Origin: Actinomycetes bacterium
GTDB lineage: Bacteria; Actinomycetota; Acidimicrobiia; Acidimicrobiales; Ilumatobacteraceae
Assembly: GCA_029782355.1 (NCBI GenBank)
Contig: JAKOUY010000037.1
Span: forward strand, 1-64,000
Direction: 5' to 3'
Length of the DNA: 64,000 bases
Position numbers and translations under genes: made by a program. This document shows positions 1-64,000 of this stretch, in pieces. The first letter of the stretch is position 1. Every line of letters starts with the position of its first letter. The notes beneath the pieces are model-generated. The model searched no databases and was not told the DNA's origin. It worked only from the letters and a program-made list of their open reading frames with translations.

Positions 1-168
1 AACGTCCTCGACCGGCAACGCTGGAACACCCGCAACGACCTCCGCATCGCGATCGTCACCTGGATCGAACGCACCTACCACCAACGCCGACGACAAGCAG
101 TCCTGGGCCGCTTGACCCCAATCGAGTACGAAGCCATCATGACCCCACAGACGGCAACCGCCGCCTGA
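1..168 (+). CDS. IS3-family transposase (OrfB), C-terminal fragment
   Basis: The open frame enters from the left edge and stops at TGA 166-168, giving 55 residues. The tail has W-I-E-R-T-Y-H-Q-R-R-R and then L-G-R-L-T-P-I-E-Y-E, the usual end of the DDE integrase core in IS3-type OrfB proteins (compare Y-N-R-R-R-R-H-S-A-L-G-x-L-S-P-x-E-F-E). The catalytic DDE residues lie outside the window, so I cannot tell whether the element is intact. It is followed by a short region that probably contains the right end of the element. The family call is confident; the group within IS3 is not. Confidence 0.85.
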   Translation, partial: NVLDRQRWNTRNDLRIAIVTWIERTYHQRRRQAVLGRLTPIEYEAIMTPQTATAA

Positions 169-243
169 CCCAATCTGTCACCTCCGCGCGCGGCAGTCCC
201 ATGATACGTGTCACTCGGACTGAAAGTCGGATGTCACTCGACA
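169..243. mobile_element. Probable right-end region of the IS element
   Basis: Between the transposase stop and the next gene, TGTCAC-type words occur at 176-184, 209-217 and 232-240; the last two are identical nine-mers (TGTCACTCG) 23 nt apart, and the stretch ends in CGACAG. Terminal repeats of an IS are expected here. The left end is outside the window, so terminal inversion and a target-site duplication cannot be checked. The exact boundary is a guess. Confidence 0.3.
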
Positions 244-354
244 GCTGACCGGGGACGACGCCGTTCCGGCGGGTGGTCCAACCATCCGCGGCGACGGGCC
301 CGGCGACGGCACCGGACGGAGCGGGGGTCACCCCGAGCGCGCCAGACTGTGCCG

Positions 355-1284
355 ATGACGGTCATGCGTTGGGGTGTGCTGGGGGCGTCGTCGCGCATCT
401 ACCGCAAGGCGTTGCTGCCCGTGTTCGAGGAACTTCCCGACCACGAGGTGGTGGCCGAAGCCCGGCGGGCGGGCGACGACGAGTCGCCGTACGCCGAGCT
501 CGTCCGGCGCGATGACGTCGACGCGGTGTACATCCCGCTGCCCAACCACCTCCATCTCCCGTGGATCGAGCGGGCGGTCGAGGCCGGCAAGCACGTGTTG
601 TGCGAGAAGCCGATCGCGCTCGACGCCGCCGATGTCGAGCGAGCCTTCGAGGTGGCCGCGGCGCACGACCGTCACCTGATCGAGGCGTACATGTGGCCGC
701 ACCACGCTCGCTCGCAGCGGATGCTCGAGCTGATCCACGACGGGGCCATCGGCCAACCGCGGTTCCTGAACGGCACGTTCACCTACCAGCTCGGGGACCC
801 GGGCGACCATCGGGCCGACGGGCGTGGCGGCGGTGTGGTGCTCGACGTCGGCATCTACTGCATCGGTCCGGCGCTGCTGCTCGCCGGCCGGGAGCCGGTC
901 GGGTGGTCCGCCGCGGCGGTGCGTGATCACGCCGGCATCGATCGGGCGATGACCGGTTGGGTCGACTGGGGCAAGGGGTTTATCGGCAACTTCGAGGTCT
1001 GCTTCGAGGCACCGGGGCGTACCACGCTGGAGGTCGTCGGCACCGACGGGATCATGACCTTCCCCGACTACTTCCCGTCGGGGCGAGATGCGGTCCTGCC
1101 CATCGTCATCGATCGCCACGACGGCACGCAACAGGTCGAGCAGGTGGCCGACGGCAACGGCTACCGGGGCATGGTCCAGCAGTTCGCCGCGGTGGTGCGC
1201 GGTGAGGCCGAGCCGCTGTTCAACGCCGAGCATTCGCTGCGGCTGGCCAAGATCCTCGACGGGCTCCACGCCGCGTCGCGCTGA
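355..1284 (+). CDS. Gfo/Idh/MocA-family NAD(P)-dependent oxidoreductase
   Basis: About 309 residues. The N-terminus M-R-W-G-V-L-G-A-S starts a Rossmann fold, E-K-P-I-A near residue 80 is the family signature containing the catalytic lysine, and the G-G-G-V-V-L-D-V-G-I-Y-C segment is the substrate-domain motif. Members oxidise or reduce sugars, inositols and related polyols in the cytoplasm; the substrate here cannot be read. The frame is open back to 208, but ATG 355 (or ATG 364) sits at the conserved domain start and the upstream residues are arginine-rich and unlike the family. It stands alone, downstream of the IS remnant and convergent with an MFS gene 9 nt away. Confidence 0.85.
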   Translation: MTVMRWGVLGASSRIYRKALLPVFEELPDHEVVAEARRAGDDESPYAELVRRDDVDAVYIPLPNHLHLPWIERAVEAGKHVLCEKPIALDAADVERAFEVAAAHDRHLIEAYMWPHHARSQRMLELIHDGAIGQPRFLNGTFTYQLGDPGDHRADGRGGGVVLDVGIYCIGPALLLAGREPVGWSAAAVRDHAGIDRAMTGWVDWGKGFIGNFEVCFEAPGRTTLEVVGTDGIMTFPDYFPSGRDAVLPIVIDRHDGTQQVEQVADGNGYRGMVQQFAAVVRGEAEPLFNAEHSLRLAKILDGLHAASR

Positions 1285-1298
1285 GCGGGCCGCTCAGC
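1280..1298. terminator. Symmetric hairpin between convergent genes
   Basis: GCTGAGCGG pairs with CCGCTCAGC around a single central base. The hairpin contains the stop codons of both convergent genes (TGA 1282-1284 and, on the minus strand, 1294-1296). No T-run follows, so termination in both directions is inferred from position only. Confidence 0.45.
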
Positions 1299-2526
1299 CC
1301 GGCGCGGTTGAGGGCACGAACCGCCCGCCCCGGCCGGCCATGGCCAACCCGGCGGACGCCACCAGGCCGGTCAGGCCGGCGATGGTCAGCGGCACCACGC
1401 CGTTCCCGGTGCCCGCCGACCAGGCCAACCCGGCCCAGAGACCGGCGAGCAGGACGGCCAGGCTCAACCCGCCTTGGAAGATGCCCTGGCCCCGGCCGAG
1501 ATGCTCACCGGGCACCAGCCGGGAGATCCACGCCTTGCCGACCCCATCGGTGAGCGCCGGGAACAACCCGTAGACGGCGAAGAGGACGACCACCGGCCAG
1601 CCGCCGTGCACCCGGCTGAGCCCGAGATAGGCCGTTCCGAAGGCAGCCAGTCCGACGGCGTAGACGCTGGCCGGCCGCCAACGGTCGGCCAGCACCCCGG
1701 CCGGGTACGAGCCCAGCGTGTACACGGCGTTGAACACGACGTAGACGCCGACCACCTGCGTGGTCGAGAACCCCAGATCGATCAGCCGGAGGAGCAGGAG
1801 CGCGTCGGAGAAGTTGACCACGGCGATGACCACGAGCACGGCGACGACGCGCCAGTAGGCAGCCGGGAGCACGCTGGTCGCCGCAACTCCATCGGCCGGG
1901 CGAAGCGCCGCGGCGACCTGGCGGACCGGTTCGCGCACGAACACCACGAGCAGCGCTGACAGCGCCGCCGGGACGACGGCCCACCACATCGCCGACCGCA
2001 GGTGGTGATGCATCAGCGCCAGGGCCGCCAACCCGAGCAGGGGGCCGAACACCGCGCCGAGGCTGTCCCCCATGCGGTGGAAGCCGAAGGCCCGCCCGCG
2101 GGCCGCGGGCGGAACCGATGCGGCGATCAGGGCGTCGCGCGGCGCCGAGCGCACGCCCTTGCCGAAGCGGTCGAGCACCCGGCCGACCAGGACGACCGGC
2201 CACATCGTCGCCGCGGCGACGACCGCCTTGCCGGCTGCGGCGAGGCCGTACCCGGCAGCCACGAACGGTCGCCGCCGGCGGCGGTCGGACCATCGTCCGG
2301 CGATGTACTTGGTGACCCCGGCGGTGGCTTCGGCCAGGCCTTCCACCAGGCCGAGGACGACGGGCGGGGCGGCGAGCACGCCGGTGAGGAACAGCGGCAG
2401 CAGCGGGTAGAGCAGTTCGCTGGCCAGGTCCTGGGTCAGCGAGACCACCGTGAGCACGATCAGCGTGCGGGACAACCACGGCCGCCTCGGCACATCCTCG
2501 CTGGTCACCCCCGCCGTGGCTACCAT
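1294..2526 (-). CDS. MFS transporter
   Basis: 410 residues with about 12 hydrophobic segments, an inner-membrane major facilitator permease. The loop D-R-F-G-K-G-V-R-S-A-P-R-D-A is characteristic of a drug/proton-antiporter-like subgroup, and G-R-W-S-D-R-R-R-R-R fits the cytoplasmic loop between helices 2 and 3. Substrate unknown. ATG 2526 leaves only 20 nt to the divergent capA-like gene; an internal GTG at 2493 also precedes the first helix and would give more promoter room. No partner regulator is adjacent. Confidence 0.85.
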   Translation of the reverse strand: MVATAGVTSEDVPRRPWLSRTLIVLTVVSLTQDLASELLYPLLPLFLTGVLAAPPVVLGLVEGLAEATAGVTKYIAGRWSDRRRRRPFVAAGYGLAAAGKAVVAAATMWPVVLVGRVLDRFGKGVRSAPRDALIAASVPPAARGRAFGFHRMGDSLGAVFGPLLGLAALALMHHHLRSAMWWAVVPAALSALLVVFVREPVRQVAAALRPADGVAATSVLPAAYWRVVAVLVVIAVVNFSDALLLLRLIDLGFSTTQVVGVYVVFNAVYTLGSYPAGVLADRWRPASVYAVGLAAFGTAYLGLSRVHGGWPVVVLFAVYGLFPALTDGVGKAWISRLVPGEHLGRGQGIFQGGLSLAVLLAGLWAGLAWSAGTGNGVVPLTIAGLTGLVASAGLAMAGRGGRFVPSTAPG

Positions 2527-2546
2527 CGGGGCGGAGGCTAGCGGGC

Positions 2547-3797
2547 ATGCAGCGACAATCTCGGTGGGCGTACCTCGTCGTCGGCGTCGCCGTGATCGGG
2601 TTGTTGGCCGCCGAGTCCGAGCGCGCCGGACTCGATGCCCGGTACTCGCCGGACGCGTCCGTCGCGTCCGGGCAGCCGTCGAGTGCCCAGCCGGCGCTGG
2701 GCGAGGCGGTCATCACCACGGATGCCGGCGCGCGACCGCTCACCACCGAACGGGTCACCACCGAACCAGAGCCGGCGATCACCGCCCGGTCCCGTCCGGG
2801 TCAGTTCGTGCTGGCGGCCAGCGGCGACATCCTCCCGCACTCCACGCTGCTGAAACGCCTGGTGCGCACGAAGCGGTCGATGGACATCGACGGCTCGTTC
2901 GAGGAGGTCCGCGGCATGCTCAGCCGGGCCGATCTGGCGGTCTGCCACATCGAGGGGGCGATGCTCCGTGACGGCGAGCCGATCCGCCCGAGCGACATCC
3001 TCGGCACCCCGCCGGTCTGGCTCCGCGAGGTCAAGCGTGCCGGGTTCGACACCTGCTCGACGGCGTCCAACCACTCGCTGGACGGCGGTGCCGGCGGGGT
3101 CGACGCCACGGTCGGCGCGTTCGACACGTACGGGCTCCATCAGGCCGGTGTCGCCGCTTCGGCGGACACCGTGATGCCGAAGCTGCTGCGGATCAACGGC
3201 GTGCGCGTCGCCCACCTCAGCTACACCTACGGGCTGGACAAGGGTGTGCTCCCGCCCGGGCAGCCGTGGCGGGCCAACCTGATCAACACCACGCGGATCA
3301 TCGCCGATGCGGTGGCCGCTCGGGCGGCCGGGGCCGAAGCGGTGGTGGTCAGCATGCACTGGGGCAACACGCAGTGGGTCAAGCCATCGCCCGAACAGCT
3401 GCGCGTCGCCGATGCCCTGACCAAGAGCGGGCAGATCGACCTGATCGTCGGCACCCACACTCACCTGATCCAGCCGATCAGCAAGGTCAACGGCGTGTGG
3501 GTGCTGTGGGGGCTCGGGGACTTCCTGACCAACCATCCGGTGAACCCGCACTGGCAGCCGGCGACCCAGGACGGAGTGATCGTCGAGGTGCCGTTCCGGC
3601 GGACGTCTGGGCACCGGGTCGTCGTGGGAACTCCCGTGGCCCACCCGACCTGGTGCGACAAGGACCACGGGTACCGGGTGCGCCTCGCCGCGCCCGGCGA
3701 GCGTGCCGCCGACCTGCCGGCGGCGACACGCCGGGCGCTCGACCAGTCCTATGCCCGCACGGCCGCCGTGCTGAAGGGCTTCGTGGTCCCTCGCTGA
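2547..3797 (+). CDS. CapA-family (PGA_cap) metallophosphatase-like protein
   Basis: 416 residues. An N-terminal hydrophobic segment (about residues 8-22) is a signal peptide or anchor, followed by a roughly 60-residue low-complexity stretch and then the CapA domain from about residue 88. Visible family motifs are A-S-G-D-I-L, C-H-I-E-G-A, S-N-H-S-L-D-G-G, S-M-H-W-G and T-H-T-H-L-I-Q. CapA-like proteins have a calcineurin-like fold and act outside the membrane in polyglutamate capsule attachment or in unknown cell-wall roles. No capBC genes are next to it, so capsule synthesis is not implied. GGAGG at 2533-2537 is the ribosome-binding site for ATG 2547. Confidence 0.85.
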   Translation: MQRQSRWAYLVVGVAVIGLLAAESERAGLDARYSPDASVASGQPSSAQPALGEAVITTDAGARPLTTERVTTEPEPAITARSRPGQFVLAASGDILPHSTLLKRLVRTKRSMDIDGSFEEVRGMLSRADLAVCHIEGAMLRDGEPIRPSDILGTPPVWLREVKRAGFDTCSTASNHSLDGGAGGVDATVGAFDTYGLHQAGVAASADTVMPKLLRINGVRVAHLSYTYGLDKGVLPPGQPWRANLINTTRIIADAVAARAAGAEAVVVSMHWGNTQWVKPSPEQLRVADALTKSGQIDLIVGTHTHLIQPISKVNGVWVLWGLGDFLTNHPVNPHWQPATQDGVIVEVPFRRTSGHRVVVGTPVAHPTWCDKDHGYRVRLAAPGERAADLPAATRRALDQSYARTAAVLKGFVVPR

Positions 3798-3813
3798 CGG
3801 GTCGCCTGCTCCC

Positions 3814-3857
3814 GTCAGGTGGAGGTCAGGTGACAGTCAGGTGATGCTCAGGTGATG
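3814..3857. repeat. Four tandem 11-bp repeats spanning a gene end
   Basis: Units GTCAGGTGGAG, GTCAGGTGACA, GTCAGGTGATG and CTCAGGTGATG follow each other without gaps. The array covers the minus-strand lipoprotein stop codon (3848-3850) and fills most of the gap to the convergent CapA gene. Read on the minus strand, each unit repeats C-A-C-C-T-G-A, so the stop triplet is copied three more times downstream in successive frames. Confidence 0.8.
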
Positions 3858-4507
3858 GTCAGCTTGGCGACCGTGCGCTTCTGGGCCGTCGGGGCGCTGA
3901 GGATCTCGCCGCGGGTGTTGACCGCCGTCGCCCGGACGATCAGCTTGGAACTGGTGACCGTTCCGTGGGTGGTGCCGTCAGCCATCAGGCAATCGCTGCC
4001 CACCGTGTAGGCGTTGATCGACTGCTGGACGATTGACTTCGACTGCACGACGAACAGCTCGTCGTACCGCAGGTGGTGCTCCGACGCATCCTTGACCCCG
4101 TCGTGATCGACGTCCGGCCAGAAGTCGTCGGGTGCCGTGCGCTGGGCCAGGTAGCTGTGGGTGGAGATGTCATAGCCGTAGCCCTTGTTGCTGGCCGGGT
4201 TGGTGTCCGTCTCGGTGATCGAGGCCGAGCCATGAGTACAGACGAATCGATTCTCCAGCGAGGTGAACAGCGACTCGATCCCACCGCCGTCCTTGGCGGT
4301 GATCACGATCTCCTTGGCGGCGCTCCCGAGGTGGATGGTCGAGCCGGCGGCCACGGCAGTGCCCCCCACCTTGAAGGTGATCGCCGGTGGGGTGGTGTCC
4401 TTGAGGTTGCCGGGCACCGGCTGGCAGGCGCTGAGCAGCGCCACGGCGCCCGCAGCGGTTGCCGCGCCGGCGATGGTGCGGCGGGAGGGGTGACGGGTGG
4501 TGGGCAT
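3848..4507 (-). CDS. Exported lipoprotein with an EF-hand-like loop; function unknown
   Basis: 219 residues. A twin-arginine start (S-R-R-T-I-A-G-A-A) runs into a hydrophobic stretch and lipobox L-L-S-A-C, so Tat-dependent export and lipidation at Cys28 are likely. The sequence D-V-D-H-D-G-V-K-D-A-S-E near residue 130 matches a calcium-binding DxDxDG loop of EF-hand/dockerin type. The segment after the lipobox (D-T-T-P-P-A-I-T-F) looks like the edge of an Ig-like domain. I do not recognise the family. The gene is divergent from a crotonase, and its 3' end lies in an 11-bp tandem array. Confidence 0.7.
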   Translation of the reverse strand: MPTTRHPSRRTIAGAATAAGAVALLSACQPVPGNLKDTTPPAITFKVGGTAVAAGSTIHLGSAAKEIVITAKDGGGIESLFTSLENRFVCTHGSASITETDTNPASNKGYGYDISTHSYLAQRTAPDDFWPDVDHDGVKDASEHHLRYDELFVVQSKSIVQQSINAYTVGSDCLMADGTTHGTVTSSKLIVRATAVNTRGEILSAPTAQKRTVAKLTIT

Positions 4508-4572
4508 CGGAGGTCCTTTCGGAGTGTGTTCCCTACTGATCGCCTCTACGTCGCCCAGATACGCTCGGTTCG

Positions 4573-5292
4573 GTGACTGCTGCGTCCCCCATCACGGTCG
4601 AACGACACGGCTCCGTTCTCCTCGCCCGCCTCGACGACGGCAAGGCCAACGCGCTGTCGGCGGCCTCGATCGCCGAGCTGATCGGTGCCGTCGATCGGGC
4701 CGAGGCCGACGACACCATCGGTGCCCTGGCCGTGGTCGGTCGACCGGGTCGGTTCTGCGCCGGGTTCGACCTGACGGTGATGCGCGGCACCGATCGCCAG
4801 GCCGTGGTGTCCCTGGTCAGTGATGGTGGCGAACTGATCCGCCGGTTGTACGGGGCATCGGTGCCCGTCGTCGCCGGGTGCACCGGCCACGCCCTGGCCG
4901 CCGGCGCGCTGATCCTGCTCGGGTGCGATCTGCGGCTCGGCGCCGACGTCGACTGCAAGATCGGCCTCAACGAGGTGGCCATCGGCATGGTCCTGCCGGA
5001 TTGGGCCTTCACCATGGCGGTCGAGCGGCTGGACCGCTCGGCCCTCCAGGGGGCCGTGGCCGCGGCCCAGGTGACCGGTCCGGCTGGGGCCGTGCGCGCC
5101 GGGTATCTGGACGAGGTGGTCGCCGCCGACGACCTCGAGCGGCTCACCCTGGAGCGGGCGACGGAGTTGGCCGGTTTCGATGCCCGGGCGTACGGGCGGA
5201 CCATCGAGCGGCTGCGTGGGGACACCGTCCGTCGCCTGGCGAGGGAGATCGCCGAGGACCGCTCCCACGGCCGGATCCCCGGCGTCGACTAG
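4573..5292 (+). CDS. Enoyl-CoA hydratase/isomerase (crotonase) family protein
   Basis: 239 residues, slightly shorter than typical crotonases. The oxyanion-hole segments are visible as F-C-A-G-F-D-L (near residue 61) and G-C-T-G-H-A-L-A-A-G-A (near residue 99). The usual paired catalytic glutamates are not obvious by eye, so the reaction (hydration, isomerisation or hydrolysis of an acyl-CoA) cannot be assigned. GTG 4573 is the only reasonable start just before the conserved I-T-V-E-R strand. It lies directly upstream of the DNA ligase, 32 nt apart, possibly co-transcribed without functional connection. Confidence 0.85.
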   Translation: MTAASPITVERHGSVLLARLDDGKANALSAASIAELIGAVDRAEADDTIGALAVVGRPGRFCAGFDLTVMRGTDRQAVVSLVSDGGELIRRLYGASVPVVAGCTGHALAAGALILLGCDLRLGADVDCKIGLNEVAIGMVLPDWAFTMAVERLDRSALQGAVAAAQVTGPAGAVRAGYLDEVVAADDLERLTLERATELAGFDARAYGRTIERLRGDTVRRLAREIAEDRSHGRIPGVD

Positions 5293-5324
5293 TCCGCAAC
5301 CCGGCCGATCGAGCAGGCACGGCG

Positions 5325-6992
5325 GTGGCATCGTCCTACGGCGACCTGGTGGCGGCCGCGAGGCGAGTGGCTGCCCAGCCGGCCCGATCGGACAAGACCC
5401 GGTCGCTGGCGGACTACCTCCGGACCGTCCCCCCGGACGAGATCCCGATCGCCGTCGGCCTGCTGCTCGGCCGTCCCCGCCAGGGCCGCCTCGGCGTGGG
5501 ATGGTCGACCGTCGCCGACCGCCGCCCTGTCGAATCGTCAGTGACGGAACTCGGGCGACCCGGCGTGTTCCGGTCGTCTGTCGAACCGTCTGTGACGAAG
5601 TCCCTCGGTGGCGAGGCCCGGGAGCCCGCTGTCGAATCGTCAGTGACGGAACTGGCCGGGGCCGTTGCGTCACGGACGGTTCCACCGGGCGTGGGGTGGG
5701 CCGGGACGGCCGACGGAGTTTCGTCACTGACGATTCGACAGGTGGACGAGGCGATGACCCGGCTGGTGGAGGTGGGCGGCGCCGGGTCACAGGCCGAGCG
5801 CGCCCGACTGCTCGATGAGCTGTTCACCCGCGCCGGCATCGACGAGCAGCGCCACCTCCGCCAGGTGCTGACCGGTGAGGTCCGCCAGGGGGCCAACGAG
5901 GGCGTCGTGGCCGAGGCCGTGGCCCTGGCCGCCGGCGTTCCGGCGGCGTCGGTGCGTCGAGCGGCAATGCTGCTCGGCGATCTCGGCGCGACGGCGCGGC
6001 GGGCGCTCGCCGGGGAACCGCTCGACGACCTCGGTCTGCAGGTGCTCGTCGGCGTCCAGCCGATGCTGGCCAGCACCGCCGCCTCGGTCGAGGCGGCCCT
6101 GGCCGAGATCGGTACGGCCAGTGTCGAAGCCAAGTTGGACGGGGCGCGCATCCAGGTCCATCGGCGCGGCGAGGAGGTGCGCATCTACACCCGCAGCCTG
6201 CGCGAGATCGCCGCGTCCGTCCCCGAGATCGTCGACGCCGTCGCCTCGCTCCCCGGTGGCGACCTGGTGCTCGACGGCGAAGCCCTAGGACTCGACGAGG
6301 ACGGCCACCCGCTGGCCTTCCAGGACACGATGAGCGGCGGGTCTCGCCTCTCCCCGTTCTTCTTCGACGTGCTCCACGCCGAGGGCGTCTCGTTGATCGA
6401 TCGACCGCTCGGCGAGCGCCGCGCCCACCTCGCCGAGCTCGTGCCGGACCGGCTCCGGCTGGCGTCGATCGAGACCGCTGACCCCGCGGTCGCCGCCCGC
6501 TTCGCCGCCGACGTGCTGGCCGCCGGCCACGAGGGCGTCATGGTCAAGGCGCTCGACTCGACCTACGCCGCCGGGCGGCGGGGCAAGGCCTGGCGCAAGG
6601 TCAAGCCGGTGCACACCCTCGACCTGGTGGTCCTGGCCGCCGAGTGGGGAAGCGGTCGCCGGGTCGGCTGGCTGAGCAACCTGCATCTCGGCGCCGGCGA
6701 CGGATCGGGCGGGTTCGTGATGGTCGGCAAGACGTTCAAGGGGCTCACCGACGAGCTGCTCACCTGGCAGACCGAGGCCCTCCAGCGCATCGCCCTCGGG
6801 AGCGACGGGCCCGTCGTCCACGTCCGGCCGGAGCTGGTGGTCGAGGTGGCCCTCGACGGGGTGCAACGCAGCCGGCGGTATCCGGGTGGGGTAGCCCTGC
6901 GCTTCGCTCGGGTGCGCCGCTATCGACCTGACAAGCGCCCGGCGGAGGCCGACCACATCGACCGGGTCCGGGCCATGCTGCCCACCCGGTAG
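5325..6992 (+). CDS. ATP-dependent DNA ligase with repeat-expanded N-terminal linker
   Basis: About 555 residues. Motif I is E-A-K-L-D-G with the AMP-accepting lysine at about residue 270, followed by the adenylation and OB domains; the ending R-Y-P-G-G-V-A-L-R-F fits bacterial LigB/LigC-type ATP ligases, which seal nicks alongside the NAD-dependent LigA. The start is GTG 5325 (V-A-S-S-Y-G-D-L), with GAGCAGG upstream; the frame is open much further 5' but that overlaps the crotonase. Residues about 69-139, between a G-V-G-W strand and the helix L-T-I-R-Q-V-D-E-A, are occupied by the repeat array. The G-V-G-W segment occurs on both sides of the array (about residues 57 and 122), so the insertion appears flanked by a duplicated stretch. 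The active-site region looks intact. Confidence 0.9.
   Translation: MASSYGDLVAAARRVAAQPARSDKTRSLADYLRTVPPDEIPIAVGLLLGRPRQGRLGVGWSTVADRRPVESSVTELGRPGVFRSSVEPSVTKSLGGEAREPAVESSVTELAGAVASRTVPPGVGWAGTADGVSSLTIRQVDEAMTRLVEVGGAGSQAERARLLDELFTRAGIDEQRHLRQVLTGEVRQGANEGVVAEAVALAAGVPAASVRRAAMLLGDLGATARRALAGEPLDDLGLQVLVGVQPMLASTAASVEAALAEIGTASVEAKLDGARIQVHRRGEEVRIYTRSLREIAASVPEIVDAVASLPGGDLVLDGEALGLDEDGHPLAFQDTMSGGSRLSPFFFDVLHAEGVSLIDRPLGERRAHLAELVPDRLRLASIETADPAVAARFAADVLAAGHEGVMVKALDSTYAAGRRGKAWRKVKPVHTLDLVVLAAEWGSGRRVGWLSNLHLGAGDGSGGFVMVGKTFKGLTDELLTWQTEALQRIALGSDGPVVHVRPELVVEVALDGVQRSRRYPGGVALRFARVRRYRPDKRPAEADHIDRVRAMLPTR
5528..5740 (+). repeat. Array of five 24-25 nt repeats inside the ligase gene, 51-nt period
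   Basis: Three direct copies start at 5528, 5579 and 5630, exactly 51 nt (17 codons) apart. Copies 1 and 3 agree over at least 24 nt; copy 2 differs at several positions. Two inverted copies follow at 5663-5686 (diverged) and 5717-5740, the last differing from copies 1 and 3 by one base. Each has a small palindromic core, CGTCAGTGACG in the best copies. Direct copies encode V-E-S-S-V-T-E-L or a variant; the last inverted copy encodes S-S-L-T-I-R-Q. Copies 3 and 4 are inverted neighbours 8 nt apart and could form a REPIN-like hairpin. No cas genes are present and the array lies in an open frame. Confidence 0.9.
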
Positions 6993-7004
6993 CGTGCCTG
7001 GCCC

Positions 7005-7607
7005 ATGGCCACGCTGCGCTTCAGCTTCGGCACGATGGGCTCCGGCAAGAGCACGCTGGCCTTGCAGATCCACCACAACCTGGCCAGCCGCCAGCTGTAC
7101 GGACTGCTGCTGACCAAGCTCGACCGTGAGGGCGCCCAGGTGACCAGCCGGCTCGGGGTGGCCGCCGATGCCATGGAGGTCACCCCCGAGCTCGACCTGT
7201 ACGCCCTGGCCCTCGAGCGCTGGCCGCTGCACTACCTGGTCTGCGACGAGGCCCAGTTCTACACGCCGGCTCAATGCGACCAGCTGGCCCGGGTGGTCGA
7301 CGACCTGGGCATCGACGTCTACGCCTTCGGCCTGATCACCGACTTCCGCGGCGAGCTGTTCGACGGAACCAAGCGGCTGCTCGAAGTGGCCGACGAGCGA
7401 ACCCCGATCCAGGTCGAGGCCCGTTGCTGGTGCGGGGCTCGCGCCACGCACAACGCCCGTGTGGTCAACGGCGAGGTGGTGCGTGAGGGCGAGACCGTCG
7501 TGGTCGGCGACACGGCCGAAGCGACCGCGCTGCCGCTGTTCGGCGACGTGGTCCGCTACGAGCTGCTGTGCCGCCGGCACTACCGCGCCGGCGAGCTGGG
7601 CAGCTGA
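7005..7607 (+). CDS. tdk: Thymidine kinase (type II)
   Basis: 200 residues, typical for the family. The Walker A loop is G-T-M-G-S-G-K-S-T (about residues 9-17), the Walker B/catalytic segment is C-D-E-A-Q-F-Y (near residue 82), and the lasso/thymidine-binding region appears as Y-A-F-G-L-I-T-D-F-R-G-E-L-F-D-G. The zinc site is formed by the C-W-C pair near residue 143 and the C-R-R-H pair near the end. It phosphorylates thymidine with ATP in the salvage pathway. It begins 12 nt after the DNA ligase stop, so both may share a transcript. Confidence 0.95.
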   Translation: MATLRFSFGTMGSGKSTLALQIHHNLASRQLYGLLLTKLDREGAQVTSRLGVAADAMEVTPELDLYALALERWPLHYLVCDEAQFYTPAQCDQLARVVDDLGIDVYAFGLITDFRGELFDGTKRLLEVADERTPIQVEARCWCGARATHNARVVNGEVVREGETVVVGDTAEATALPLFGDVVRYELLCRRHYRAGELGS

Positions 7608-7610
7608 CCG

Positions 7611-7997
7611 CTACGAGCCGGCGGCGACCAGCAGGATCAGGCCGACCAGCCCGAGGGCGAGGATGGCCGAGGCGATCATCCCGCAGATCCGCCCGGCGAC
7701 GATCTGGCTCTGGTTGGTGCAGGTGCCCGATCGCTGGGAGATCTCCCGCATGGCTCGGTTGCCCATGATCCAGGCGACCGGCCCGAGCAGTCCGCAGAAC
7801 ACCAGGCTGAGGATCCCGAGGACCATGACCGTGGTCCCGCTGGGGTGCTGCCAGGTGGCCCACCCACCACGAGCGGTCTCTCCGTACCCGGGGTACGGCG
7901 CGTACGGCGGCATCCCGGAGGTGGGCTTGGGCACGTCGGCGGGGATCGGACCGGGGCCCCACGAGGGCGGCGGGGGCGGCGGCGGAGGAGTGGACAC
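7611..7997 (-). CDS. DUF4190 small membrane protein with polyproline N-terminus
   Basis: About 128 residues. A run of eight prolines opens the protein, followed by a Pro/Gly/Tyr-rich cytoplasmic tail and two transmembrane helices (V-M-V-L-G-I-L-S-L-V-F-C-G-L-L-G-P and the C-terminal I-L-A-L-G-L-V-G-L-I-L-L-V). The segment G-N-R-A-M-R-E-I between them is the DUF4190 signature. Function unknown; family members are common actinobacterial membrane proteins. The GTG at 7997 or the one at 8000 is the start; no clear Shine-Dalgarno separates them. Its stop is 3 nt from the convergent tdk stop. The frame is open far upstream, but that is the antisense shadow of gltB. Confidence 0.75.
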   Translation of the reverse strand: MSTPPPPPPPPSWGPGPIPADVPKPTSGMPPYAPYPGYGETARGGWATWQHPSGTTVMVLGILSLVFCGLLGPVAWIMGNRAMREISQRSGTCTNQSQIVAGRICGMIASAILALGLVGLILLVAAGS

Positions 7998-8159
7998 CAC
8001 CCGAGCGTACGCCTGAGCGGGTGCGCCGGACACCACGATGGCGAGACCAATGCCCTTGGTCGCCGGCCGGGCGGGCGGTAGTCTGATCCGGCGTTTCGGG
8101 CCAGCGTCGTCCCGGCACCCCCGATCAGGACCCACCTCCCCTGGAGCGGAGCCACCACG

Positions 8160-12699
<4,540 letters not shown>

Positions 12700-12707
<8 letters not shown>

Positions 12708-14151
12708 GCCGACCGGGTTCCTGAAGTGGCGTCGTGAGCTGCCGGTTCGCCGGCCGGTACCCGTCCGCCTGCGCGACTGGAAGGAGGTCTACGACGACTT
12801 CCCGCTGGAGAAGATCACCACCCAGGCCGGGCGATGCATGGACTGTGGGATCCCGTTCTGCAACAACGGCTGCCCGCTCGGCAACCTGATCCCGGACTGG
12901 AACGACCTGGTCTACCGCGGCCACTGGCGCGACGCGATCGATCGCCTGCACGCCACCAACAACTTCCCCGAGTTCACCGGTCGGCTGTGCCCGGCACCGT
13001 GCGAATCGGCGTGCGTGCTCGGGATCAACGCCGACCCGGTGACCATCAAGCAGGTCGAGGTGGAGATCATCGACCGGGCCTGGGACGAGGGTTGGGTCAC
13101 GCCCCAGCCGCCGTCCGTGCGCACCGGCCGGCGCGTCGCCGTGGTCGGCTCCGGGCCATCCGGCCTGGCGGCCGCCCAGCAGCTGACCCGCGCCGGCCAC
13201 GACGTGGTCGTGCTGGAGCGCGCCGATCGCATCGGCGGGCTGCTGCGCTACGGGATCCCGGAGTTCAAGATGGAGAAGCGCCACCTCGACCGGCGGATCG
13301 CCCAGATGGAGGCCGAGGGCACCGAGTTCCGCACCCGGGCCACCGTCGGGGAGGGCGTCAACATCGACGTCCTCCTGGCCACCTACGACGCCGTGGTCCT
13401 GGCCTGCGGGGCGACCTGGCGCCGCGACCTGCCGATCCCCGGCCGGGAGCTGGCCGGGATCCATCAGGCCATGGAGTACCTGCCGTGGGCCAACCGGGTC
13501 CAGGAGGGGGACCTCGACCAGGCTCCGATCGACGTCCACGGCAAGCACGTGGTCATCATCGGCGGGGGCGACACCGGTGCCGACTGCCTCGGCACCGCCC
13601 ATCGTCAGGGTGCGGCCAGCGTCACCCAGCTGGAGATCATGCCCCGTCCCCCGGAGGAACGGGCCACCGCCAACCCGTGGCCGCAGTACGCGATGATCTA
13701 CCGGGTGGCCTCGGCCCACGAGGAGGGCGGCGAGCGGCTCTACAGCGTCAACACGGAGTGCTTCGTCGACGACGGCGATGGCCGGGTGCGGGCCTTGCGG
13801 ATCCACGACGTGGCGATGCGCGACGGTCGCTTCGAGCGCATCGACGGCACCGACCGGGAGATCCCGGCCGACTTCGTGTTCCTGTCGATGGGCTTCCTCG
13901 GCCCGGAGCGGTCCCCGTGGCTCGAGCACCTCGGCGTCACCTTCGACGGCCGCGGCAACGTGGTGCGCGACGACCGTTACATGAGTGCCGTGCCGGGGGT
14001 GTTCGTGGCCGGCGACATGGGCCGCGGCCAGAGCTTGATCGTCTGGGCGATCGCCGAGGGGCGCTCCTGCGCCGCGTCGGTCGACCGCTACCTGATGGGC
14101 GACTCCGAGTTGCCCGTGGCGATCGGTCCGGGGGTGCGCCCACTCGCGTGA
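12700..14151 (+). CDS. gltD: Glutamate synthase, small (beta) subunit
   Basis: 483 residues, normal size. The N-terminal cysteine clusters [14 protein letters not shown] and C-P-A-P-C-E-S-A-C hold 4Fe-4S centres; [10 protein letters not shown] binds FAD and G-G-G-D-T-G-A-D-C binds NADPH. It passes electrons to the FMN of GltB. GTG 12700 overlaps the gltB stop by 8 nt. Confidence 0.97.
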
Positions 14152-14174
14152 GCGGGGCCCGTATCCTGGAGGCC

Positions 14175-14762
14175 ATGAAGTCCACGGTGATGGGCGCCCT
14201 GCTGATGACCGGCGCCCTCGGCATCGGCGCCTCGGGATGCGGAGACGGCAACGCCTCGGCGTCGGCGCGCCCGACGGAGATCCCGGCCACCAACTTCCGG
14301 ATCATCCCGAACACGTCGGACACCACCCAACCGCCCGGGCAGCCGTCCGCCGGCGCGCTGCTCCTCAAGTACACCGTCAAGGGTGGCGACACGTTGCCAG
14401 GTATCGCCCGAGCAGCCAAGGTCACGGCCCAGCAGATCGCCACGGTGAACAACTGGCCGGAGGGCACGCGGCACGTCATCCATCCCGGCGACATCATCAA
14501 CCTGCCGAACAACGCCGTGCTGCCCACCGGGGTGGCGTCCGGCGAGGCCGGCGGTCCGGCGGCCCAGACCACCACGACGACGCTCCCGCCCACCTGCTAC
14601 AAGACCTACACGATCGTCAAGGGCGACACGAAGCCACGGGTGGCCCGCAAGCTGAAGGTCACCGTCGCCGAGCTCGACGCCGCCAACGTCGACACCAAGG
14701 GCTACCGGGCCTTCCGCATCGGCCTGGTCATCAAGTACCCGGTGCACACCAAGAAGTGCTGA
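14175..14762 (+). CDS. Lipoprotein with two LysM domains
   Basis: 195 residues. The signal peptide ends in a lipobox at Cys22 (G-A-S-G-C). Two LysM modules follow, about residues 66-113 (K-Y-T-V-K-G-G-D-T-L-P-G-I-A) and 140-187 (K-T-Y-T-I-V-K-G-D-T), joined by a Thr-rich linker (T-T-T-T-T-L-P-P). LysM binds N-acetylglucosamine polymers, so a peptidoglycan-associated role is likely; there is no catalytic domain. ATG 14175 has CTGGAGG just upstream. The gene follows gltD by 23 nt. Its last codons and stop are the first unit of a tandem repeat. Confidence 0.88.
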   Translation: MKSTVMGALLMTGALGIGASGCGDGNASASARPTEIPATNFRIIPNTSDTTQPPGQPSAGALLLKYTVKGGDTLPGIARAAKVTAQQIATVNNWPEGTRHVIHPGDIINLPNNAVLPTGVASGEAGGPAAQTTTTTLPPTCYKTYTIVKGDTKPRVARKLKVTVAELDAANVDTKGYRAFRIGLVIKYPVHTKKC

Positions 14763-14795
14763 TCGGGACGTGCTGATCGGGGACGTGCTGACCGG
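14756..14795. repeat. Three tandem 11-15 bp units containing the lysM stop codon
   Basis: GTGCTGATCGGGAC (14756-14769), GTGCTGATCGGGGAC (14770-14784) and GTGCTGACCGG (14785-14795). The first unit contains the stop codon of the LysM gene (14760-14762), and the copies supply two further TGA triplets. The array sits between convergent genes. Confidence 0.75.
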
Positions 14796-14813
14796 CCGTC
14801 CGGCGCGCCGCTC

Positions 14814-15854
14814 CTAGCCGAGGTCCGGCCAGCGCCGTCGCTGCCGCCGGCGGACGCCGGCCGGTGCGGACCGGCGGTGCTCGCCGAGCGCCCACTGGCG
14901 ACGCCAGCCGGTGTAGTCCGGGCCGGACAGCTTCGGGTTGGTGCCGCTCGCCGCTCGGCGCCGGGCCGTCCAGTAGTCGGTCAGCGCCTCGTCGCCCAGC
15001 ACGGTGACGGCGGCCTCGATGCGTGCGGCGAAGCGGCGGGTCGACTCACCCTCCGCCGGGCGCATCGGGGTGCCGAACACGACCGTGGTGGTCCCCGGCT
15101 TGGGGCGCTTCATGCCCTTGCCGAAGATCGCCCCGGTCCCATCGAGGAACACCGGGACCACGGCCACCCCGGTCTTGGCCGCCAGGTAGGCCGCCCCACC
15201 CTTGAAGCCCTGCCCCCACCCGTCCGGCGAGCGGCCGCCCTCCGGGAAGATCACCAGGCTCCAGCCGTCGTCGATCAGCTCACGGATCCGGTCGCTGGAG
15301 GTCCGCCCGACCTCGTGGCGGTCGATCGGCAGGGCGTTGAGGGCCAGGGCGGCGACGGTGCCCTTCAGCTTGGTGTCGAAGAAGTAGTCCGCCGCAGCCG
15401 CCACGGTGACGGTGCTGCGCCAAGGCTCCGGGATCGAGCGGATCACCAGGCCGATGTCCAGGTGACTGTGGTGGTTCGGGGCGAAGATCAGTGGGGCGAC
15501 CGGCTCGGCCCGGCGCAGGTCGTCGAGCCGGTCGCGGCCGATGACCGTCGGGTCGGCGACCACCGTGATCAGTGCGGCCAGCGGGCCGGCGGTGATCAGT
15601 CTGCGCACCGCCTTGGCCGGGCCGCGCCGGGCCCACTCGGTATCGAAGTTGGCGCCGAGCTCGTCGGGGTCCTCGGGCACCTCGACGGTGCGTGGCACGG
15701 TGGGGGCGCGCAGCGGGAACTGGGCGCGCACCAGCCGGGCGCGACCGCGAGCGACGGCGGCGCGGGCCTCGCCGGCGGTGCGGGTGCGCACCGCTCGGGC
15801 GACGTTGCCGCCGGTGGCCAGCGGGGTCGGGCGTCCGTTGCGGATCCGGGCCAT
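14814..15854 (-). CDS. PlsC-family 1-acylglycerol-3-phosphate acyltransferase-like protein
   Basis: 346 residues. The catalytic H-x4-D box is N-H-H-S-H-L-D, and the acyl-acceptor motif F-P-E-G-G-R-S follows about 80 residues later. Such enzymes esterify lysophosphatidate or related lipids at the membrane. The basic N- and C-terminal extensions (about 110 and 50 residues) are longer than in minimal PlsC. It is the last gene of a leftward operon, starting 7 nt after the LarA-like gene, which supports a role in the same lipid pathway. Confidence 0.88.
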   Translation of the reverse strand: MARIRNGRPTPLATGGNVARAVRTRTAGEARAAVARGRARLVRAQFPLRAPTVPRTVEVPEDPDELGANFDTEWARRGPAKAVRRLITAGPLAALITVVADPTVIGRDRLDDLRRAEPVAPLIFAPNHHSHLDIGLVIRSIPEPWRSTVTVAAAADYFFDTKLKGTVAALALNALPIDRHEVGRTSSDRIRELIDDGWSLVIFPEGGRSPDGWGQGFKGGAAYLAAKTGVAVVPVFLDGTGAIFGKGMKRPKPGTTTVVFGTPMRPAEGESTRRFAARIEAAVTVLGDEALTDYWTARRRAASGTNPKLSGPDYTGWRRQWALGEHRRSAPAGVRRRQRRRWPDLG

Positions 15855-15861
15855 CAGCGGC

Positions 15862-17448
15862 TCACGAGACGTCGGCCACCATCAGCGGCGGCGTGTGCAG
15901 GTGGGTGATCGTGGCACTGCGCCCGACGACGTCGCTGGCGATCTCCAGGGCGTCGTCCAGCGTGCTGGCCGGCGTGAACCCCAGCCGGCGCACCGTCTTG
16001 GGGTCGCCGCCGACGATGATCGTGCGGGCCACGTGCTGCAGGCCGTGGCTCCCCCAGTACCACATGTAGAACGGATGGACGCCGTGGTAGGCGTAGCTGG
16101 TCCGGTACAGATGGCGGTACCAGTCGTCGGTAGCGAATCGCTCCTCGAACTCGGTGCTCATCCGCACCGGGTCGGTGGTCTCGCTGAGCACCTGCTCGTA
16201 GAAGTCGATGTAGCTCGGGTGGTGGACCGGGTGGAAGTCCGGCGGGCACGGGTGGGTCATGATCACCACCCCGCCTTCACGCACCAGTGGCATGCCCCGG
16301 TACATGTTGAAGTAGTAGCCGAGACCCATGCACATCACCAGGATCGGGTTGAGGATGCTGTGCACGTTGTACGGGCTGATGTACGGGATCCCCATGGTCA
16401 GGATGTCCGTCTGGCCGCGGACCTCGACGAGCTGCTGGGCGAAGACGTGCTCGGTGGTGATCCGGTGGACCGCCTCGACCTCGCCGGCCTGCACGCTGGT
16501 CATCTGGTGGGGGGCCTCGATCGAGTGGAAGATCTTGCGGGCCAGCTTGGCCGGGGTGCGATCCAGCGACTTCTTGACGCCCAGGTAGCTGGCCCGATCG
16601 CGCATCGTCCACTCCCACTCCCGGCGGGAGAGGAACTCGAAGCCCTTCGGGAACGTGTCGGTGTTCAGTGTGGTCTCGATCTGGAAGACCTTCGGCCCGT
16701 GGTCGCGCATGACCTTGCCCATCCGCCAGTTGCTCTTGTGCAGCTCGCTGCGGTGCTGGTCCATGAAGCTGCGGCTGGCCTGCATGGTGGCCGGGTTGTG
16801 ATGGTGGCGCAGGCTGCGGTAGCTGGCCAGCCCGGTGGCCGTGCTCTTCCAGCCGCCGTCCATGGCCACCAGGTTGATGTTGACGTAGACCAGCAGGTCG
16901 CTCTCGGCGGCCCGCTTGTTGATCTCGACCTCCTCGCCCTGCGGCGTGGCGCCCAGGAACGCCAGGCCGGCGGGGTCCTCGGCGTCGTGCTGGTACAGCA
17001 GCCCGCGTGGGGCGAAGGCGTCGTACACCCGGTCGCCGACCGCGTGGCGCAGCTCGAACTCGTGCATCCGCCGGTGCAGGGCGAGGGCGGCGATGATGTG
17101 CACGTCGTCGACCCCGGCCTCGGCGGCGAGGTCGAGCACGGCCTCGATGACCCGCTGGCGGATGTCCGGCTTGCGCATCTTCGGCAGCGGGAGGCTGACG
17201 TCGTCGAAGGCGATGGTCAGCTTCATCCCGGGGAACAGCAGTGCCGGCAGCGGATCGCTGTCGACCGGGTGCAGCAGGGCGTGGCGGATGGCGCCGTCGA
17301 CGTCGTCGATGGCCGGCAGGGGCTCGGCCGGGTAGATCACCCGGCTGCGGTCGGCCGGCAGCTTCTCCAGGCTGAATCCCTCGCCCCTCCAGAACAGGGT
17401 GGGCGGCGTCGAGCGGTCGACGTCGAGAACGAATCCGGGGCGGGGCAT
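15862..17448 (-). CDS. LarA-like (lactate racemase N-terminal, DUF2088) protein
   Basis: 528 residues, longer than LarA (about 420). The opening F-D-D-V-S-L-P-L-P corresponds to the D-D-x-T/S-R-P start of LarA, A-L-A-L-H-R-R-M-H-E to its H-R region, and M-D-G-G-W-K-S followed by R-H-H-H-N to the lysine that binds the nickel-pincer nucleotide and a downstream histidine. The stretch before G-G-W-K (V-N-I-N-L-V-A-M) has no histidine where LarA usually has one. The substrate is unknown; racemisation or epimerisation of a 2-hydroxy acid is the family precedent. It is translationally coupled to the dehydrogenase upstream (TGATG overlap) inside a lipid operon, which suggests a hydroxyacyl substrate. 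larBCE are not in the window. Confidence 0.75.
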   Translation of the reverse strand: MPRPGFVLDVDRSTPPTLFWRGEGFSLEKLPADRSRVIYPAEPLPAIDDVDGAIRHALLHPVDSDPLPALLFPGMKLTIAFDDVSLPLPKMRKPDIRQRVIEAVLDLAAEAGVDDVHIIAALALHRRMHEFELRHAVGDRVYDAFAPRGLLYQHDAEDPAGLAFLGATPQGEEVEINKRAAESDLLVYVNINLVAMDGGWKSTATGLASYRSLRHHHNPATMQASRSFMDQHRSELHKSNWRMGKVMRDHGPKVFQIETTLNTDTFPKGFEFLSRREWEWTMRDRASYLGVKKSLDRTPAKLARKIFHSIEAPHQMTSVQAGEVEAVHRITTEHVFAQQLVEVRGQTDILTMGIPYISPYNVHSILNPILVMCMGLGYYFNMYRGMPLVREGGVVIMTHPCPPDFHPVHHPSYIDFYEQVLSETTDPVRMSTEFEERFATDDWYRHLYRTSYAYHGVHPFYMWYWGSHGLQHVARTIIVGGDPKTVRRLGFTPASTLDDALEIASDVVGRSATITHLHTPPLMVADVS

Positions 17449-18623
17449 CAGCGCACACTCCTGATCGGGCGCGGGCGATCGCGCAGGTCGAAGGCGATCT
17501 TGATCGCCCCCCGACGGCCGGCGTTGGAGGCGTGCTCGATGGCCGCGGCGTAGTCGTGGATCGGATAGGTCTGGGTCACGAACCGGCCGAGGTCGAGGCG
17601 GCCGACGAGATCCAGGGCGGTGTCGAAGTCCGCCCGGCGGTAGGCGTAGCAGCCGCGCACCGCCACCTCACGGTGCCACAGCGTGGTCATGTTCAGCTGG
17701 ACGTTGCTGGGCATGCCGACCATGACGACCTCCCCGCCGGGGGCCACCACCTGCAGGGCCTGGGCCAGGCTGTCGCTCGACCCGACGCAGTCGATCACGG
17801 TCGAGACCCCGCCGGTGAGCTGGTCACCGATCGCCATGCTGCCGGTCAGGCTGCGCACGGTGCGGGCCAGCTCGGGACCGGAGACCACCCGGTCGGCGCC
17901 GAGTTGCTTGGCCGCGGCCACCTGATGCGGGTAGCGAGCGGTGACGATGACCGGGCCCTGGTTGCGCGTCCTGCCCCGCGTCGCGGTGATCGCCGCCAGC
18001 GTGAGCAGGCCCAGCGTGCCGGCGCCGATGATCACCGTCGGTCGACCGGCGAAGGCCTTGGCGGCATGGACGGCGCATGCCGTGGGCTCGACCATCACGG
18101 CTTGCTCGTCGGTCAGCTCGGCCGGAACGTCGACCAGCTGGCTGTCGTGGGCCACCATCCGCTGGCCCCACCCGCCGCCCGTGTCGGCGCAGAACCCGGT
18201 CTGCAGACCGGGGGAGAGGTGACCGAAGGCGGTCCGCTCGCACCGGTTGATCTGCCCGGCCGCGCACGGCCCGCACGGCGGATCGATGCCCCGCGTGGCG
18301 CAGGACAGCACCGGCACCACCACGACGCGCCGGCCGTCGTCGGCGTCGGCGACGACCTCGTGGCCCGGGGTGAACGGGAAGCTGACGATCGGCTCGAAGT
18401 AGCGGCTGGCGTAGCCCTCGATCGTGGCCAGGTCGCTGCCGCAGATGCCGCTCAGCCGGGGGCGCAGCTCATGCCAGCTCCCGTCGGTCACCGGCAGCGC
18501 CGGGGCATCGACCTCCTGGCACGACAGCGGCCCGTGCCCGCCCGCCCGGCCCGGGGCCACCATCGAGGTGATCCGCGCCGCGGCGAAGCGGGCCAGCTTG
18601 CGCTCGATCACCAGGGCCTTCAT
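17448..18623 (-). CDS. Zinc-binding medium-chain alcohol dehydrogenase
   Basis: 391 residues. Catalytic-zinc residues appear in G-I-C-G-S-D and G-H-E-V; the region C-A-T-R-G-I-D-P-P-C-G-P-C with a following N-R-C-E is a structural-zinc-like cysteine cluster. The cofactor loop is G-A-G-T-L-G-L-L-T near residue 215. It oxidises or reduces an alcohol/aldehyde, plausibly the product of the upstream reductase. Its ATG (18623) shares an ATGA overlap with the FAR-HAD stop, and its own stop overlaps the next start by one nt, so the three genes are tightly coupled. Confidence 0.88.
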   Translation of the reverse strand: MKALVIERKLARFAAARITSMVAPGRAGGHGPLSCQEVDAPALPVTDGSWHELRPRLSGICGSDLATIEGYASRYFEPIVSFPFTPGHEVVADADDGRRVVVVPVLSCATRGIDPPCGPCAAGQINRCERTAFGHLSPGLQTGFCADTGGGWGQRMVAHDSQLVDVPAELTDEQAVMVEPTACAVHAAKAFAGRPTVIIGAGTLGLLTLAAITATRGRTRNQGPVIVTARYPHQVAAAKQLGADRVVSGPELARTVRSLTGSMAIGDQLTGGVSTVIDCVGSSDSLAQALQVVAPGGEVVMVGMPSNVQLNMTTLWHREVAVRGCYAYRRADFDTALDLVGRLDLGRFVTQTYPIHDYAAAIEHASNAGRRGAIKIAFDLRDRPRPIRSVR

Positions 18624-20959
18624 GGCCGGCCCGCCGTGCGGCTGCGTGTCGGCGCGAGGGGGAGCAACGGCCGCGGCGCGCCGGGTGACTTGGCCCAGTG
18701 CTCGACCAGCCAGCCGCGCTTGCGGGCGATCGCCGCCAAGCGGGTCTCCGGGTTGACGGCCACCGGGAAGCCGACCGCCTCCAGCAGCGGGAGATCGCTG
18801 GTGGAGTCGGCGTAGGCCACCGACTCGTCGAGTCGCAGACCCTCGGCGTCGCAGTAGTCGGCCAGGATCTGGGCTCGGGTCTCCCCGGTGGGCGGCACGC
18901 CGGTGAGCTGGCCCGAGTAGGTGCCGTCCGGTCGGACGGTCATCTCGGCGGCGATGATCTCGTCGAACAGCGGCCGCAGGGGCTCGACGACGAAGTCCAT
19001 CGCCCCGGTGATCAGCACTGTGCGGTGCCCGGCGGCGCGGTGGGCGCGCACCCGGCGGATGCCGGCCGGGAAGCTCTTGGTCAGGATCAGCTGGCTGAAC
19101 AGCTCGCGGGCATCGGTGGCGATCTGCTCGACCGGAGCGTCCTCGTAACGCTGGTAGAAGAAGCGGAGGAAGTCGCTGCGGTCGCGCCGGTCGAGGGCCA
19201 GCAGGCTGGGCGCCTCGCGCAGCGTGCGCAGCGTGTAGCGGACCTTGTCGGCCTGGTTCAGCCGGCGGGTGGCCAACCACGAATAGCTCTCCACGACGTT
19301 GCTGGCGATCAGCGTGTTCTCCAGGTCGAAGGCGGCGACGTGGCGGGACGGCTCGAGGATCTGGCGGCGCAGCCGGGTCGGGCGGGACTCCGAGGTCGAC
19401 TTGCCCGGCGCGGTGCGCACCCGGCCGTGCTTGACCACCGACGGCAGGTGGGTCTCGCGGATGTAGCGCGGCCAGTCGACGACCCGCGGGTCGATGCAGA
19501 ACGTGGCCCGGTCGTGGTCGTCCATGCCGTCCCAGATGGTCAGCAGGTTGTCGACGGCGTAGATCGCCTCGCACTCGGTGTACAGCCCGTAGAGCTCGAC
19601 GTACTGCAGGGCGCGATCGATGTCCAGGCGCTTCTCCTCCAGCCGGGCGCTCCACTCGGCCTGCTTGCCGCGCAGCGGCAGCTTCTGCAGGAAGCGCTCG
19701 CTGCGGGTGATGGCGGTCTGGGCCCGGTGCAGCTGGCCCTGCACCCGGCCACGCCCGGGGAAGCGGAACTGGGGGACGTCGATCGGCTGGCCCTTGGCGT
19801 CGTACAGCGGGTGCTGGGTGAACCACTCGCGGACGTTGTCGACCAGCGTGCCGTAGTGCAGCGGGTTGGTCGAACCGGATGCCACCTGGGTGATGAACGG
19901 GGCTCGCTGTGGCCCGAGGGCGGCGACGGCGATGATCGCCGCGACCACCAGGTCGACGGGGATCACGTCGACGGTCCCCTCCGGCACCCCGGGGAACTCG
20001 CTGAGCAGGCCGCGGGCGTAGCTGAGGATCACCGGCTCGGCCATGCGGAACCCGCGGATCCATCCTGGGTGCGGCTCGGCGACCGCCGACTCGATGATCG
20101 ACGGGCGGACGATGCTGACCGGCACATCGCCCTTGGTCTCGGTCAGCGCCTGCTCGCCGAGGGCCTTGGTGAAGGCGTAGGCGTCCGGCCAGCCGACGCT
20201 GGCGGCCCGGGCCCGGCCGGCTTCGACCAGCTCGTGATCGACCCACTTCTCGCGGATCTGCTCGGTCTTGGCAGCCAGGGCCGGGGTGCCCGCTGCACCG
20301 AGCTCCTCGCGGGCCTCGGTGCGGAAGCCGTGGAGCCGCTCGGGCGTCCGGCTGCGGTCCTCGAGATCGGCGCGCAACCGCCGGGCGGCGGCCACCTCGG
20401 CCCGCCACGACAGGCCGATGTCGAACGGCCCGGCGGAGACCAGCTCCTCGGGTGCCCGGCCGCGCCGGTTGCCGGCCACGTAGCAGGTCGACACGGCGAC
20501 CAGGTGCGGGGTCACGCCCAGCGCCCGCAGGGTCTCGGCGATGCGGACCGGTCCCATCAGGTTGATCTCGACGGCGGTGTCGAGCGGGGAGTCGAACGAC
20601 ACCGCGGCTGCCGAGTGGATGACGATGTCGCACCCGGCGAGGATCGTCCGGTCGTGCTGGTCGAGGCCGAGCATGTCGCCGGTGACGTCGCCGGCCACGG
20701 TGGTGATCCGCCGCGCCGCCATCTGCTCGAAGGGTTCGGCCGACCCGGCGAGCTGGGCGCGTAGCCGGTCGAAGGCGTCGTTCTTCAGGATCTCGCGGCG
20801 GACGCGCTCCGCCGCCGAGTGGCGCTTGCCCGGCCGCACCAGCAGCACCAGCTCGCAATCCGGGACGCAGCGCAGCAGCCGTTCGACCAGCGCCGTGCCG
20901 ACGAACCCGGTGCAACCGGTGATGGCGATGCGCGTGCCGGCGAGTGCTTCGGCGATCAT
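18620..20959 (-). CDS. Fusion: fatty acyl-CoA reductase-type SDR plus HAD-IB hydrolase
   Basis: 779 residues. The N-terminal half is an extended SDR of the NAD_binding_4 (male-sterility/fatty acyl-CoA reductase) type, with T-G-C-T-G-F-V-G at 14-21 and the catalytic Y-A-F-T-K at 261-265. The C-terminal part from about residue 540 is a HAD-IB phosphatase domain with D-L-E-N-T at 545-549 as motif I and Y-A-D-S-T-S-D-L-P near 716 as motif III. Motif I has glutamate in place of the second aspartate of DxDxT. The expected chemistry is reduction of an acyl thioester plus a phosphatase-like step; the coupling is unknown. First gene of the operon, divergent from tetR across a palindrome. Confidence 0.85.
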   Translation of the reverse strand: MIAEALAGTRIAITGCTGFVGTALVERLLRCVPDCELVLLVRPGKRHSAAERVRREILKNDAFDRLRAQLAGSAEPFEQMAARRITTVAGDVTGDMLGLDQHDRTILAGCDIVIHSAAAVSFDSPLDTAVEINLMGPVRIAETLRALGVTPHLVAVSTCYVAGNRRGRAPEELVSAGPFDIGLSWRAEVAAARRLRADLEDRSRTPERLHGFRTEAREELGAAGTPALAAKTEQIREKWVDHELVEAGRARAASVGWPDAYAFTKALGEQALTETKGDVPVSIVRPSIIESAVAEPHPGWIRGFRMAEPVILSYARGLLSEFPGVPEGTVDVIPVDLVVAAIIAVAALGPQRAPFITQVASGSTNPLHYGTLVDNVREWFTQHPLYDAKGQPIDVPQFRFPGRGRVQGQLHRAQTAITRSERFLQKLPLRGKQAEWSARLEEKRLDIDRALQYVELYGLYTECEAIYAVDNLLTIWDGMDDHDRATFCIDPRVVDWPRYIRETHLPSVVKHGRVRTAPGKSTSESRPTRLRRQILEPSRHVAAFDLENTLIASNVVESYSWLATRRLNQADKVRYTLRTLREAPSLLALDRRDRSDFLRFFYQRYEDAPVEQIATDARELFSQLILTKSFPAGIRRVRAHRAAGHRTVLITGAMDFVVEPLRPLFDEIIAAEMTVRPDGTYSGQLTGVPPTGETRAQILADYCDAEGLRLDESVAYADSTSDLPLLEAVGFPVAVNPETRLAAIARKRGWLVEHWAKSPGAPRPLLPLAPTRSRTAGRP

Positions 20960-20978
20960 GACGATCCTGGTCTAGCAC

Positions 20979-21004
20979 ATCTCTCTACCATATGGTAGAG
21001 AGAT
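20979..21004. promoter_or_regulatory. 26-bp perfect palindrome, probable TetR operator
   Basis: The sequence is perfectly self-complementary over 26 nt, centred on ACCATATGGT with TCTCT/AGAGA flanks. It lies between the divergent FAR-HAD operon and tetR and overlaps the first two bases of the tetR ATG (21003). TetR proteins commonly repress their own gene and a divergent operon from such a site. Repression of both directions is inferred, not shown. Confidence 0.85.
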
Positions 21005-21608
21005 GGACGGACGGCGCTCGACCCGCCAACGGATCCTCGATGCGGCCACCGACCTGTTCGGCCGCCGTGGCGTGGAGGCGGTCTCGCTCGACGTCATCGC
21101 CGCCGAGGTCGGCGTGGCCAAGCAGACCCTCCTGTACTGGTTCCCGAGCAAGGACGACCTCGTCCAGACGGTGCTCACCGAGGCGGCCGCCGAGCTGGCC
21201 GTGGTGATCGACGCCGCGGTCCGCGCCGCGCCCGACTCTCCGCTCGAGCGGATCGAGGCCGTCGTCCGGGCGGTGTTCCGCCCCGCCGTCCGCCGCCCGG
21301 CGTTGCTCGGCCTGGTGCGCGAGGTCGGCCGCCTCGCTCCGGCCCAGGCCGAACGGCTGCACGGGGCGCTGGCCCCGCTGGTCGACCGGGCGGTGGCCTA
21401 CCTGGCGGCGGAGATGGATGCCGGGCGGGTGCGCCGCGGCGACCCTCGGCTGGTCGCCGGGCTGTGCTACGCCACGGTGACCGGCATCGCCACCGAGCCC
21501 GAGGCGCTGCGCAGCGTCGGCTGGCAGGCCGACGTGGCCGGGCTGCGGCGTCTGCGGAGCGAACTGCTCGCCTTCCTCCGTGCCGCGCTGGCCCCGGCCG
21601 TGACCTAG
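21003..21608 (+). CDS. TetR-family transcriptional regulator
   Basis: 201 residues. The helix-turn-helix spans about residues 7-50 (R-Q-R-I-L-D-A-A-T-D-L-F and V-A-K-Q-T-L-L-Y-W-F). The ligand-binding domain is generic. There is no in-frame start upstream of ATG 21003 before a stop, and the palindrome runs into the start codon, leaving almost no leader; a leaderless transcript is possible. The likely target is the divergent lipid operon and possibly the WS/DGAT gene 36 nt downstream. Confidence 0.93.
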   Translation: MDGRRSTRQRILDAATDLFGRRGVEAVSLDVIAAEVGVAKQTLLYWFPSKDDLVQTVLTEAAAELAVVIDAAVRAAPDSPLERIEAVVRAVFRPAVRRPALLGLVREVGRLAPAQAERLHGALAPLVDRAVAYLAAEMDAGRVRRGDPRLVAGLCYATVTGIATEPEALRSVGWQADVAGLRRLRSELLAFLRAALAPAVT

Positions 21609-21644
21609 ATTTCCCACGTCGGCACCGAGGGGGAGGCACGGCCG

Positions 21645-23051
21645 ATGGCTGACCAGGGCGACCGCGAACACGAACACCTCGGCGGGATGGACGCCATGCT
21701 GTGGGGCGTCGAGGCCGATCCGGTGCTGCGCAGCACGATCTCGGTGGTCGCGCTGCTCGATCGCCTGCCGGACCTCGATCGGGTGACCGAGCGGTTCGAC
21801 CGGCTGAGTCGCATCGCCCCCAACTTCCGCCACCGGTTGGTGCCCTCGCCGATGCGCCTGGACACACCGGCCTGGGTGGTCGATCGCGACTTCGACCTGT
21901 CCTTCCACGTCCGCCGGGCCGGGGTCCCCACGCCGGGCACGCTGCCGGCCATGCTGCAGTACGCCCAGACGTCGGTGATGTCCGGTCTGGACAAGGACCG
22001 GCCGATGTGGCAGGTCACCTTCCTCGACGGCTTGAAGGGCCAGCGCGGCGCTCGTGCCGTGATGTTCCTCAAGCTGCACCACGTGCTGACCGACGGCATC
22101 GGCGGGCTGGCCCTGATGGCCAACCTGCTGGACACCGATCGCGACGGCGACCCGCTCGGCCCGATGCCGCCCGAGCCGGCCGCGTTGAACCAGAGCACGG
22201 CGGCGATGATCGCCGAGGCGTTGCGCCGTCGTCAGCGGCGCAACGCCCGCCTGGCTCGCCAGGCGATGCTGGGGATGGCCAAGGCCATGCCCACGATGGT
22301 CCGTGACCCGCGCCGGCTGGCCGACGAGGTGGTCGGCAACGTCCGGGCCTTCGGGCGGATGATGATGCCCCCCGGCGCAAGCAACTCGACGCTCATCACC
22401 GGCCGGCACGGCTGGAACCGGTTCGGGGTGGTCGAGGCGCCGACCGCGGCGTTGACCGCGGCCGCCAAGCGGCTCGGGGCCACGGTCAACGACGTCTACT
22501 TGGCCGCCGTCGTCGGCGGCGTGTCCGACTACCACCAACGGTTGGGTGCCCCGGTGGAGTCGTTGAAGGTCTGCGTCCCGGTGAGCATCCGCCGCCACAG
22601 CGATGGTCCGGGCGGCAACAAGGTGTCGATGGTCCGCGCCGCCGTCCCGGCCGCCGGCGCATCGGTCGAGCAGCGGATCGCCAGCATCCACGAGACGATC
22701 CGCGCCGCCCGGGACGACCTCAAGTATCCGTTGACCGCGGCGTTCGGCTCGGTGCTCAACGCCTTCGGTCCGATGCTGGCGCCGTTCATCGGGGCGATGT
22801 CGAAGGGGTTCGACCTGGTGATCAGCAACGTGCCGGGTGGGAACGACCCGGCGTACGTCGGTGGCGCCGAGCTGACCAAGCTGTTCGCCTTCGGCCCACC
22901 GAGTGGCACGGCGATCAACGTCACCATGCACACCTACCGGGGCACCGCCTTCCTCGGGGTCAACGCCGATGCCGCCGCCGTCACCGACCTCGATCTGCTG
23001 ATCACCTGCCTGCGCAACGGGTTCGACGAACTGCAGACCGTGGGCCGGTAA
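21645..23051 (+). CDS. Wax ester synthase/diacylglycerol acyltransferase (WS/DGAT)
   Basis: 468 residues, usual length. The acyltransferase box is H-H-V-L-T-D-G at residues 145-151, and the conserved N-D-V-Y-L-A motif near residue 285 and the late I-S-N-V-P-G segment are present. It transfers acyl-CoA to fatty alcohols or diacylglycerol to make storage wax esters or triacylglycerol at the membrane. It follows tetR by 36 nt, and the reductase/dehydrogenase operon next door could supply fatty alcohol. Confidence 0.93.
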   Translation: MADQGDREHEHLGGMDAMLWGVEADPVLRSTISVVALLDRLPDLDRVTERFDRLSRIAPNFRHRLVPSPMRLDTPAWVVDRDFDLSFHVRRAGVPTPGTLPAMLQYAQTSVMSGLDKDRPMWQVTFLDGLKGQRGARAVMFLKLHHVLTDGIGGLALMANLLDTDRDGDPLGPMPPEPAALNQSTAAMIAEALRRRQRRNARLARQAMLGMAKAMPTMVRDPRRLADEVVGNVRAFGRMMMPPGASNSTLITGRHGWNRFGVVEAPTAALTAAAKRLGATVNDVYLAAVVGGVSDYHQRLGAPVESLKVCVPVSIRRHSDGPGGNKVSMVRAAVPAAGASVEQRIASIHETIRAARDDLKYPLTAAFGSVLNAFGPMLAPFIGAMSKGFDLVISNVPGGNDPAYVGGAELTKLFAFGPPSGTAINVTMHTYRGTAFLGVNADAAAVTDLDLLITCLRNGFDELQTVGR

Positions 23052-23143
23052 CCACCACGGCACTCGCCACGCGGACGCGCCCGTCACGGCGCTGAGACTC
23101 GCCGATCGGGAACTCACCGGCAGCCCACGGTCGTCGGAGCGGC

Positions 23144-24871
23144 ATGCGGATCCGACGACTCCTCCCGATCATCACCGGACTGGCGCTGCTGGCGCCGGCC
23201 AGCGGGCCCACCGACGGTGTGCTGGCCGCCGGTACGACCACGCCGACGACCACGCCGACGACCACGACCACCACGACGACGGTGCCGGCCGGCACCGATC
23301 CGTCGGACGAGGCGGACGCGCCGAAGCGGGCGATCGACCTCGATCCCGAGCACTACGTCACCGAGTACCCCGAGCAGCTCGACGCTGACGTCGTCGCGGT
23401 CGCACCGGGCGCCCCGAACGTCGCGCCGGCCACCCCGGTCGTGGCCACGACCAAGCAGGGGACCGCCCAGATCGAGCAGCCGCCTCCCCCCGGGCCCGGC
23501 GAGGACAACGTGTTCGTCGACAGCGGGGACTCCGTCTTCGTGGGCACGGCCACGGACGCCGAGTCGACCTTCGCCCTCGACGTGGACACCGGTTCCTACC
23601 GCGCCGGGCAGGCCCAACTCGACGCCGGGCTGCACCCGGACCCGGCATCGATCCGGGTCGAGGAGTGGATCAACGCCTTCCGCTACGGAGATCCGGCGCC
23701 GACCACCTCGGACGTCGGCGTCACCGTGCAGAGCGGATCGGCACCCCACGCCACCGACGGCACCCGGCTGGTGCGCATCGGCCTGTCGACCCGGCGGCTG
23801 GCCGACGAGCAGCGGCCGCCGGCCAACGTCACCTTCGTCATCGACACCTCCGGGTCGATGGACATCCGCGATCGCCTGGGCCTGGTCAAGGCCTCCCTGG
23901 CGCTGCTGGTCCAGCACCTCGCCGATGGCGACACCCTCTCGATCGTCGAGTACGGGACCGAGGCCCGGCTGCTGCTGGAGCCCACACCCGTCCAGCAGGT
24001 CGACCGGATCGTGTCGGTCATCGACGAGTTGCGCGCCACCGGCGTGACCAACATGGAGGCCGGTCTCCGGCTGGGGTACGCCCAGGCTCGCGCCGCCCTG
24101 CGGCCCGGCGGGCTCAACGTCGTCGTCCTGGCCAGCGACGGGGTCGCCAACCTCGGTGCCACCGACGCCGAGGTGCTGACCGAGGAGATCACCCGGGCCG
24201 AGCACGACGGCATCCACCTGGTCACCGTCGGCTTCGGCATGGGCAACTTCAACGACCACCTGATGGAGCAGCTGGCCGATCGTGGTGACGGCATGTACGC
24301 CTACGTCGACACCTTCGCCGAGGCCCGCCGGCTGTTCGTCAGCGACCTGACGCCCACGCTGACCACCGCGGTCCGCGACGCCAAGGTGCAGGTGCGCTTC
24401 GATCCCGCCGTCGTCGAGTCGTACCGGCTGATCGGGTACGAGAATCGCCGACTCGACGACGCCCAGTTCGACGATCCGAACGTCGATGCCGGCGAGTTGG
24501 GCTACGGCCACCAGGTCAGCGCGCTGTACGAGGTGCGCACCAGGCCGGGCGTGACCGCCACGACCATCGGCGAGCTCGCCGTGCGCTGGCGATCCGTTGG
24601 CGGCGAGCCAGGCGAGCTGCGCCAGCCATTGGATGCCGGTGCCCCCGATCTGCCGGCGCCCGCCCGGCTGGCGGCCACCGTGGCGGCCGTGGCCGAGGTA
24701 CTGCGCCACGACCGGGTCGTCACCGAGCGCCGGGTCACGCTGACCGAGTTGCTGGCCGACGCCGAGGCGCTGCGCGCCGGGAACGTCAACGGTGCCGACG
24801 AGCTGGTCGGCCTGATCCGCCAGGCGATGGTGGCCGGCGACGTCCCGGCGTCGTCAGTGCCGGAGGGCTGA
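23144..24871 (+). CDS. Secreted von Willebrand factor A-domain protein (YfbK-like)
   Basis: 575 residues. A signal peptide (residues 1-28) is followed by a Thr/Pro repeat stretch (about 31-46), an acidic linker, a segment T-F-A-L-D-V-D-T-G-S-Y near residue 141 and a VWA domain from about residue 227 with MIDAS motif D-T-S-G-S (233-237), T301 and a later S-D-G. This order, with a C-terminal extension after the VWA domain, matches the YfbK/DUF3520 family of unknown function. VWA domains bind metal-dependent protein partners, and the export signal places it outside the cytoplasm. It converges with ddl, 5 nt apart. Confidence 0.88.
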   Translation: MRIRRLLPIITGLALLAPASGPTDGVLAAGTTTPTTTPTTTTTTTTVPAGTDPSDEADAPKRAIDLDPEHYVTEYPEQLDADVVAVAPGAPNVAPATPVVATTKQGTAQIEQPPPPGPGEDNVFVDSGDSVFVGTATDAESTFALDVDTGSYRAGQAQLDAGLHPDPASIRVEEWINAFRYGDPAPTTSDVGVTVQSGSAPHATDGTRLVRIGLSTRRLADEQRPPANVTFVIDTSGSMDIRDRLGLVKASLALLVQHLADGDTLSIVEYGTEARLLLEPTPVQQVDRIVSVIDELRATGVTNMEAGLRLGYAQARAALRPGGLNVVVLASDGVANLGATDAEVLTEEITRAEHDGIHLVTVGFGMGNFNDHLMEQLADRGDGMYAYVDTFAEARRLFVSDLTPTLTTAVRDAKVQVRFDPAVVESYRLIGYENRRLDDAQFDDPNVDAGELGYGHQVSALYEVRTRPGVTATTIGELAVRWRSVGGEPGELRQPLDAGAPDLPAPARLAATVAAVAEVLRHDRVVTERRVTLTELLADAEALRAGNVNGADELVGLIRQAMVAGDVPASSVPEG

Positions 24872-24876
24872 ACGGC

Positions 24877-25941
24877 TCAGTGGGCGGTGTTGTGCCGGCG
24901 GCGGGCATGGCGCTCGATGGCCAGGTCGACCAGCTCGTCGATCAGCGCCGAATAGCTCAGGCCCGACTCGATCCACAGCTTGGGGTACATCGAGATCGGG
25001 GTGAAGCCCGGAATGGTGTTGGCCTCGTTGCACAGCCAACCGCGGCCGTGCTCCTCGAAGAAGAAGTCGACCCGGGCCATGCCCTCGCAGCGCAGGGCCC
25101 GATAGACCTCGATGGCCAGCCGGCGGACCTCGGCCGCCTGGACCTCGGTCAGCGGCGCCGGAACCAAGGTCTGCGAGGCGCCGTCGACGTACTTGTCGGC
25201 GTAGTCGTAGAACTCGGCGGCGGGAACGATCTCGCCCGGCACGCTGGCCCGCGGGTCGAGGTTGCCGAGGACGGCCACCTCGATCTCCCGGCCGGTCACC
25301 GCCTCCTCGACGACGATCCACTCGTCGTAGGCCCGTGCCGTGGCCAGGGCGGTGTTCACGCCGTCGGCGCTCTTGGCCTTGCTGACCCCGACGGAGGACC
25401 CCATGTTGGCCGGCTTGACGAACAGGGGCAGGCCGAGCTCGTCGATCAGCTCTGCTGCGGTGGACTCGGTGATCTGCGACTCGTGCAGGGCGCGGAACCG
25501 GGCCTGGGGGATGCCGGTGACGGCCAGCACCTGCTTGGCCATGGCCTTGTCCATCGCCAGTGCCGAACCCAGGACCCCGCTGCCCACGTAGGGGACCCCG
25601 GCCAGCTCGAGCATGCCCTGGACCGTGCCGTCCTCGCCCATCGGACCGTGGAGCAGCGGGACCACCACCGTGGTGGCCCCGGCGTCGGCGGTGATCGCCG
25701 CGGTCGGGCTGATCGCCGTGCCTCGTGGGTCGAGTGGCGCCACCGTCCCACCGGCAGGGAGCGCGGCTGGCGGGCCGGCCGCCAGCGCCCAGCGACCGTC
25801 ACGGCCGATGCCCACCGGGGTGATCCGGTAGCGATCCGGGTCGGCGGCACGCATCACGTGGGCGGCGGTGACACAGCTGACGTCGTGCTCGGCGGACTGG
25901 CCACCGAACAGGACGACGAGATGGATCGGCGAGTCAGTCAT
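24877..25941 (-). CDS. ddl: D-alanine--D-alanine ligase
   Basis: 354 residues. V-L-F-G-G-Q-S-A-E-H-D-V-S opens the protein, followed by H-G-P-M-G-E-D-G and, in the ATP-grasp fold, V-K-P-A-N-M-G-S-S-V-G, with R-V-D-F-F and N-E-A-N-T-I-P-G-F near the end. It makes the D-Ala-D-Ala dipeptide for cell-wall precursors. The frame is open to 26049, but ATG 25941 begins the conserved strand and the upstream part would overlap the divergent murF. Only 28 nt separate the two starts. Confidence 0.96.
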   Translation of the reverse strand: MTDSPIHLVVLFGGQSAEHDVSCVTAAHVMRAADPDRYRITPVGIGRDGRWALAAGPPAALPAGGTVAPLDPRGTAISPTAAITADAGATTVVVPLLHGPMGEDGTVQGMLELAGVPYVGSGVLGSALAMDKAMAKQVLAVTGIPQARFRALHESQITESTAAELIDELGLPLFVKPANMGSSVGVSKAKSADGVNTALATARAYDEWIVVEEAVTGREIEVAVLGNLDPRASVPGEIVPAAEFYDYADKYVDGASQTLVPAPLTEVQAAEVRRLAIEVYRALRCEGMARVDFFFEEHGRGWLCNEANTIPGFTPISMYPKLWIESGLSYSALIDELVDLAIERHARRRHNTAH

Positions 25942-25969
25942 TCGGGCCTCGACGGTACCGTGTGGCTCG

Positions 25970-27283
25970 ATGCGATTCGGGGCACAGGACGTGGCGCGCG
26001 CCACCCGCGGCGTGCTGCACGGACCGAACGTGACCTTCGTGGGAGCCACCTTCGACAGCCGGGAGGTGCGTCCCGGTCAGCTGTTCGTCCCCCTGGTCGT
26101 CGACCGTGACGGCCACGACTACATCGACGCCGCGCTGGCCGCCGGCGCCGCCGGGTATCTGACCTCCCGCCCGGCCGGGGCCGGCACGGCGATCATCGTC
26201 GAGGACACCCTGCAGGCACTGATGGACCTGGCGGCCGACCGCCGGCGGGTCAGTCGAGCCACCGTCGTGGGCATCACCGGGTCGGTGGGCAAGACGACGA
26301 CCAAGGACTTCGCCCGGGCGGCAGTGGGTGCCAGCCGGCGGGTGGCGGCGAACGTCAAGAGCTACAACAACGACTTCGGCCTGCCCACCACCGTGCTCAA
26401 CGCACCCGACGACACCGAGGTCCTGATCACCGAGATGGGCATGCGCGGCCGGGGTGAGATCGCCCGCCTGTGCCGGGTCGCCGCTCCCACCGTCGGGGTG
26501 ATCACCCGGGTCGCCGAAGCCCACAGCGACCGGCTGGGCGGGATCGACGGCGTGGCCCGAGCCAAGGCGGAGTTGGTCGAGGCCCTCCCGCCCACCGGAA
26601 CGGCCATCCTCAACGCCGACGACCCCCGGGTGGCCGCCATGGCCGGTGTCGCCCCATGCGCGGTGGTGACCTACGGCTCGACCGGTGCCGACGTTGCCGT
26701 CGGTCGCCTGCGCCTCGACGCCCGGGCCAGGGCGTCGTTCGTGGCCGCCACACCGTGGGGCACCGTCGAGGTCACCCTGGCCGTGCCTGGTGCGCACATG
26801 GTGGCCAACGCTGCGGCTGCGCTCAGCCTGGCGGGTGTGCTCGGCGCCGACCTCGGCGCCGCCGCGGCCGCGCTGGGCGAGGTCACCGCCGGTGGACAAC
26901 GGATGGTGTCGCGCCCGACGTCGCAGGGCGGCACGGTGCTCGACGACAGCTACAACGCCAACCCGACCTCGATGCGCGCCGCCCTGGACACCCTGGCGGC
27001 GCTCCCCGCCCGTCGGCGAGTTGCCGTGCTCGGGGTCATGGCCGAGATCGCCGACACCGCCGCCGAACACCGGGCCATCGCCGCCTACGCCGCGGCTCGG
27101 GGGATCGACGTCGTCGCCATCGGCACCGATCTGTACGGCGTGCCCCCCTGCGCCGGGGTGGACGATGCCGTGCAGGCGGTGGGCTCAGTCGCCGGCGGCG
27201 ATGCCGTGCTGGTCAAAGCCAGCCGTGTCGCCGGGCTGGAGCGGGTGGCCGACGCCCTCGTCGGCGGCGACGCTCTCGCCTAG
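25970..27283 (+). CDS. murF: UDP-N-acetylmuramoyl-tripeptide--D-alanyl-D-alanine ligase
   Basis: 437 residues. The N-terminal Mur domain has F-D-S-R-E-V-R-P-G-Q-L-F; the ATP loop is G-I-T-G-S-V-G-K-T-T-T-K, and the C-terminal domain has D-D-S-Y-N-A-N-P-T-S-M. MurF attaches the dipeptide made by Ddl to UDP-MurNAc-tripeptide. ATG 25970 starts at the conserved domain; the frame is open upstream into ddl. Its 3' end overlaps the convergent MFS gene by 99 nt. ddl and murF share a 28-bp divergent intergenic region, so their promoters must overlap or lie within the genes. Confidence 0.96.
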   Translation: MRFGAQDVARATRGVLHGPNVTFVGATFDSREVRPGQLFVPLVVDRDGHDYIDAALAAGAAGYLTSRPAGAGTAIIVEDTLQALMDLAADRRRVSRATVVGITGSVGKTTTKDFARAAVGASRRVAANVKSYNNDFGLPTTVLNAPDDTEVLITEMGMRGRGEIARLCRVAAPTVGVITRVAEAHSDRLGGIDGVARAKAELVEALPPTGTAILNADDPRVAAMAGVAPCAVVTYGSTGADVAVGRLRLDARARASFVAATPWGTVEVTLAVPGAHMVANAAAALSLAGVLGADLGAAAAALGEVTAGGQRMVSRPTSQGGTVLDDSYNANPTSMRAALDTLAALPARRRVAVLGVMAEIADTAAEHRAIAAYAAARGIDVVAIGTDLYGVPPCAGVDDAVQAVGSVAGGDAVLVKASRVAGLERVADALVGGDALA

Positions 27284-28675
27284 CTCGGCGTCCTCGTCGG
27301 CCAGGACCCGCAGGTGCCGGTGGGGGACGTCGCACCACCAGCTCAGCCCCAGCGCCACGGCGACACCGAGGAACATCACCGGCCGGGCCCCGACCGCGTC
27401 GATCACCGGCCCGATAACCAGGTTGCCGACGGCCACGGTGCCGCCGAAGGCCATGAACCACAGCGCCATGATCCGCGGTCGCTCGAAGCTGCGCACGTTC
27501 TGCTGGATGACGGTCAGCTTGGCGGTGGCCATGGCGAAGTAGAACCAGCCGAGGACGAAGGCCACCGGGAACGCCGGGGTGACCGAGCGCAGGGCGGTGA
27601 ACACGGCCAGCGAGGCGGCGAACCCGATCAGCAGCGGGCGGATCAGCCGGGCCTTGTCCGTCTGGGCCAGGACCGTGCCGAGGGTGAGTGCCCCGACCAG
27701 AGCGCCGAGACCCCACGTGGCGTACAGCCACTTGTAGGTCGCGGTGCGCGAGTCGAGCCCCAGGTTGAGTCGGGTGATCGGGGCGAACAGTCCGACCCAG
27801 CACAGGCTGAAGAACGAGAACAGGGCCATGCCGGCGATCAGCCGGCCGAGGACCGAGCGATGCGCGGCGAGGCGCACGCCGTGCAGCACGTTGGCCCACC
27901 CCCGAGCATCGGTGGCCTGCTCGCGCGCCGGGAAGCGGACGGCGACGATGGCGGCGATGACGAACAGGTACGACGCCGCGTTGACCAGCAGGATCTGGCT
28001 GGTGGTCACGCCGCGAGCCATCAGCACCGCGGCGATCACCGGGCCGAGGACGCGGGAGCCGTTGATCCCCACCGAGTTGAGGCTGACCACGCCGCCGATG
28101 TCACGCGGATCGACCATGTTCGGCAGGACCGCCTGCATCGCCGGGTTGTTCAGGGCGTTGCCGACGCCGCTGATCAGCTGGGCGGCGAGGATCCAGCCGA
28201 GGTCGGTGTGGCGCGACACCATCACGGCGAGCACCACCGCCATGCCCAGCTGCAGCGCCTGCATCGTGGCCAGCCAGGCCTTGGGCGGGAAGCGGTCGGC
28301 CAACACCCCGCCCGGCACCGAGAGCAGCAACACCGGCCCCAGCAGGGCGAAGGTGAACAGCCCGACCCACAGTCCCGACTTGGTCCGCTGATCGATGTAC
28401 GCCGGCAGCACCACGGTCTGCATCCACGTCCCGACGTTGCTGATCATCATCCCGCTCCACAGCAGGCGGAACCGGCGGTTGCGCAGCACGGCGGCGATGG
28501 TGCCGTGGCGTGGTTCGGCACCGACGGCTGGGCTCGTGCCGGACGCTGAGCTGGCCGCGGATGCGGCACTGGCGGCGGACGCTGTGCTGGCCGCGGATGC
28601 GGCACTGGCGGCGGACGCTGAGCTGGCGGCGGACATAGGCGCGCCGACGAGCCTACGAGCGGCCTCGCCGCTCAC
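27185..28675 (-). CDS. MFS transporter (enterobactin exporter EntS-like subgroup)
   Basis: 496 residues. After an unusual 45-residue Ala/Ser tail, the MFS core starts at about residue 60 (F-R-L-L-W-S-G-M-M-I-S) and continues to W-W-C-D-V-P-H. The family includes DUF894/EntS-like exporters; the substrate is unknown. The last 30 or so residues come from antisense murF sequence and look like an extension after loss of an earlier stop. Two starts are possible: GTG 28675, only 5 nt after the hairpin, or ATG 28636; neither has a clear Shine-Dalgarno sequence. Confidence 0.85.
   Translation of the reverse strand: MSGEAARRLVGAPMSAASSASAASAASAASTASAASAASAASSASGTSPAVGAEPRHGTIAAVLRNRRFRLLWSGMMISNVGTWMQTVVLPAYIDQRTKSGLWVGLFTFALLGPVLLLSVPGGVLADRFPPKAWLATMQALQLGMAVVLAVMVSRHTDLGWILAAQLISGVGNALNNPAMQAVLPNMVDPRDIGGVVSLNSVGINGSRVLGPVIAAVLMARGVTTSQILLVNAASYLFVIAAIVAVRFPAREQATDARGWANVLHGVRLAAHRSVLGRLIAGMALFSFFSLCWVGLFAPITRLNLGLDSRTATYKWLYATWGLGALVGALTLGTVLAQTDKARLIRPLLIGFAASLAVFTALRSVTPAFPVAFVLGWFYFAMATAKLTVIQQNVRSFERPRIMALWFMAFGGTVAVGNLVIGPVIDAVGARPVMFLGVAVALGLSWWCDVPHRHLRVLADEDAELGESVAADEGVGHPLQPGDTAGFDQHGIAAGD
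28542..28634. repeat. 36-bp tandem repeat in the MFS N-terminus
   Basis: About 2.6 copies of a 36-nt unit begin at 28542, 28578 and 28614. Each encodes 12 residues of alternating Ala and Ser (S-A-A-S-x-A-S-A-A-S-A-A). Copies 1 and 2 differ by a single visible base. The frame is maintained, giving a flexible low-complexity cytoplasmic tail. Confidence 0.85.
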
Positions 28676-28680
28676 CCCGA

Positions 28681-28733
28681 CCGAACTGGTCAGCGTTTCC
28701 GGTCACCCAGGCCGGAAACGCTGACCAGTTCGG
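28681..28733. terminator. 22-bp perfect inverted repeat, 9-nt loop, between ald and the MFS gene
   Basis: The left arm (28681-28702) and right arm (28712-28733) are exact reverse complements, with core GGTCAGCGTTTCC and loop TCACCCAGG. It lies 10 nt after the ald stop on the minus strand and 5 nt before the possible MFS start. There is no T-tract. It could terminate ald transcription, or be a dispersed palindromic element; such length and perfection is unusual for an actinobacterial terminator. Confidence 0.7.
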
Positions 28734-28743
28734 AACCAACCGA

Positions 28744-29874
28744 TCAGGCCAGGGCGACGAGCGGGTCGACGGCCGGGTGTCGCAGGAAGTCCGCCACGGG
28801 CCCGTTGGTCACCTGACCGGCGACGGTGTTGACCCCGTGGGCCAGGGACGGGTCACGGCGGCAGGCGCCACCGGCCCCGTGGACGGCGACCTCGGCGATG
28901 TACGGCAGGGTGGCGTTGGTCAGGGCATAGGTCGAGGTGTGCGGGACCGCGCCCGGCATGTTGCCCACCGCGTAGTGGACCACGCCGTGCATCTCGTAGA
29001 CCGGCTCGTTGTGGGTCGTCTCGTGGATCGTCTCGATGCATCCGCCTTGGTCGATGGCCACGTCGACGATCACCGAGCCAGGCTTCATGGTCGCCACCAT
29101 GTCCTCGGTCACCACCACCGGGGCTCGCCCGCCGGCCACCAGCACCGCGCCGATGACCAGGTCGGCGTCGGCAATGTTGCGCTCGAGGGCACCCCGGTTG
29201 GAGGCCAGGGTCATGATCCGGCCCTTGTTGATCTGGTCGACCCAGCGCAACCGGTCGAGGTTCTTGTCGAACAGGACGACCTCGGCCTCCATGCCGGCGG
29301 CGATCCACGCCGCGTTCCAGCCGACGTTGCCAGCCCCGAGGACCACGACCTTGGCCGGTTGCACGCCCGGCGCCCCGCCCATCAGCACCCCCCGCCCGCC
29401 GTTGTGCCGCTCCAGGTAGTGGGCTCCCATCTGCGGGGCCAAGCGCCCGGCCACCTCGCTCATCGGCGCCAGCAGCGGGAGGGCGCCGGTGGCCGTCTGG
29501 ACGGTCTCGTACGCCAGCGCCGTGCAGTGCGAGTCCAGCAGCGCGGCGGCGACCCCCGGGTAGGCCGCCAGGTGCAGGTAGGTGAACAGCGTCAGGTCGG
29601 CACGGAGGTAGGCGAACTCGTGCTCCTGGGGTTCCTTGACCTTGACGACCATCTGCTGGGACCAGGCATCGGCTGCGGTGGGGACGATGTCGGCTCCCGC
29701 AGCCCGGTAGTCGGCGTCGGTGAAGCTGGCGCCGGCGCCCGCTCCCGTCTCGACGAACACGTCGACGCCGGCGCGCTCCAGCTCGCGGACGCCATCGGGA
29801 GTCATCGCCACCCGGTGCTCGGCGGTCTTGATCTCCTTGGGAACTCCGACGGTGCGGATGACGGGTGCGCTCAT
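28744..29874 (-). CDS. ald: Alanine dehydrogenase
   Basis: 376 residues. V-G-V-P-K-E-I-K opens the protein; the catalytic lysine and histidine are in V-K-V-K-E-P and Y-L-H-L-A-A, and the NAD loop is V-V-L-G-A-G-N-V-G. It interconverts L-alanine with pyruvate and ammonia using NAD. It is divergent from an Lrp-family gene with 62 nt between them, the same arrangement as ald/aldR in Mycobacterium. Alanine supply also connects with the nearby ddl/murF pair. Confidence 0.96.
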
Positions 29875-29936
29875 ACCGGCATGATGTGCCTTCGGTCACC
29901 GTCGTTCAATGGCGTCACGTGCGGCAAGATGGGCAC

Positions 29937-30383
29937 ATGCCCGATGAATCGCCGGCTGTCGACCGAATCGACCGACGAATCATCGACACGCTCGCCACCC
30001 TCGGGCGGATCAGCTGGAAGGATCTCGCCGATCGCGTGCACCTGGCCCCGAGCTCGGTGGCCGAGCGGGTCCGGCGGCTGGAGAGCGCCGGGGTCATCCG
30101 CGGCTACCGGGCCGAGGTCGACGCCGCCCGACTCGGGCGCGACCTGCGCGCCGTCGTCGATGTCGCGCTGCCGCCCGGGGTGGATCCGGCGACCTTCGAG
30201 GGTCTGCTGGCCGGGCGGGACGAGGTGGCCCTGGCGATGTACGTGACCGGCCCGGCCGACTACTCGATCATCGTCGACTGTGCCGGGGCCGCCGGCCTGG
30301 ACGACTTCATCCGCTGGCTGAAGGGCACCGCCGCCGTGGCCCGCACCGAGACCAAGCTGGTGCTGCGGCCGGTCGTCGGCTGA
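29937..30383 (+). CDS. Lrp/AsnC-family regulator, AldR-like
   Basis: 148 residues. The winged HTH ([11 protein letters not shown] and [10 protein letters not shown]) is followed by a RAM/AsnC ligand domain. ATG 29937 is chosen because D-R-I-D-R-R-I-I-D is the canonical start of the fold; the frame reaches back into ald. Divergence from ald suggests alanine-responsive control of ald, as known for AldR. The intergenic region has no single clear palindrome. The last codons lie in a 27-nt spaced duplication. Confidence 0.9.
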
Positions 30384-30413
30384 GCCGACGACCGTGATGC
30401 GTCGGCTGAGCCG
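30374..30413. repeat. Duplicated CGTCGGCTGAGCCG around the aldR-like stop
   Basis: CGTCGGCTGAGCCG at 30374-30387 contains the stop codon (30381-30383); a copy begins 26-27 nt later (30400-30413). Each copy is a small hairpin (CGGC-TGA-GCCG), and GACGACCG (30386-30393) could pair with CGGTCGTC (30417-30424) to enclose the second one. This may work as a terminator before the downstream gene. Confidence 0.6.
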
Positions 30414-30450
30414 TCGGCGGTCGTCCGGTCGGGTGAGTAACGTCGGTTCC

Positions 30451-31875
30451 ATGCAGTCGTTCAGCAACTTCATCAACGGCGAGCGCCGCCCGGCGGCCGA
30501 CGGGCGGACCACCGACGTGGTCAACCCGGTCACCGGGCAGGCCTACGCCACGGCACCGCTTTCCGGCCCCGCCGACATCGACGCCGCCATGCAGGCCGCG
30601 GCCACGGCGTTCGAGGGGTGGCGCGATTCGACCCCGAGCGAGCGCTCACTGGCCCTGTTCCGGATCGCCGATGCGGTCGAGGCCCGGGCCGACGAGCTGA
30701 TCGCCACCGAGGTGGAGAACACCGGCAAGCCGGCGCACCTGACCCGCAGCGAGGAAATCCCGCCGATGGTCGACCAGATCCGCTTCTTCGCCACCGCCGC
30801 CCGCCACCTCGAAGGCAAGAGCGCCGGCGAGTACATGCGCAACATGACCTCGATGATCCGCCGCGAGCCGGTGGGCGTGTGCGCCCAGGTGGCCCCGTGG
30901 AACTACCCGATGATGATGGCCGTGTGGAAGTTCGCCCCGGCCATCGCCGCCGGCAACACCGTGGTGCTGAAGCCGAGTGACACCACCCCGGCCACCAGCG
31001 GGCTGCTGGCCGAGATCGCTGCCGAGTTCCTGCCGGCCGGGGTGCTCAACGTGGTCTGTGGCGATCGCGACACCGGTCGGGCGATGGTCGCCCACGACGT
31101 CCCGGCGATGGTGTCGGTCACCGGTTCGGTGCGCGCCGGCATGGAGGTCGCTTCTGCCGCCAGCCAGAGCCTCAAGCGTGTCCACCTCGAGCTGGGCGGC
31201 AAGGCCCCGGTGGTGGTCTTCGACGACGCCGACCTGGCTGCTGCGGCCGAGGGCATCGCCGTGGCCGGCTACTTCAACGCCGGACAGGACTGCACCGCAG
31301 CCACTCGCGTGCTGGCCGGTCCGAAGGTCTACGACGACTTCGTCGCCGCCCTGGCCGAGCAGGCCGCCGGCACCAAGACCGGGGCCCCCGACGACGCGGA
31401 TGTGCTCTTCGGACCAGTGAACAACCCCAACCAGCTGGCCCGGGTCGCCGGCATGGTCGAGCGCGCCCCGGGCCACGCCAGCGTGGTGGCCGGCGGCGCC
31501 AAGGTGGGCGGCGACGGGTACTTCTACCAGCCGACCGTGGTGGCCGGACTGCGCCAGGACGACGAGATGATCCAGCAGGAGATCTTCGGTCCGGTGATCA
31601 CCGTGCAGCGCTTCGACGACGAGGACCAGGCGGTGGCCTGGGCCAACGGCGTCGAGTACGGGTTGGCCAGCAGCGTGTGGACCACCGACGTCGGGCGGGC
31701 GATGCGCATGGCGAAGCGCCTCGACTTCGGCTGCGTGTGGGTCAACACGCACATCCCGCTGGTGGCCGAGATGCCCCACGGTGGCTACAAGAAGTCCGGC
31801 TACGGCAAGGACCTTTCCGCCTACGCGCTCGACGACTACACGCGCATCAAGCACGTCATGGTCAACATCGCCTGA
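30451..31875 (+). CDS. Aldehyde dehydrogenase, likely gamma-aminobutyraldehyde dehydrogenase
   Basis: 474 residues. [14 protein letters not shown] and the catalytic cysteine in [10 protein letters not shown] are all present. The G-Q-D-C-T-A-A signature and overall length resemble PatD/PuuC-type enzymes, which oxidise 4-aminobutanal from putrescine to GABA with NAD. Neighbouring polyamine transporter genes support that substrate, but betaine-aldehyde-like substrates cannot be excluded by eye. ATG 30451 begins the conserved F-I-N-G-E strand. Confidence 0.85.
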
Positions 31876-31893
31876 CCGGCCGCCCGGCGCCGT

Positions 31894-32352
31894 TCAGTGG
31901 GCGCCCCAGGTGAAGGTCTGCTTGAGCAGGTCGAGGTACACGAAGCTCTCCGTGGAGGTCACCCCTGGCACGGCGCGGATCCGGTTGGTCAGCGACAGCA
32001 GGCCACGGTCGTCGTCGACGATCGCCTCGCACAGGAAGTCGAACGAGCCGGCGGTGACCACCACGTAGTCGACGTCGTCGATGGCCGCCAGGGCGTCGCC
32101 CACCGGCCCGGTGGCGCCGGACGTGCGCACCCCGATCATCGCCATCCGCCGCTTGCCGCCGGCCAGCGGGTTGGTGACCGCCACGACCTGGACGATCTCC
32201 CCGTCGAGCAATCGCTGGACACGCTGGCGGGTGGCCGCCTCGGACAACCCGACCGCGGCGCCGAGTCGGGTGTAGGGGATCCGCCCGTCGGCCTGGAGAT
32301 GCTCGATGATCGCCCGGTCGATGTCGTCGAGATGCATGCCGCGTCGATCCAC
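31894..32352 (-). CDS. Lrp/AsnC-family transcriptional regulator
   Basis: 152 residues from ATG 32352; ATG 32337 (M-H-L-D-D-I-D-R) matches the fold start better, giving 147. It has an HTH (Y-T-R-L-G-A-A-V-G-L-S-E-A-A-T-R-Q-R-V) and an AsnC ligand domain. It lies between the convergent aldehyde dehydrogenase (18 nt) and the divergent pot operon (123 nt), so control of polyamine uptake and oxidation is a reasonable inference. Confidence 0.9.
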   Translation of the reverse strand: MDRRGMHLDDIDRAIIEHLQADGRIPYTRLGAAVGLSEAATRQRVQRLLDGEIVQVVAVTNPLAGGKRRMAMIGVRTSGATGPVGDALAAIDDVDYVVVTAGSFDFLCEAIVDDDRGLLSLTNRIRAVPGVTSTESFVYLDLLKQTFTWGAH

Positions 32353-32392
32353 GAGGACGGATCATGAACCCTCGGCGGGCGCGACGCAAGAT

Positions 32393-32410
32393 CGCGGACC
32401 GCGTTCCGCG
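32393..32410. promoter_or_regulatory. Possible regulator site between asnC-like gene and pot operon
   Basis: CGCGGA and TCCGCG form an inverted repeat around a 6-nt centre in the 123-nt divergent region. It is a candidate operator for the adjacent Lrp/AsnC protein. GC-rich sequence produces such repeats by chance, so this is weak. Confidence 0.3.
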
Positions 32411-32475
32411 GGCGGTTAGGGTGAGCGGATCGCGGTGGCCGATGCCCGAGGTCGGCCGTGAACAGGGGAGTCAGC

Positions 32476-34962
32476 GTGACGGAATCGAACGGTCCCGCCA
32501 GCGGGAACACCGTGATCCAACTGGATCACGTACGCAAGGAGTTCGGCACGTTCGTCGCCGTGCACGACGCCGACTTCTCGATCCGCAAGGGTGAGTTCTT
32601 CTCGATGCTCGGCCCGTCGGGGTGCGGCAAGACCACGCTGCTGAAGATGATCGCCGGGTTCGAGCAGCCGACGGCCGGCCGGGTGCTGCTCGAGGGCCAG
32701 GACGTCTCCAAGGTGCCGCCCTACCGGCGCAACGTCAACACGGTGTTCCAGCAGTACGCGCTGTTCCCGCACATGACGGTGCTGGACAACGTCGCCTTCG
32801 GCCTGGAGAGCAAGGGCACGGGGCGCGCCGAAGCCCGCCAGCGGGCCAAGGACATGCTCGACGTCGTCCGCCTCGGCGAGTTCGCCGCTCGCCGGCCGGC
32901 GCAACTCTCCGGTGGCCAGCAGCAGCGTGTCGCCCTGGCCCGGGCCCTGGTGAACATGCCCAGTGCCCTGCTGCTCGACGAGCCGCTGGCCGCGCTGGAC
33001 CTCAAGCTGCGCGAAGCGATGCAGCTCGAGCTGAAGCGGATCCAGCGCGAGGTCGGCATCACCTTCATCTTCGTCACCCACGACCAGGGTGAGGCGCTGA
33101 CGATGAGCGACCGGATCGCGGTGATGAGCCAGGGACGGGTCGAGCAGATCGGCACCCCGGCGGAGATCTACGCGAAACCGGCGACCGTCTTCGTCGCCTC
33201 GTTCATCGGCACCGCCAACCTGCTGCCCGGCAAGCTCGAGCAGCCTGGCCGCCCCGGCCGCGTCCGCCTCGACTCCCACCAGATCCTCACCGTCCCCGAC
33301 ACGGGGACCATGGAGCCCGGCGCGCCGGTCACGGTGATGCTCCGCCCGGAGCGCCTGGTGCCCACCGTCAACCGTCCCGAGGGCGACGCGCTGGAGGGCA
33401 CGGTCAGCGAGATGATCTACCAGGGCGCCACCGCCCGGTTGATCATGGACCTGCCCGGCAAGCAGACCGAGGTGATCTGCACCGTCGAGGAGGACGACCA
33501 CCTGCCACCGGTGACGGGCGGCCAGCAGATGTGGATGACCTGGGCCGCCGACGTCCCCTACCTGTTGCCCGGTCGTTCGGCCTTTGCCGGGGCGACGACG
33601 ACCGACGTCGACCAGGTCGAGGCCACCATGGACGGGATGGTGGGTGCGGTCCCGCCGCCGACCGCCACCCCTGCTGCGGAGGGCTCGTCGTTCGGCCGCC
33701 GGGCGCTGATCGTGGGCGGCGGGCTGGCGGCCGCGGCGGCGGCGATCGGTGCCATCTGGTGGGCGACCGGTGACGACCAGGCGGCCAGCCCGCCGCTGGA
33801 CACCACGGGCGGGACCGCCGCGGGCGGGACCTCGGCCACCGGCGGGACCGCCCCGGCCGGCACCGCGCCCACCGCAGGGACGGCCACGGCCGGCACGACC
33901 GCCGGGGCCAGCGGCGCGCCGACGGCGCAGATCGGCGGCGACCTGAAGATCCTCAACTGGACCCTGTACATCGACCCGACCGACAACGGGCACGTCGGCA
34001 CCGTCGACCGGTTCAGCAAGGCCACCGGCATCAAGACCGTCTACACCGAGGACTTCAACGACAACAACGAGGTCTTCAACAAGAACCTGCTCCCGGTGGT
34101 GGGCGCCGGCAAGGTCTCGCCGTTCGACGTGATCTGTCCGACCTATTGGATGGCTGCCCGGGTGAAGAAGCTCGGCTGGGTCGACCAGCTGCCCCTTGAC
34201 CAGATCCCCAACCACGCCAACCTGCTGGACCGCTTCCTCGACCTGCCCTGGGATCCAGGTGCCAAGTTCCAGATGCCCTGGCAGTCGGGCACCACCGGCA
34301 TCGCCTACAACCCCAAGCTGACCGGCCGCGAGTTGACCTCGGTGAACGATCTGTTCGACCCGGCCTTCAAGGGCAAGATCGGCTTCTTCACCGAGATGCG
34401 CGACAGCGTCGGGCTGGTGATGCTGGCCATGGGCGCCGACCCGGCCAGCGGCGACGTGTCGGCGATGAACGCCGCGCTGGACAAGATCCAGCAGGCCACC
34501 ACGAGCGGCCAGATCCGCCAGTTCACCGGCAACGAGTACACCCAGAGCCTGCAGTCCGGCGACTTCGTCGCCTGCATCGCCTGGTCGGGGGACATCGCCC
34601 AGCTGCAGGCCACCGCACCGGACATCCAGTTCGTGTTCCCCAAGGAAGGGGCGATGAGCTGGTTCGACACGATGATGGTGCCGAAGGGTTCGCCGCACCT
34701 GCGTCAGGCGGCGGCGTGGATGAACTTCGTCTACGACCCGGTGCAGGCCGCCCAGATCACCGTCGCCGCCCCGTACATCAGCCCGGTCAAGGGGGTCAAG
34801 GAGGAGTTGCTGAAGCTGGGCGGCGATGCTGCCGCGCTGGCCAACAACCCGCTGCTATTCCCCGACGAGGAGACCCAGAAGCGGATGCACATCTTCGCCG
34901 ACCTCGACCAGCAGACCGAGAACGACATCGTCAACCGCTTCCTGGCGATCTCGGGAGGCTGA
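32476..34962 (+). CDS. Polyamine ABC transporter: ATPase (PotA) fused to solute-binding protein (PotD)
   Basis: About 828 residues in one uninterrupted frame. Residues 9-240 are the ATPase, with [23 protein letters not shown] and V-T-H-D, followed by a TOBE-like region to about 365. A basic twin-arginine-like start (S-F-G-R-R-A-L-I-V) leads into a hydrophobic helix at about 410-430, then a 50-residue Gly/Thr/Ala linker, then a full PotD-like binding protein (about 486-828, starting G-G-D-L-K-I-L-N-W). The topology would put the ATPase inside and the binding domain outside. GTG 32476 is preferred over GTG 32458 because AGGGGAG lies 6-7 nt upstream. First gene of the operon with two permeases. 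Confidence 0.92.
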
Positions 34963-34963
34963 C

Positions 34964-35860
34964 ATGGCCGACGCCGAGAACCGCTCGCTGCGCAAGGCCC
35001 GGGTGGTGCCCTATGCCCTGTCCTTCCCGGGCATGTTGTGGATGTTCCTGTTCTTCGTGGTCCCGCTGGTCACCCTGCTGCGCATCGCCCTGTCGTACAA
35101 GCCGGACCCGTTCCACCCCCAGACGGTGTTCAACTGGCAGTGGAGCAACTTCGGGACGGCGTTCAGCAAGTACGGGGGTCCGCTGGTCCGCGGCTTCGTC
35201 TACGCCGGGATCGCCACGCTGCTGTGCGTGCTGATCAGCTACCCGATCGCCTACTTCATCGCCTTCCGCGCCGGGGCGTGGAAGAACCTGCTGCTGGGGC
35301 TGGTGATGGTGCCGTTCTTCACCAGCTTCCTGCTGCGGACCATCGCCTGGAAGACCCTGCTCGCCGACCATGGCGTGGTCCTCGGTGCTCTGCGCAACCT
35401 CCATCTGACCGGCCTGCTCGGCCACCTCGGTGTGCTCGAGTCGGGCCGCCTGCTGAACACCGACTCGGCGGTGATCGGCGGCCTGACCTACAACTTCTTG
35501 CCCTTCGCCCTGCTGCCCATCTACGTCAGCCTGGAGAAGATCGACCTGCGACTGATGGATGCGGCCGCCGACCTGTACTCGCCGTTCGCCCGCTCGTTCC
35601 GCAAGGTGATCCTGCCGCTGTCGTTGCCGGGTGTGTTCGCCGGCACGCTGCTGACCTTCATCCCCGCCACCGGGGACTTCATCAACGTCACGCTGCTCGG
35701 CAACCCGACCACGGCGGTCATCGGCAACAAGGTCCAGCAGGAGTTCCTGGTGAACAGCAACTATCCGACGGCTGCGGCCATCAGCCTGGTGCTGATGTTG
35801 ATCATCTCGACCATGGTGCTGGTGTACGCCAAGTTCCTCGGCACGGAGGACCTGGCGTGA
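34964..35860 (+). CDS. potB: Polyamine-type ABC transporter permease (PotB-like)
   Basis: 298 residues, six predicted membrane helices. The cytoplasmic EAA loop reads D-A-A-A-D-L-Y-S-P-F-A-R-S-F-R-K-V-I-L-P, which docks the ATPase. ATG 34964 follows the fusion stop by 1 nt with GGGAGG upstream; the frame is open 5' inside the fusion gene. Substrate assigned from the PotA/PotD similarity of the first gene. Confidence 0.9.
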   Translation: MADAENRSLRKARVVPYALSFPGMLWMFLFFVVPLVTLLRIALSYKPDPFHPQTVFNWQWSNFGTAFSKYGGPLVRGFVYAGIATLLCVLISYPIAYFIAFRAGAWKNLLLGLVMVPFFTSFLLRTIAWKTLLADHGVVLGALRNLHLTGLLGHLGVLESGRLLNTDSAVIGGLTYNFLPFALLPIYVSLEKIDLRLMDAAADLYSPFARSFRKVILPLSLPGVFAGTLLTFIPATGDFINVTLLGNPTTAVIGNKVQQEFLVNSNYPTAAAISLVLMLIISTMVLVYAKFLGTEDLA

Positions 35861-36684
35861 GCGGGCGCGGATGGGGGACCCGGATCCTCAAGCTCGTCAC
35901 GCTGCTCGGCTTCGTCTACCTGTTCGTCCCGATCGTGATGATCGGGGCGTTCAGCTTCAACCACGTCGGCGAGCACGGCAACAACATCGGGTGGAAGGGC
36001 TTCACCCTCGACAACTGGGGGCGAGCGTTCAAGGGCAGCCAGTTCACCAGCGCGATGTGGCAGAGCCTCAAGGTCGCCGCCGTGGCCTGCACGCTGGCCA
36101 CCATCCTCGGCTCGCTGGTGGCGGTGGCCCTGAGCCGCTACCGGATGCGTGGGGGCGCGTTCATCAACATGATGCTGGTGCTGCCGCTGACCACGCCCGA
36201 GATCGTCATGGGCGCCTCGCTGTTCACGCTGTTCTTCAAGCCGACCCCGCTGTTCGGCAACTTCAACTGGCACCTCGGCACGACCACCGTGGTCATCGCC
36301 CACACCATGTTCTGCCTGTCCTTCGTCGCCCTCACGGTGAAGGCCCGGCTGCGCGGCCTGGACTGGACGCTCGAGGACGCCGCCGCCGACCTGGGCTCGA
36401 CCCCGCTGCGCACCTTCCGCAAGATCACCCTGCCGATGATCTCCCCGGGCATCGCCGCCGCCTTCCTGCTGTCGGTCGCCCTGTCGATCGACGACTACAT
36501 CATCACCTCCTTCGTCGCCGGCGACGCGATGACCAAGACGTTCCCCCGGGCGGTGTTCGACACGGCCAAGCGGCGGGTCGAGCCACAGATCCACGTCATC
36601 GCCACGATGGTGATGACCCTGGCGATCGTGATCATCGTCACCGGGACGGTGCTGGGCAATCGGCGGCGAGCCAAGCTCGGCTGA
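35857..36684 (+). CDS. potC: Polyamine-type ABC transporter permease (PotC-like)
   Basis: 275 residues with six helices and an EAA loop (E-D-A-A-A-D-L-G-S-T-P-L-R-T-F-R). The late S-I-D-D-Y-I-I-T-S-F-V segment is typical of PotC. GTG 35857 overlaps the potB stop by 4 nt, with GGAGG upstream. It completes the transporter; there is no separate potA or potD in this operon. Confidence 0.9.
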   Translation: MSGRGWGTRILKLVTLLGFVYLFVPIVMIGAFSFNHVGEHGNNIGWKGFTLDNWGRAFKGSQFTSAMWQSLKVAAVACTLATILGSLVAVALSRYRMRGGAFINMMLVLPLTTPEIVMGASLFTLFFKPTPLFGNFNWHLGTTTVVIAHTMFCLSFVALTVKARLRGLDWTLEDAAADLGSTPLRTFRKITLPMISPGIAAAFLLSVALSIDDYIITSFVAGDAMTKTFPRAVFDTAKRRVEPQIHVIATMVMTLAIVIIVTGTVLGNRRRAKLG

Positions 36685-36702
36685 GCGGTACGCTTTTCGC
36701 CC

Positions 36703-37644
36703 ATGCCCCCAAGTACGAACACACCTCGCACCGGTCACCCGCGCATCGCGCTGGGGCCGGGCGAGGTGCCGGCGTGGGTCGAGGAGGCCGTTGCCGCCGG
36801 CGGCGGCCAGGTGGTGCCCGTCGACGACGCCGAGGCGCTGGTGTGGACGTCGCCGCGCGACGTCGCCGGCCTCAGCGCGCTGCTGGAGGACGCTGCACAC
36901 ATCGACTGGGTCCAGCTGCCGTGGGCCGGCGTGGAGCACTTCGTCCACCTGGTCGACGACCGGCGGATGTGGACCTGCGGCAAGGGCGTCTACGCCGAGC
37001 CGGTGGCCGAGCTGGCGCTGTCGCTGATGCTCGCCGGGCTGCGCAACCTGGGCCCGTACGCCCGGGCCCGGTCGTGGCAGCCCCCCGCCGGCCGCAACCT
37101 CCGTGGCGCCCACGTGACCATCCTCGGCGGAGGCGGGATCACCGAGTCGTTGCTGGCGCTGCTCGCCCCGCTGCAGTGTCACACCACCGTCGTCCGCAAC
37201 CGGGTGGTGTCCATGGAGGGCGCCGACGAGGTCTTGGAAGCCGACCGCTACGTGGACGCCCTGCCCGGTGCCGACGTGGTCGTCCTGGCCCTGGCCCTGA
37301 CCCCCGAGACCGAAGGCATGATCGGGCGCACCGAGCTGGAGCTGATGGACGACGACGCCTGGCTGGTCAACGTGGCCCGCGGCCGCCACGTGGTCACCGA
37401 CGAGTTGGTGTGGGCCCTGGAGAACCGAGTCATCGGCGGCGCCGCCCTCGATGTCACCGAGCCCGAGCCGCTGCCGGACGACCATCCACTGTGGACCCTG
37501 CCGAACTGCATCATCACCCCTCACGTCGGCAACACGCCGCCGATGGCGGTGCCGCTGCTGGCCGAGCGGATCACCGCCAACGTCCGGCGCTACGCCGCGG
37601 GCGAGGAACTGCTCGGCCCGGTCGAAGCCGACCTCGGCTACTGA
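36703..37644 (+). CDS. D-2-hydroxyacid dehydrogenase family protein
   Basis: 313 residues. The NAD loop is I-L-G-G-G-G-I-T-E-S near residue 140; V-N-V-A-R-G-R-H-V-V and the catalytic region I-I-T-P-H-V-G-N-T with histidine are present. The substrate could be a 2-keto acid such as glyoxylate or hydroxypyruvate. It follows potC by 18 nt and may be read with the pot operon. Its stop is in a duplicated 13-bp unit. Confidence 0.88.
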   Translation: MPPSTNTPRTGHPRIALGPGEVPAWVEEAVAAGGGQVVPVDDAEALVWTSPRDVAGLSALLEDAAHIDWVQLPWAGVEHFVHLVDDRRMWTCGKGVYAEPVAELALSLMLAGLRNLGPYARARSWQPPAGRNLRGAHVTILGGGGITESLLALLAPLQCHTTVVRNRVVSMEGADEVLEADRYVDALPGADVVVLALALTPETEGMIGRTELELMDDDAWLVNVARGRHVVTDELVWALENRVIGGAALDVTEPEPLPDDHPLWTLPNCIITPHVGNTPPMAVPLLAERITANVRRYAAGEELLGPVEADLGY

Positions 37645-37665
37645 CCCCGGCCACTGACTCCGGCC
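37640..37665. repeat. 13-bp tandem duplication containing a stop codon
   Basis: ACTGACCCCGGCC (37640-37652) is followed directly by ACTGACTCCGGCC (37653-37665). The first copy contains the TGA (37642-37644) of the 2-hydroxyacid dehydrogenase; the second repeats it one frame over. Confidence 0.7.
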
Positions 37666-37676
37666 ACCGCCCCACC

Positions 37677-38267
37677 ATGCCTTCTCGTCCCCTCGATGCC
37701 GGCGCGCTGGTCGGCGCCCTGGCCGACGACGACCGCCGTCGGGTCTTCGCCGCTGTCGAGCTCGGCGCCGGCACGCTGGACGATGTCGTCCACCGCACCG
37801 GCCTGAGCGTCGCCGCGGCCAGCACCGCCCTCGGCCGGCTGGTCAGCATGGGGCTCGTCGTCGAGGGGGACGGGGCCCTGGTGGTGCTCGGGGCGGCCTT
37901 CGAGCAGGCGGCGCGGGTCTCGCTGACCCGGCCACGCTCCACCGAGCACGACGGGTTGCCTGCGGTCCAGCGGGCGGTGATGGATGCCTTCGTCGCCGGC
38001 GGGCGGATCGTGCGCGCCCCGGCCGGCGCCGGCAAGCGCCAGGTCCTGCTCGACTGGCTGGCCCAGGACTTCGAGCCCGGCCGGCGATACCGCGAGCGGC
38101 AGGTCAACGCGATCCTGGGCCGTCGCCATGACGACACCGCCACCTGGCGCCGCTACCTGGTCGACGCCGGGTTCCTCGACCGGGCCGACGGCTGGTACTG
38201 GCGAGCCGGGGGGAGCGTGCCCTCGGGCGGCCCGGCGACCGGTGGCGAGGGTGCGGCTGGCTGGTAG
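37677..38267 (+). CDS. DUF2087 protein with N-terminal winged-helix domain
   Basis: 196 residues. Residues about 8-65 resemble an ArsR-type winged helix (L-D-D-V-V-H-R-T-G-L-S-V-A-A-A-S-T-A-L). The C-terminal part has Y-R-E-R-Q-V-N-A-I-L-G-R-R-H-D-D, then R-R-Y-L-V-D-A-G-F-L-D-R and Y-W-R, the DUF2087 signature. Family members are predicted transcription regulators of unknown targets. ATG 37677 is 32 nt after the preceding gene; the frame is open far upstream. Confidence 0.8.
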   Translation: MPSRPLDAGALVGALADDDRRRVFAAVELGAGTLDDVVHRTGLSVAAASTALGRLVSMGLVVEGDGALVVLGAAFEQAARVSLTRPRSTEHDGLPAVQRAVMDAFVAGGRIVRAPAGAGKRQVLLDWLAQDFEPGRRYRERQVNAILGRRHDDTATWRRYLVDAGFLDRADGWYWRAGGSVPSGGPATGGEGAAGW

Positions 38268-38283
38268 ATTCTCGGTCGCCTTC

Positions 38284-38357
38284 GGGCGATTAGCTCAGTC
38301 GGCTAGAGCGCTACGTTCACACCGTAGAGGTCATCGGTTCGAGCCCGGTATCGCCCA
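38284..38357 (+). tRNA. tRNA-Val (anticodon CAC)
   Basis: Acceptor strands GGGCGAT and ATCGCCC pair perfectly. The D arm contains TAGCTCAGTCGG, the anticodon arm is CTACG-TTCACAC-CGTAG with anticodon CAC reading GTG codons, and the T arm contains GGTTCGAGCC. The discriminator is A. The 3' CCA is not encoded in full (ACCG). Length 74 nt. Confidence 0.95.
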
Positions 38358-38364
38358 CCGCACC

Positions 38365-38393
38365 GCCCCGGTCAGCCGTCCGCTGGCCGGGGC
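38365..38393. terminator. Hairpin after the tRNA and over the convergent gene's stop
   Basis: GCCCCGGTCAGC pairs with GCTGGCCGGGGC (one G-T pair) around a 5-nt loop. It starts 8 nt after the tRNA and includes the minus-strand stop at 38372, so it can serve transcripts from both sides. It lacks a T-run. Confidence 0.6.
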
Positions 38394-38833
38394 GTCTCGC
38401 GTGTTGCGAACCCGGCGATGTGCTCCAGCCACCAGCGCGGCGCCTGGCCGGTGATGTTGGCGATGTTCGAGTAGTCGTGCCAGCGGCAGATCTTGCCGTC
38501 GCGCAGCTGGGTGACCGATACGAAGGAGTGGTCGATGACCTCACCGGTGTGGAACGACCACCGCTCCGTGTGCTCGGTCATCACCAGGTCGCCGCCGGCC
38601 AGCATGTTCACCGGGCCGACGTGCTGGTAGCCGGACAGGGGCTCGATCCCGATGCGGAGGCGGGCCAGGACCCCGTCCGGGCCGGTGCCGCCCGGGCCGG
38701 GTACGCCGACGTCGGTGTAGTGGGCGTCGTCGGTCAGCAGGGCGGCCATACCGTCCCAGTCGCGTGCGGCCAAGCGATCCCAGAACTGCTCGACGACTCG
38801 CTGGTTGGCGGATTCGATCGTGGTGCCGGTCAT
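38372..38833 (-). CDS. NTF2/SnoaL-like small protein
   Basis: 153 residues. The N-terminal helix R-V-V-E-Q-F-W-D-R-L-A-A-R-D-W-D-G, then L-L-T-D-D-A-H-Y-T-D-V-G-V-P-G-P, and the late R-D-G-K-I-C-R-W-H-D-Y are the NTF2-fold pattern shared with limonene-epoxide hydrolases and ester cyclases. A small-molecule hydrolase or isomerase role is possible; the substrate is unknown. Confidence 0.8.
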   Translation of the reverse strand: MTGTTIESANQRVVEQFWDRLAARDWDGMAALLTDDAHYTDVGVPGPGGTGPDGVLARLRIGIEPLSGYQHVGPVNMLAGGDLVMTEHTERWSFHTGEVIDHSFVSVTQLRDGKICRWHDYSNIANITGQAPRWWLEHIAGFATRETPRPADG

Positions 38834-38864
38834 CGGCGAACCCTACCGAGCGCGGCGAGCCCGC

Positions 38865-40244
38865 TCAGGCGTCGAGGACGCTGTGCGCCGGGACCACGGC
38901 GGCGTCGAAGAAGGCGAAGAACTCCTTGGTCGATCCGGTGATGAACCGCTGGGTCCCGCCGTTCATCCGCAGATCGACGATGTGGCCCTCGGGGGCGGCA
39001 GCGACGCGCTGGGAGAACGTGGTGAAGATCGGCCAGTGCCCGTTGATGTCCAGTTCGATCGCCCGCTGGCAGCCGACGTTGATCAGCGCCGTCGCCAGCT
39101 GCGCGGCATCGACCGGGCCGACGTAGACGTAGGCCAACCGGCCGTCGGCCACCGAGCACACCGCCGAGCGGATCACGTACACGGCGTTGCCGAAGTTGGC
39201 GCCCCACCACACCCCGTCGCGCAGCCCCTGCTGGAACATCGACCGGCCGTGGTCGACGAGCAGCTCCAGGTTCTGGCGCAGGCTGAGCCACGATCCGTCG
39301 TCGACCAGGTCCTGGCCGTATACGCCGAGATGCAGCTTGCCGGCGCGGTCGACCGCCAGCGTGGCGTCGCCGGCGCGCAGCGCCTTCACCGCACGGCCCT
39401 CGGTCAGGTAACCGCCGTGGATGTGCTGCAGGCGGAACCCGCCGTTCATCGCCGCGACGAGCGCCGGCTGCAGGTCGGCGGGGACCCGATCGCCCCGGGC
39501 CCACCTGCTCCCGCCCGGCTCGTCGGTGCCGTTGAACAGCCCGACCCGCAGATGGGTCTGGTCGATCAGGACCATCGAGGCCACCACGCTGGCCGCGCCG
39601 GGAAGCGGGCGCAGGCTCGTGGCCCACATCGCCGTGGTCCCGCCGGCGCTGGCCAGCGGTGTCCACTGCCCCTCGCCGGGGAGGGCCGGGCTGACCAGCG
39701 CGGGGATCGGGGCCGGTGCCGGCACGGCGGCAACGCTCGGCGTGGTGGATGCCGTGGGTGCCGTCGGCGACTCCGCCACCGTGACGCCCGGGGTCGTGCC
39801 GACGGGCGGGGTCGGCGGCGCCACCGGTGCCGCACGGGTCGTCGACGTGGCCGGAACCGTCGGCCGGGGAGCCAACGACAACGACCGAGCCGGCGCCGTG
39901 GACGGTGGCTGGCGATAGATGTAGGTCTCGACTCGGTTGACCAGCCCGTCGAGCCCGTGGTCCCGGGCCCAGGCAGTGGCCGCCTCGGTGACTCCAGCAC
40001 CGTGGTGACGACCGACGTACTGGGCGAGGGAGGTCCCGCTCCACACCACGACCGCCACCAGCCCGGCGCCCGCAGCCCGCCAGTGCAGCCCCCGCCGACC
40101 GCGGCGGCGCGCCGCCAGGAGCGCGCCGGCGGCGATGGCGACGAGGATCATGACGGTCTCCCCGGTGCCGCCGAGGAGGTGGCCGCCGACCACGAGCAGC
40201 AGCCCGGCGAGCGCGGCGGCGGCCGTCGAGAGGGCAGCCGTCAT
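38865..40244 (-). CDS. Membrane-anchored phosphodiester glycosidase (NAGPA-like) protein
   Basis: 459 residues. The first 75 residues carry about three hydrophobic segments; a Pro/Thr-rich stretch follows to about residue 190. The C-terminal domain has N-G-G-F-R-L, G-G-Y-L-T-E-G, L-E-L-D-I-N-G-H-W and D-L-R-M-N-G-G-T-Q-R-F, the pattern of the phosphodiester glycosidase family (human uncovering enzyme, bacterial DUF2233). It probably acts on extracellular sugar phosphodiesters. It follows the secreted amylase gene on the same strand, 115 nt downstream. Confidence 0.78.
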   Translation of the reverse strand: MTAALSTAAAALAGLLLVVGGHLLGGTGETVMILVAIAAGALLAARRRGRRGLHWRAAGAGLVAVVVWSGTSLAQYVGRHHGAGVTEAATAWARDHGLDGLVNRVETYIYRQPPSTAPARSLSLAPRPTVPATSTTRAAPVAPPTPPVGTTPGVTVAESPTAPTASTTPSVAAVPAPAPIPALVSPALPGEGQWTPLASAGGTTAMWATSLRPLPGAASVVASMVLIDQTHLRVGLFNGTDEPGGSRWARGDRVPADLQPALVAAMNGGFRLQHIHGGYLTEGRAVKALRAGDATLAVDRAGKLHLGVYGQDLVDDGSWLSLRQNLELLVDHGRSMFQQGLRDGVWWGANFGNAVYVIRSAVCSVADGRLAYVYVGPVDAAQLATALINVGCQRAIELDINGHWPIFTTFSQRVAAAPEGHIVDLRMNGGTQRFITGSTKEFFAFFDAAVVPAHSVLDA

Positions 40245-40359
40245 CCGACACCGTCCCGTCCCGCCGCCAGTGTGGTGTGCACCGGACGGCGACCGTACAC
40301 ATCGGCAGGCTGGCGGTCCCGGCAGCTGGGGTGAGGATTTGGTGAGAACTCGGAGGCGC

Positions 40360-42165
40360 TCAGCCGGCCACGTGGTCGACGTCCAGGACGACGGCCTCGT
40401 GGCCGCCCGCCGAGACGGCGGCCTGGCCGTGGGCGACCTCTACGACGGCCGCCCCGGTGCAGCTGGTGGCCAGCACGTTGCAATAGCGACCGGGCGCCAG
40501 CGCCGTGGGCACCGCGCCCTGGACGGCGGCGGCGGACACGTTGACGACCGCCAGGCCGCGGTCGCGGCGCGCCAGCACCACCAGGTCACCGATGGCCGAT
40601 CGGCTGACCGGGGTTCCCGCGACGGTCGCTCGATACCGCAGCATCGCCGTGACATGGGTCAGGCGGTGCGAGCAGGTCCATGGCGCGGTGCCGCACACGG
40701 CGTCGGCGACCGAGCCGTCGGGTCCCTCGGGCGGCCCGGCATCTCGATCGGAGAACGCGTACCCGGAGAACAGCTCGGGCAGGCCGTAGTCGTCGGCCAG
40801 CAGGACGATCTCGGCGAGACGGTGCAGGGCGGCATCGGCGCGGGTCACCGACTGGCCGTTGCGCTCGGTGTCGTGGTTCTCCACGAACGACACGGCCTGC
40901 GCGCTGGGCAGCGCGCCCGTGCCGGCCGTGACGATGTTGCCGGCGATGGTCAGGCTCAGGGCTTGGGCCAGCTTGCGGCTGTAGGCGAACTCGTAGACCC
41001 GGCCGAAGGAGGTGTACTGCTCGGGGGTGATCGGCTCCCCGCCGCCGCGGATCACCTCACTGAAGACGGCGGTGCCGGCCGGAAGCCCGGCCAGGATGGC
41101 CTGCAGGTCGGTGGGGGCGATGTGCTTGGCGGCGTCGATCCGGAACCCGTCGACGCCGAGGCCGACCAGGTCGGCCAGGAACTGGTGCAGCCGCTGGCGG
41201 ACGTTGGGTCGGCTGGTGTCGAGATCGGCGAGGTTGACCAGCTCGCACGTTTGCACCTGGGCGGCATCCTGATAGTTGGCGATGTCGTCGTCGGGCGTCA
41301 GCCCGCAGTGGTGGAAGTCGGCCGACGTCCACAGTCCTGGGTACTCGTAGTGCCGGTACGGCGAGCCGGCCACCCCCACGCCGTCACCGGCGGCCATGTG
41401 GTTGATGACCGCATCGACCAGCACGGACACCCCGGCTCGGTGGCAGGCCTCGATCATCGCCGAGAAGGTGTCCGGCGTGCCCAGCTTGGAGTGCAGCGAG
41501 TCGCTCACCGGCTGGTACGAGGTCCACCACTGGGGGCCGCGGATCGACTCGACGACCGGCGAGGTCTGGACGAACCCGAACCCTTGCGCCGCCAGTGCCG
41601 GGCACTCGGCGGCGATCGCCGACCAGGTCCACTGGAACAGCTGCACCCCCACCCGCCCGTCCACCGCCACGTGGCTCGCGCCAGACCCGGCACCCCCGCC
41701 AGTCCCGCTCCCCGCACTCCCGGCCCCGGCGGCCCCTGCTGCCCCGCTCCCCGCACTCCCGGTCCCCCCGGCCCCGGTCCCCCCGGTTTGCTTGTGTGCG
41801 GAAACCGTCGCATGCGGAGGTTTGCGCACCCATGCAACCTGGTCGCGTGCGGAAACCGTCGTCTGCGGAGGTTTGCGCACGCGAGCAGCGGTGGGGGTGG
41901 GGGGTGAGATCGTGCGGGCCGTGGGGGTGGGGGTGGCGACCAGGGCGAGGGGTGGCGTCAGGGTCAGGGCGAGGGGTGATGTGAGGGTTCGGGCGAGGGG
42001 TGGCGTGAGGGTGAGGGCGAGGGTTAGGGCGAGGGGTGGGGCGAGGGCCAGGGGGAGGGCCAGGGGGAGGGCCAGGGGGAGGGCGAGGAGGGGGGCGAGG
42101 AGACGGGCGGTGCGGGCCCGTCGGGGGCGGGTGATGGTGCGCGGAAGGGCTCGCCCGGAGGCCAT
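40360..42165 (-). CDS. Secreted alpha-amylase (GH13) with repeat-rich leader
   Basis: 601 residues. The catalytic domain from about residue 165 (V-G-V-Q-L-F-Q-W-T-W) carries D-A-V-I-N-H, the nucleophile in D-G-F-R-I-D-A-A-K-H, the acid/base in F-S-E-V-I and the third acid in F-V-E-N-H-D. It hydrolyses alpha-1,4 bonds in starch or glycogen outside the cell. Ahead of it lie an Arg-rich start, a long Leu/Ala/Pro/Thr run (about residues 22-80) of repeated A-L-P-L-A-L and T-L-T-P-P-L units, a 17-residue repeat in two copies (about 95-125) and a Gly/Ser/Ala-rich linker. The signal peptide is degenerate. No convincing Shine-Dalgarno precedes ATG 42165. Confidence 0.9.
   Translation of the reverse strand: MASGRALPRTITRPRRARTARLLAPLLALPLALPLALPLALAPPLALTLALTLTPPLARTLTSPLALTLTPPLALVATPTPTARTISPPTPTAARVRKPPQTTVSARDQVAWVRKPPHATVSAHKQTGGTGAGGTGSAGSGAAGAAGAGSAGSGTGGGAGSGASHVAVDGRVGVQLFQWTWSAIAAECPALAAQGFGFVQTSPVVESIRGPQWWTSYQPVSDSLHSKLGTPDTFSAMIEACHRAGVSVLVDAVINHMAAGDGVGVAGSPYRHYEYPGLWTSADFHHCGLTPDDDIANYQDAAQVQTCELVNLADLDTSRPNVRQRLHQFLADLVGLGVDGFRIDAAKHIAPTDLQAILAGLPAGTAVFSEVIRGGGEPITPEQYTSFGRVYEFAYSRKLAQALSLTIAGNIVTAGTGALPSAQAVSFVENHDTERNGQSVTRADAALHRLAEIVLLADDYGLPELFSGYAFSDRDAGPPEGPDGSVADAVCGTAPWTCSHRLTHVTAMLRYRATVAGTPVSRSAIGDLVVLARRDRGLAVVNVSAAAVQGAVPTALAPGRYCNVLATSCTGAAVVEVAHGQAAVSAGGHEAVVLDVDHVAG
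41796..41880 (-). repeat. Two palindromic 34-nt elements in the amylase gene, 51-nt period
   Basis: Copies at 41796-41829 and 41847-41880 are identical except for two bases in the loop, and start 51 nt (17 codons) apart. Each has arms GTGCGGAAACC and GGTTTGCGCAC, which pair with one mismatch; copy 2 extends its arms by CGC/GCG to 41844-41883. They encode V-R-K-P-P-Q-T-T-V-S-A-R and V-R-K-P-P-H-A-T-V-S-A-H in frame. Confidence 0.9.
41890..42110. repeat. G-run-rich imperfect repeat tract in the amylase leader
   Basis: On the plus strand this 220-nt stretch is built of units such as AGGGCGAGGGGTGG and the 12-mer CCAGGGGGAGGG in three consecutive copies, with G-runs of 3-5 every 4-8 nt. It can form G-quadruplexes on the template strand of the amylase gene. 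It encodes the Leu/Ala/Pro/Thr leader; unit variation is mostly frame-preserving. Confidence 0.85.
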
Positions 42166-42240
42166 GGGCGCACGTTACCGGTCGGGTGCGCCACGACCCG
42201 GCCGGCGACCTCCGCGCCCGCCGCGGCCCCAGCCGCTACC

Positions 42241-42729
42241 GTGGGCCGAGTGGGCAGACTGTGCGAGCGGCCGGGATGCGCCCGCCCGGCGGACGCGGCC
42301 TACACGATCGACGTCGGGCGCCTGATCGTCACTCTCGGCCGCCTCGACCAGCTGCCGCGGGCCACCAGCGTGGTCTGTGCGGTCCATGCCGCCACGCTCA
42401 CCGTCCCCCGACACTGGACGCTCGACGACCAGCGGGTCAGCGCCCCGCCGCTGTTCCGGCTGCCGCCCGCCGCCGCGCCGGAGCGGGCCAGACCGGTGCG
42501 CCGGCACCCCTCCGCCGGGTTGCCACTGGCCGGCACGGAGCAGCTCCGCCTGGTGGTCGACCGCGACGAGCCGGAGGAACCCGTGGCGCCCGAACCCGCC
42601 GAGCGCGACGCCACCACCGTCCTGGCCTGGCGGCCGCGCTTCGACACCGGCGACGACCTCGACGGCCTGCTCGACGCCTCCAGCCCCCTGCTGGCCCGGG
42701 CGTTCCAACGGCCGCATCGCCCGGGCTGA
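42241..42729 (+). CDS. DUF3499-like actinobacterial protein
   Basis: About 162 residues from GTG 42241; GTG 42250 is an alternative. R-L-C-E-R-P-G-C-A-R-P-A begins the conserved part, and V-C-A-V-H-A-A-T-L-T-V-P-R-H-W-T-L-D-D completes a probable zinc knuckle (CxxxxC and CxxH). The family is confined to Actinobacteria as far as I know and has no known function. The C-terminal half is unconserved. It is divergent from the amylase gene (75 nt) and precedes an SRPBCC gene by 13 nt. Confidence 0.75.
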   Translation: MGRVGRLCERPGCARPADAAYTIDVGRLIVTLGRLDQLPRATSVVCAVHAATLTVPRHWTLDDQRVSAPPLFRLPPAAAPERARPVRRHPSAGLPLAGTEQLRLVVDRDEPEEPVAPEPAERDATTVLAWRPRFDTGDDLDGLLDASSPLLARAFQRPHRPG

Positions 42730-42742
42730 CGTTCGACCCCGG

Positions 42743-43183
42743 ATGGACGCCGTCGCCACCCTCACCGCTCGCTGCGACCCCGACGAGCTGTTCGACCACG
42801 TCGACGACCTCGCCCGCTATCCGGCCTGGATGGACCTGGTCCACCACGCCGAGCCGCTCGGGGGCGAGCCGCCGGCGTGGTCGACGGAGCTGCGCGCCCG
42901 GATCGGGCCGCTGGCTCGGAGCAAGCGGTTGCGGATGGTGCGAACGGTCCACGATCGCCGGACTCGACAGGTGCGCTTCGAGCGCGACGAGCTCGACGGT
43001 CGGCAGCACTCGCCGTGGCGGTTGGAGGCCGCCGTGACCCACGACGGCCAGCAGGTCACCTTGGAGATGCGTCTGCACTACGGCGGCGGATTGTGGACCG
43101 GGGGCCTGCTCGAACGTGCCCTCGCCGAGCAGATCAGCGCCGGTCGTGATCGACTTCGCGCCCTGGTGACGCCCAGGCACTGA
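42743..43183 (+). CDS. SRPBCC (polyketide cyclase/START-like) protein
   Basis: 146 residues. The opening V-A-T-L-T-A-R-C-D-P-D-E-L-F-D-H-V-D-D-L-A-R-Y-P-A-W matches the coenzyme Q-binding/polyketide cyclase group, and the end L-L-E-R-A-L-A-E-Q-I closes the helix-grip fold. It may bind a hydrophobic ligand. ATG 42743 is 13 nt after the DUF3499 gene. Its 3' end overlaps the convergent ABC gene by 50 nt. Confidence 0.78.
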   Translation: MDAVATLTARCDPDELFDHVDDLARYPAWMDLVHHAEPLGGEPPAWSTELRARIGPLARSKRLRMVRTVHDRRTRQVRFERDELDGRQHSPWRLEAAVTHDGQQVTLEMRLHYGGGLWTGGLLERALAEQISAGRDRLRALVTPRH

Positions 43184-43982
43184 GCCGCCCGTCGGGCCGG
43201 CGCTCGAGGGTCAGGGCCATCGCGAAGGTCTCGCTGAGGGCCGCGGCCGTCAACGTGTCGTCCAGCGCTCCGGCCGCCACGGCGACGCCGTCGCGCAACA
43301 TCAGGACGTGGGTCATGCCGGCGGGCACCTCGTCGAGGTGATGGGTGACCAGCACCAGCGGAGCGGCAGCCGGGTCCGTGGTGAGCTCGCCGAGCGCACT
43401 CACGAGGTGCTCCCGGCCGGCGAGGTCCAGGCGGGCGCTCGGCTCGTCGAGCAGGATCACCCCGGGCTCGTTCATCAGGGTCCGGGCGAGGAGGACGCGC
43501 TGCTGCTCGCCCGACGACAGGGTGGCCAGCGAGCGACCGGCCGCCCAGGCCACGCCCATCCGGTCGAGGCAGGCCACCGCCGCCTGCCGATCGGCGTCGG
43601 TGTAGGTGTGCCACCACGGCTCGAGGGCCGCGTACTTCGCCGTCATCACGATCTCGGTGGCGGTCAGGGCCGGTCGGAGCTCGGCGGCGAGGGCCGCCGA
43701 CATCAGCCCGACCCGCCGCCGCAGGGCGCGCACGTCGGTCCGCCCGAGCCGTTCGCCGACCACGGTCACGGTACCCGTGCTGGGGTGGAGATACATCGAC
43801 GCCAGCCGCAGCACGGTGGTCTTGCCCGAACCGTTGGCGCCGAGCACCAGCCACCGCTCACCCTCGGCGACTCGCCAGGTCAGCGGGGCCAGAATCGTCC
43901 GACCGTCGGCCACCACCGACACCCGGTCGAGGTCGAGCACGACCCGTGGTGACGCCGACGCTGACGTGGTCGATGGCCTCAT
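43134..43982 (-). CDS. ABC transporter ATP-binding protein
   Basis: 282 residues. G-A-N-G-S-G-K-T-T (Walker A), L-S-S-G-E-Q-Q-R (signature), I-L-L-D-E-P (Walker B) and V-T-H-H (H-loop) are intact. No permease lies nearby, so it may be a stand-alone YlmA-type ATPase or serve a distant transporter. It ends the mshD-pepF-rlmN operon with an ATGA overlap. The last residues are antisense to the SRPBCC gene. Confidence 0.85.
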   Translation of the reverse strand: MRPSTTSASASPRVVLDLDRVSVVADGRTILAPLTWRVAEGERWLVLGANGSGKTTVLRLASMYLHPSTGTVTVVGERLGRTDVRALRRRVGLMSAALAAELRPALTATEIVMTAKYAALEPWWHTYTDADRQAAVACLDRMGVAWAAGRSLATLSSGEQQRVLLARTLMNEPGVILLDEPSARLDLAGREHLVSALGELTTDPAAAPLVLVTHHLDEVPAGMTHVLMLRDGVAVAAGALDDTLTAAALSETFAMALTLERRPDGRLSAWASPGREVDHDRR

Positions 43983-45034
43983 CGCTGACCGGTGGCGCGC
44001 CGGCCGAGGGACACCGGTTGGCCAGCGGCCAGCTGGCCGCAGGCGGCGTCGATCTCCGTGCCGCGGTTGCGCCGGACGGTGGCGTTGACCCGCAGCGACT
44101 CGAGCCGGTCGCGGAACTCGTGGACCCGCCGCAGCGAGGAGCCGACGGTCGGGTAGCCCGGCGTCGGGTTCAGCGGGATCAGGTTGACGTGCGCCGGAAG
44201 CCGCAGCCGGCGGCATAGCCGGGCCAGCTCGTCGGCGTCGGCGTCGCGGTCGTTGACCCCGGCGATCAACGCCCATTCGAAGCTCAGCCGTCGTCCCTTC
44301 TTGGTCAGGTAGTCGGCGCAGGCGGCCATCAGTGCGTCGAGCGGATAGCGCCGGTTGATCGGGACCAACTCGTCGCGCAGGGCATCGTTGGCCGCGTGCA
44401 GGGACACGGCCAGGTTGACCGGACGCGGCTGGTCGGCGAGATGGCGGATGCCGGGCACCAGCCCGACCGTGCTGACGGTCAGGTGCCGCGCCGACATCCC
44501 GACCGCCCCGTGCAGGCGCTCGATGGCCGGCCACAGGGCGGCCTCGTTGGCCAGGGGTTCGCCCATGCCCATGAACACCACGTTGCCCAGCCGGCGGCCC
44601 AGCTCCCGAGCTTGGCGTGCCGCCCGGATCACCTGCTCGACGATCTCGCCGGTGGTGAGCTGGCGGGTGAACCCGGCCTGCCCGGTGGCGCAGAAGCCGC
44701 AGCCCATCGCGCAGCCGGCCTGGCTGCTGACGCACGCCGTGACCCGGTCGGGGTAGACCATCAGCACCGTCTCGATCCGTGCCCCGTCGGCCAGCTCCCA
44801 CAGGTACTTGACGGTGTCGCCACGATCGCTGACCCGGCGGATCACCTCGTGCAGCGCCTCCGGCAGCGCGTCGGCGATCTGCTGGCGCAGGGCCTTGGGC
44901 AGCGTGGTCAGCTGCTCGAGCGGTGCCTGCTGGGCGTAGAGGCCCTCCCACAGCTGGTCCAGCCGGTAGCGCGGCTGTCCGCCCAGGAGCTCGCCCAGCG
45001 CCTCGCGGTCGGGGTCGTAGCGGGTGATGGTCAC
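43979..45034 (-). CDS. rlmN: Dual-specificity rRNA/tRNA adenine-C2 methyltransferase RlmN
   Basis: 351 residues. The radical-SAM cluster is C-A-M-G-C-G-F-C, followed by M-G-M-G-E-P-L-A-N and S-L-H-A-A-N. A methyl-carrying cysteine is expected near the end (D-A-A-C-G-Q-L). It methylates A2503 of 23S rRNA and A37 of some tRNAs. GTG 45034 overlaps the pepF stop by 4 nt (GTGA). Confidence 0.94.
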   Translation of the reverse strand: MTITRYDPDREALGELLGGQPRYRLDQLWEGLYAQQAPLEQLTTLPKALRQQIADALPEALHEVIRRVSDRGDTVKYLWELADGARIETVLMVYPDRVTACVSSQAGCAMGCGFCATGQAGFTRQLTTGEIVEQVIRAARQARELGRRLGNVVFMGMGEPLANEAALWPAIERLHGAVGMSARHLTVSTVGLVPGIRHLADQPRPVNLAVSLHAANDALRDELVPINRRYPLDALMAACADYLTKKGRRLSFEWALIAGVNDRDADADELARLCRRLRLPAHVNLIPLNPTPGYPTVGSSLRRVHEFRDRLESLRVNATVRRNRGTEIDAACGQLAAGQPVSLGRRATGQR

Positions 45035-46842
45035 CGGGCTGCCAACTCGCAGTAGGCGGCGATCCGTGCCCGGACGACGTCGAGGCTGGCGTCCCAGAAC
45101 TCGGTGGTCGTCAGGTCGAAGCCGAAGCGCTGGGCGAGGTCCTCGGCCCGGTCCATGCCGGCGCGCGACAGGGCGTCGTCGTACCCCTGGCGGAAGCGCT
45201 CGGGGTCGCGCTGGTAGCTGGCGTACAACCCGATGCCGAACAGCAACCCGAAGGTGTACGGCCAGTTGTAGAACGCCGACGAGTAGTAGTGCGATTTCAC
45301 CGCCCACATGTACGGGTGGGCCGTCGCCTGGTCGAGCCCGTCTCCGTAGGCGTCGGCCTGCGCGGCGGTCATCAGCTCGTTGAGCTCCGTGACGCCCAGG
45401 GTGGTGCGCGTCCGGCGCTCCATCACCGCCGACTCGAACAGGAACCGGCTGCGGATGTCGACGATGACCTGGTTGACACCGGCGAGGTCGACGTCGAGCA
45501 GGGCCAGGCGGGCGCGGTCGTCCAGGGAGGCCAGCGCCGACTCCGTCATCAGGGTCTCGCAGAAGATGCTGGCGGTCTCGGCGAGGGTCATCGGCAGGGC
45601 CCGCTGCAGCGCGGTGCGCCCGGCCAGCTGGGTGTTGTGGTAGGCGTGGCCGAGCTCGTGGGCCAGCGTCTGCACCCCGTCGAGGCTGCCGTCCCAGTTG
45701 AGCAGGATCAGCGAGCGATCCCCGACGAACGGCATGCAGAAGGCCCCACCTTCCTTGCCGTCGCGCGGCGCCACGTCGATCCAGCGGCCCGTGGTGGCCC
45801 GCTCGACGAGGCCGGCCAGCCCGGGGCTGAACGTGGCGAACGCCCGGCGCACGGCGGCCACGCCGTCGCTCCACGACACCGGCTCGGTGGATCCGCCGGG
45901 GAGCGGGGCGACGAGGTTCCACCAGCGCAACCCGCCCGCATCGCCGTGCCGGTCTGCCTTGGCCCGCATCCACCGGCGCAGATCGGGAAGGCTGCGGGTC
46001 ACGGCGTCCTGCATGGCGTCGAGGGTCGCCGGCGTCACGCTGTTGGCGAAGCACGACGCGGCCAGCGGGGTGTCCCAGGCCCGCCGCCGGTTGACCGTGG
46101 CGGCCTCGCCCTTGACGCCGTTGAGCGCCGCGGCACAGACCACCGCGACGGTCGGCCAGGCGGCTTGCTCGGCCTCGTAGGCGGCCTGGCGCACCGCCGG
46201 ATCGGGCGAGGTCGCCAAGCCGCGAACGGCGGCGATCGGCATCGACTCGGCGGTTCCGCCGGGCATCGTCACGGTGGCGCGCAGCTGTGAGGTGACGTCG
46301 CTGTGCAGCCGGGACCAGGCCAGCGAGCCGGTCAGTCGCAGCTCGGCGTACAGGTGCTCCTCGGCCTCGCTCATCTGGTGACCGGCCCGCTCGGCCAGGC
46401 GGGTGAGCGGGCCGTGGTGGGCGGCCGCTTCGGTGCTGACGGCAGCCAGCGAGTCGACGCCGACGTCGGCGACCCAGGCCGCCAGGCGGGAGCGCAGCGG
46501 CACCAGCACCGCCGCCAGCGTGCTGAGCTCCGACGAGAGCGCCTGGGCCCGCTCGTCTCGGCTGTCCGTGGTCAGCGTGGCGTCGACGAATGCGGCCTGC
46601 AGGTCGAGGTCGGCTTCGACGTCGTTGAACGCGGCGATGGCCCGGTCGGCCGCCTCGCCGTCGGCTGCGGTCGCCGGGCCGCCGGATCCGGCGCGGATGT
46701 CGAGCTCGTCGAACAGGCCCACCAACCGGGCGGTGCCGGCGTGCAGGCCGTCGAGGGCGTCGAGGAACGATCGGGCGGCGAAGGACTCGTGGAGATCCGA
46801 GACGTCCCAGCGGGGGAGCTCGGTGGCGGGTGCATCGGTCAT
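45031..46842 (-). CDS. M3-family oligoendopeptidase (PepF-like)
   Basis: 603 residues. The zinc motif is H-E-L-G-H in V-Q-T-L-A-H-E-L-G-H-A-Y-H; the third ligand is probably in E-T-A-S-I-F-C-E. It is a cytoplasmic metallopeptidase cleaving short peptides. ATG 46842 has GAGGAGC upstream and an ATGA overlap with mshD. The frame stays open to 47613 across mshD, which is shadow. Confidence 0.92.
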   Translation of the reverse strand: MTDAPATELPRWDVSDLHESFAARSFLDALDGLHAGTARLVGLFDELDIRAGSGGPATAADGEAADRAIAAFNDVEADLDLQAAFVDATLTTDSRDERAQALSSELSTLAAVLVPLRSRLAAWVADVGVDSLAAVSTEAAAHHGPLTRLAERAGHQMSEAEEHLYAELRLTGSLAWSRLHSDVTSQLRATVTMPGGTAESMPIAAVRGLATSPDPAVRQAAYEAEQAAWPTVAVVCAAALNGVKGEAATVNRRRAWDTPLAASCFANSVTPATLDAMQDAVTRSLPDLRRWMRAKADRHGDAGGLRWWNLVAPLPGGSTEPVSWSDGVAAVRRAFATFSPGLAGLVERATTGRWIDVAPRDGKEGGAFCMPFVGDRSLILLNWDGSLDGVQTLAHELGHAYHNTQLAGRTALQRALPMTLAETASIFCETLMTESALASLDDRARLALLDVDLAGVNQVIVDIRSRFLFESAVMERRTRTTLGVTELNELMTAAQADAYGDGLDQATAHPYMWAVKSHYYSSAFYNWPYTFGLLFGIGLYASYQRDPERFRQGYDDALSRAGMDRAEDLAQRFGFDLTTTEFWDASLDVVRARIAAYCELAAR

Positions 46843-47756
46843 CGGGGCTCCTCGGTGGTGGGGGACTCGTCGCCCGTCGATGCCGCGGGCAGGTCGGCGA
46901 CGAAGGCCCGCTGGGTGTCGGTCACGACGAAGCCCAGCCGGCGGTAGACGGCGACGGCGGCGGTGTTGGCGGCGTCGACGTACAGCATGCCGTGGCGCAG
47001 GCCGCGTCTGGCGAGGGAGTCCAGGCCGGCGCGGGTCAGCGCCGCGCCCAGACCCCGCCCGTGCGCCGCCGGATCCACCCCGATCACGTAGATCTCCCCG
47101 AGCGGCGGATCGTGGTCGGCGTGGATCTTGGTCCAGCAGAACCCGATCATCCGGCCGTCGCGCTCGTGGACCAGGAACCCGGCGGGATCCCACCACGGCT
47201 CGGCCTGGCGCTGGCGCAGCGTGGCCAGGTCCCACCCGCCCTGTTCGGGGTGCCAGGCGAACGCCGCCCGGTTGAGGTCCAGCCAGGCCGGCTCGTCGAT
47301 GCCCGTGCGGAACGGGCGGGTGGCGATGGTGTGCTCGCCGACGCTGCGCAGCGGCAGTCCGACGGCCATGTGCAGCAGCTCGCGGTCCGGGCGCAGGCCG
47401 AGGCGGGTGGCGACCTCCGGTGCGTCGTGGTCCGACGTCCACCACACGGCCCGTGCCGAGTGGCCACCAGTCGTGGCGCGCAGCGTCCCGAGCAGGGCAC
47501 CGAGGGCCACCCGCTCCCGTGCCGGTACCGCGGCGATCTGCCACGCCGCGGCCGACACCGGCGAGGCCTGGGCGTAGGCGACCGCCGAGCCGGTGGCCGA
47601 GTCGCGGCGGCACACCGCCACCACCCCGGGTCGGGGGTCGATCAGGTCGGCCCGGAGCTGGTCGGGGAGTGGCGTCGCCGTCCGGGCGGCCAGCTGCAGC
47701 ACGGATCGGCGGGTGGCCTCGTCGGGCGGGCGGAGTGTCTCGAACGCGTCGGCCAT
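46839..47756 (-). CDS. mshD: Mycothiol synthase
   Basis: 305 residues with two GNAT domains, the usual MshD architecture. F-A-W-H-P-E-Q-G-G-W-D, G-F-C-W-T-K-I-H, I-Y-V-I-G-V-D-P-A-A-H-G-R-G-L-G and L-Y-V-D-A-A-N-T-A-A-V are MshD hallmarks. It acetylates Cys-GlcN-Ins to make mycothiol, the actinobacterial low-molecular-weight thiol. First gene of a four-gene operon; it is divergent from nth by 53 nt. Confidence 0.93.
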   Translation of the reverse strand: MADAFETLRPPDEATRRSVLQLAARTATPLPDQLRADLIDPRPGVVAVCRRDSATGSAVAYAQASPVSAAAWQIAAVPARERVALGALLGTLRATTGGHSARAVWWTSDHDAPEVATRLGLRPDRELLHMAVGLPLRSVGEHTIATRPFRTGIDEPAWLDLNRAAFAWHPEQGGWDLATLRQRQAEPWWDPAGFLVHERDGRMIGFCWTKIHADHDPPLGEIYVIGVDPAAHGRGLGAALTRAGLDSLARRGLRHGMLYVDAANTAAVAVYRRLGFVVTDTQRAFVADLPAASTGDESPTTEEPR

Positions 47757-47809
47757 CGCCCGCTGCAGGCTACCCGGGCGGCGCCGGCCGCCCCGCTAGC
47801 GTGACCCGG

Positions 47810-48457
47810 ATGGGCCGGCCGCGCACACCGAGGGGCCGCGCCCGGGAGGTCAGCAGCCGCTTGGCGGCGGAGTACCCCCGGGCCGAGTGCGAGCTGAACC
47901 ATCGCACCCCGTTCGAACTGCTGGTGGCCACCATCCTGTCCGCCCAGACCACCGACGCTCGGGTCAACATCGTCACGCCGACGCTCTTCGCCCGCTATCC
48001 GGACGCCGCCGCCCTGGCCGCCGCCGACCCCTCCGACGTCGAGCGCATCGTCCAGTCGACCGGCTTCTACCAGGCCAAGACGCGCAACCTGCTGGCGATG
48101 GCGGCGGCGCTGGTCGATCGCTTCGGCGGGATCGTGCCGACGAGGATGGAGGATCTCCTCAGCCTGGCCGGCGTGGGACGCAAGACGGCCAACGTGGTCC
48201 GCAGCGTTGCCTTCGGCCTGCCGGGCCTGCCGGTGGACACCCACGTCGGCCGGCTCAGCCGTCGCCTCGAGCTGACGGCGCAGGAGGATCCGGTGAAGGT
48301 CGAGCACGAGCTGGGCGCCCTGCTACCCCGGCGCGAGTGGGGCGACTTCAGCCTGCGGCTGATCCTCCACGGCCGCCGAGTGTGCGACGCTCGCCGTCCG
48401 AACTGTGGTGGCTGCGTCCTGGTCGATCTGTGCCCATCACGCACGGTGACCGGCTGA
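47810..48457 (+). CDS. nth: Endonuclease III
   Basis: 215 residues. The helix-hairpin-helix L-A-G-V-G-R-K-T-A-N-V-V holds the catalytic lysine; the catalytic aspartate is in L-P-V-D-T-H-V; the 4Fe-4S cysteines are in C-D-A-R-R-P-N-C-G-G-C-V-L-V-D-L-C (spacing 6-2-5). It removes oxidised pyrimidines from DNA. ATG 47810 or GTG 47801 is the start; the longer open frame is shadow of mshD. Confidence 0.95.
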   Translation: MGRPRTPRGRAREVSSRLAAEYPRAECELNHRTPFELLVATILSAQTTDARVNIVTPTLFARYPDAAALAAADPSDVERIVQSTGFYQAKTRNLLAMAAALVDRFGGIVPTRMEDLLSLAGVGRKTANVVRSVAFGLPGLPVDTHVGRLSRRLELTAQEDPVKVEHELGALLPRREWGDFSLRLILHGRRVCDARRPNCGGCVLVDLCPSRTVTG

Positions 48458-48480
48458 TTCGTTGCGAGGTTAGGTTCGCC

Positions 48481-48509
48481 TTGCAATTTGCCGTCGAAGA
48501 CAGCAGAAT
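48481..48509 (+). promoter_or_regulatory. Predicted promoter of the small RNA
   Basis: TTGCAA (48481-48486) and CAGAAT (48504-48509) are separated by 17 nt, the sigma-70-like spacing, in an AT-richer pocket. Just upstream (48470-48476) is TTAGGTT, which equals one half of the DtxR/IdeR iron-box consensus; the other half does not match well. A transcript would start near 48515, exactly at the first RNA stem. Confidence 0.5.
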
Positions 48510-48514
48510 GAATC

Positions 48515-48614
48515 GACGACCAGGTTCCCGCCACCTGTGTCGTCCAGCGATGCCGGGATCCGCCGCCCAGGCGTCGCCACCGACGGCCCCGTTTCGGGGC
48601 CGTCGGGTCGTTTT
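48515..48614 (+). ncRNA. Structured small RNA candidate, resembling actinobacterial 6C RNA
   Basis: Hairpin 1 has outer stem GACGA/TCGTC (48515-48519 and 48540-48544) and inner stem CAGGT/ACCTG around the C-rich loop TCCCGCC. Hairpin 2 has an 8-bp stem, 48547-48554 with 48570-48577, around a 15-nt loop containing CCGCCGCCC. Hairpin 3 is the terminator. Two C-loop hairpins followed by a terminator is the described layout of 6C RNA. The region is not convincingly coding. The match to the covariance model is untested, so the family name is tentative; that it is a transcribed structured RNA is more likely. Confidence 0.55.
48581..48614 (+). terminator. Rho-independent terminator of the small RNA
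   Basis: An 11-bp perfect stem (CGACGGCCCCG/CGGGGCCGTCG) with a 3-nt loop is followed by GGTCGTTTT. It is the best intrinsic terminator in the window. It lies 124 nt after nth, further than needed for that gene alone. On the opposite strand no T-run follows. Confidence 0.85.
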
Positions 48615-48678
48615 CGGGTGCCGCGCCGGCCCCCGGGCCGGGTGGCGCCTCGGACGGTGCGTACCACACCACCGGGTG

Positions 48679-48888
48679 TTACCGGAGCGAGTCGACGGCC
48701 CGACGCAGCGCCCGCCCCGACGCGCGCAGCGTTCGCTCGGCCTCGTGCAGCGCGCCGGCGGCGACGTCGTGGCGGCCGTCGTCCAGCTCGCCACGGAGGG
48801 CGTCGAGTCGAGCGCGGTACTCGTCGAGGTGCTGACGCATGGACTCCAGCGTGGCAACCGTCGAGGCCGGCGGAGAGGGCGTGGTCAT
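48679..48888 (-). CDS. Small predicted helical protein, function unknown
   Basis: 69 residues. After a short Pro/Ser start, residues 12-69 form a charged heptad-like helix (L-E-S-M-R-Q-H-L-D-E-Y-R-A-R-L-D-A-L-R-G-E-L) and a second helix (A-L-H-E-A-E-R-T-L-R-A-S-G-R-A-L-R). It may be a helical hairpin or coiled-coil dimer. ATG 48888; no homologue recognised. It occupies the space between the RNA locus and hisC on the opposite strand. Confidence 0.6.
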   Translation of the reverse strand: MTTPSPPASTVATLESMRQHLDEYRARLDALRGELDDGRHDVAAGALHEAERTLRASGRALRRAVDSLR

Positions 48889-48964
48889 TCGACCAGTCTG
48901 GCGACGCTCAGCCGTGCCGGCAATGCGCTCGGGGTCGGCTGAGCGGGGTGGATATCGTGACCCG

Positions 48965-50026
48965 GTGCCCGCGGTTCCCGTCCGTGACGACCTTCGCGCC
49001 CTGGAGGGCTACCACTCCCCCCAGGTCGAGGTGCGCGTCCGGCTGAACACCAACGAGTCGCCGACGGCCCCGCCGGCGGCCTGGCGCGACGCCCTGGCGG
49101 CCGAGCTGTCGCGGGTCGAGTGGCACCGCTATCCCGACCGCTCGGCGACGGAGCTGCGCCGGTCGATCGCCGACGTCCACGGGGTCGATCCCGGTCAGGT
49201 GTTCGCCGCCAACGGCAGCAACGAGGTCCTGCAGACGCTGCTGTTGACCTACGCCGGTCCCGGACGGCGGGTGGCCACCTTCGAGCCGACGTACCAGCTC
49301 CACGGGCACATCGCCCGGCTCACCGGCGCGGCCGTCGTCGAGGGCGAGCGTCACCCCGACTTCACCCTCGACCTGACCGAGGTCGACCGGGTCCTCGGCG
49401 AGGCCGCGCCGTCAGTCACCTTCTTGTGCTCGCCGAACAACCCCACCGGGCGGGAGGAGCCTCGCGCCAACGTCGAGGCCGTCCTGGCGAGGGCGCCGGG
49501 CCTGGTGGTGGTCGACGAGGCCTATGGGCAGTTCGCCAGCTGGAGCGCCCTCGAGCTGGTCGACGAGGACCGACCGCTGGTGGTCACGCGCACGTTCTCC
49601 AAGACCTGGTCGATGGCTGCGGCCCGCCTCGGCTACCTCGTCGGACCGAGCTGGCTGGTCGCCGAGCTCGACAAGGTGGTCCTCCCGTACCACCTCGACG
49701 CCGCCAAGCAGATCGCCGGCCGGCTGGCGGTGCGCTACGCCGGCGACATGGAGCGGCGGGTTCGCCAGATCGTCGACCAGCGCGAGCGGATCAGCGCCGG
49801 TCTGGCCGCCCTGGACACCGAGGTGTTCCCCAGCGGGGCGAACTTCGTGCTGTTCCGGCCGCGTCATCGGCGTGGGCGGGAGGTGTGGCAGGGCCTGCTG
49901 GATCGCAGCATCCTGGTGCGCGACTGCTCCGGGTGGCCGCGACTGGCCGACTGCCTGCGGGTCACCGTCGGCACCCCGGACGAGAACGGCGAGTTCCTCA
50001 CGGCGATGCAGGAGATCCTCGGATGA
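48965..50026 (+). CDS. hisC: Histidinol-phosphate aminotransferase
   Basis: 353 residues. The substrate region L-N-T-N-E-S-P, A-N-G-S-N-E-V-L and S-P-N-N-P-T-G are type-II aminotransferase features; the PLP lysine is in R-T-F-S-K-T-W-S-M-A-A-A-R-L-G. It converts imidazole-acetol phosphate to histidinol phosphate. GTG 48965 precedes the conserved V-R-D-D-L-R-A-L. First gene of the hisCBHAF operon; each junction has a 4-nt overlap. Confidence 0.96.
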   Translation: MPAVPVRDDLRALEGYHSPQVEVRVRLNTNESPTAPPAAWRDALAAELSRVEWHRYPDRSATELRRSIADVHGVDPGQVFAANGSNEVLQTLLLTYAGPGRRVATFEPTYQLHGHIARLTGAAVVEGERHPDFTLDLTEVDRVLGEAAPSVTFLCSPNNPTGREEPRANVEAVLARAPGLVVVDEAYGQFASWSALELVDEDRPLVVTRTFSKTWSMAAARLGYLVGPSWLVAELDKVVLPYHLDAAKQIAGRLAVRYAGDMERRVRQIVDQRERISAGLAALDTEVFPSGANFVLFRPRHRRGREVWQGLLDRSILVRDCSGWPRLADCLRVTVGTPDENGEFLTAMQEILG

Positions 50027-50613
50027 CCCGCCAGGCCACGGTCCGGCGAACGACGGCGGAGACCAGCGTGCGGGTCGACCTCGCGCTCGACGGAGCCGGC
50101 GACGCGGTGGCCCGCACCGGGATCCCGTTCTACGACCACATGCTCGAACAGGTGGGCAAGCATGCCGGCTTCGACCTGCGCATCGAGGCCACCGGCGACC
50201 TGCACATCGACACCCACCACACCGTCGAGGACGTGGGCATCGCGCTCGGCCAGGCCATCCGCGACGCACTGGGCGACAAGGTCGGCGTCCGCCGCTTCGC
50301 CAGTGGGATGTTCCCGCTCGACGAGGCACTCGTGGCCGTGGCCCTCGACCTGTCCGGGCGGCCGTTCGTGGTCTGGGAGGTGGCGATGCCGGAGTGCCTG
50401 CCGCTCGGCACCCCACCGTTCGACCCGCAGCTCGCCGAGCATGCCGTGACCTCACTGGCCACCGCAGCCGCCGTGACGTTGCACGTCACCCTGCAGCGCG
50501 GCCGCAACGTCCACCACATCATCGAAGCCGTGTTCAAGGGACTCGGTCGCTGCCTGCGCGACGCGGTGCGGGTGGAGGGCACGACCCTGCCCTCCACCAA
50601 GGGAGCGCTGTGA
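50023..50613 (+). CDS. hisB: Imidazoleglycerol-phosphate dehydratase
   Basis: 196 residues, the monofunctional form. Metal-binding D-H-M-L and two histidine motifs, D-T-H-H-T-V-E-D and G-R-N-V-H-H-I-I-E, are present. ATG 50023 overlaps the hisC stop (ATGA). Confidence 0.97.
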   Translation: MTRQATVRRTTAETSVRVDLALDGAGDAVARTGIPFYDHMLEQVGKHAGFDLRIEATGDLHIDTHHTVEDVGIALGQAIRDALGDKVGVRRFASGMFPLDEALVAVALDLSGRPFVVWEVAMPECLPLGTPPFDPQLAEHAVTSLATAAAVTLHVTLQRGRNVHHIIEAVFKGLGRCLRDAVRVEGTTLPSTKGAL

Positions 50614-51242
50614 CCGCCCCGCTGGTGGCGGTGCTCGACTACGGCATCGGCAACCTGCGTTCGGCGCAGAAGGCCCTCGAGCGGGTCGGCGCCGACGCCC
50701 GGCTGACCGCCGACCGCCGCCTGGTGGCCGACGCCGCGGCGGTGGTGCTGCCCGGCGTGGGGGCCTTCGGCGCGTGCATGGACGCGTTGCGCGCCGCCGA
50801 CCTGGAGGACGTGGTCCACGACGCGGTCGCCGGCGGCCGTCCGTTCCTCGGCATCTGCGTGGGTATGCAGATGCTGTTCGACTCCAGCGAGGAGGATGCC
50901 ACGCACCGCGGACTCGGCGTGATCGCCGGCCAGGTGCGCTGGCTGGGGACCACCGTGCCCCGCCCGCAGATGCAGTGGAACCGCCTCGAGCTGGCCGGCC
51001 GGGACCCGATGTTCGAGGGTCTCGGTCAGCATCCGTGGATGTACTTCGTCCACTCGTTGCACGGCGTGCCCGACGACCGGGCGGCCGTGGCGGCGACGTG
51101 TCAATACGGCGCCACGGTCAACGCCGCGTTCCGGCAGGGCACCGTGTTCGCCACGCAGTTCCATCCGGAGAAGTCCGGGCGCGCCGGACTGGCGTTGCTC
51201 GCCAACTTCGTCGGCCGTGCCGGCACGGCGGGAGGATCGTGA
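50610..51242 (+). CDS. hisH: Imidazole glycerol phosphate synthase, glutaminase subunit
   Basis: 210 residues. The class-I amidotransferase nucleophile is in G-I-C-V-G-M-Q; histidine and glutamate follow in Q-F-H-P-E-K-S. It releases ammonia from glutamine and passes it to HisF. GTG 50610 overlaps hisB by 4 nt. Confidence 0.97.
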
Positions 51243-51964
51243 GCGCCGAGCTGTACCCGGCCATCGACCTGCGCGACGGGCGAGTGGTGCGACTGCGCCA
51301 GGGCGACTACGCCGACGAGACGGTGTACGGCGAGGACCCGGAGGCGGTGGCCGGCTCCTTCGCCGACGCCGGGGCGACCTGGATCCACGTCGTCGATCTC
51401 GACGCCGCCCGCCACGGATCACCGCAGAATCGCCCGGTCGTGGCGGCCGTGGTGGCCGCCGTGGCCGGTCGAGCCCGGGTCCAGACCGGGGGTGGCGTGC
51501 GCCGGCTGGACGATGCCCGGGCACTGGCGGCCGCCGGCGTGGCCCGGGTGGTCATGGGTTCGGCGGCCGTCGCCGATCCGTCGCTGGTCGACGCGGTGGC
51601 CGACATCGTCCCGGTCGCCGTCGGGCTCGACCACCGCCGGGGCGAGGTGGCCGTACACGGCTGGACCGCCGGCAGCGGGCGCACGGTCGAGGAGCTGCTC
51701 GGCGCATTCCCCCGGGCCAGCGCGCTCGTCATCACCGACATCGCCCGGGACGGCATGCTGGCCGGCCCCGACCTCGACGGCCTGACCGCGGCCGCACGGG
51801 CCACGGAGATCCCGGTCATCGCCAGTGGCGGGGTGGCCACGCTGGACGACGTCCGCGCCCTGGCCGCGGTGCCGGGCATCGCCGGGGTGATCACCGGCAA
51901 GGCGCTGTACGACGGCCGCTTCACCGTGGCCGATGCCCTGGCCGCGCTGCGCGGTGGCTCGTGA
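51239..51964 (+). CDS. hisA: Phosphoribosylformimino-AICAR-phosphate isomerase
   Basis: 241 residues, a TIM barrel. [12 protein letters not shown] opens it and [14 protein letters not shown] holds the second catalytic aspartate. The segment Q-T-G-G-G-V-R resembles ordinary HisA rather than the E-L-S-G-G-I-R of mycobacterial PriA, so a dedicated HisA is more likely than a dual HisA/TrpF enzyme; this is a judgement from one motif. GTG 51239. Confidence 0.92.
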
Positions 51965-52740
51965 GGGTCGCCCGGGTGATCCCGTGCCTGGACGTGACGG
52001 CCGGCCGGGTGGTCAAGGGGATCAACTTCGTCGGGCTGCGCGACGCCGGTGATCCGGTGGAGTTGGCCGCTCGCTACGACGCCGAAGGCGCCGACGAGCT
52101 GGTCTTCTTGGACATCACCGCCTCCTCGGACGGGCGCGACACGATGGTCGACGTCGTCACCCGGACGGCCGAGCAGGTGTTCATCCCGCTGACGGTCGGT
52201 GGAGGCATCCGCACCGTGGCCGACGCCCGGCGCATGCTGCGGGCCGGTGCCGACAAGGTCAGCGTCAACACCGCGGCCGTCGAGCGGCCCGAGCTGGTGG
52301 TCGAGATCGCCGCCGAGTTCGGCTCGCAGTGCTGCGTGTGCGCCATCGATGCCAAGCGGGCGACGGACCGGGCCGGGGCGATGCCGTCGGGGTTCGAGGT
52401 GTACGTCCACGGTGGGCGGACCCCGACCGGGATCGACGCCGTCGGCTGGGCCCGCCAGATCACCGGTCTCGGGGCGGGGGAGATCCTGCTGACCTCGATG
52501 GATCGCGACGGAACCCGGGCCGGCTTCGACCTCGAGCTGACTGCGGCCATCGCCGACGCCGTCGGAGTGCCGGTGATCGCCAGCGGGGGAGTTGGCACCC
52601 TCGAGCACCTCGCCGACGGCGTCACGGTGGGCCACGCCACCGGCGTCCTGGCGGCCAGCATCTTCCACTTCGGCGAGTTCACCGTCCGCCAGGCCAAAGC
52701 GGTCCTCGCCGACCACGGCGTGATCACCCGGCCGGTGTAG
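51961..52740 (+). CDS. hisF: Imidazole glycerol phosphate synthase, cyclase subunit
   Basis: 259 residues. R-V-I-P-C-L-D-V and L-T-S-M-D-R-D-G-T contain the two catalytic aspartates, and I-A-S-G-G-V-G binds phosphate. It forms IGP and AICAR with HisH. GTG 51961. hisG, hisI/E and hisD are not in the window. Confidence 0.97.
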
Positions 52741-52776
52741 GCCGGGGTGGCCGGGCGGTCGGTAGGTTCGTCGCCG

Positions 52777-53760
52777 ATGACTTCCACACCCACCATGCCC
52801 CTCCGCCGCCTCGGGCGCAGCGGCCTGCAACTGTCCGTTCTCTCCTTCGGGAGCTGGGTGACCTTCGACAACCAGCTCGACGACGACCTTGCCCTGGAGT
52901 GCATGCAGAACGCCTGGGAGGCGGGCTGCAACTTCTTCGACAACGCCGAGTCCTACGCCCAGGGCAAGAGCGAGGCGATCATGGGCCGGGCCCTGGCCCG
53001 CCTCGGCTGGCCGCGGCACCGCTACGTGGTCAGCACCAAGTTCTACTGGGGCATCCACGGCGACGTGCCGAACATGCGCAACACGTTGAACCGCAAGTAC
53101 CTGGCCCAGGCCATCGACGCCTCGCTGGAGCGGTTCGGGTTGGACTTCATCGACCTGGTGTACTGCCACCGCCCTGACCCGAACACCCCGGTCGACGAGA
53201 CCGTCTGGGCCATGCACGACATGGTCGCCAGCGGCAAGGCCCTGTACTGGGGCACCAGCGAGTGGTCGGCGGAGCAGATCCGCGCCGCCTGGGAGTACGC
53301 CGACCGCCATCACCTGCACGCCCCGGTGATGGAGCAGCCGCAGTACAACCTGCTGGATCGTCGCCGGGTGGAGGAGGAGTACGCCCCGCTGTACGAGGAG
53401 CCGATCGGCTTGGGCACGACGATCTGGAGTCCGCTGGCCTCCGGATTGCTGACGGGGAAGTACCGCGACGGCGTCCCGGCCGACAGTCGCGCCGCGCTCC
53501 CGGGGTACGCCTGGCTGGCCGGATCGCTGACCGACGCCGATGCGCTGGCCAAGGTCGAGCGGCTGCGCCCGATCGCCGAGGAGTTGGGGTGCACGCTGTC
53601 GCAGCTGGCATTGGCGTGGTGCACGTTGAACCCGCACGTGTCCACCGTGATCACCGGAGCCAGCAAGGCGTCCCAGGTCACCGAGAACTTCGGTGCCCTG
53701 CACGTCATCCCGCTGCTGACCGAGGAGGTCGTGGTGCGCATCGAGGACGCGGTTCGCTGA
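52777..53760 (+). CDS. Aldo/keto reductase, Kv-beta/YghZ-like
   Basis: 327 residues. [12 protein letters not shown] starts the barrel; the catalytic tetrad is visible as the aspartate and tyrosine of F-F-D-N-A-E-S-Y, the lysine of V-S-T-K-F-Y and the histidine of Y-C-H-R-P-D. T-K-F-Y-W-G and the length fit the potassium-channel beta-subunit/YghZ group, NADPH-dependent reductases of aldehydes and methylglyoxal. ATG 52777 is 36 nt after hisF; probably not functionally related to it. Confidence 0.88.
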
Positions 53761-53786
53761 CCGGAGCCCCGCCTCGGCATGGCCGA

Positions 53787-53809
53787 GGATTGTATATAAG
53801 ATGCAATCC
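53787..53809. promoter_or_regulatory. Operator-like AT-rich palindrome, site 1
   Basis: GGATTGTAT and ATGCAATCC are inverted (8 of 9 positions) around ATAAG. The site stands out in very GC-rich DNA and lies 37 nt before the first gene of the rightward catabolic operon. It shares 17 of 23 positions with the site at 63234-63256. Probably the binding site of a regulator, TetR-type by appearance; the regulator is not in this part of the window. Confidence 0.6.
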
Positions 53810-53846
53810 GGTGCCCGGGTCCGTGCCGGGCAGATGGGGGATCACC

Positions 53847-54467
53847 GTGGCAGGCGCACCGCGCGACGAGGTCGAGCAGGCCTTCATCCACTTCTGGCAG
53901 GTCGGTCCGGTGGGCGAGGACTGGGTCGGGTGGGTGCAGTGCTTCACGCCCGACGTCGAGTACGTCGATCACTTCTGGGGCCCGCTGCACGGCCACGACG
54001 AGGTGCTGGCCTGGATCGAGCCGGTGATGCTGGGCGTGCCGGAGATCTACACCGTCCTCGACTGGTACACGATCGAGGGCGACCGGGTGGTGTTCCGCTG
54101 CGAGAACCGCCGGGACAACCCCGACCTCGACGCCGTTGCCGCCGGAGACCCGGCCTACTTCGACTTCCCCGGGCTGTCGGTCCTGCACTACGCCGGCGAC
54201 GGCCGGTTCCGCGCCGAGGAGGACTACTGGGACCGGGACGGCGCCCGGCGAACGAGCGTGGCCTATGCCGAGGCCTGCCGCCGCGCCGGGGCGACGACGC
54301 CCGAGTCACGGATGACCCGGCGCTTCTGGCCGGACGGTCCGGCGTGGGCCCGCCTGGATACCCCACCGGCGCCCTCGTGGCTGGGCAAGGACCATCTGGT
54401 GGGCATCACCAAGCCGCGCCAGCTGGCCGAGCTGCTGGCGCCGATGCGCGCCGAGGCCGGACGATGA
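53847..54467 (+). CDS. NTF2/SnoaL-like protein
   Basis: 206 residues. F-I-H-F-W-Q-V-G, then [21 protein letters not shown] are NTF2-fold features (the cavity motif with aspartate and histidine), and W-D-R-D follows the last strands. A hydrolase, isomerase or binding role on a catabolic intermediate is possible. GTG 53847 has GATGGGGG 6 nt upstream. First gene of a three-gene operon. Confidence 0.75.
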
Positions 54468-55435
54468 CCGTGCTGGTGACCGGCGGGACCGGTCTGATCG
54501 GCTCGGTCGTGATCCGGCGGTTGTTGGCCGACGGAGCGCACGTGCGCGCCCTGGTCCGACCGGGCAGTGACGCCCAGCCGCTGGCCGACGCCGGGGCCGA
54601 ACTGGTCGAGGGCGACGTCGGCTCGCTGGACGACCTGACCGCCGCGGCGGCCGGCACCGAGGCGATCATTCACTCGGCAGCCGTGTTGGGCGGCGCCGTC
54701 CAGCACCTCGACGAGCAGCGGACGACGAACATCGCCGGCGCCTTCCACGCCTACGACGCCGCCGCCCGCCACGGCATTCGCTGCGTGGCCCTGTCGTCGA
54801 CCCCGTTCCTCGATCACCGCACCACCCTCACCGAGCACTCCCCGGTGGCCGAGCACTGGAGCGACGACCCGTACACCGTGACCAAGGGGCAGGCCTACGT
54901 GGAAGCCCAGCGGCGCGTCGCCGAGGACGGCGCCGACATCGTCGTCGTCATCCCGGGCGGGACGTACGGCCCCGGCCTGGTGCTCTCCCGGGCGATGGGC
55001 CCGACCAGCTTCAACCGGGCGATCCGCGGCGCGGTGAACGGCAAGATCAGCCAGTACCTGACCTACCGCTCCCCGTTCGTCTTCGTCGACGACGTCGCCG
55101 ACGTGTGCATCGCCGCGGCTCGCCACGGCCGCCCGGGTGGTCACTACCTGGCGTTCGGGCGGGAAGACGCGCAGTCCACGGCGTCGTGGTTGAACGTGGC
55201 CTGCGAGGTGGCCGGGGTCGAGCACCGCATCGCCGAGTTGGCCGTCGATCCCGCCGACGATGCGGCCCGGGCGGTCTACGGGGACACGCTGATCGACCTG
55301 GCGACGCGCACCTGGCCGGTGCCGTGGTTCGACAACTCGATCACCCGCGCCGAGCTCGGCTACCACCCGCGCACGCAGCGGGAGGCCATGGAGGCGACGA
55401 TCCCGTGGCTGCGGGCCAACGGGCAGATCCGCTGA
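54464..55435 (+). CDS. NAD-dependent epimerase/dehydratase-family SDR
   Basis: 323 residues, extended SDR. The cofactor loop is V-T-G-G-T-G-L-I-G and the catalytic pair is in Y-T-V-T-K-G-Q-A-Y. Downstream G-G-T-Y-G-P-G and F-V-F-V-D-D-V-A are typical of the 3-beta-hydroxysteroid dehydrogenase/dihydroflavonol reductase branch. The substrate is unknown. ATGA overlap with the NTF2 gene. Confidence 0.85.
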   Translation: MTVLVTGGTGLIGSVVIRRLLADGAHVRALVRPGSDAQPLADAGAELVEGDVGSLDDLTAAAAGTEAIIHSAAVLGGAVQHLDEQRTTNIAGAFHAYDAAARHGIRCVALSSTPFLDHRTTLTEHSPVAEHWSDDPYTVTKGQAYVEAQRRVAEDGADIVVVIPGGTYGPGLVLSRAMGPTSFNRAIRGAVNGKISQYLTYRSPFVFVDDVADVCIAAARHGRPGGHYLAFGREDAQSTASWLNVACEVAGVEHRIAELAVDPADDAARAVYGDTLIDLATRTWPVPWFDNSITRAELGYHPRTQREAMEATIPWLRANGQIR

Positions 55436-56229
55436 TGGCGGGCGCCGCGCTGTTCTCCCCCGGACGGGTGGCCGTGGTCACCGGGGCCGGACCGGGCATG
55501 GGTCGCAGCATCGCCGTGCAGCTGGCCGAGGCCGGCGTCGAGGTGGCCATCGCCGCCCGCCGGGCGGATCGGCTGGCGGAGGTGGCCGACGCCGTGCGCG
55601 CCGCCGGGCGCGAGCCGTTGGTGGTGCCGGTGGACATCACCGATCCGGCGGCGTGCCACGCACTGGTCGACGGCGTGGTTGGGCGCTTCGGCCGACTCGA
55701 CGTCCTGGTGCAGAACGCCCACCACGAGGGTGACTGGTCGGCGGTGGCCGAGGCCGACGCGGATGCCTGGCGAGCCGTGTTCGAGGTCAACGTGTTCGGC
55801 GCCCTGCACCTGGTCCATGCCGCGGTGCCGGCCATGCGCGCCGCCGGCGGCGGTGCGATCGTGCTGGTGAATTCGGGCGCGGCGGTGCGCTTCCCGCGCA
55901 ACATGGGCGCCTACGCGGCGTCGAAGTCGGCGCTCGCCGCCATCGCCCGGACGTTGGCGGTGGAGGTCGGAGCGCACCGGATCCGGGTCAACGGGGTGTT
56001 CCTCGGGCCGGTGGAGGGCGAGAACCTCCGCCGTCTGGGGACCGGTGCGGCCCAGGCCGCCGGCCTCAGCATCGAGGAGTGGATGGACGTCAAGGCCACC
56101 GAGATGCCGCTGGGCTGGGTGCCCACCCCGGACGAGTGCGCCCGGCCCGTGGTGTTCCTGGCCTCCGACCTGGCCTCGGTCATCACCGGTCAGCACCTGT
56201 CCGTCAACGGGGGTCAGTGGCTGACCTGA
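55435..56229 (+). CDS. SDR-family oxidoreductase
   Basis: 264 residues, classical SDR. T-G-A-G-P-G-M-G binds NAD(P); the active site is N-S-G followed by Y-A-A-S-K-S-A-L; the C-terminus ends in the usual S-V-N-G-G-Q-W. Start ATG overlaps the preceding stop by one nt (TGATG). Its 3' end overlaps the convergent acyl-CoA ligase by 26 nt. Confidence 0.88.
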   Translation: MAGAALFSPGRVAVVTGAGPGMGRSIAVQLAEAGVEVAIAARRADRLAEVADAVRAAGREPLVVPVDITDPAACHALVDGVVGRFGRLDVLVQNAHHEGDWSAVAEADADAWRAVFEVNVFGALHLVHAAVPAMRAAGGGAIVLVNSGAAVRFPRNMGAYAASKSALAAIARTLAVEVGAHRIRVNGVFLGPVEGENLRRLGTGAAQAAGLSIEEWMDVKATEMPLGWVPTPDECARPVVFLASDLASVITGQHLSVNGGQWLT

Positions 56230-57631
56230 CCAGGTCGGCGCGGCGGACCTTGCCGATCTCGTTGCGCGGCAGGACCTCGACGAAGACGATGTCCGCCGGC
56301 ACCTTGTAGGGGACCAGGTTGGTCCGGCAGGCGGCCTCCAGCGCGGTGCGCAGGGCGCGCCGGTCGGCATCGGCTGCGGCCACCACGAAGGCCACCGGAA
56401 CCTCGCCGAGGCGCTCGTCGGGCACCCCGGCAACGGCTGCCTCGATCACGCCGGGAACCGCAGCGATGACTTCGTCGACCTCGTCGGGGAAGATCTTGTT
56501 CCCACCGCGGTTGATCAGGTCGGTCCGGCGCCCCTCGATCCAGACGAAGCCGTCGGGGTCGAGGCGCGCCAGGTCCCCGGTGCGGACGAACCCGTCCGGC
56601 GTGACCCGCCCGCCGAGATCGGCCCCGCCGGCGTACCCGGCTGCTCGATTGGGCGGACGGACCAGCAGCTCGCCGACCCCGTTGGCATCGGGCGCATCGA
56701 TCCGCAGATCCACGCCGGGGTGCGGCCGACCGACCGATCCGATCTTGCCGGGGTGCTCGCGCGCCATGGCCGCGGTCCAGCCGACGACCTCGCCGATCTC
56801 CGCCTGGCCGTAGCCGTTCAGCACGGTCACGCCGAAGCGCTCGGTGAAGCGGCGGGCCTGGAACGGTGAGAGCGGGGCGGTGATCGAGCGCACGTAGCGC
56901 AACGGCTCGAGCCCGGTCACGTCGCTGTCGTTGAGCATGGCGATGGCGGCTGGCGGGAGCACGGTGGAGCGGATCCCGTGTCGGCCCACCGCTTCGGCAA
57001 AGGCGTGACTGTCGAAGCGGTCCATGACCACCAGCGGAGCGCCGGCGCGCAATCCGAACAGGGCGTTGTAGATGCCGGCGTTCAGCGCCATCGACACCGG
57101 GATCAGGTTCGGTGTCGGCCGGCGGTCCACGGCGGGCGCGGCTGCCACCCCGCGCAGCGGGGTCAGCACCCGGTCGATCAGCTCGAGATAGGCGGCGTGG
57201 GTGTGCACGACCGGCTTGGGTCGGCCGGTCGTGCCCGAGGTCCACAGGACGAACGCCGCGCCGTCGTCGTACCGGCGATCGAGGCCGGTCCGGCGGATCC
57301 CGTTGGCGTCGAGCAGCAGCGCCGGCCGGGTGGCGTCGAGCACGTCGTCGAGCGCAGCCGGCGGAAGGCGGGGATTGAGCGGGACGAACACGCCGCCGGC
57401 GGCCCACACCGCCGTCATCGCCACCACCACGTCGGCCCCGTCGAGCAGGACCCCGACCGCGTGCTGGTCGGCCAGGCCGGCGTGGCGCAGCGCCCCGGCG
57501 AGATCGTCGACCGCACGGCGTGCCTCGGCGGTGGTCCACGTCCGGGTGCTGCCGACCAGCACGACCTGGTCGTCGCCCAGTGGGTGCCGCATCAGCAGGT
57601 CGGCCAGCGTGGCCGCGGTGGCGTCGCTCAC
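56204..57631 (-). CDS. AMP-binding acyl-CoA ligase family protein
   Basis: 475 residues. A3-type motif L-W-T-S-G-T-T-G-R-P-K-P, N-G-Y-G-Q-A-E-I, R-T-G-D-L-A-R-L and the late catalytic lysine in R-N-E-I-G-K-V-R are present. It activates a carboxylic acid as acyl-CoA via acyl-AMP. GTG 57631 overlaps the acyl-CoA dehydrogenase stop by 4 nt; the open frame continues upstream as shadow. Confidence 0.9.
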   Translation of the reverse strand: MSDATAATLADLLMRHPLGDDQVVLVGSTRTWTTAEARRAVDDLAGALRHAGLADQHAVGVLLDGADVVVAMTAVWAAGGVFVPLNPRLPPAALDDVLDATRPALLLDANGIRRTGLDRRYDDGAAFVLWTSGTTGRPKPVVHTHAAYLELIDRVLTPLRGVAAAPAVDRRPTPNLIPVSMALNAGIYNALFGLRAGAPLVVMDRFDSHAFAEAVGRHGIRSTVLPPAAIAMLNDSDVTGLEPLRYVRSITAPLSPFQARRFTERFGVTVLNGYGQAEIGEVVGWTAAMAREHPGKIGSVGRPHPGVDLRIDAPDANGVGELLVRPPNRAAGYAGGADLGGRVTPDGFVRTGDLARLDPDGFVWIEGRRTDLINRGGNKIFPDEVDEVIAAVPGVIEAAVAGVPDERLGEVPVAFVVAAADADRRALRTALEAACRTNLVPYKVPADIVFVEVLPRNEIGKVRRADLVRSATDPR

Positions 57632-58905
57632 GACCGGGGCACCTCCTCCCAGGGCGCGCCGTGGTACGGATCGGGCTCGCGTGGCAGGCCGAGGATCTGC
57701 TCGCCGATCACGTTGCGGTTGATCTCCGTGGTCCCGCCCTCGATGGTGTTCGCCAGGCTGCGCAGCATGCCGGCCACCTCGTAGGGCAGGTCGGCGGCCC
57801 ACCCTTCCGGGCCGACTGCGGCGCTTCGCCGCTCGAAGGCCACCGCCCCCGCGCCCAACAGGTCGGCGGCGGCCCGCTGGATGCGCTGGTTCAGCGAACC
57901 CTGGTGGACCTTGCCGATCGATGCCGCCGGGCCGGGCGTCCCACCGGCCTTCACCGCGGCGCGAACCCGCTCGTTCGTCCACCGGCGGATCCGCTCCTCG
58001 CTGAGCAAGCCGACCAACCGCTGACGGGTGGCCGGCTCGTCCCACCGTCCGAGGCGCCGAGCGGTGGCGATCAGCCGCTCAGCCCCGCTGCCACCGATGC
58101 GGTCGACGCCGCCCGAGCCGGCGCCGGCCACCATCTGGCGTTCGCCCGACAGCGTGGCGTTGCCCACCCGCCAGCCGTCGCCCACGGCGCCGACCCGGTC
58201 GGTGTCGGGGACCCGCACCTCGTCGAGCCACACCTCGTTGAACTCGACCTCGCCACCGAGGTGGCGCAGCTCACGGATCTCGACGCCGGGGGCGCGCAGG
58301 TCGACGACGAAGAAGGTGATCCCCTGGCGCTTGGGTGCATGCGGGTCGGTGCGCGCCAGGCAGACGCCGAACTCGCTCTCGTGGGCCCAGGTCGTCCAGA
58401 CCTTCTGGCCGCTGAGCACCCACTCGTCGCCGTCGCGCTCGGCGCGCGTCGACAGGGAGGCCAGGTCGCTGCCGGCGCCCGGCTCGCTGAACAGCTGGCA
58501 CCACCGTTCGGTGTTGGCCACGATGGGCGGCAGGTAGCGCAGCCGCTGGGCCTCGGTGCCGTGGGCGAACAGCGGCGCAGCGGCGTTGTTCAGCCCGAGC
58601 GGGTTGAGTCGACCGAGGTTGTAGGGAGCCAGCACCGTCTCGGCGAGGCGGGCCTGCGCAGGACGCAGGCCGAGCCCGCCGTAGGGCACCGGCCACGTCG
58701 GCACGACCAACCCGGACGCGGCGAACACGGGGTACCAGGCGGCGTACTCCTGGCGGCTGCGGACGGCGCGGATCGCGGCTCGACCGCGCGACGCGGCGTC
58801 ACGCCACGGTGCAGGCACGCGGTCGATCACCCACTGGCGGACCACTTCGCCGATCCGCTCGGCGGACGAGTCGGCGTCGAGCGGCAGCCGAGCATCGTCC
58901 GACAT
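57628..58905 (-). CDS. Acyl-CoA dehydrogenase family protein
   Basis: 425 residues. F-S-E-P-G-A-G-S-D-L-A-S-L and K-V-W-T-T-W-A-H are the FAD/substrate motifs, and G-T-T-E-I-N-R-N-V closes the fold. The group resembles the large FadE heterodimer subunits used for steroid and isoprenoid side chains. No partner subunit is next to it. The gene is divergent from the dehydratase with only 26 nt, holding an AT-rich site. Confidence 0.9.
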   Translation of the reverse strand: MSDDARLPLDADSSAERIGEVVRQWVIDRVPAPWRDAASRGRAAIRAVRSRQEYAAWYPVFAASGLVVPTWPVPYGGLGLRPAQARLAETVLAPYNLGRLNPLGLNNAAAPLFAHGTEAQRLRYLPPIVANTERWCQLFSEPGAGSDLASLSTRAERDGDEWVLSGQKVWTTWAHESEFGVCLARTDPHAPKRQGITFFVVDLRAPGVEIRELRHLGGEVEFNEVWLDEVRVPDTDRVGAVGDGWRVGNATLSGERQMVAGAGSGGVDRIGGSGAERLIATARRLGRWDEPATRQRLVGLLSEERIRRWTNERVRAAVKAGGTPGPAASIGKVHQGSLNQRIQRAAADLLGAGAVAFERRSAAVGPEGWAADLPYEVAGMLRSLANTIEGGTTEINRNVIGEQILGLPREPDPYHGAPWEEVPRS

Positions 58906-58931
58906 GAGATTTCATACTATATATAACGATC
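58906..58931. promoter_or_regulatory. AT-rich operator-like site 2 in the 26-nt divergent gap
   Basis: The whole gap between two divergent starts is AT-rich. Read on the minus strand it contains TATATATAGTATGAAATC, comparable to TATATAAGATGCAATC of site 1. The palindrome is poor and the alignment needs a two-base gap. It must hold overlapping promoters for both genes. Confidence 0.4.
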
Positions 58932-60227
58932 ATGTCGACCGACCCGGCGATCACCGACGAGCGCCTCGCCGCGCTGCGCCGCCGGATCGGCGTGCCGGCA
59001 CCCCACCCCCAGCCGCCGTGGTACCGCAGCCCGGGCCCGGATGCCTTCCGCCACGTGGCCGAGGCGATCGGCGACGACAACCCGTTGTGGTGCGAGCCGC
59101 AGTACGCCACGGCCAGCGTGTGGGCCGGGCCGATCGCCTCGCCGAGCCTCAACGGCGGGGACACGCTGGTGGGCGAGAACGAGGTCGCCGAGCTCGATGG
59201 CGAGACCCGCGCCCTGCTGAAGGGCGATCCGCTCACAGGGGCCCACGCCTACTACGCGGCGAGCGCCCGGGAGTGGTGGTCGCCGCTGCGGCCGGAGTCG
59301 ACGATCGGCCGGCGCAACGCCCTGGTCGGCGCCCTGGACAAGACCGGCGAGTTCGCCGGACGGACCGTGCACGAGTGGACCGCCGAGGTCTTCGGCACGG
59401 CGTCGGGCATGCTGTCCGCCCAGTACCGGTTGATGATCCGAACCGATCGGGGCGCGGTGGAGCGCCGATCGTCGGAGACGCCGCCCGCCGAGGTGGAGAT
59501 CCGCCCGTACACCCCCGAGCAGCTGGCCGAGATCGACGCGGCCTATGCAGCCGAACCGGCGCGCCGCCGGGGCGCCGCGCCACGCTGGTGGGAGGACGTC
59601 GCCGTCGGCGACTCCCTGGGGCCGCTGGTCAAGGGGCCGCTGCGGGTGACCGACATGATCGTCTGGCACACCGGCATGGGCATGGGCCTGTACGGCGTCA
59701 AGGCTCTGCGCCTCTCCTACCAGCAACGGCAGAAGACGCCGGGGTTCTTCCGCCCCGACCACCTGAACATCCCCGACGTCTACCAGCGGGTGCATTGGGA
59801 CCAGGACTGGGCTCGCCGCGCCGGCAACCCGTCGATCTACGACTACGGGCGGATGCGCGAAGCCTGGCTGATCCACCTGTGCACCGACTGGATGGGCGAC
59901 GACGCCTGGCTGGCGGCACTGGACGTCGAGTTCCGCAAGTTCAACTACGTCGGCGACACCCACTGGATGCGCGGCACGGTGACCCGCCGCTACCTGGCCG
60001 ACGGTCGCCCGGCGGTGGATGCCGACATCTGGGGCGAGAACCAGCGCGGCGAGGTGACCTGCCCGGGGCATGCCACGATCCTGCTGCCCAGTCGGGAGCA
60101 CGGGCCGGTGCGCCTGCCCGAACCACCCGGCGGGGCGAGCACCTGCCAGGCGACCCTCGACGCCCTGGTGCGCCGCGTCGCCGAGACCGGCTCGGCGACG
60201 ACCCGGCCTGCCGGATCGCCGAGCTGA
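58932..60227 (+). CDS. MaoC/FAS1-like dehydratase (hotdog) domain protein
   Basis: 431 residues, probably a double hotdog. The N-terminal half has A-E-A-I-G-D-D-N-P-L-W near residue 45, the MaoC-type substrate helix; the second half begins near W-W-E-D-V-A-V-G-D and includes T-D-M-I-V-W-H. Likely function is hydration of an enoyl-CoA in a degradative pathway. ATG 58932 directly follows the AT-rich site, with no room for a Shine-Dalgarno beyond ACGATC, so translation may be leaderless. Confidence 0.75.
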   Translation: MSTDPAITDERLAALRRRIGVPAPHPQPPWYRSPGPDAFRHVAEAIGDDNPLWCEPQYATASVWAGPIASPSLNGGDTLVGENEVAELDGETRALLKGDPLTGAHAYYAASAREWWSPLRPESTIGRRNALVGALDKTGEFAGRTVHEWTAEVFGTASGMLSAQYRLMIRTDRGAVERRSSETPPAEVEIRPYTPEQLAEIDAAYAAEPARRRGAAPRWWEDVAVGDSLGPLVKGPLRVTDMIVWHTGMGMGLYGVKALRLSYQQRQKTPGFFRPDHLNIPDVYQRVHWDQDWARRAGNPSIYDYGRMREAWLIHLCTDWMGDDAWLAALDVEFRKFNYVGDTHWMRGTVTRRYLADGRPAVDADIWGENQRGEVTCPGHATILLPSREHGPVRLPEPPGGASTCQATLDALVRRVAETGSATTRPAGSPS

Positions 60228-60256
60228 CACCACGTGACCAGAGGAAAGGACCGACG

Positions 60257-61084
60257 ATGAACCTCAACGACTTCCGCTACCTCGGACGGCGTGCCGTCGT
60301 GGTGGGCGGCGCCACCGGGATGGGGGCCGCGGCCGTCGACCTGCTCGTCGAGTTGGAGGCCGAGGTCGTGGTCATGGACCGCGCCCCGGTGCAGCGTGAC
60401 GACGTCCAGTTCGAGGCCTGCGACCTCGCCGACCGAGCCAGCATCGACGCCGCCGTGGAAGCCTGTGGCGGGCCGATCAACGCCCTGTTCAGCTGCGCCG
60501 GCGTGGCCGACGGAACGCCGGGCATCGAGCGGATCAACTTCATCGGCCACCGCCACGTCATCGACCGGATACTGGCGGAGAACCTGATGCCGCACGGCGG
60601 GTCGATCTCGATGATCTCCTCGGCCGCCGGCCTGGCGTGGGAGAAGCACCTCGACCGGCTGAAGGACTACCTCGACACGCCGGACTTCGACAGCGCCGTG
60701 GCCTGGATCGCGGCCAACCCAGGGACCGACACCTACATGTGGAGCAAGGAGGCGATCTGCGCCTACGTCGCCCGCCAGGCGTTCCCGATGCTGCAACGCA
60801 AGATCCGGATCAACGCCATCCTCCCCGGTCCGACGGACACCCCCCTGGCCCGGGCGAATGCGGAGACCTGGCTCGGGTTCGGGCAGGACTACCGCTCCGA
60901 CACCGGCATCGACGCCTCGACACCCGACGAGCAGGCGGCGGTCCTGGTGTTCCTCGGCAGCCATGCGGCGCGCGGGGTCAATGGCGTGACGCTGATCACC
61001 GATGCCGGGTACCTGGCCTCGGGGGTCACCGGCTCCTACCCGGCGGCCACGCCGGTTGCCGACTTCCTGTACGGCCGCTACTGA
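60257..61084 (+). CDS. SDR-family oxidoreductase (3-alpha-hydroxysteroid dehydrogenase-like)
   Basis: 275 residues. V-V-V-G-G-A-T-G-M-G binds the cofactor; catalytic S-S-A-A-G and Y-M-W-S-K are present; a long insertion (H-L-D-R-L-K-D-Y-L-D) before the catalytic tyrosine and the final D-A-G-Y-L-A-S-G resemble the 3-alpha-HSD/carbonyl reductase group. A strong GAGGAAAGGA ribosome site sets ATG 60257. It is 29 nt after the dehydratase and likely co-transcribed. Confidence 0.85.
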   Translation: MNLNDFRYLGRRAVVVGGATGMGAAAVDLLVELEAEVVVMDRAPVQRDDVQFEACDLADRASIDAAVEACGGPINALFSCAGVADGTPGIERINFIGHRHVIDRILAENLMPHGGSISMISSAAGLAWEKHLDRLKDYLDTPDFDSAVAWIAANPGTDTYMWSKEAICAYVARQAFPMLQRKIRINAILPGPTDTPLARANAETWLGFGQDYRSDTGIDASTPDEQAAVLVFLGSHAARGVNGVTLITDAGYLASGVTGSYPAATPVADFLYGRY

Positions 61085-61107
61085 CCGGCGCTGAGCGGCG
61101 GCTCAGC
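61081..61107. terminator. Duplicated stop region plus GCTGAGC/GCTCAGC hairpin
   Basis: CTGACCGGCG (61081-61090) is followed by CTGAGCGGCG (61091-61100); the first holds the SDR stop. GCTGAGC (61090-61096) pairs with GCTCAGC (61101-61107), which contains the convergent amidohydrolase stop. It is very similar to the hairpin at 1280-1298. Confidence 0.5.
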
Positions 61108-62338
61108 CCAGTCCCAGCAGGTCGATGGCGTTGCCCCGGGCGATGCGCTCGACCTGCCACGGCGCCAGGTGGCCGAACTGCTCGGCGGCGGCCCGCCGGG
61201 AATGTGGCCAGGTGGAGTCCTGGTGCGGGTAGTCGGTCTCGAACAGCACGTTGTCGATGCCCACGGCGTCGATCATCTGCACGCCGATGGCGTCCTTGAA
61301 GAAGCACGACAGGACACGCCCGGGGTAGTAGGTCGAGGGTGGCTCCGGGCAGTACTGCTTGGAGTGGCTCCACCCCCGGTGGGTCTCCCACACGTCGTCG
61401 GTGCGCTCCAGCACGTACGGGATCCACCCGATCTGGGCCTCGGCGTACAGCAACCTGAGTCGTGGAAAGCGGTGCAGCACGCCGGACAGCAGGAACTCGG
61501 TCATCGAGGTCACGCTGTTGCCGAAGATGGTGATCGCCCCGACCGCCTCGGGCGCGTCGGGCGAGCACTGCGGCGTCTTGGTGCCCGAGCCGATGTGCAT
61601 TGCCAGCACCGTGCCCGTCTCGGCGCAGGTGGCGAACAGTGGATCCCACTCCCCACTGAAGATGCTGGGCAGGCCGAGGTAGCTGGGCATCTCGCTGAAG
61701 CACACGGCGCGCACGCCGCGCTCGGCGTTGCGACGGACCTCGGCCACGGCGAGGTCGACGTCCCACATCGGGATCAGGCAGAGGGGCAGCAGCCGCCCGT
61801 GGCTGCCGGCGCACCACTCCTCGACCATCCAGTCGTTGTAGGCCTGGACGCACAGCAGCGCCAGATGGCGATCCTTGCCCCACAGGAACAGCTGGCCGCA
61901 GAACCGCGGGTAGTTGGGAAAGCACAACTGGGCTTCGACGCCGTTGACGTCCATGTCGGCGAGGCGTTCCGCCGGATCGAAGCAGCCCGGGCGCATCTCG
62001 TCGTAGGTCACCCCGATCATCTGGATCTCCTCGGCCGGGAAGCCGGCGGCGGCGATCGGACGCTTGACCTGGGCGTAATGGTCCTCGTAGTGCCACCAGG
62101 CGGCCAGCGGGCCCTCGGTGCCCGGCGACTCGATGTAGGTGGCGCCGTCGAGCTTCGGCACGCCCCGCGGGAGCAGCTCGATGCGCGGCCCGACCTCCAC
62201 GTATCGGGACGGGAGCCGGCTGGACCAGACGTGGGACGGCTCGACCACGTGGGCGTCGACGTCGATCAGCGGGGGGATCTTGGCGATCCGGGCGTCGAGA
62301 TCCGACGGATCGGCGGGCGGGGATGGGGCGTGGGTCAT
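61103..62338 (-). CDS. Amidohydrolase (ACMSD-like) family protein
   Basis: 411 residues. The metal motif appears as D-V-D-A-H-V-V-E-P; the later histidine is in V-L-A-M-H-I-G-S and the catalytic aspartate region is L-F-E-T-D-Y-P-H-Q-D. The family includes decarboxylases and hydrolases of aromatic-derived intermediates. ATG 62338 starts after a long shadow extension. It is the second gene of a leftward pair with the NIPSNAP-like gene (23 nt). Confidence 0.88.
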   Translation of the reverse strand: MTHAPSPPADPSDLDARIAKIPPLIDVDAHVVEPSHVWSSRLPSRYVEVGPRIELLPRGVPKLDGATYIESPGTEGPLAAWWHYEDHYAQVKRPIAAAGFPAEEIQMIGVTYDEMRPGCFDPAERLADMDVNGVEAQLCFPNYPRFCGQLFLWGKDRHLALLCVQAYNDWMVEEWCAGSHGRLLPLCLIPMWDVDLAVAEVRRNAERGVRAVCFSEMPSYLGLPSIFSGEWDPLFATCAETGTVLAMHIGSGTKTPQCSPDAPEAVGAITIFGNSVTSMTEFLLSGVLHRFPRLRLLYAEAQIGWIPYVLERTDDVWETHRGWSHSKQYCPEPPSTYYPGRVLSCFFKDAIGVQMIDAVGIDNVLFETDYPHQDSTWPHSRRAAAEQFGHLAPWQVERIARGNAIDLLGLG

Positions 62339-62361
62339 GGTCGTGGCAGGTCCTCGGGTGT

Positions 62362-63201
62362 TCAGCAGACGTTGTCGGGGCCCGTGACGTCGGCTCCGGT
62401 CAGGTCGGTGGGGGCCGGTGAGGCCCCGGTTGCTCCGGGGCCGGCGCGTCCGGCCAGCCACTGGTCCAAGGACGCGTCCTCCCAGTCGGGGGGCCCGTAG
62501 ACCGTGCGCGGCAGCGGGGTCATCAGCTGGCTGAGGCCACCGCGCACGTACTGCGCGGCGGTGAGTTCCCACTGGCGCAGCCGATCGTCGGCCGAGCCGG
62601 CGTCGTCCAGGCCCCAGGCGGCGTCGCGGGCCATGCGCAGCTCGGTCTGGTCGGCGATGGTGGTGGCCCAGACCAGCACCACCTCGTGGAGGTTGCCGAG
62701 CACCTCGTAGATGCCGGTCACTTGGTGTCCATGGTCGGCCATCAGCGGCACCCGCCGCGTGGCCACCAGGTCGAGGAACTCCAGCCGGCGGGTCGGGTCG
62801 ACCTCGAGGATCTCGTGCACGAAGATCGTCCCGCGGATCCCACGAGCGGCGATCTCGGCGGTGGTCGGGCTACCCGGCACGCCGCCCAGGAGCCGATCGA
62901 ACCCGCCGCTGCGCCACTGTGCGGCCACGTCCCACCAATCGCCGTAGAACGCTTTGCGGCGCTTCAGGTTGAGCCGGTCGACGTTGGCAGCCCAGCCCTC
63001 CCAGCCGCGATCACCGCAGTCCCAGATGTTGACCACCTGTGGCCAGCGGCCGCCGCCGGGGGCGCAGACGTAGAACGAGCCCTGCAGGTTGAACATGTCC
63101 GGCATGCGCAGGACCGGGTCCTTCCAGAGGTGCTCCATGTAGTCGTACTGGCCTTGCCCGACGATGTCGACGACTTCGTGGAGGAACAGACTGCGTGCCA
63201 T
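62362..63201 (-). CDS. NIPSNAP/dimeric alpha-beta barrel-like protein
   Basis: 279 residues. L-F-L-H-E-V-V-D-I-V-G-Q-G-Q-Y-D-Y and, after a middle region, F-V-H-E-I-L-E-V-D-P-T-R-R-L-E-F-L look like two repeats of a ferredoxin-like fold, each beginning with a strand and E-V-x-P/G. This is the NIPSNAP pattern, but the match is by eye. The last 35 residues are low-complexity. Its presence beside CoA-catabolic genes suggests binding or isomerisation of an intermediate. It is divergent from an acyl-CoA synthetase across an operator site. Confidence 0.55.
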   Translation of the reverse strand: MARSLFLHEVVDIVGQGQYDYMEHLWKDPVLRMPDMFNLQGSFYVCAPGGGRWPQVVNIWDCGDRGWEGWAANVDRLNLKRRKAFYGDWWDVAAQWRSGGFDRLLGGVPGSPTTAEIAARGIRGTIFVHEILEVDPTRRLEFLDLVATRRVPLMADHGHQVTGIYEVLGNLHEVVLVWATTIADQTELRMARDAAWGLDDAGSADDRLRQWELTAAQYVRGGLSQLMTPLPRTVYGPPDWEDASLDQWLAGRAGPGATGASPAPTDLTGADVTGPDNVC

Positions 63202-63233
63202 TCGGGGTGTCTCCCGGTCCGTTGGACGAGCCT

Positions 63234-63256
63234 GAACTGTATATCATCTGCAATTC
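63234..63256. promoter_or_regulatory. Operator-like AT-rich site 3, touching the next start codon
   Basis: 23 nt with GTATAT near the left and TGCAAT near the right, the same two words as site 1 at the same spacing; 17 of 23 positions agree. It ends directly before ATG 63257. Binding here would cover the start of the acyl-CoA synthetase transcript and lies 33 nt from the divergent NIPSNAP-like start. Confidence 0.6.
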
Positions 63257-64000
63257 ATGGAGCCGATCTGGAGCAGCCACCCGCTGCGAACCGTCAACGG
63301 ATTGCTGGCGGCGCGACTGCGGAGCGATCCGGACGGTCCGTTCCTCGACGTCTGCGGGGTCACCTACACCGCCCGCCAGATCGACGTCCTGGCCAATCGG
63401 GTCGCCCACGGCCTGATCGATCGTGGGGTCCGTCCGGGTGACCGCGTCGCCACGCTCATCGACAACGCCCCCCAGGGTGCCGTGGCGTTCTACGCCACGC
63501 TGAAGGCCGGGGCGATCTACGTGCCGGTCAACGCCATGTTGAAGGGCCGCTCGTTGCGCCACCAGATGACCGATGCCGACGCCAAGGTGGTGATCGTCGG
63601 GGCCAACTACGCCGAGCGGATCGTGCCCGAGGTGCTCGGCGAGCACCTCGCCGTCGCCGTGGTCGTCGGCGACGGCGCGACCCTCGATCCGGCCGTGCCC
63701 TGGATCATGTGGGACGACGTGGTGAGCACCGACGAGTCGCCGACCGGTATCGAACCGGAGCCGTCCGACGGGGCGCTGATCATCTACACGGGCGGGACCA
63801 CCGGGCCGTCCAAGGGCTGCCTGCTCAGTCACAACTACGCCGTGGTCATGCCGGAGAGCAACGTCGTCACCTGGGGACGCACCGCCACCGACCGGGTGTG
63901 GACGCCGTTGCCCCTGTTCCACTTCAATGCCCTCGGCGTGTGCCTGATCGGCACGCTGATCGCCGGCGGCAGCGCGGTGATCCTCGATCGCTTCTCCGTC
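63257..64000 (+). CDS. AMP-binding acyl-CoA synthetase, N-terminal part
   Basis: 248 residues to the window edge, frame open. Y-T-G-G-T-T-G-P-S-K-G is the ATP-binding loop at about residue 178, and P-L-F-H-F-N-A follows. It resembles FadD/crotonobetaine-CoA ligase types. ATG 63257 abuts site 3; no Shine-Dalgarno is visible, so a leaderless transcript is plausible. The rest of the gene lies beyond the window. Confidence 0.9.
   Translation, partial: MEPIWSSHPLRTVNGLLAARLRSDPDGPFLDVCGVTYTARQIDVLANRVAHGLIDRGVRPGDRVATLIDNAPQGAVAFYATLKAGAIYVPVNAMLKGRSLRHQMTDADAKVVIVGANYAERIVPEVLGEHLAVAVVVGDGATLDPAVPWIMWDDVVSTDESPTGIEPEPSDGALIIYTGGTTGPSKGCLLSHNYAVVMPESNVVTWGRTATDRVWTPLPLFHFNALGVCLIGTLIAGGSAVILDRFSV

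Follow-up and report, generated by a model that had tools for sequence, protein, structure and literature searches.

The window (the whole 64,000-nucleotide stretch of DNA that was analyzed) contains a gene for an ATP-dependent DNA ligase, and inside the reading frame of that gene lies an array of palindromic repeats. This locus raises the question of whether the array belongs to the ligase as a protein or to a family of DNA repeats and, if the latter, how such repeats come to occupy coding sequence.

The ligase gene and its repeat array

The features of the gene and its array are as follows:

5325..6992, + strand: ATP-dependent DNA ligase, 555 amino acids, with domains DNA_ligase_A_N, DNA_ligase_A_M, and DNA_ligase_A_C
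5526..5742, + strand: in-frame repeat array, extending the linker by 59 residues beyond the usual 32
5532..5546, + strand: core of unit 1, direct (whole unit approximately 5526-5551)
5583..5597, + strand: core of unit 2, direct, with two changes from GAATCGTCAGTGACG
5634..5648, + strand: core of unit 3, direct
5668..5682, - strand: core of unit 4, inverted, forming a hairpin with unit 3 (window 5626-5692, z = -2.98)
5722..5736, - strand: core of unit 5, inverted, on the conserved (S)LTI codons

The ligase start codon was set by homology, through comparison of the N terminus with those of orthologues. Between the two parts of the ligase N-terminal domain, there are five copies, in the order +,+,+,-,-, of a unit of approximately 26 nt, CCCTGTCGAATCGTCNGTGACGNAAC. 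A sequence-only reading of this DNA had described three direct and two inverted copies with the direct ones 51 nt apart, and this is borne out by the cores, of which the direct ones begin at 5532, 5583, and 5634 and the inverted ones at 5668 and 5722. The array, which that reading placed at 5528-5740, is present but extends slightly farther on both sides. Searching the window for CGTCAGTGACG with up to one mismatch gave 10 strand-hits, of which 8 fall at the five array places (three of which match on both strands); shuffled windows gave a mean of 3.72 matches and reached 10 in 1 of 100 shuffles. The spacers within the array are unlike one another, and third-position GC is 0.69 in the array versus 0.91 before it and 0.92 after it. 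Because the ligase frame is intact, with no stops across the array, the repeats are presumably translated within the ligase. When window positions 5300-6000 were searched against Rfam, there were just three matches, each of them weak and none within the array. It had also been suggested that a G-V-G-W segment was duplicated around the array, but the best DNA alignment was equaled or beaten by 321 of 1,214 windows of the same gene and by 1,630 of 8,129 windows elsewhere and is therefore not above chance. Tandem repeats were also seen at other positions in the window: dense GC-rich ones with overlapping periods of 12, 24, 36, and 39 at 41686-42100 and a 36-nt repeat (2.6 copies, 94% matches) at 28540-28634.

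The linker was measured from the end of the G-x-G-x-G-W motif as far as the glycine motif that follows in a set of 25 orthologue loci (L111 to L135), with the distant ligases L136 to L139 left aside. It comprises 91 residues in the window versus 32 to 35 at all 25 loci (34 at L111, 32 at L112, and the remainder at the 23 further loci, L113 to L135); at 21 of them, including that of G013, a genome of another genus, it is exactly 32. Therefore, 59 residues have been gained over the usual 32. As judged from these comparisons, the array is an in-frame insertion that lengthens the linker by those 59 residues, as the sequence-only reading had it, and the insertion is absent from all 25 other ligase loci. 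A lone exact 15-nt core was seen at L128 (G106), on the minus strand at 732, approximately 1.8 kb downstream of the ligase linker; it lies outside the linker, no partner was found for it, and it is perhaps due to chance and perhaps not.

Within three mismatches, the 19-mer GAATCGTCACTGACGATTC occurs at only one of the 25 other ligase loci, that of G013. The ligases of G013 and of the window's own genome (G000) are 64% identical, and both are occupied at the linker site; no core was present in the closer ligases of G078, G102, and G014 (68 to 69% identical). These results bear on the explanation that the array reflects ordinary repetition or conservation of the ligase at the protein level, with no DNA element involved. 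SLTI is indeed a conserved ligase motif that is also present in other solved ligases. However, the 19-mer is missing at this threshold from 24 of the 25 other loci, the closest included, and the word is not confined to the ligase, as there are four other clusters in the genome, three of them intergenic. We regard the protein-level explanation as refuted.

A dispersed family of convergent units

The own genome is represented by a 3.79-Mb assembly that is 98% complete. With up to three mismatches, a 20-mer matched it 17 times, versus no matches for the reversed control. The 15-nt core, with up to one mismatch, gave 24 matches, 21 of which lie in five clusters, all shorter than 300 bp:

ligase: one cluster
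contig C19: clusters near 48.0, 146.0, 215.5, and 311.5 kb

On a 29-position matrix derived from the 21 units, the units range from 17 to 50, and the three matches outside clusters all fall below 16. With up to two mismatches, there were 86 core matches versus 2 for the reversed control; 62 of the 86 carry two mismatches and are scattered over the genome, and near-cores are thus frequent in this GC-rich genome, probably as a background from codon bias. Since 16 of the 21 units lie outside the ligase, the earlier idea of a dispersed palindromic element is upheld. Two of the five clusters are inside genes (ligase and sufD), and the other three are intergenic: one is next to truA, one next to a glucanotransferase gene, and one next to both an HTH gene and a gene of the ArsA type. 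Contig C19, which makes up 10% of the assembly, holds four of the five clusters, a concentration that was noticed after the fact. Near 46-48 kb of C19 (L033), phosphate-transporter genes and a gene that, by our own reading of its sequence, we take to be PhoU-like lie between truA and a gene presumed, on inspection of its sequence, to be rplQ, and a short tandem repeat of the GGTGAGCCC/GGTGGGCCT type follows directly after the repeat cluster upstream of truA (L033:3690-3790). In G013, rplQ and truA are direct neighbors.

The own-genome unit can be written CCCTGTC-GAATCGTC-NGT-GACGNAAC. Eleven of the 15 core positions are identical in all 21 units, and unit positions 9 and 16 vary freely. A single unit pairs over just 4 to 5 bp around a 3-nt loop; the bare 19-nt palindrome, which carries no tag, pairs over 8 bp around a loop that is also of 3 nt. 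In all eight clusters with both orientations (five in G000, two in G013, and one in G261, a genome of another family, in which the + unit is diverged and was recognized as an inverted arm), every + unit precedes every - unit, so that the units converge, in keeping with the REPIN-like inverted pairs suggested earlier; this count excludes two bare palindromes and the contig ends C60 and C189. On single-strand folding, seven of seven pairs were more stable than their shuffles, at most 1 of 200 shuffles reaching the same stability (z = -2.98 to -9.86 for five G000 pairs and -3.66 and -3.96 for two G013 elements). Convergent pairs can therefore fold into one long hairpin, and units multiply locally into arrays. 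Near-identical tandem copies of 50 to 51 nt at L033 and L035 support local slippage; however, the unlike spacers of the window array mean that plain tandem slippage is not a full explanation. Two G013 elements (L037:6757-6912 and L041:3612-3762) have a common inner palindrome, GATCTGGGYGCC, between their outer units, and the first of them provides the final codons of an open reading frame (...SESSVTK). G013 contigs C60 and C189 both end at the repeat, with 49 bases identical between them, so that a single place may have been counted twice in their hits.

Among 200 genomes of the family, more than one match (with up to one mismatch) was found only in G000 (17 matches) and G013 (10 matches, plus two bare palindromes). 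A single match was present in 19 others, and the reversed control gave 4 matches in 3 genomes. In the order, 87 of 397 genomes (a sample that did not include G013) had a match with up to two mismatches, and almost all of these matches were solitary or on separate contigs. The only one of the 397 with matches in one cluster was G261, where two matches 43 nt apart are accompanied by an inverted partner and an inner inverted repeat. The lone matches (in the 19 family genomes and most of the 87 order genomes) were taken as background; four genomes with lone matches (G057, G426, G048, and G291) were inspected more closely. The bare palindrome was matched in 5 of 298 order genomes, including the own genome and each time with two mismatches, in a sample that likewise did not include G013, and GAATCGTCACTGACGATTC was exact in none of 14 other genomes scanned beside G013. 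A scan of GTDB contigs, from which own-genome records may be absent, gave seven lone matches in unrelated groups, which were taken as chance, as by our own arithmetic approximately seven are expected when 18 fixed bases are sought in 2 x 257 billion. Viral contigs yielded two lone matches and no bare palindrome, and Rfam gave nothing at gathering score on 11 loci. Two sites are occupied in both G000 and G013, namely, the ligase linker and the rplQ-truA stretch.

The convergent arrangement recalls two kinds of mobile DNA. The pairs form hairpins like those of REPINs in the available text of PMC3116915, and movement by a genome-encoded RAYT might be supposed, the search for which had been suggested with the sequence-only reading. 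However, Y1_Tnp had no match in any of the three carriers, G000, G013, and G261 (the last just 78% complete), and the 2 of 10 searched genomes with matches are G011 and G018, for which our repeat scans gave no cluster; we disfavor a RAYT and consider it highly improbable. (In G011, five Y1-transposase-like matches were seen, at L233 and L235 to L238, four of them above the cutoff.) The clusters could also be internally deleted MITEs with terminal inverted repeats of approximately 26 nt, served by an ordinary DNA transposase. Their ends are convergent and inverted (CCCTGTCGAATC...GATTCGACAGGG), and the inner palindrome common to the L037 and L041 copies would fit such an element. Against this, visual inspection of four G000 clusters, for which there was no empty site for comparison, revealed no direct target duplications; no longer copy with a transposase between unit ends was found, the 21 own-genome units all lying in short clusters; and the in-gene cores of G013 leave gene length unchanged. 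We therefore think an origin of the clusters from MITEs improbable.

Cores within genes at native length

The perfect 19-nt palindrome GAATCGTCACTGACGATTC occurs exactly twice in G013, in the ligase and in purD. In the G013 ligase, whose linker has exactly the usual length, it lies on the S-L-T-I codons where the window array ends; the unit 5 core of the window and the bare palindrome of G013 thus occupy the same (S)LTI codons. The purD stretch with the core does not differ in length from that of the three homologues caught, namely, those of G068, G053, and the own genome; of two alignments with solved structures, that of 2ip4 is gap free and that of 2yrw is two residues shorter. In a G013 gene that we take, from its neighborhood and relatives, to be glcE, a 24-nt segment matches a G000 unit, and the stretch around it comprises 28 residues versus 27 to 28 in six relatives. 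A 22/23 match in G013 sucD aligns gap free to E. coli SucD, but the match is weak (PWM 21.8) and is the weakest of the native-length cases. The segment of G000 sufD that holds a convergent pair encodes 19 residues, one fewer than the 20 of the two nearest relatives, but the other three caught are longer. The sufD core is probably also without lengthening, although the length argument is weak here and insertion plus deletion is possible. Homologue loci missed by the motifs were dropped (GlcE L201 and L226; PurD L214, L223, L224, L227, and L228). At L038:3010-5265 (G013 contig C13), one open frame spans the PurD (GARS) and PurM (AIRS) domains, as a fusion or a missed stop.

The native-length cores in ligase, purD, glcE, and sucD of G013 argue against simple insertion for in-gene cores. 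They also qualify the earlier description of a mobile or amplifying element: the family is dispersed and locally multiplied, but movement by simple insertion is hard to reconcile with in-gene cores that leave length unchanged. It seems to be by substitution or overwriting that cores come to lie inside genes, with the window array as a local expansion. In purD, the relative L222 already has ELTLRD in place of the SLTIRD of G013, and solved ligases conserve the xLTI motif, so that the ligase and purD sites resembled the core beforehand.

On balance, we think it probable that these repeats are a REP-like family of short interspersed palindromic DNA, found in a few Acidimicrobiales genomes, that seeds at near-matches and then expands locally and that, as far as the three carriers show, does so without a RAYT. 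A core would arise at a sequence that already resembles it, either by templated overwriting (through annealing of a single-stranded hairpin or template switching at a replication fork) or by selection in place, and slippage and inverted duplication would then enlarge it into an array. The ligase array probably grew from a core already on the (S)LTI codons, because the G013 ligase has a perfect 19-nt core there with its length unchanged; we infer the order of events. Spread by overwriting can be proposed only tentatively: a 19-nt hairpin word would be written over near-matching coding DNA, with frame and length kept and a tolerant peptide (ESSLTI or ESSVT), and such seeds would later grow into arrays. 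We infer this step from five coding sites in two genomes. For the spread of cores within a genome, overwriting is a candidate mechanism only, neither donor nor enzyme having been found.

A serious rival, if also an unlikely one, is that the core is a selected binding site of a putative DNA-binding protein, chromosome organizing or regulatory, which evolves in place and of which the arrays are multiple sites. This would be in line with a perfect palindrome at native length in the G013 ligase and purD, with the rplQ-truA clusters and ligase codons common to G000 and G013, and with the 11 core positions invariant in every own-genome copy. It is less easily squared with a family sample in which only G000 and G013 have more than one match or with the 24 of 25 other ligase loci that lack the 19-mer within three mismatches. 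Sites of the parS and matS kind gather near the origin or terminus. In G011 (4.83 Mb), the orthologous genes do not gather: truA lies at 0.97, mrp at 1.08, purD at 2.64, glcE at 2.92, and ligase at 2.98 Mb, with parS at approximately 4.826 Mb; sufD and glucanotransferase orthologues were not found in that genome. As the orthologous genes are spread out in three complete relatives, gathering of a parS- or matS-like type was rejected. The five or six loci located in these relatives all lie at least approximately 0.8 Mb from the parS-marked origin, a point on the side of a binding site but from too few loci to weigh.

Comparison with known repeat systems

Rickettsia palindromic elements are translated in frame inside housekeeping genes. 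The present family is like their description in that a palindrome lies in frame in a housekeeping gene; unlike them, it has cores in several genes at native length. In the sections of PMC3733652 drawn on here, RPE-4 and RPE-6 are CGTC REPs. The same sections describe CGTC- and GTAG-tagged REPs as short palindromic units, mostly in inverted pairs with spacers mostly of 20 to 100 bp, that often lie downstream of genes and are sometimes intragenic, as in the DNA ligase of O. terrae and in tRNA pseudouridine synthases (PMC3733652). The present family resembles these in its short palindromes, its convergent pairs, and its copies inside genes, including a DNA ligase (compare the cited sections of PMC3733652). 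The kind is therefore already known, in that intragenic REPs, one of them in a DNA ligase, are published in that part of PMC3733652. A CGTC REP is defined there by a CGTC (or TGTC or CCTC) tag, a stem of 8 to 9 bp starting with AT, a loop of 4 to 5 nt, and a CCA tail (PMC3733652). In contrast, the present unit has a stem of 4 to 5 bp, a 3-nt loop, and no CCA tail, and its consensus, unlike GTAG REPs, has no GTAG beside the stem; nor is there a CGTC tag next to a stem of 8 to 9 bp, and the unit fits neither super-family. TGTC precedes the core in most G000 units and in few if any of the G013 units compared. Some in-gene cores of the present family, unlike CGTC and GTAG REPs, are without lengthening. 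The words Actinobacteria, Actinomycet, Streptomyces, Frankia, and Acidimicrob are absent from the main text of PMC3733652.

As in Pseudomonas REPINs, inverted doublets fold into a hairpin and ordered clusters occur; those REPINs go with RAYT genes in the available text (PMC3116915), whereas no RAYT was found in the carriers studied here. Copy number in the own genome is just 21 units, with three of five clusters intergenic. The RepRanger survey, in the portion available, gives predicted REPs from the intergenic regions of many genomes, and Acidimicrobium ferrooxidans has a row in its table, with entries of 2,283 and 152 in the final two count columns; REP candidates near the Acidimicrobiales group are thus already published (PMC12306157). 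However, that survey is a rule-based count of any stem-loop between genes only, and the sequence of the present unit was not seen in the portion available (PMC12306157). In Nematomorpha mitochondria, inverted repeats lie inside coding sequence while the protein is conserved; unlike the present units, these are long repeats within mitochondrial genes, and the abstract describes no single dispersed word (PMC6649704). Among the papers listed or consulted, our literature search found none naming the present repeat, and a text search for CGTCAGTGACG returned four papers, on other subjects by title. The family itself and the in-gene cores without lengthening (ligase, purD, glcE, and sucD of G013 and probably sufD of G000) thus appear to be new.

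The CGTC REPs are without a dedicated transposase, and the cited sections of PMC3733652 ask how such repeats move; for this puzzle, the present family is a compact test case. Its merits are few copies, no RAYT found, the same ligase codons bare in one genus and expanded in another, and genes that are not lengthened. Comparison of strains could separate overwriting, binding-site selection, and transposition, and overwriting, if true, would offer repeats a route of movement that needs no transposase.
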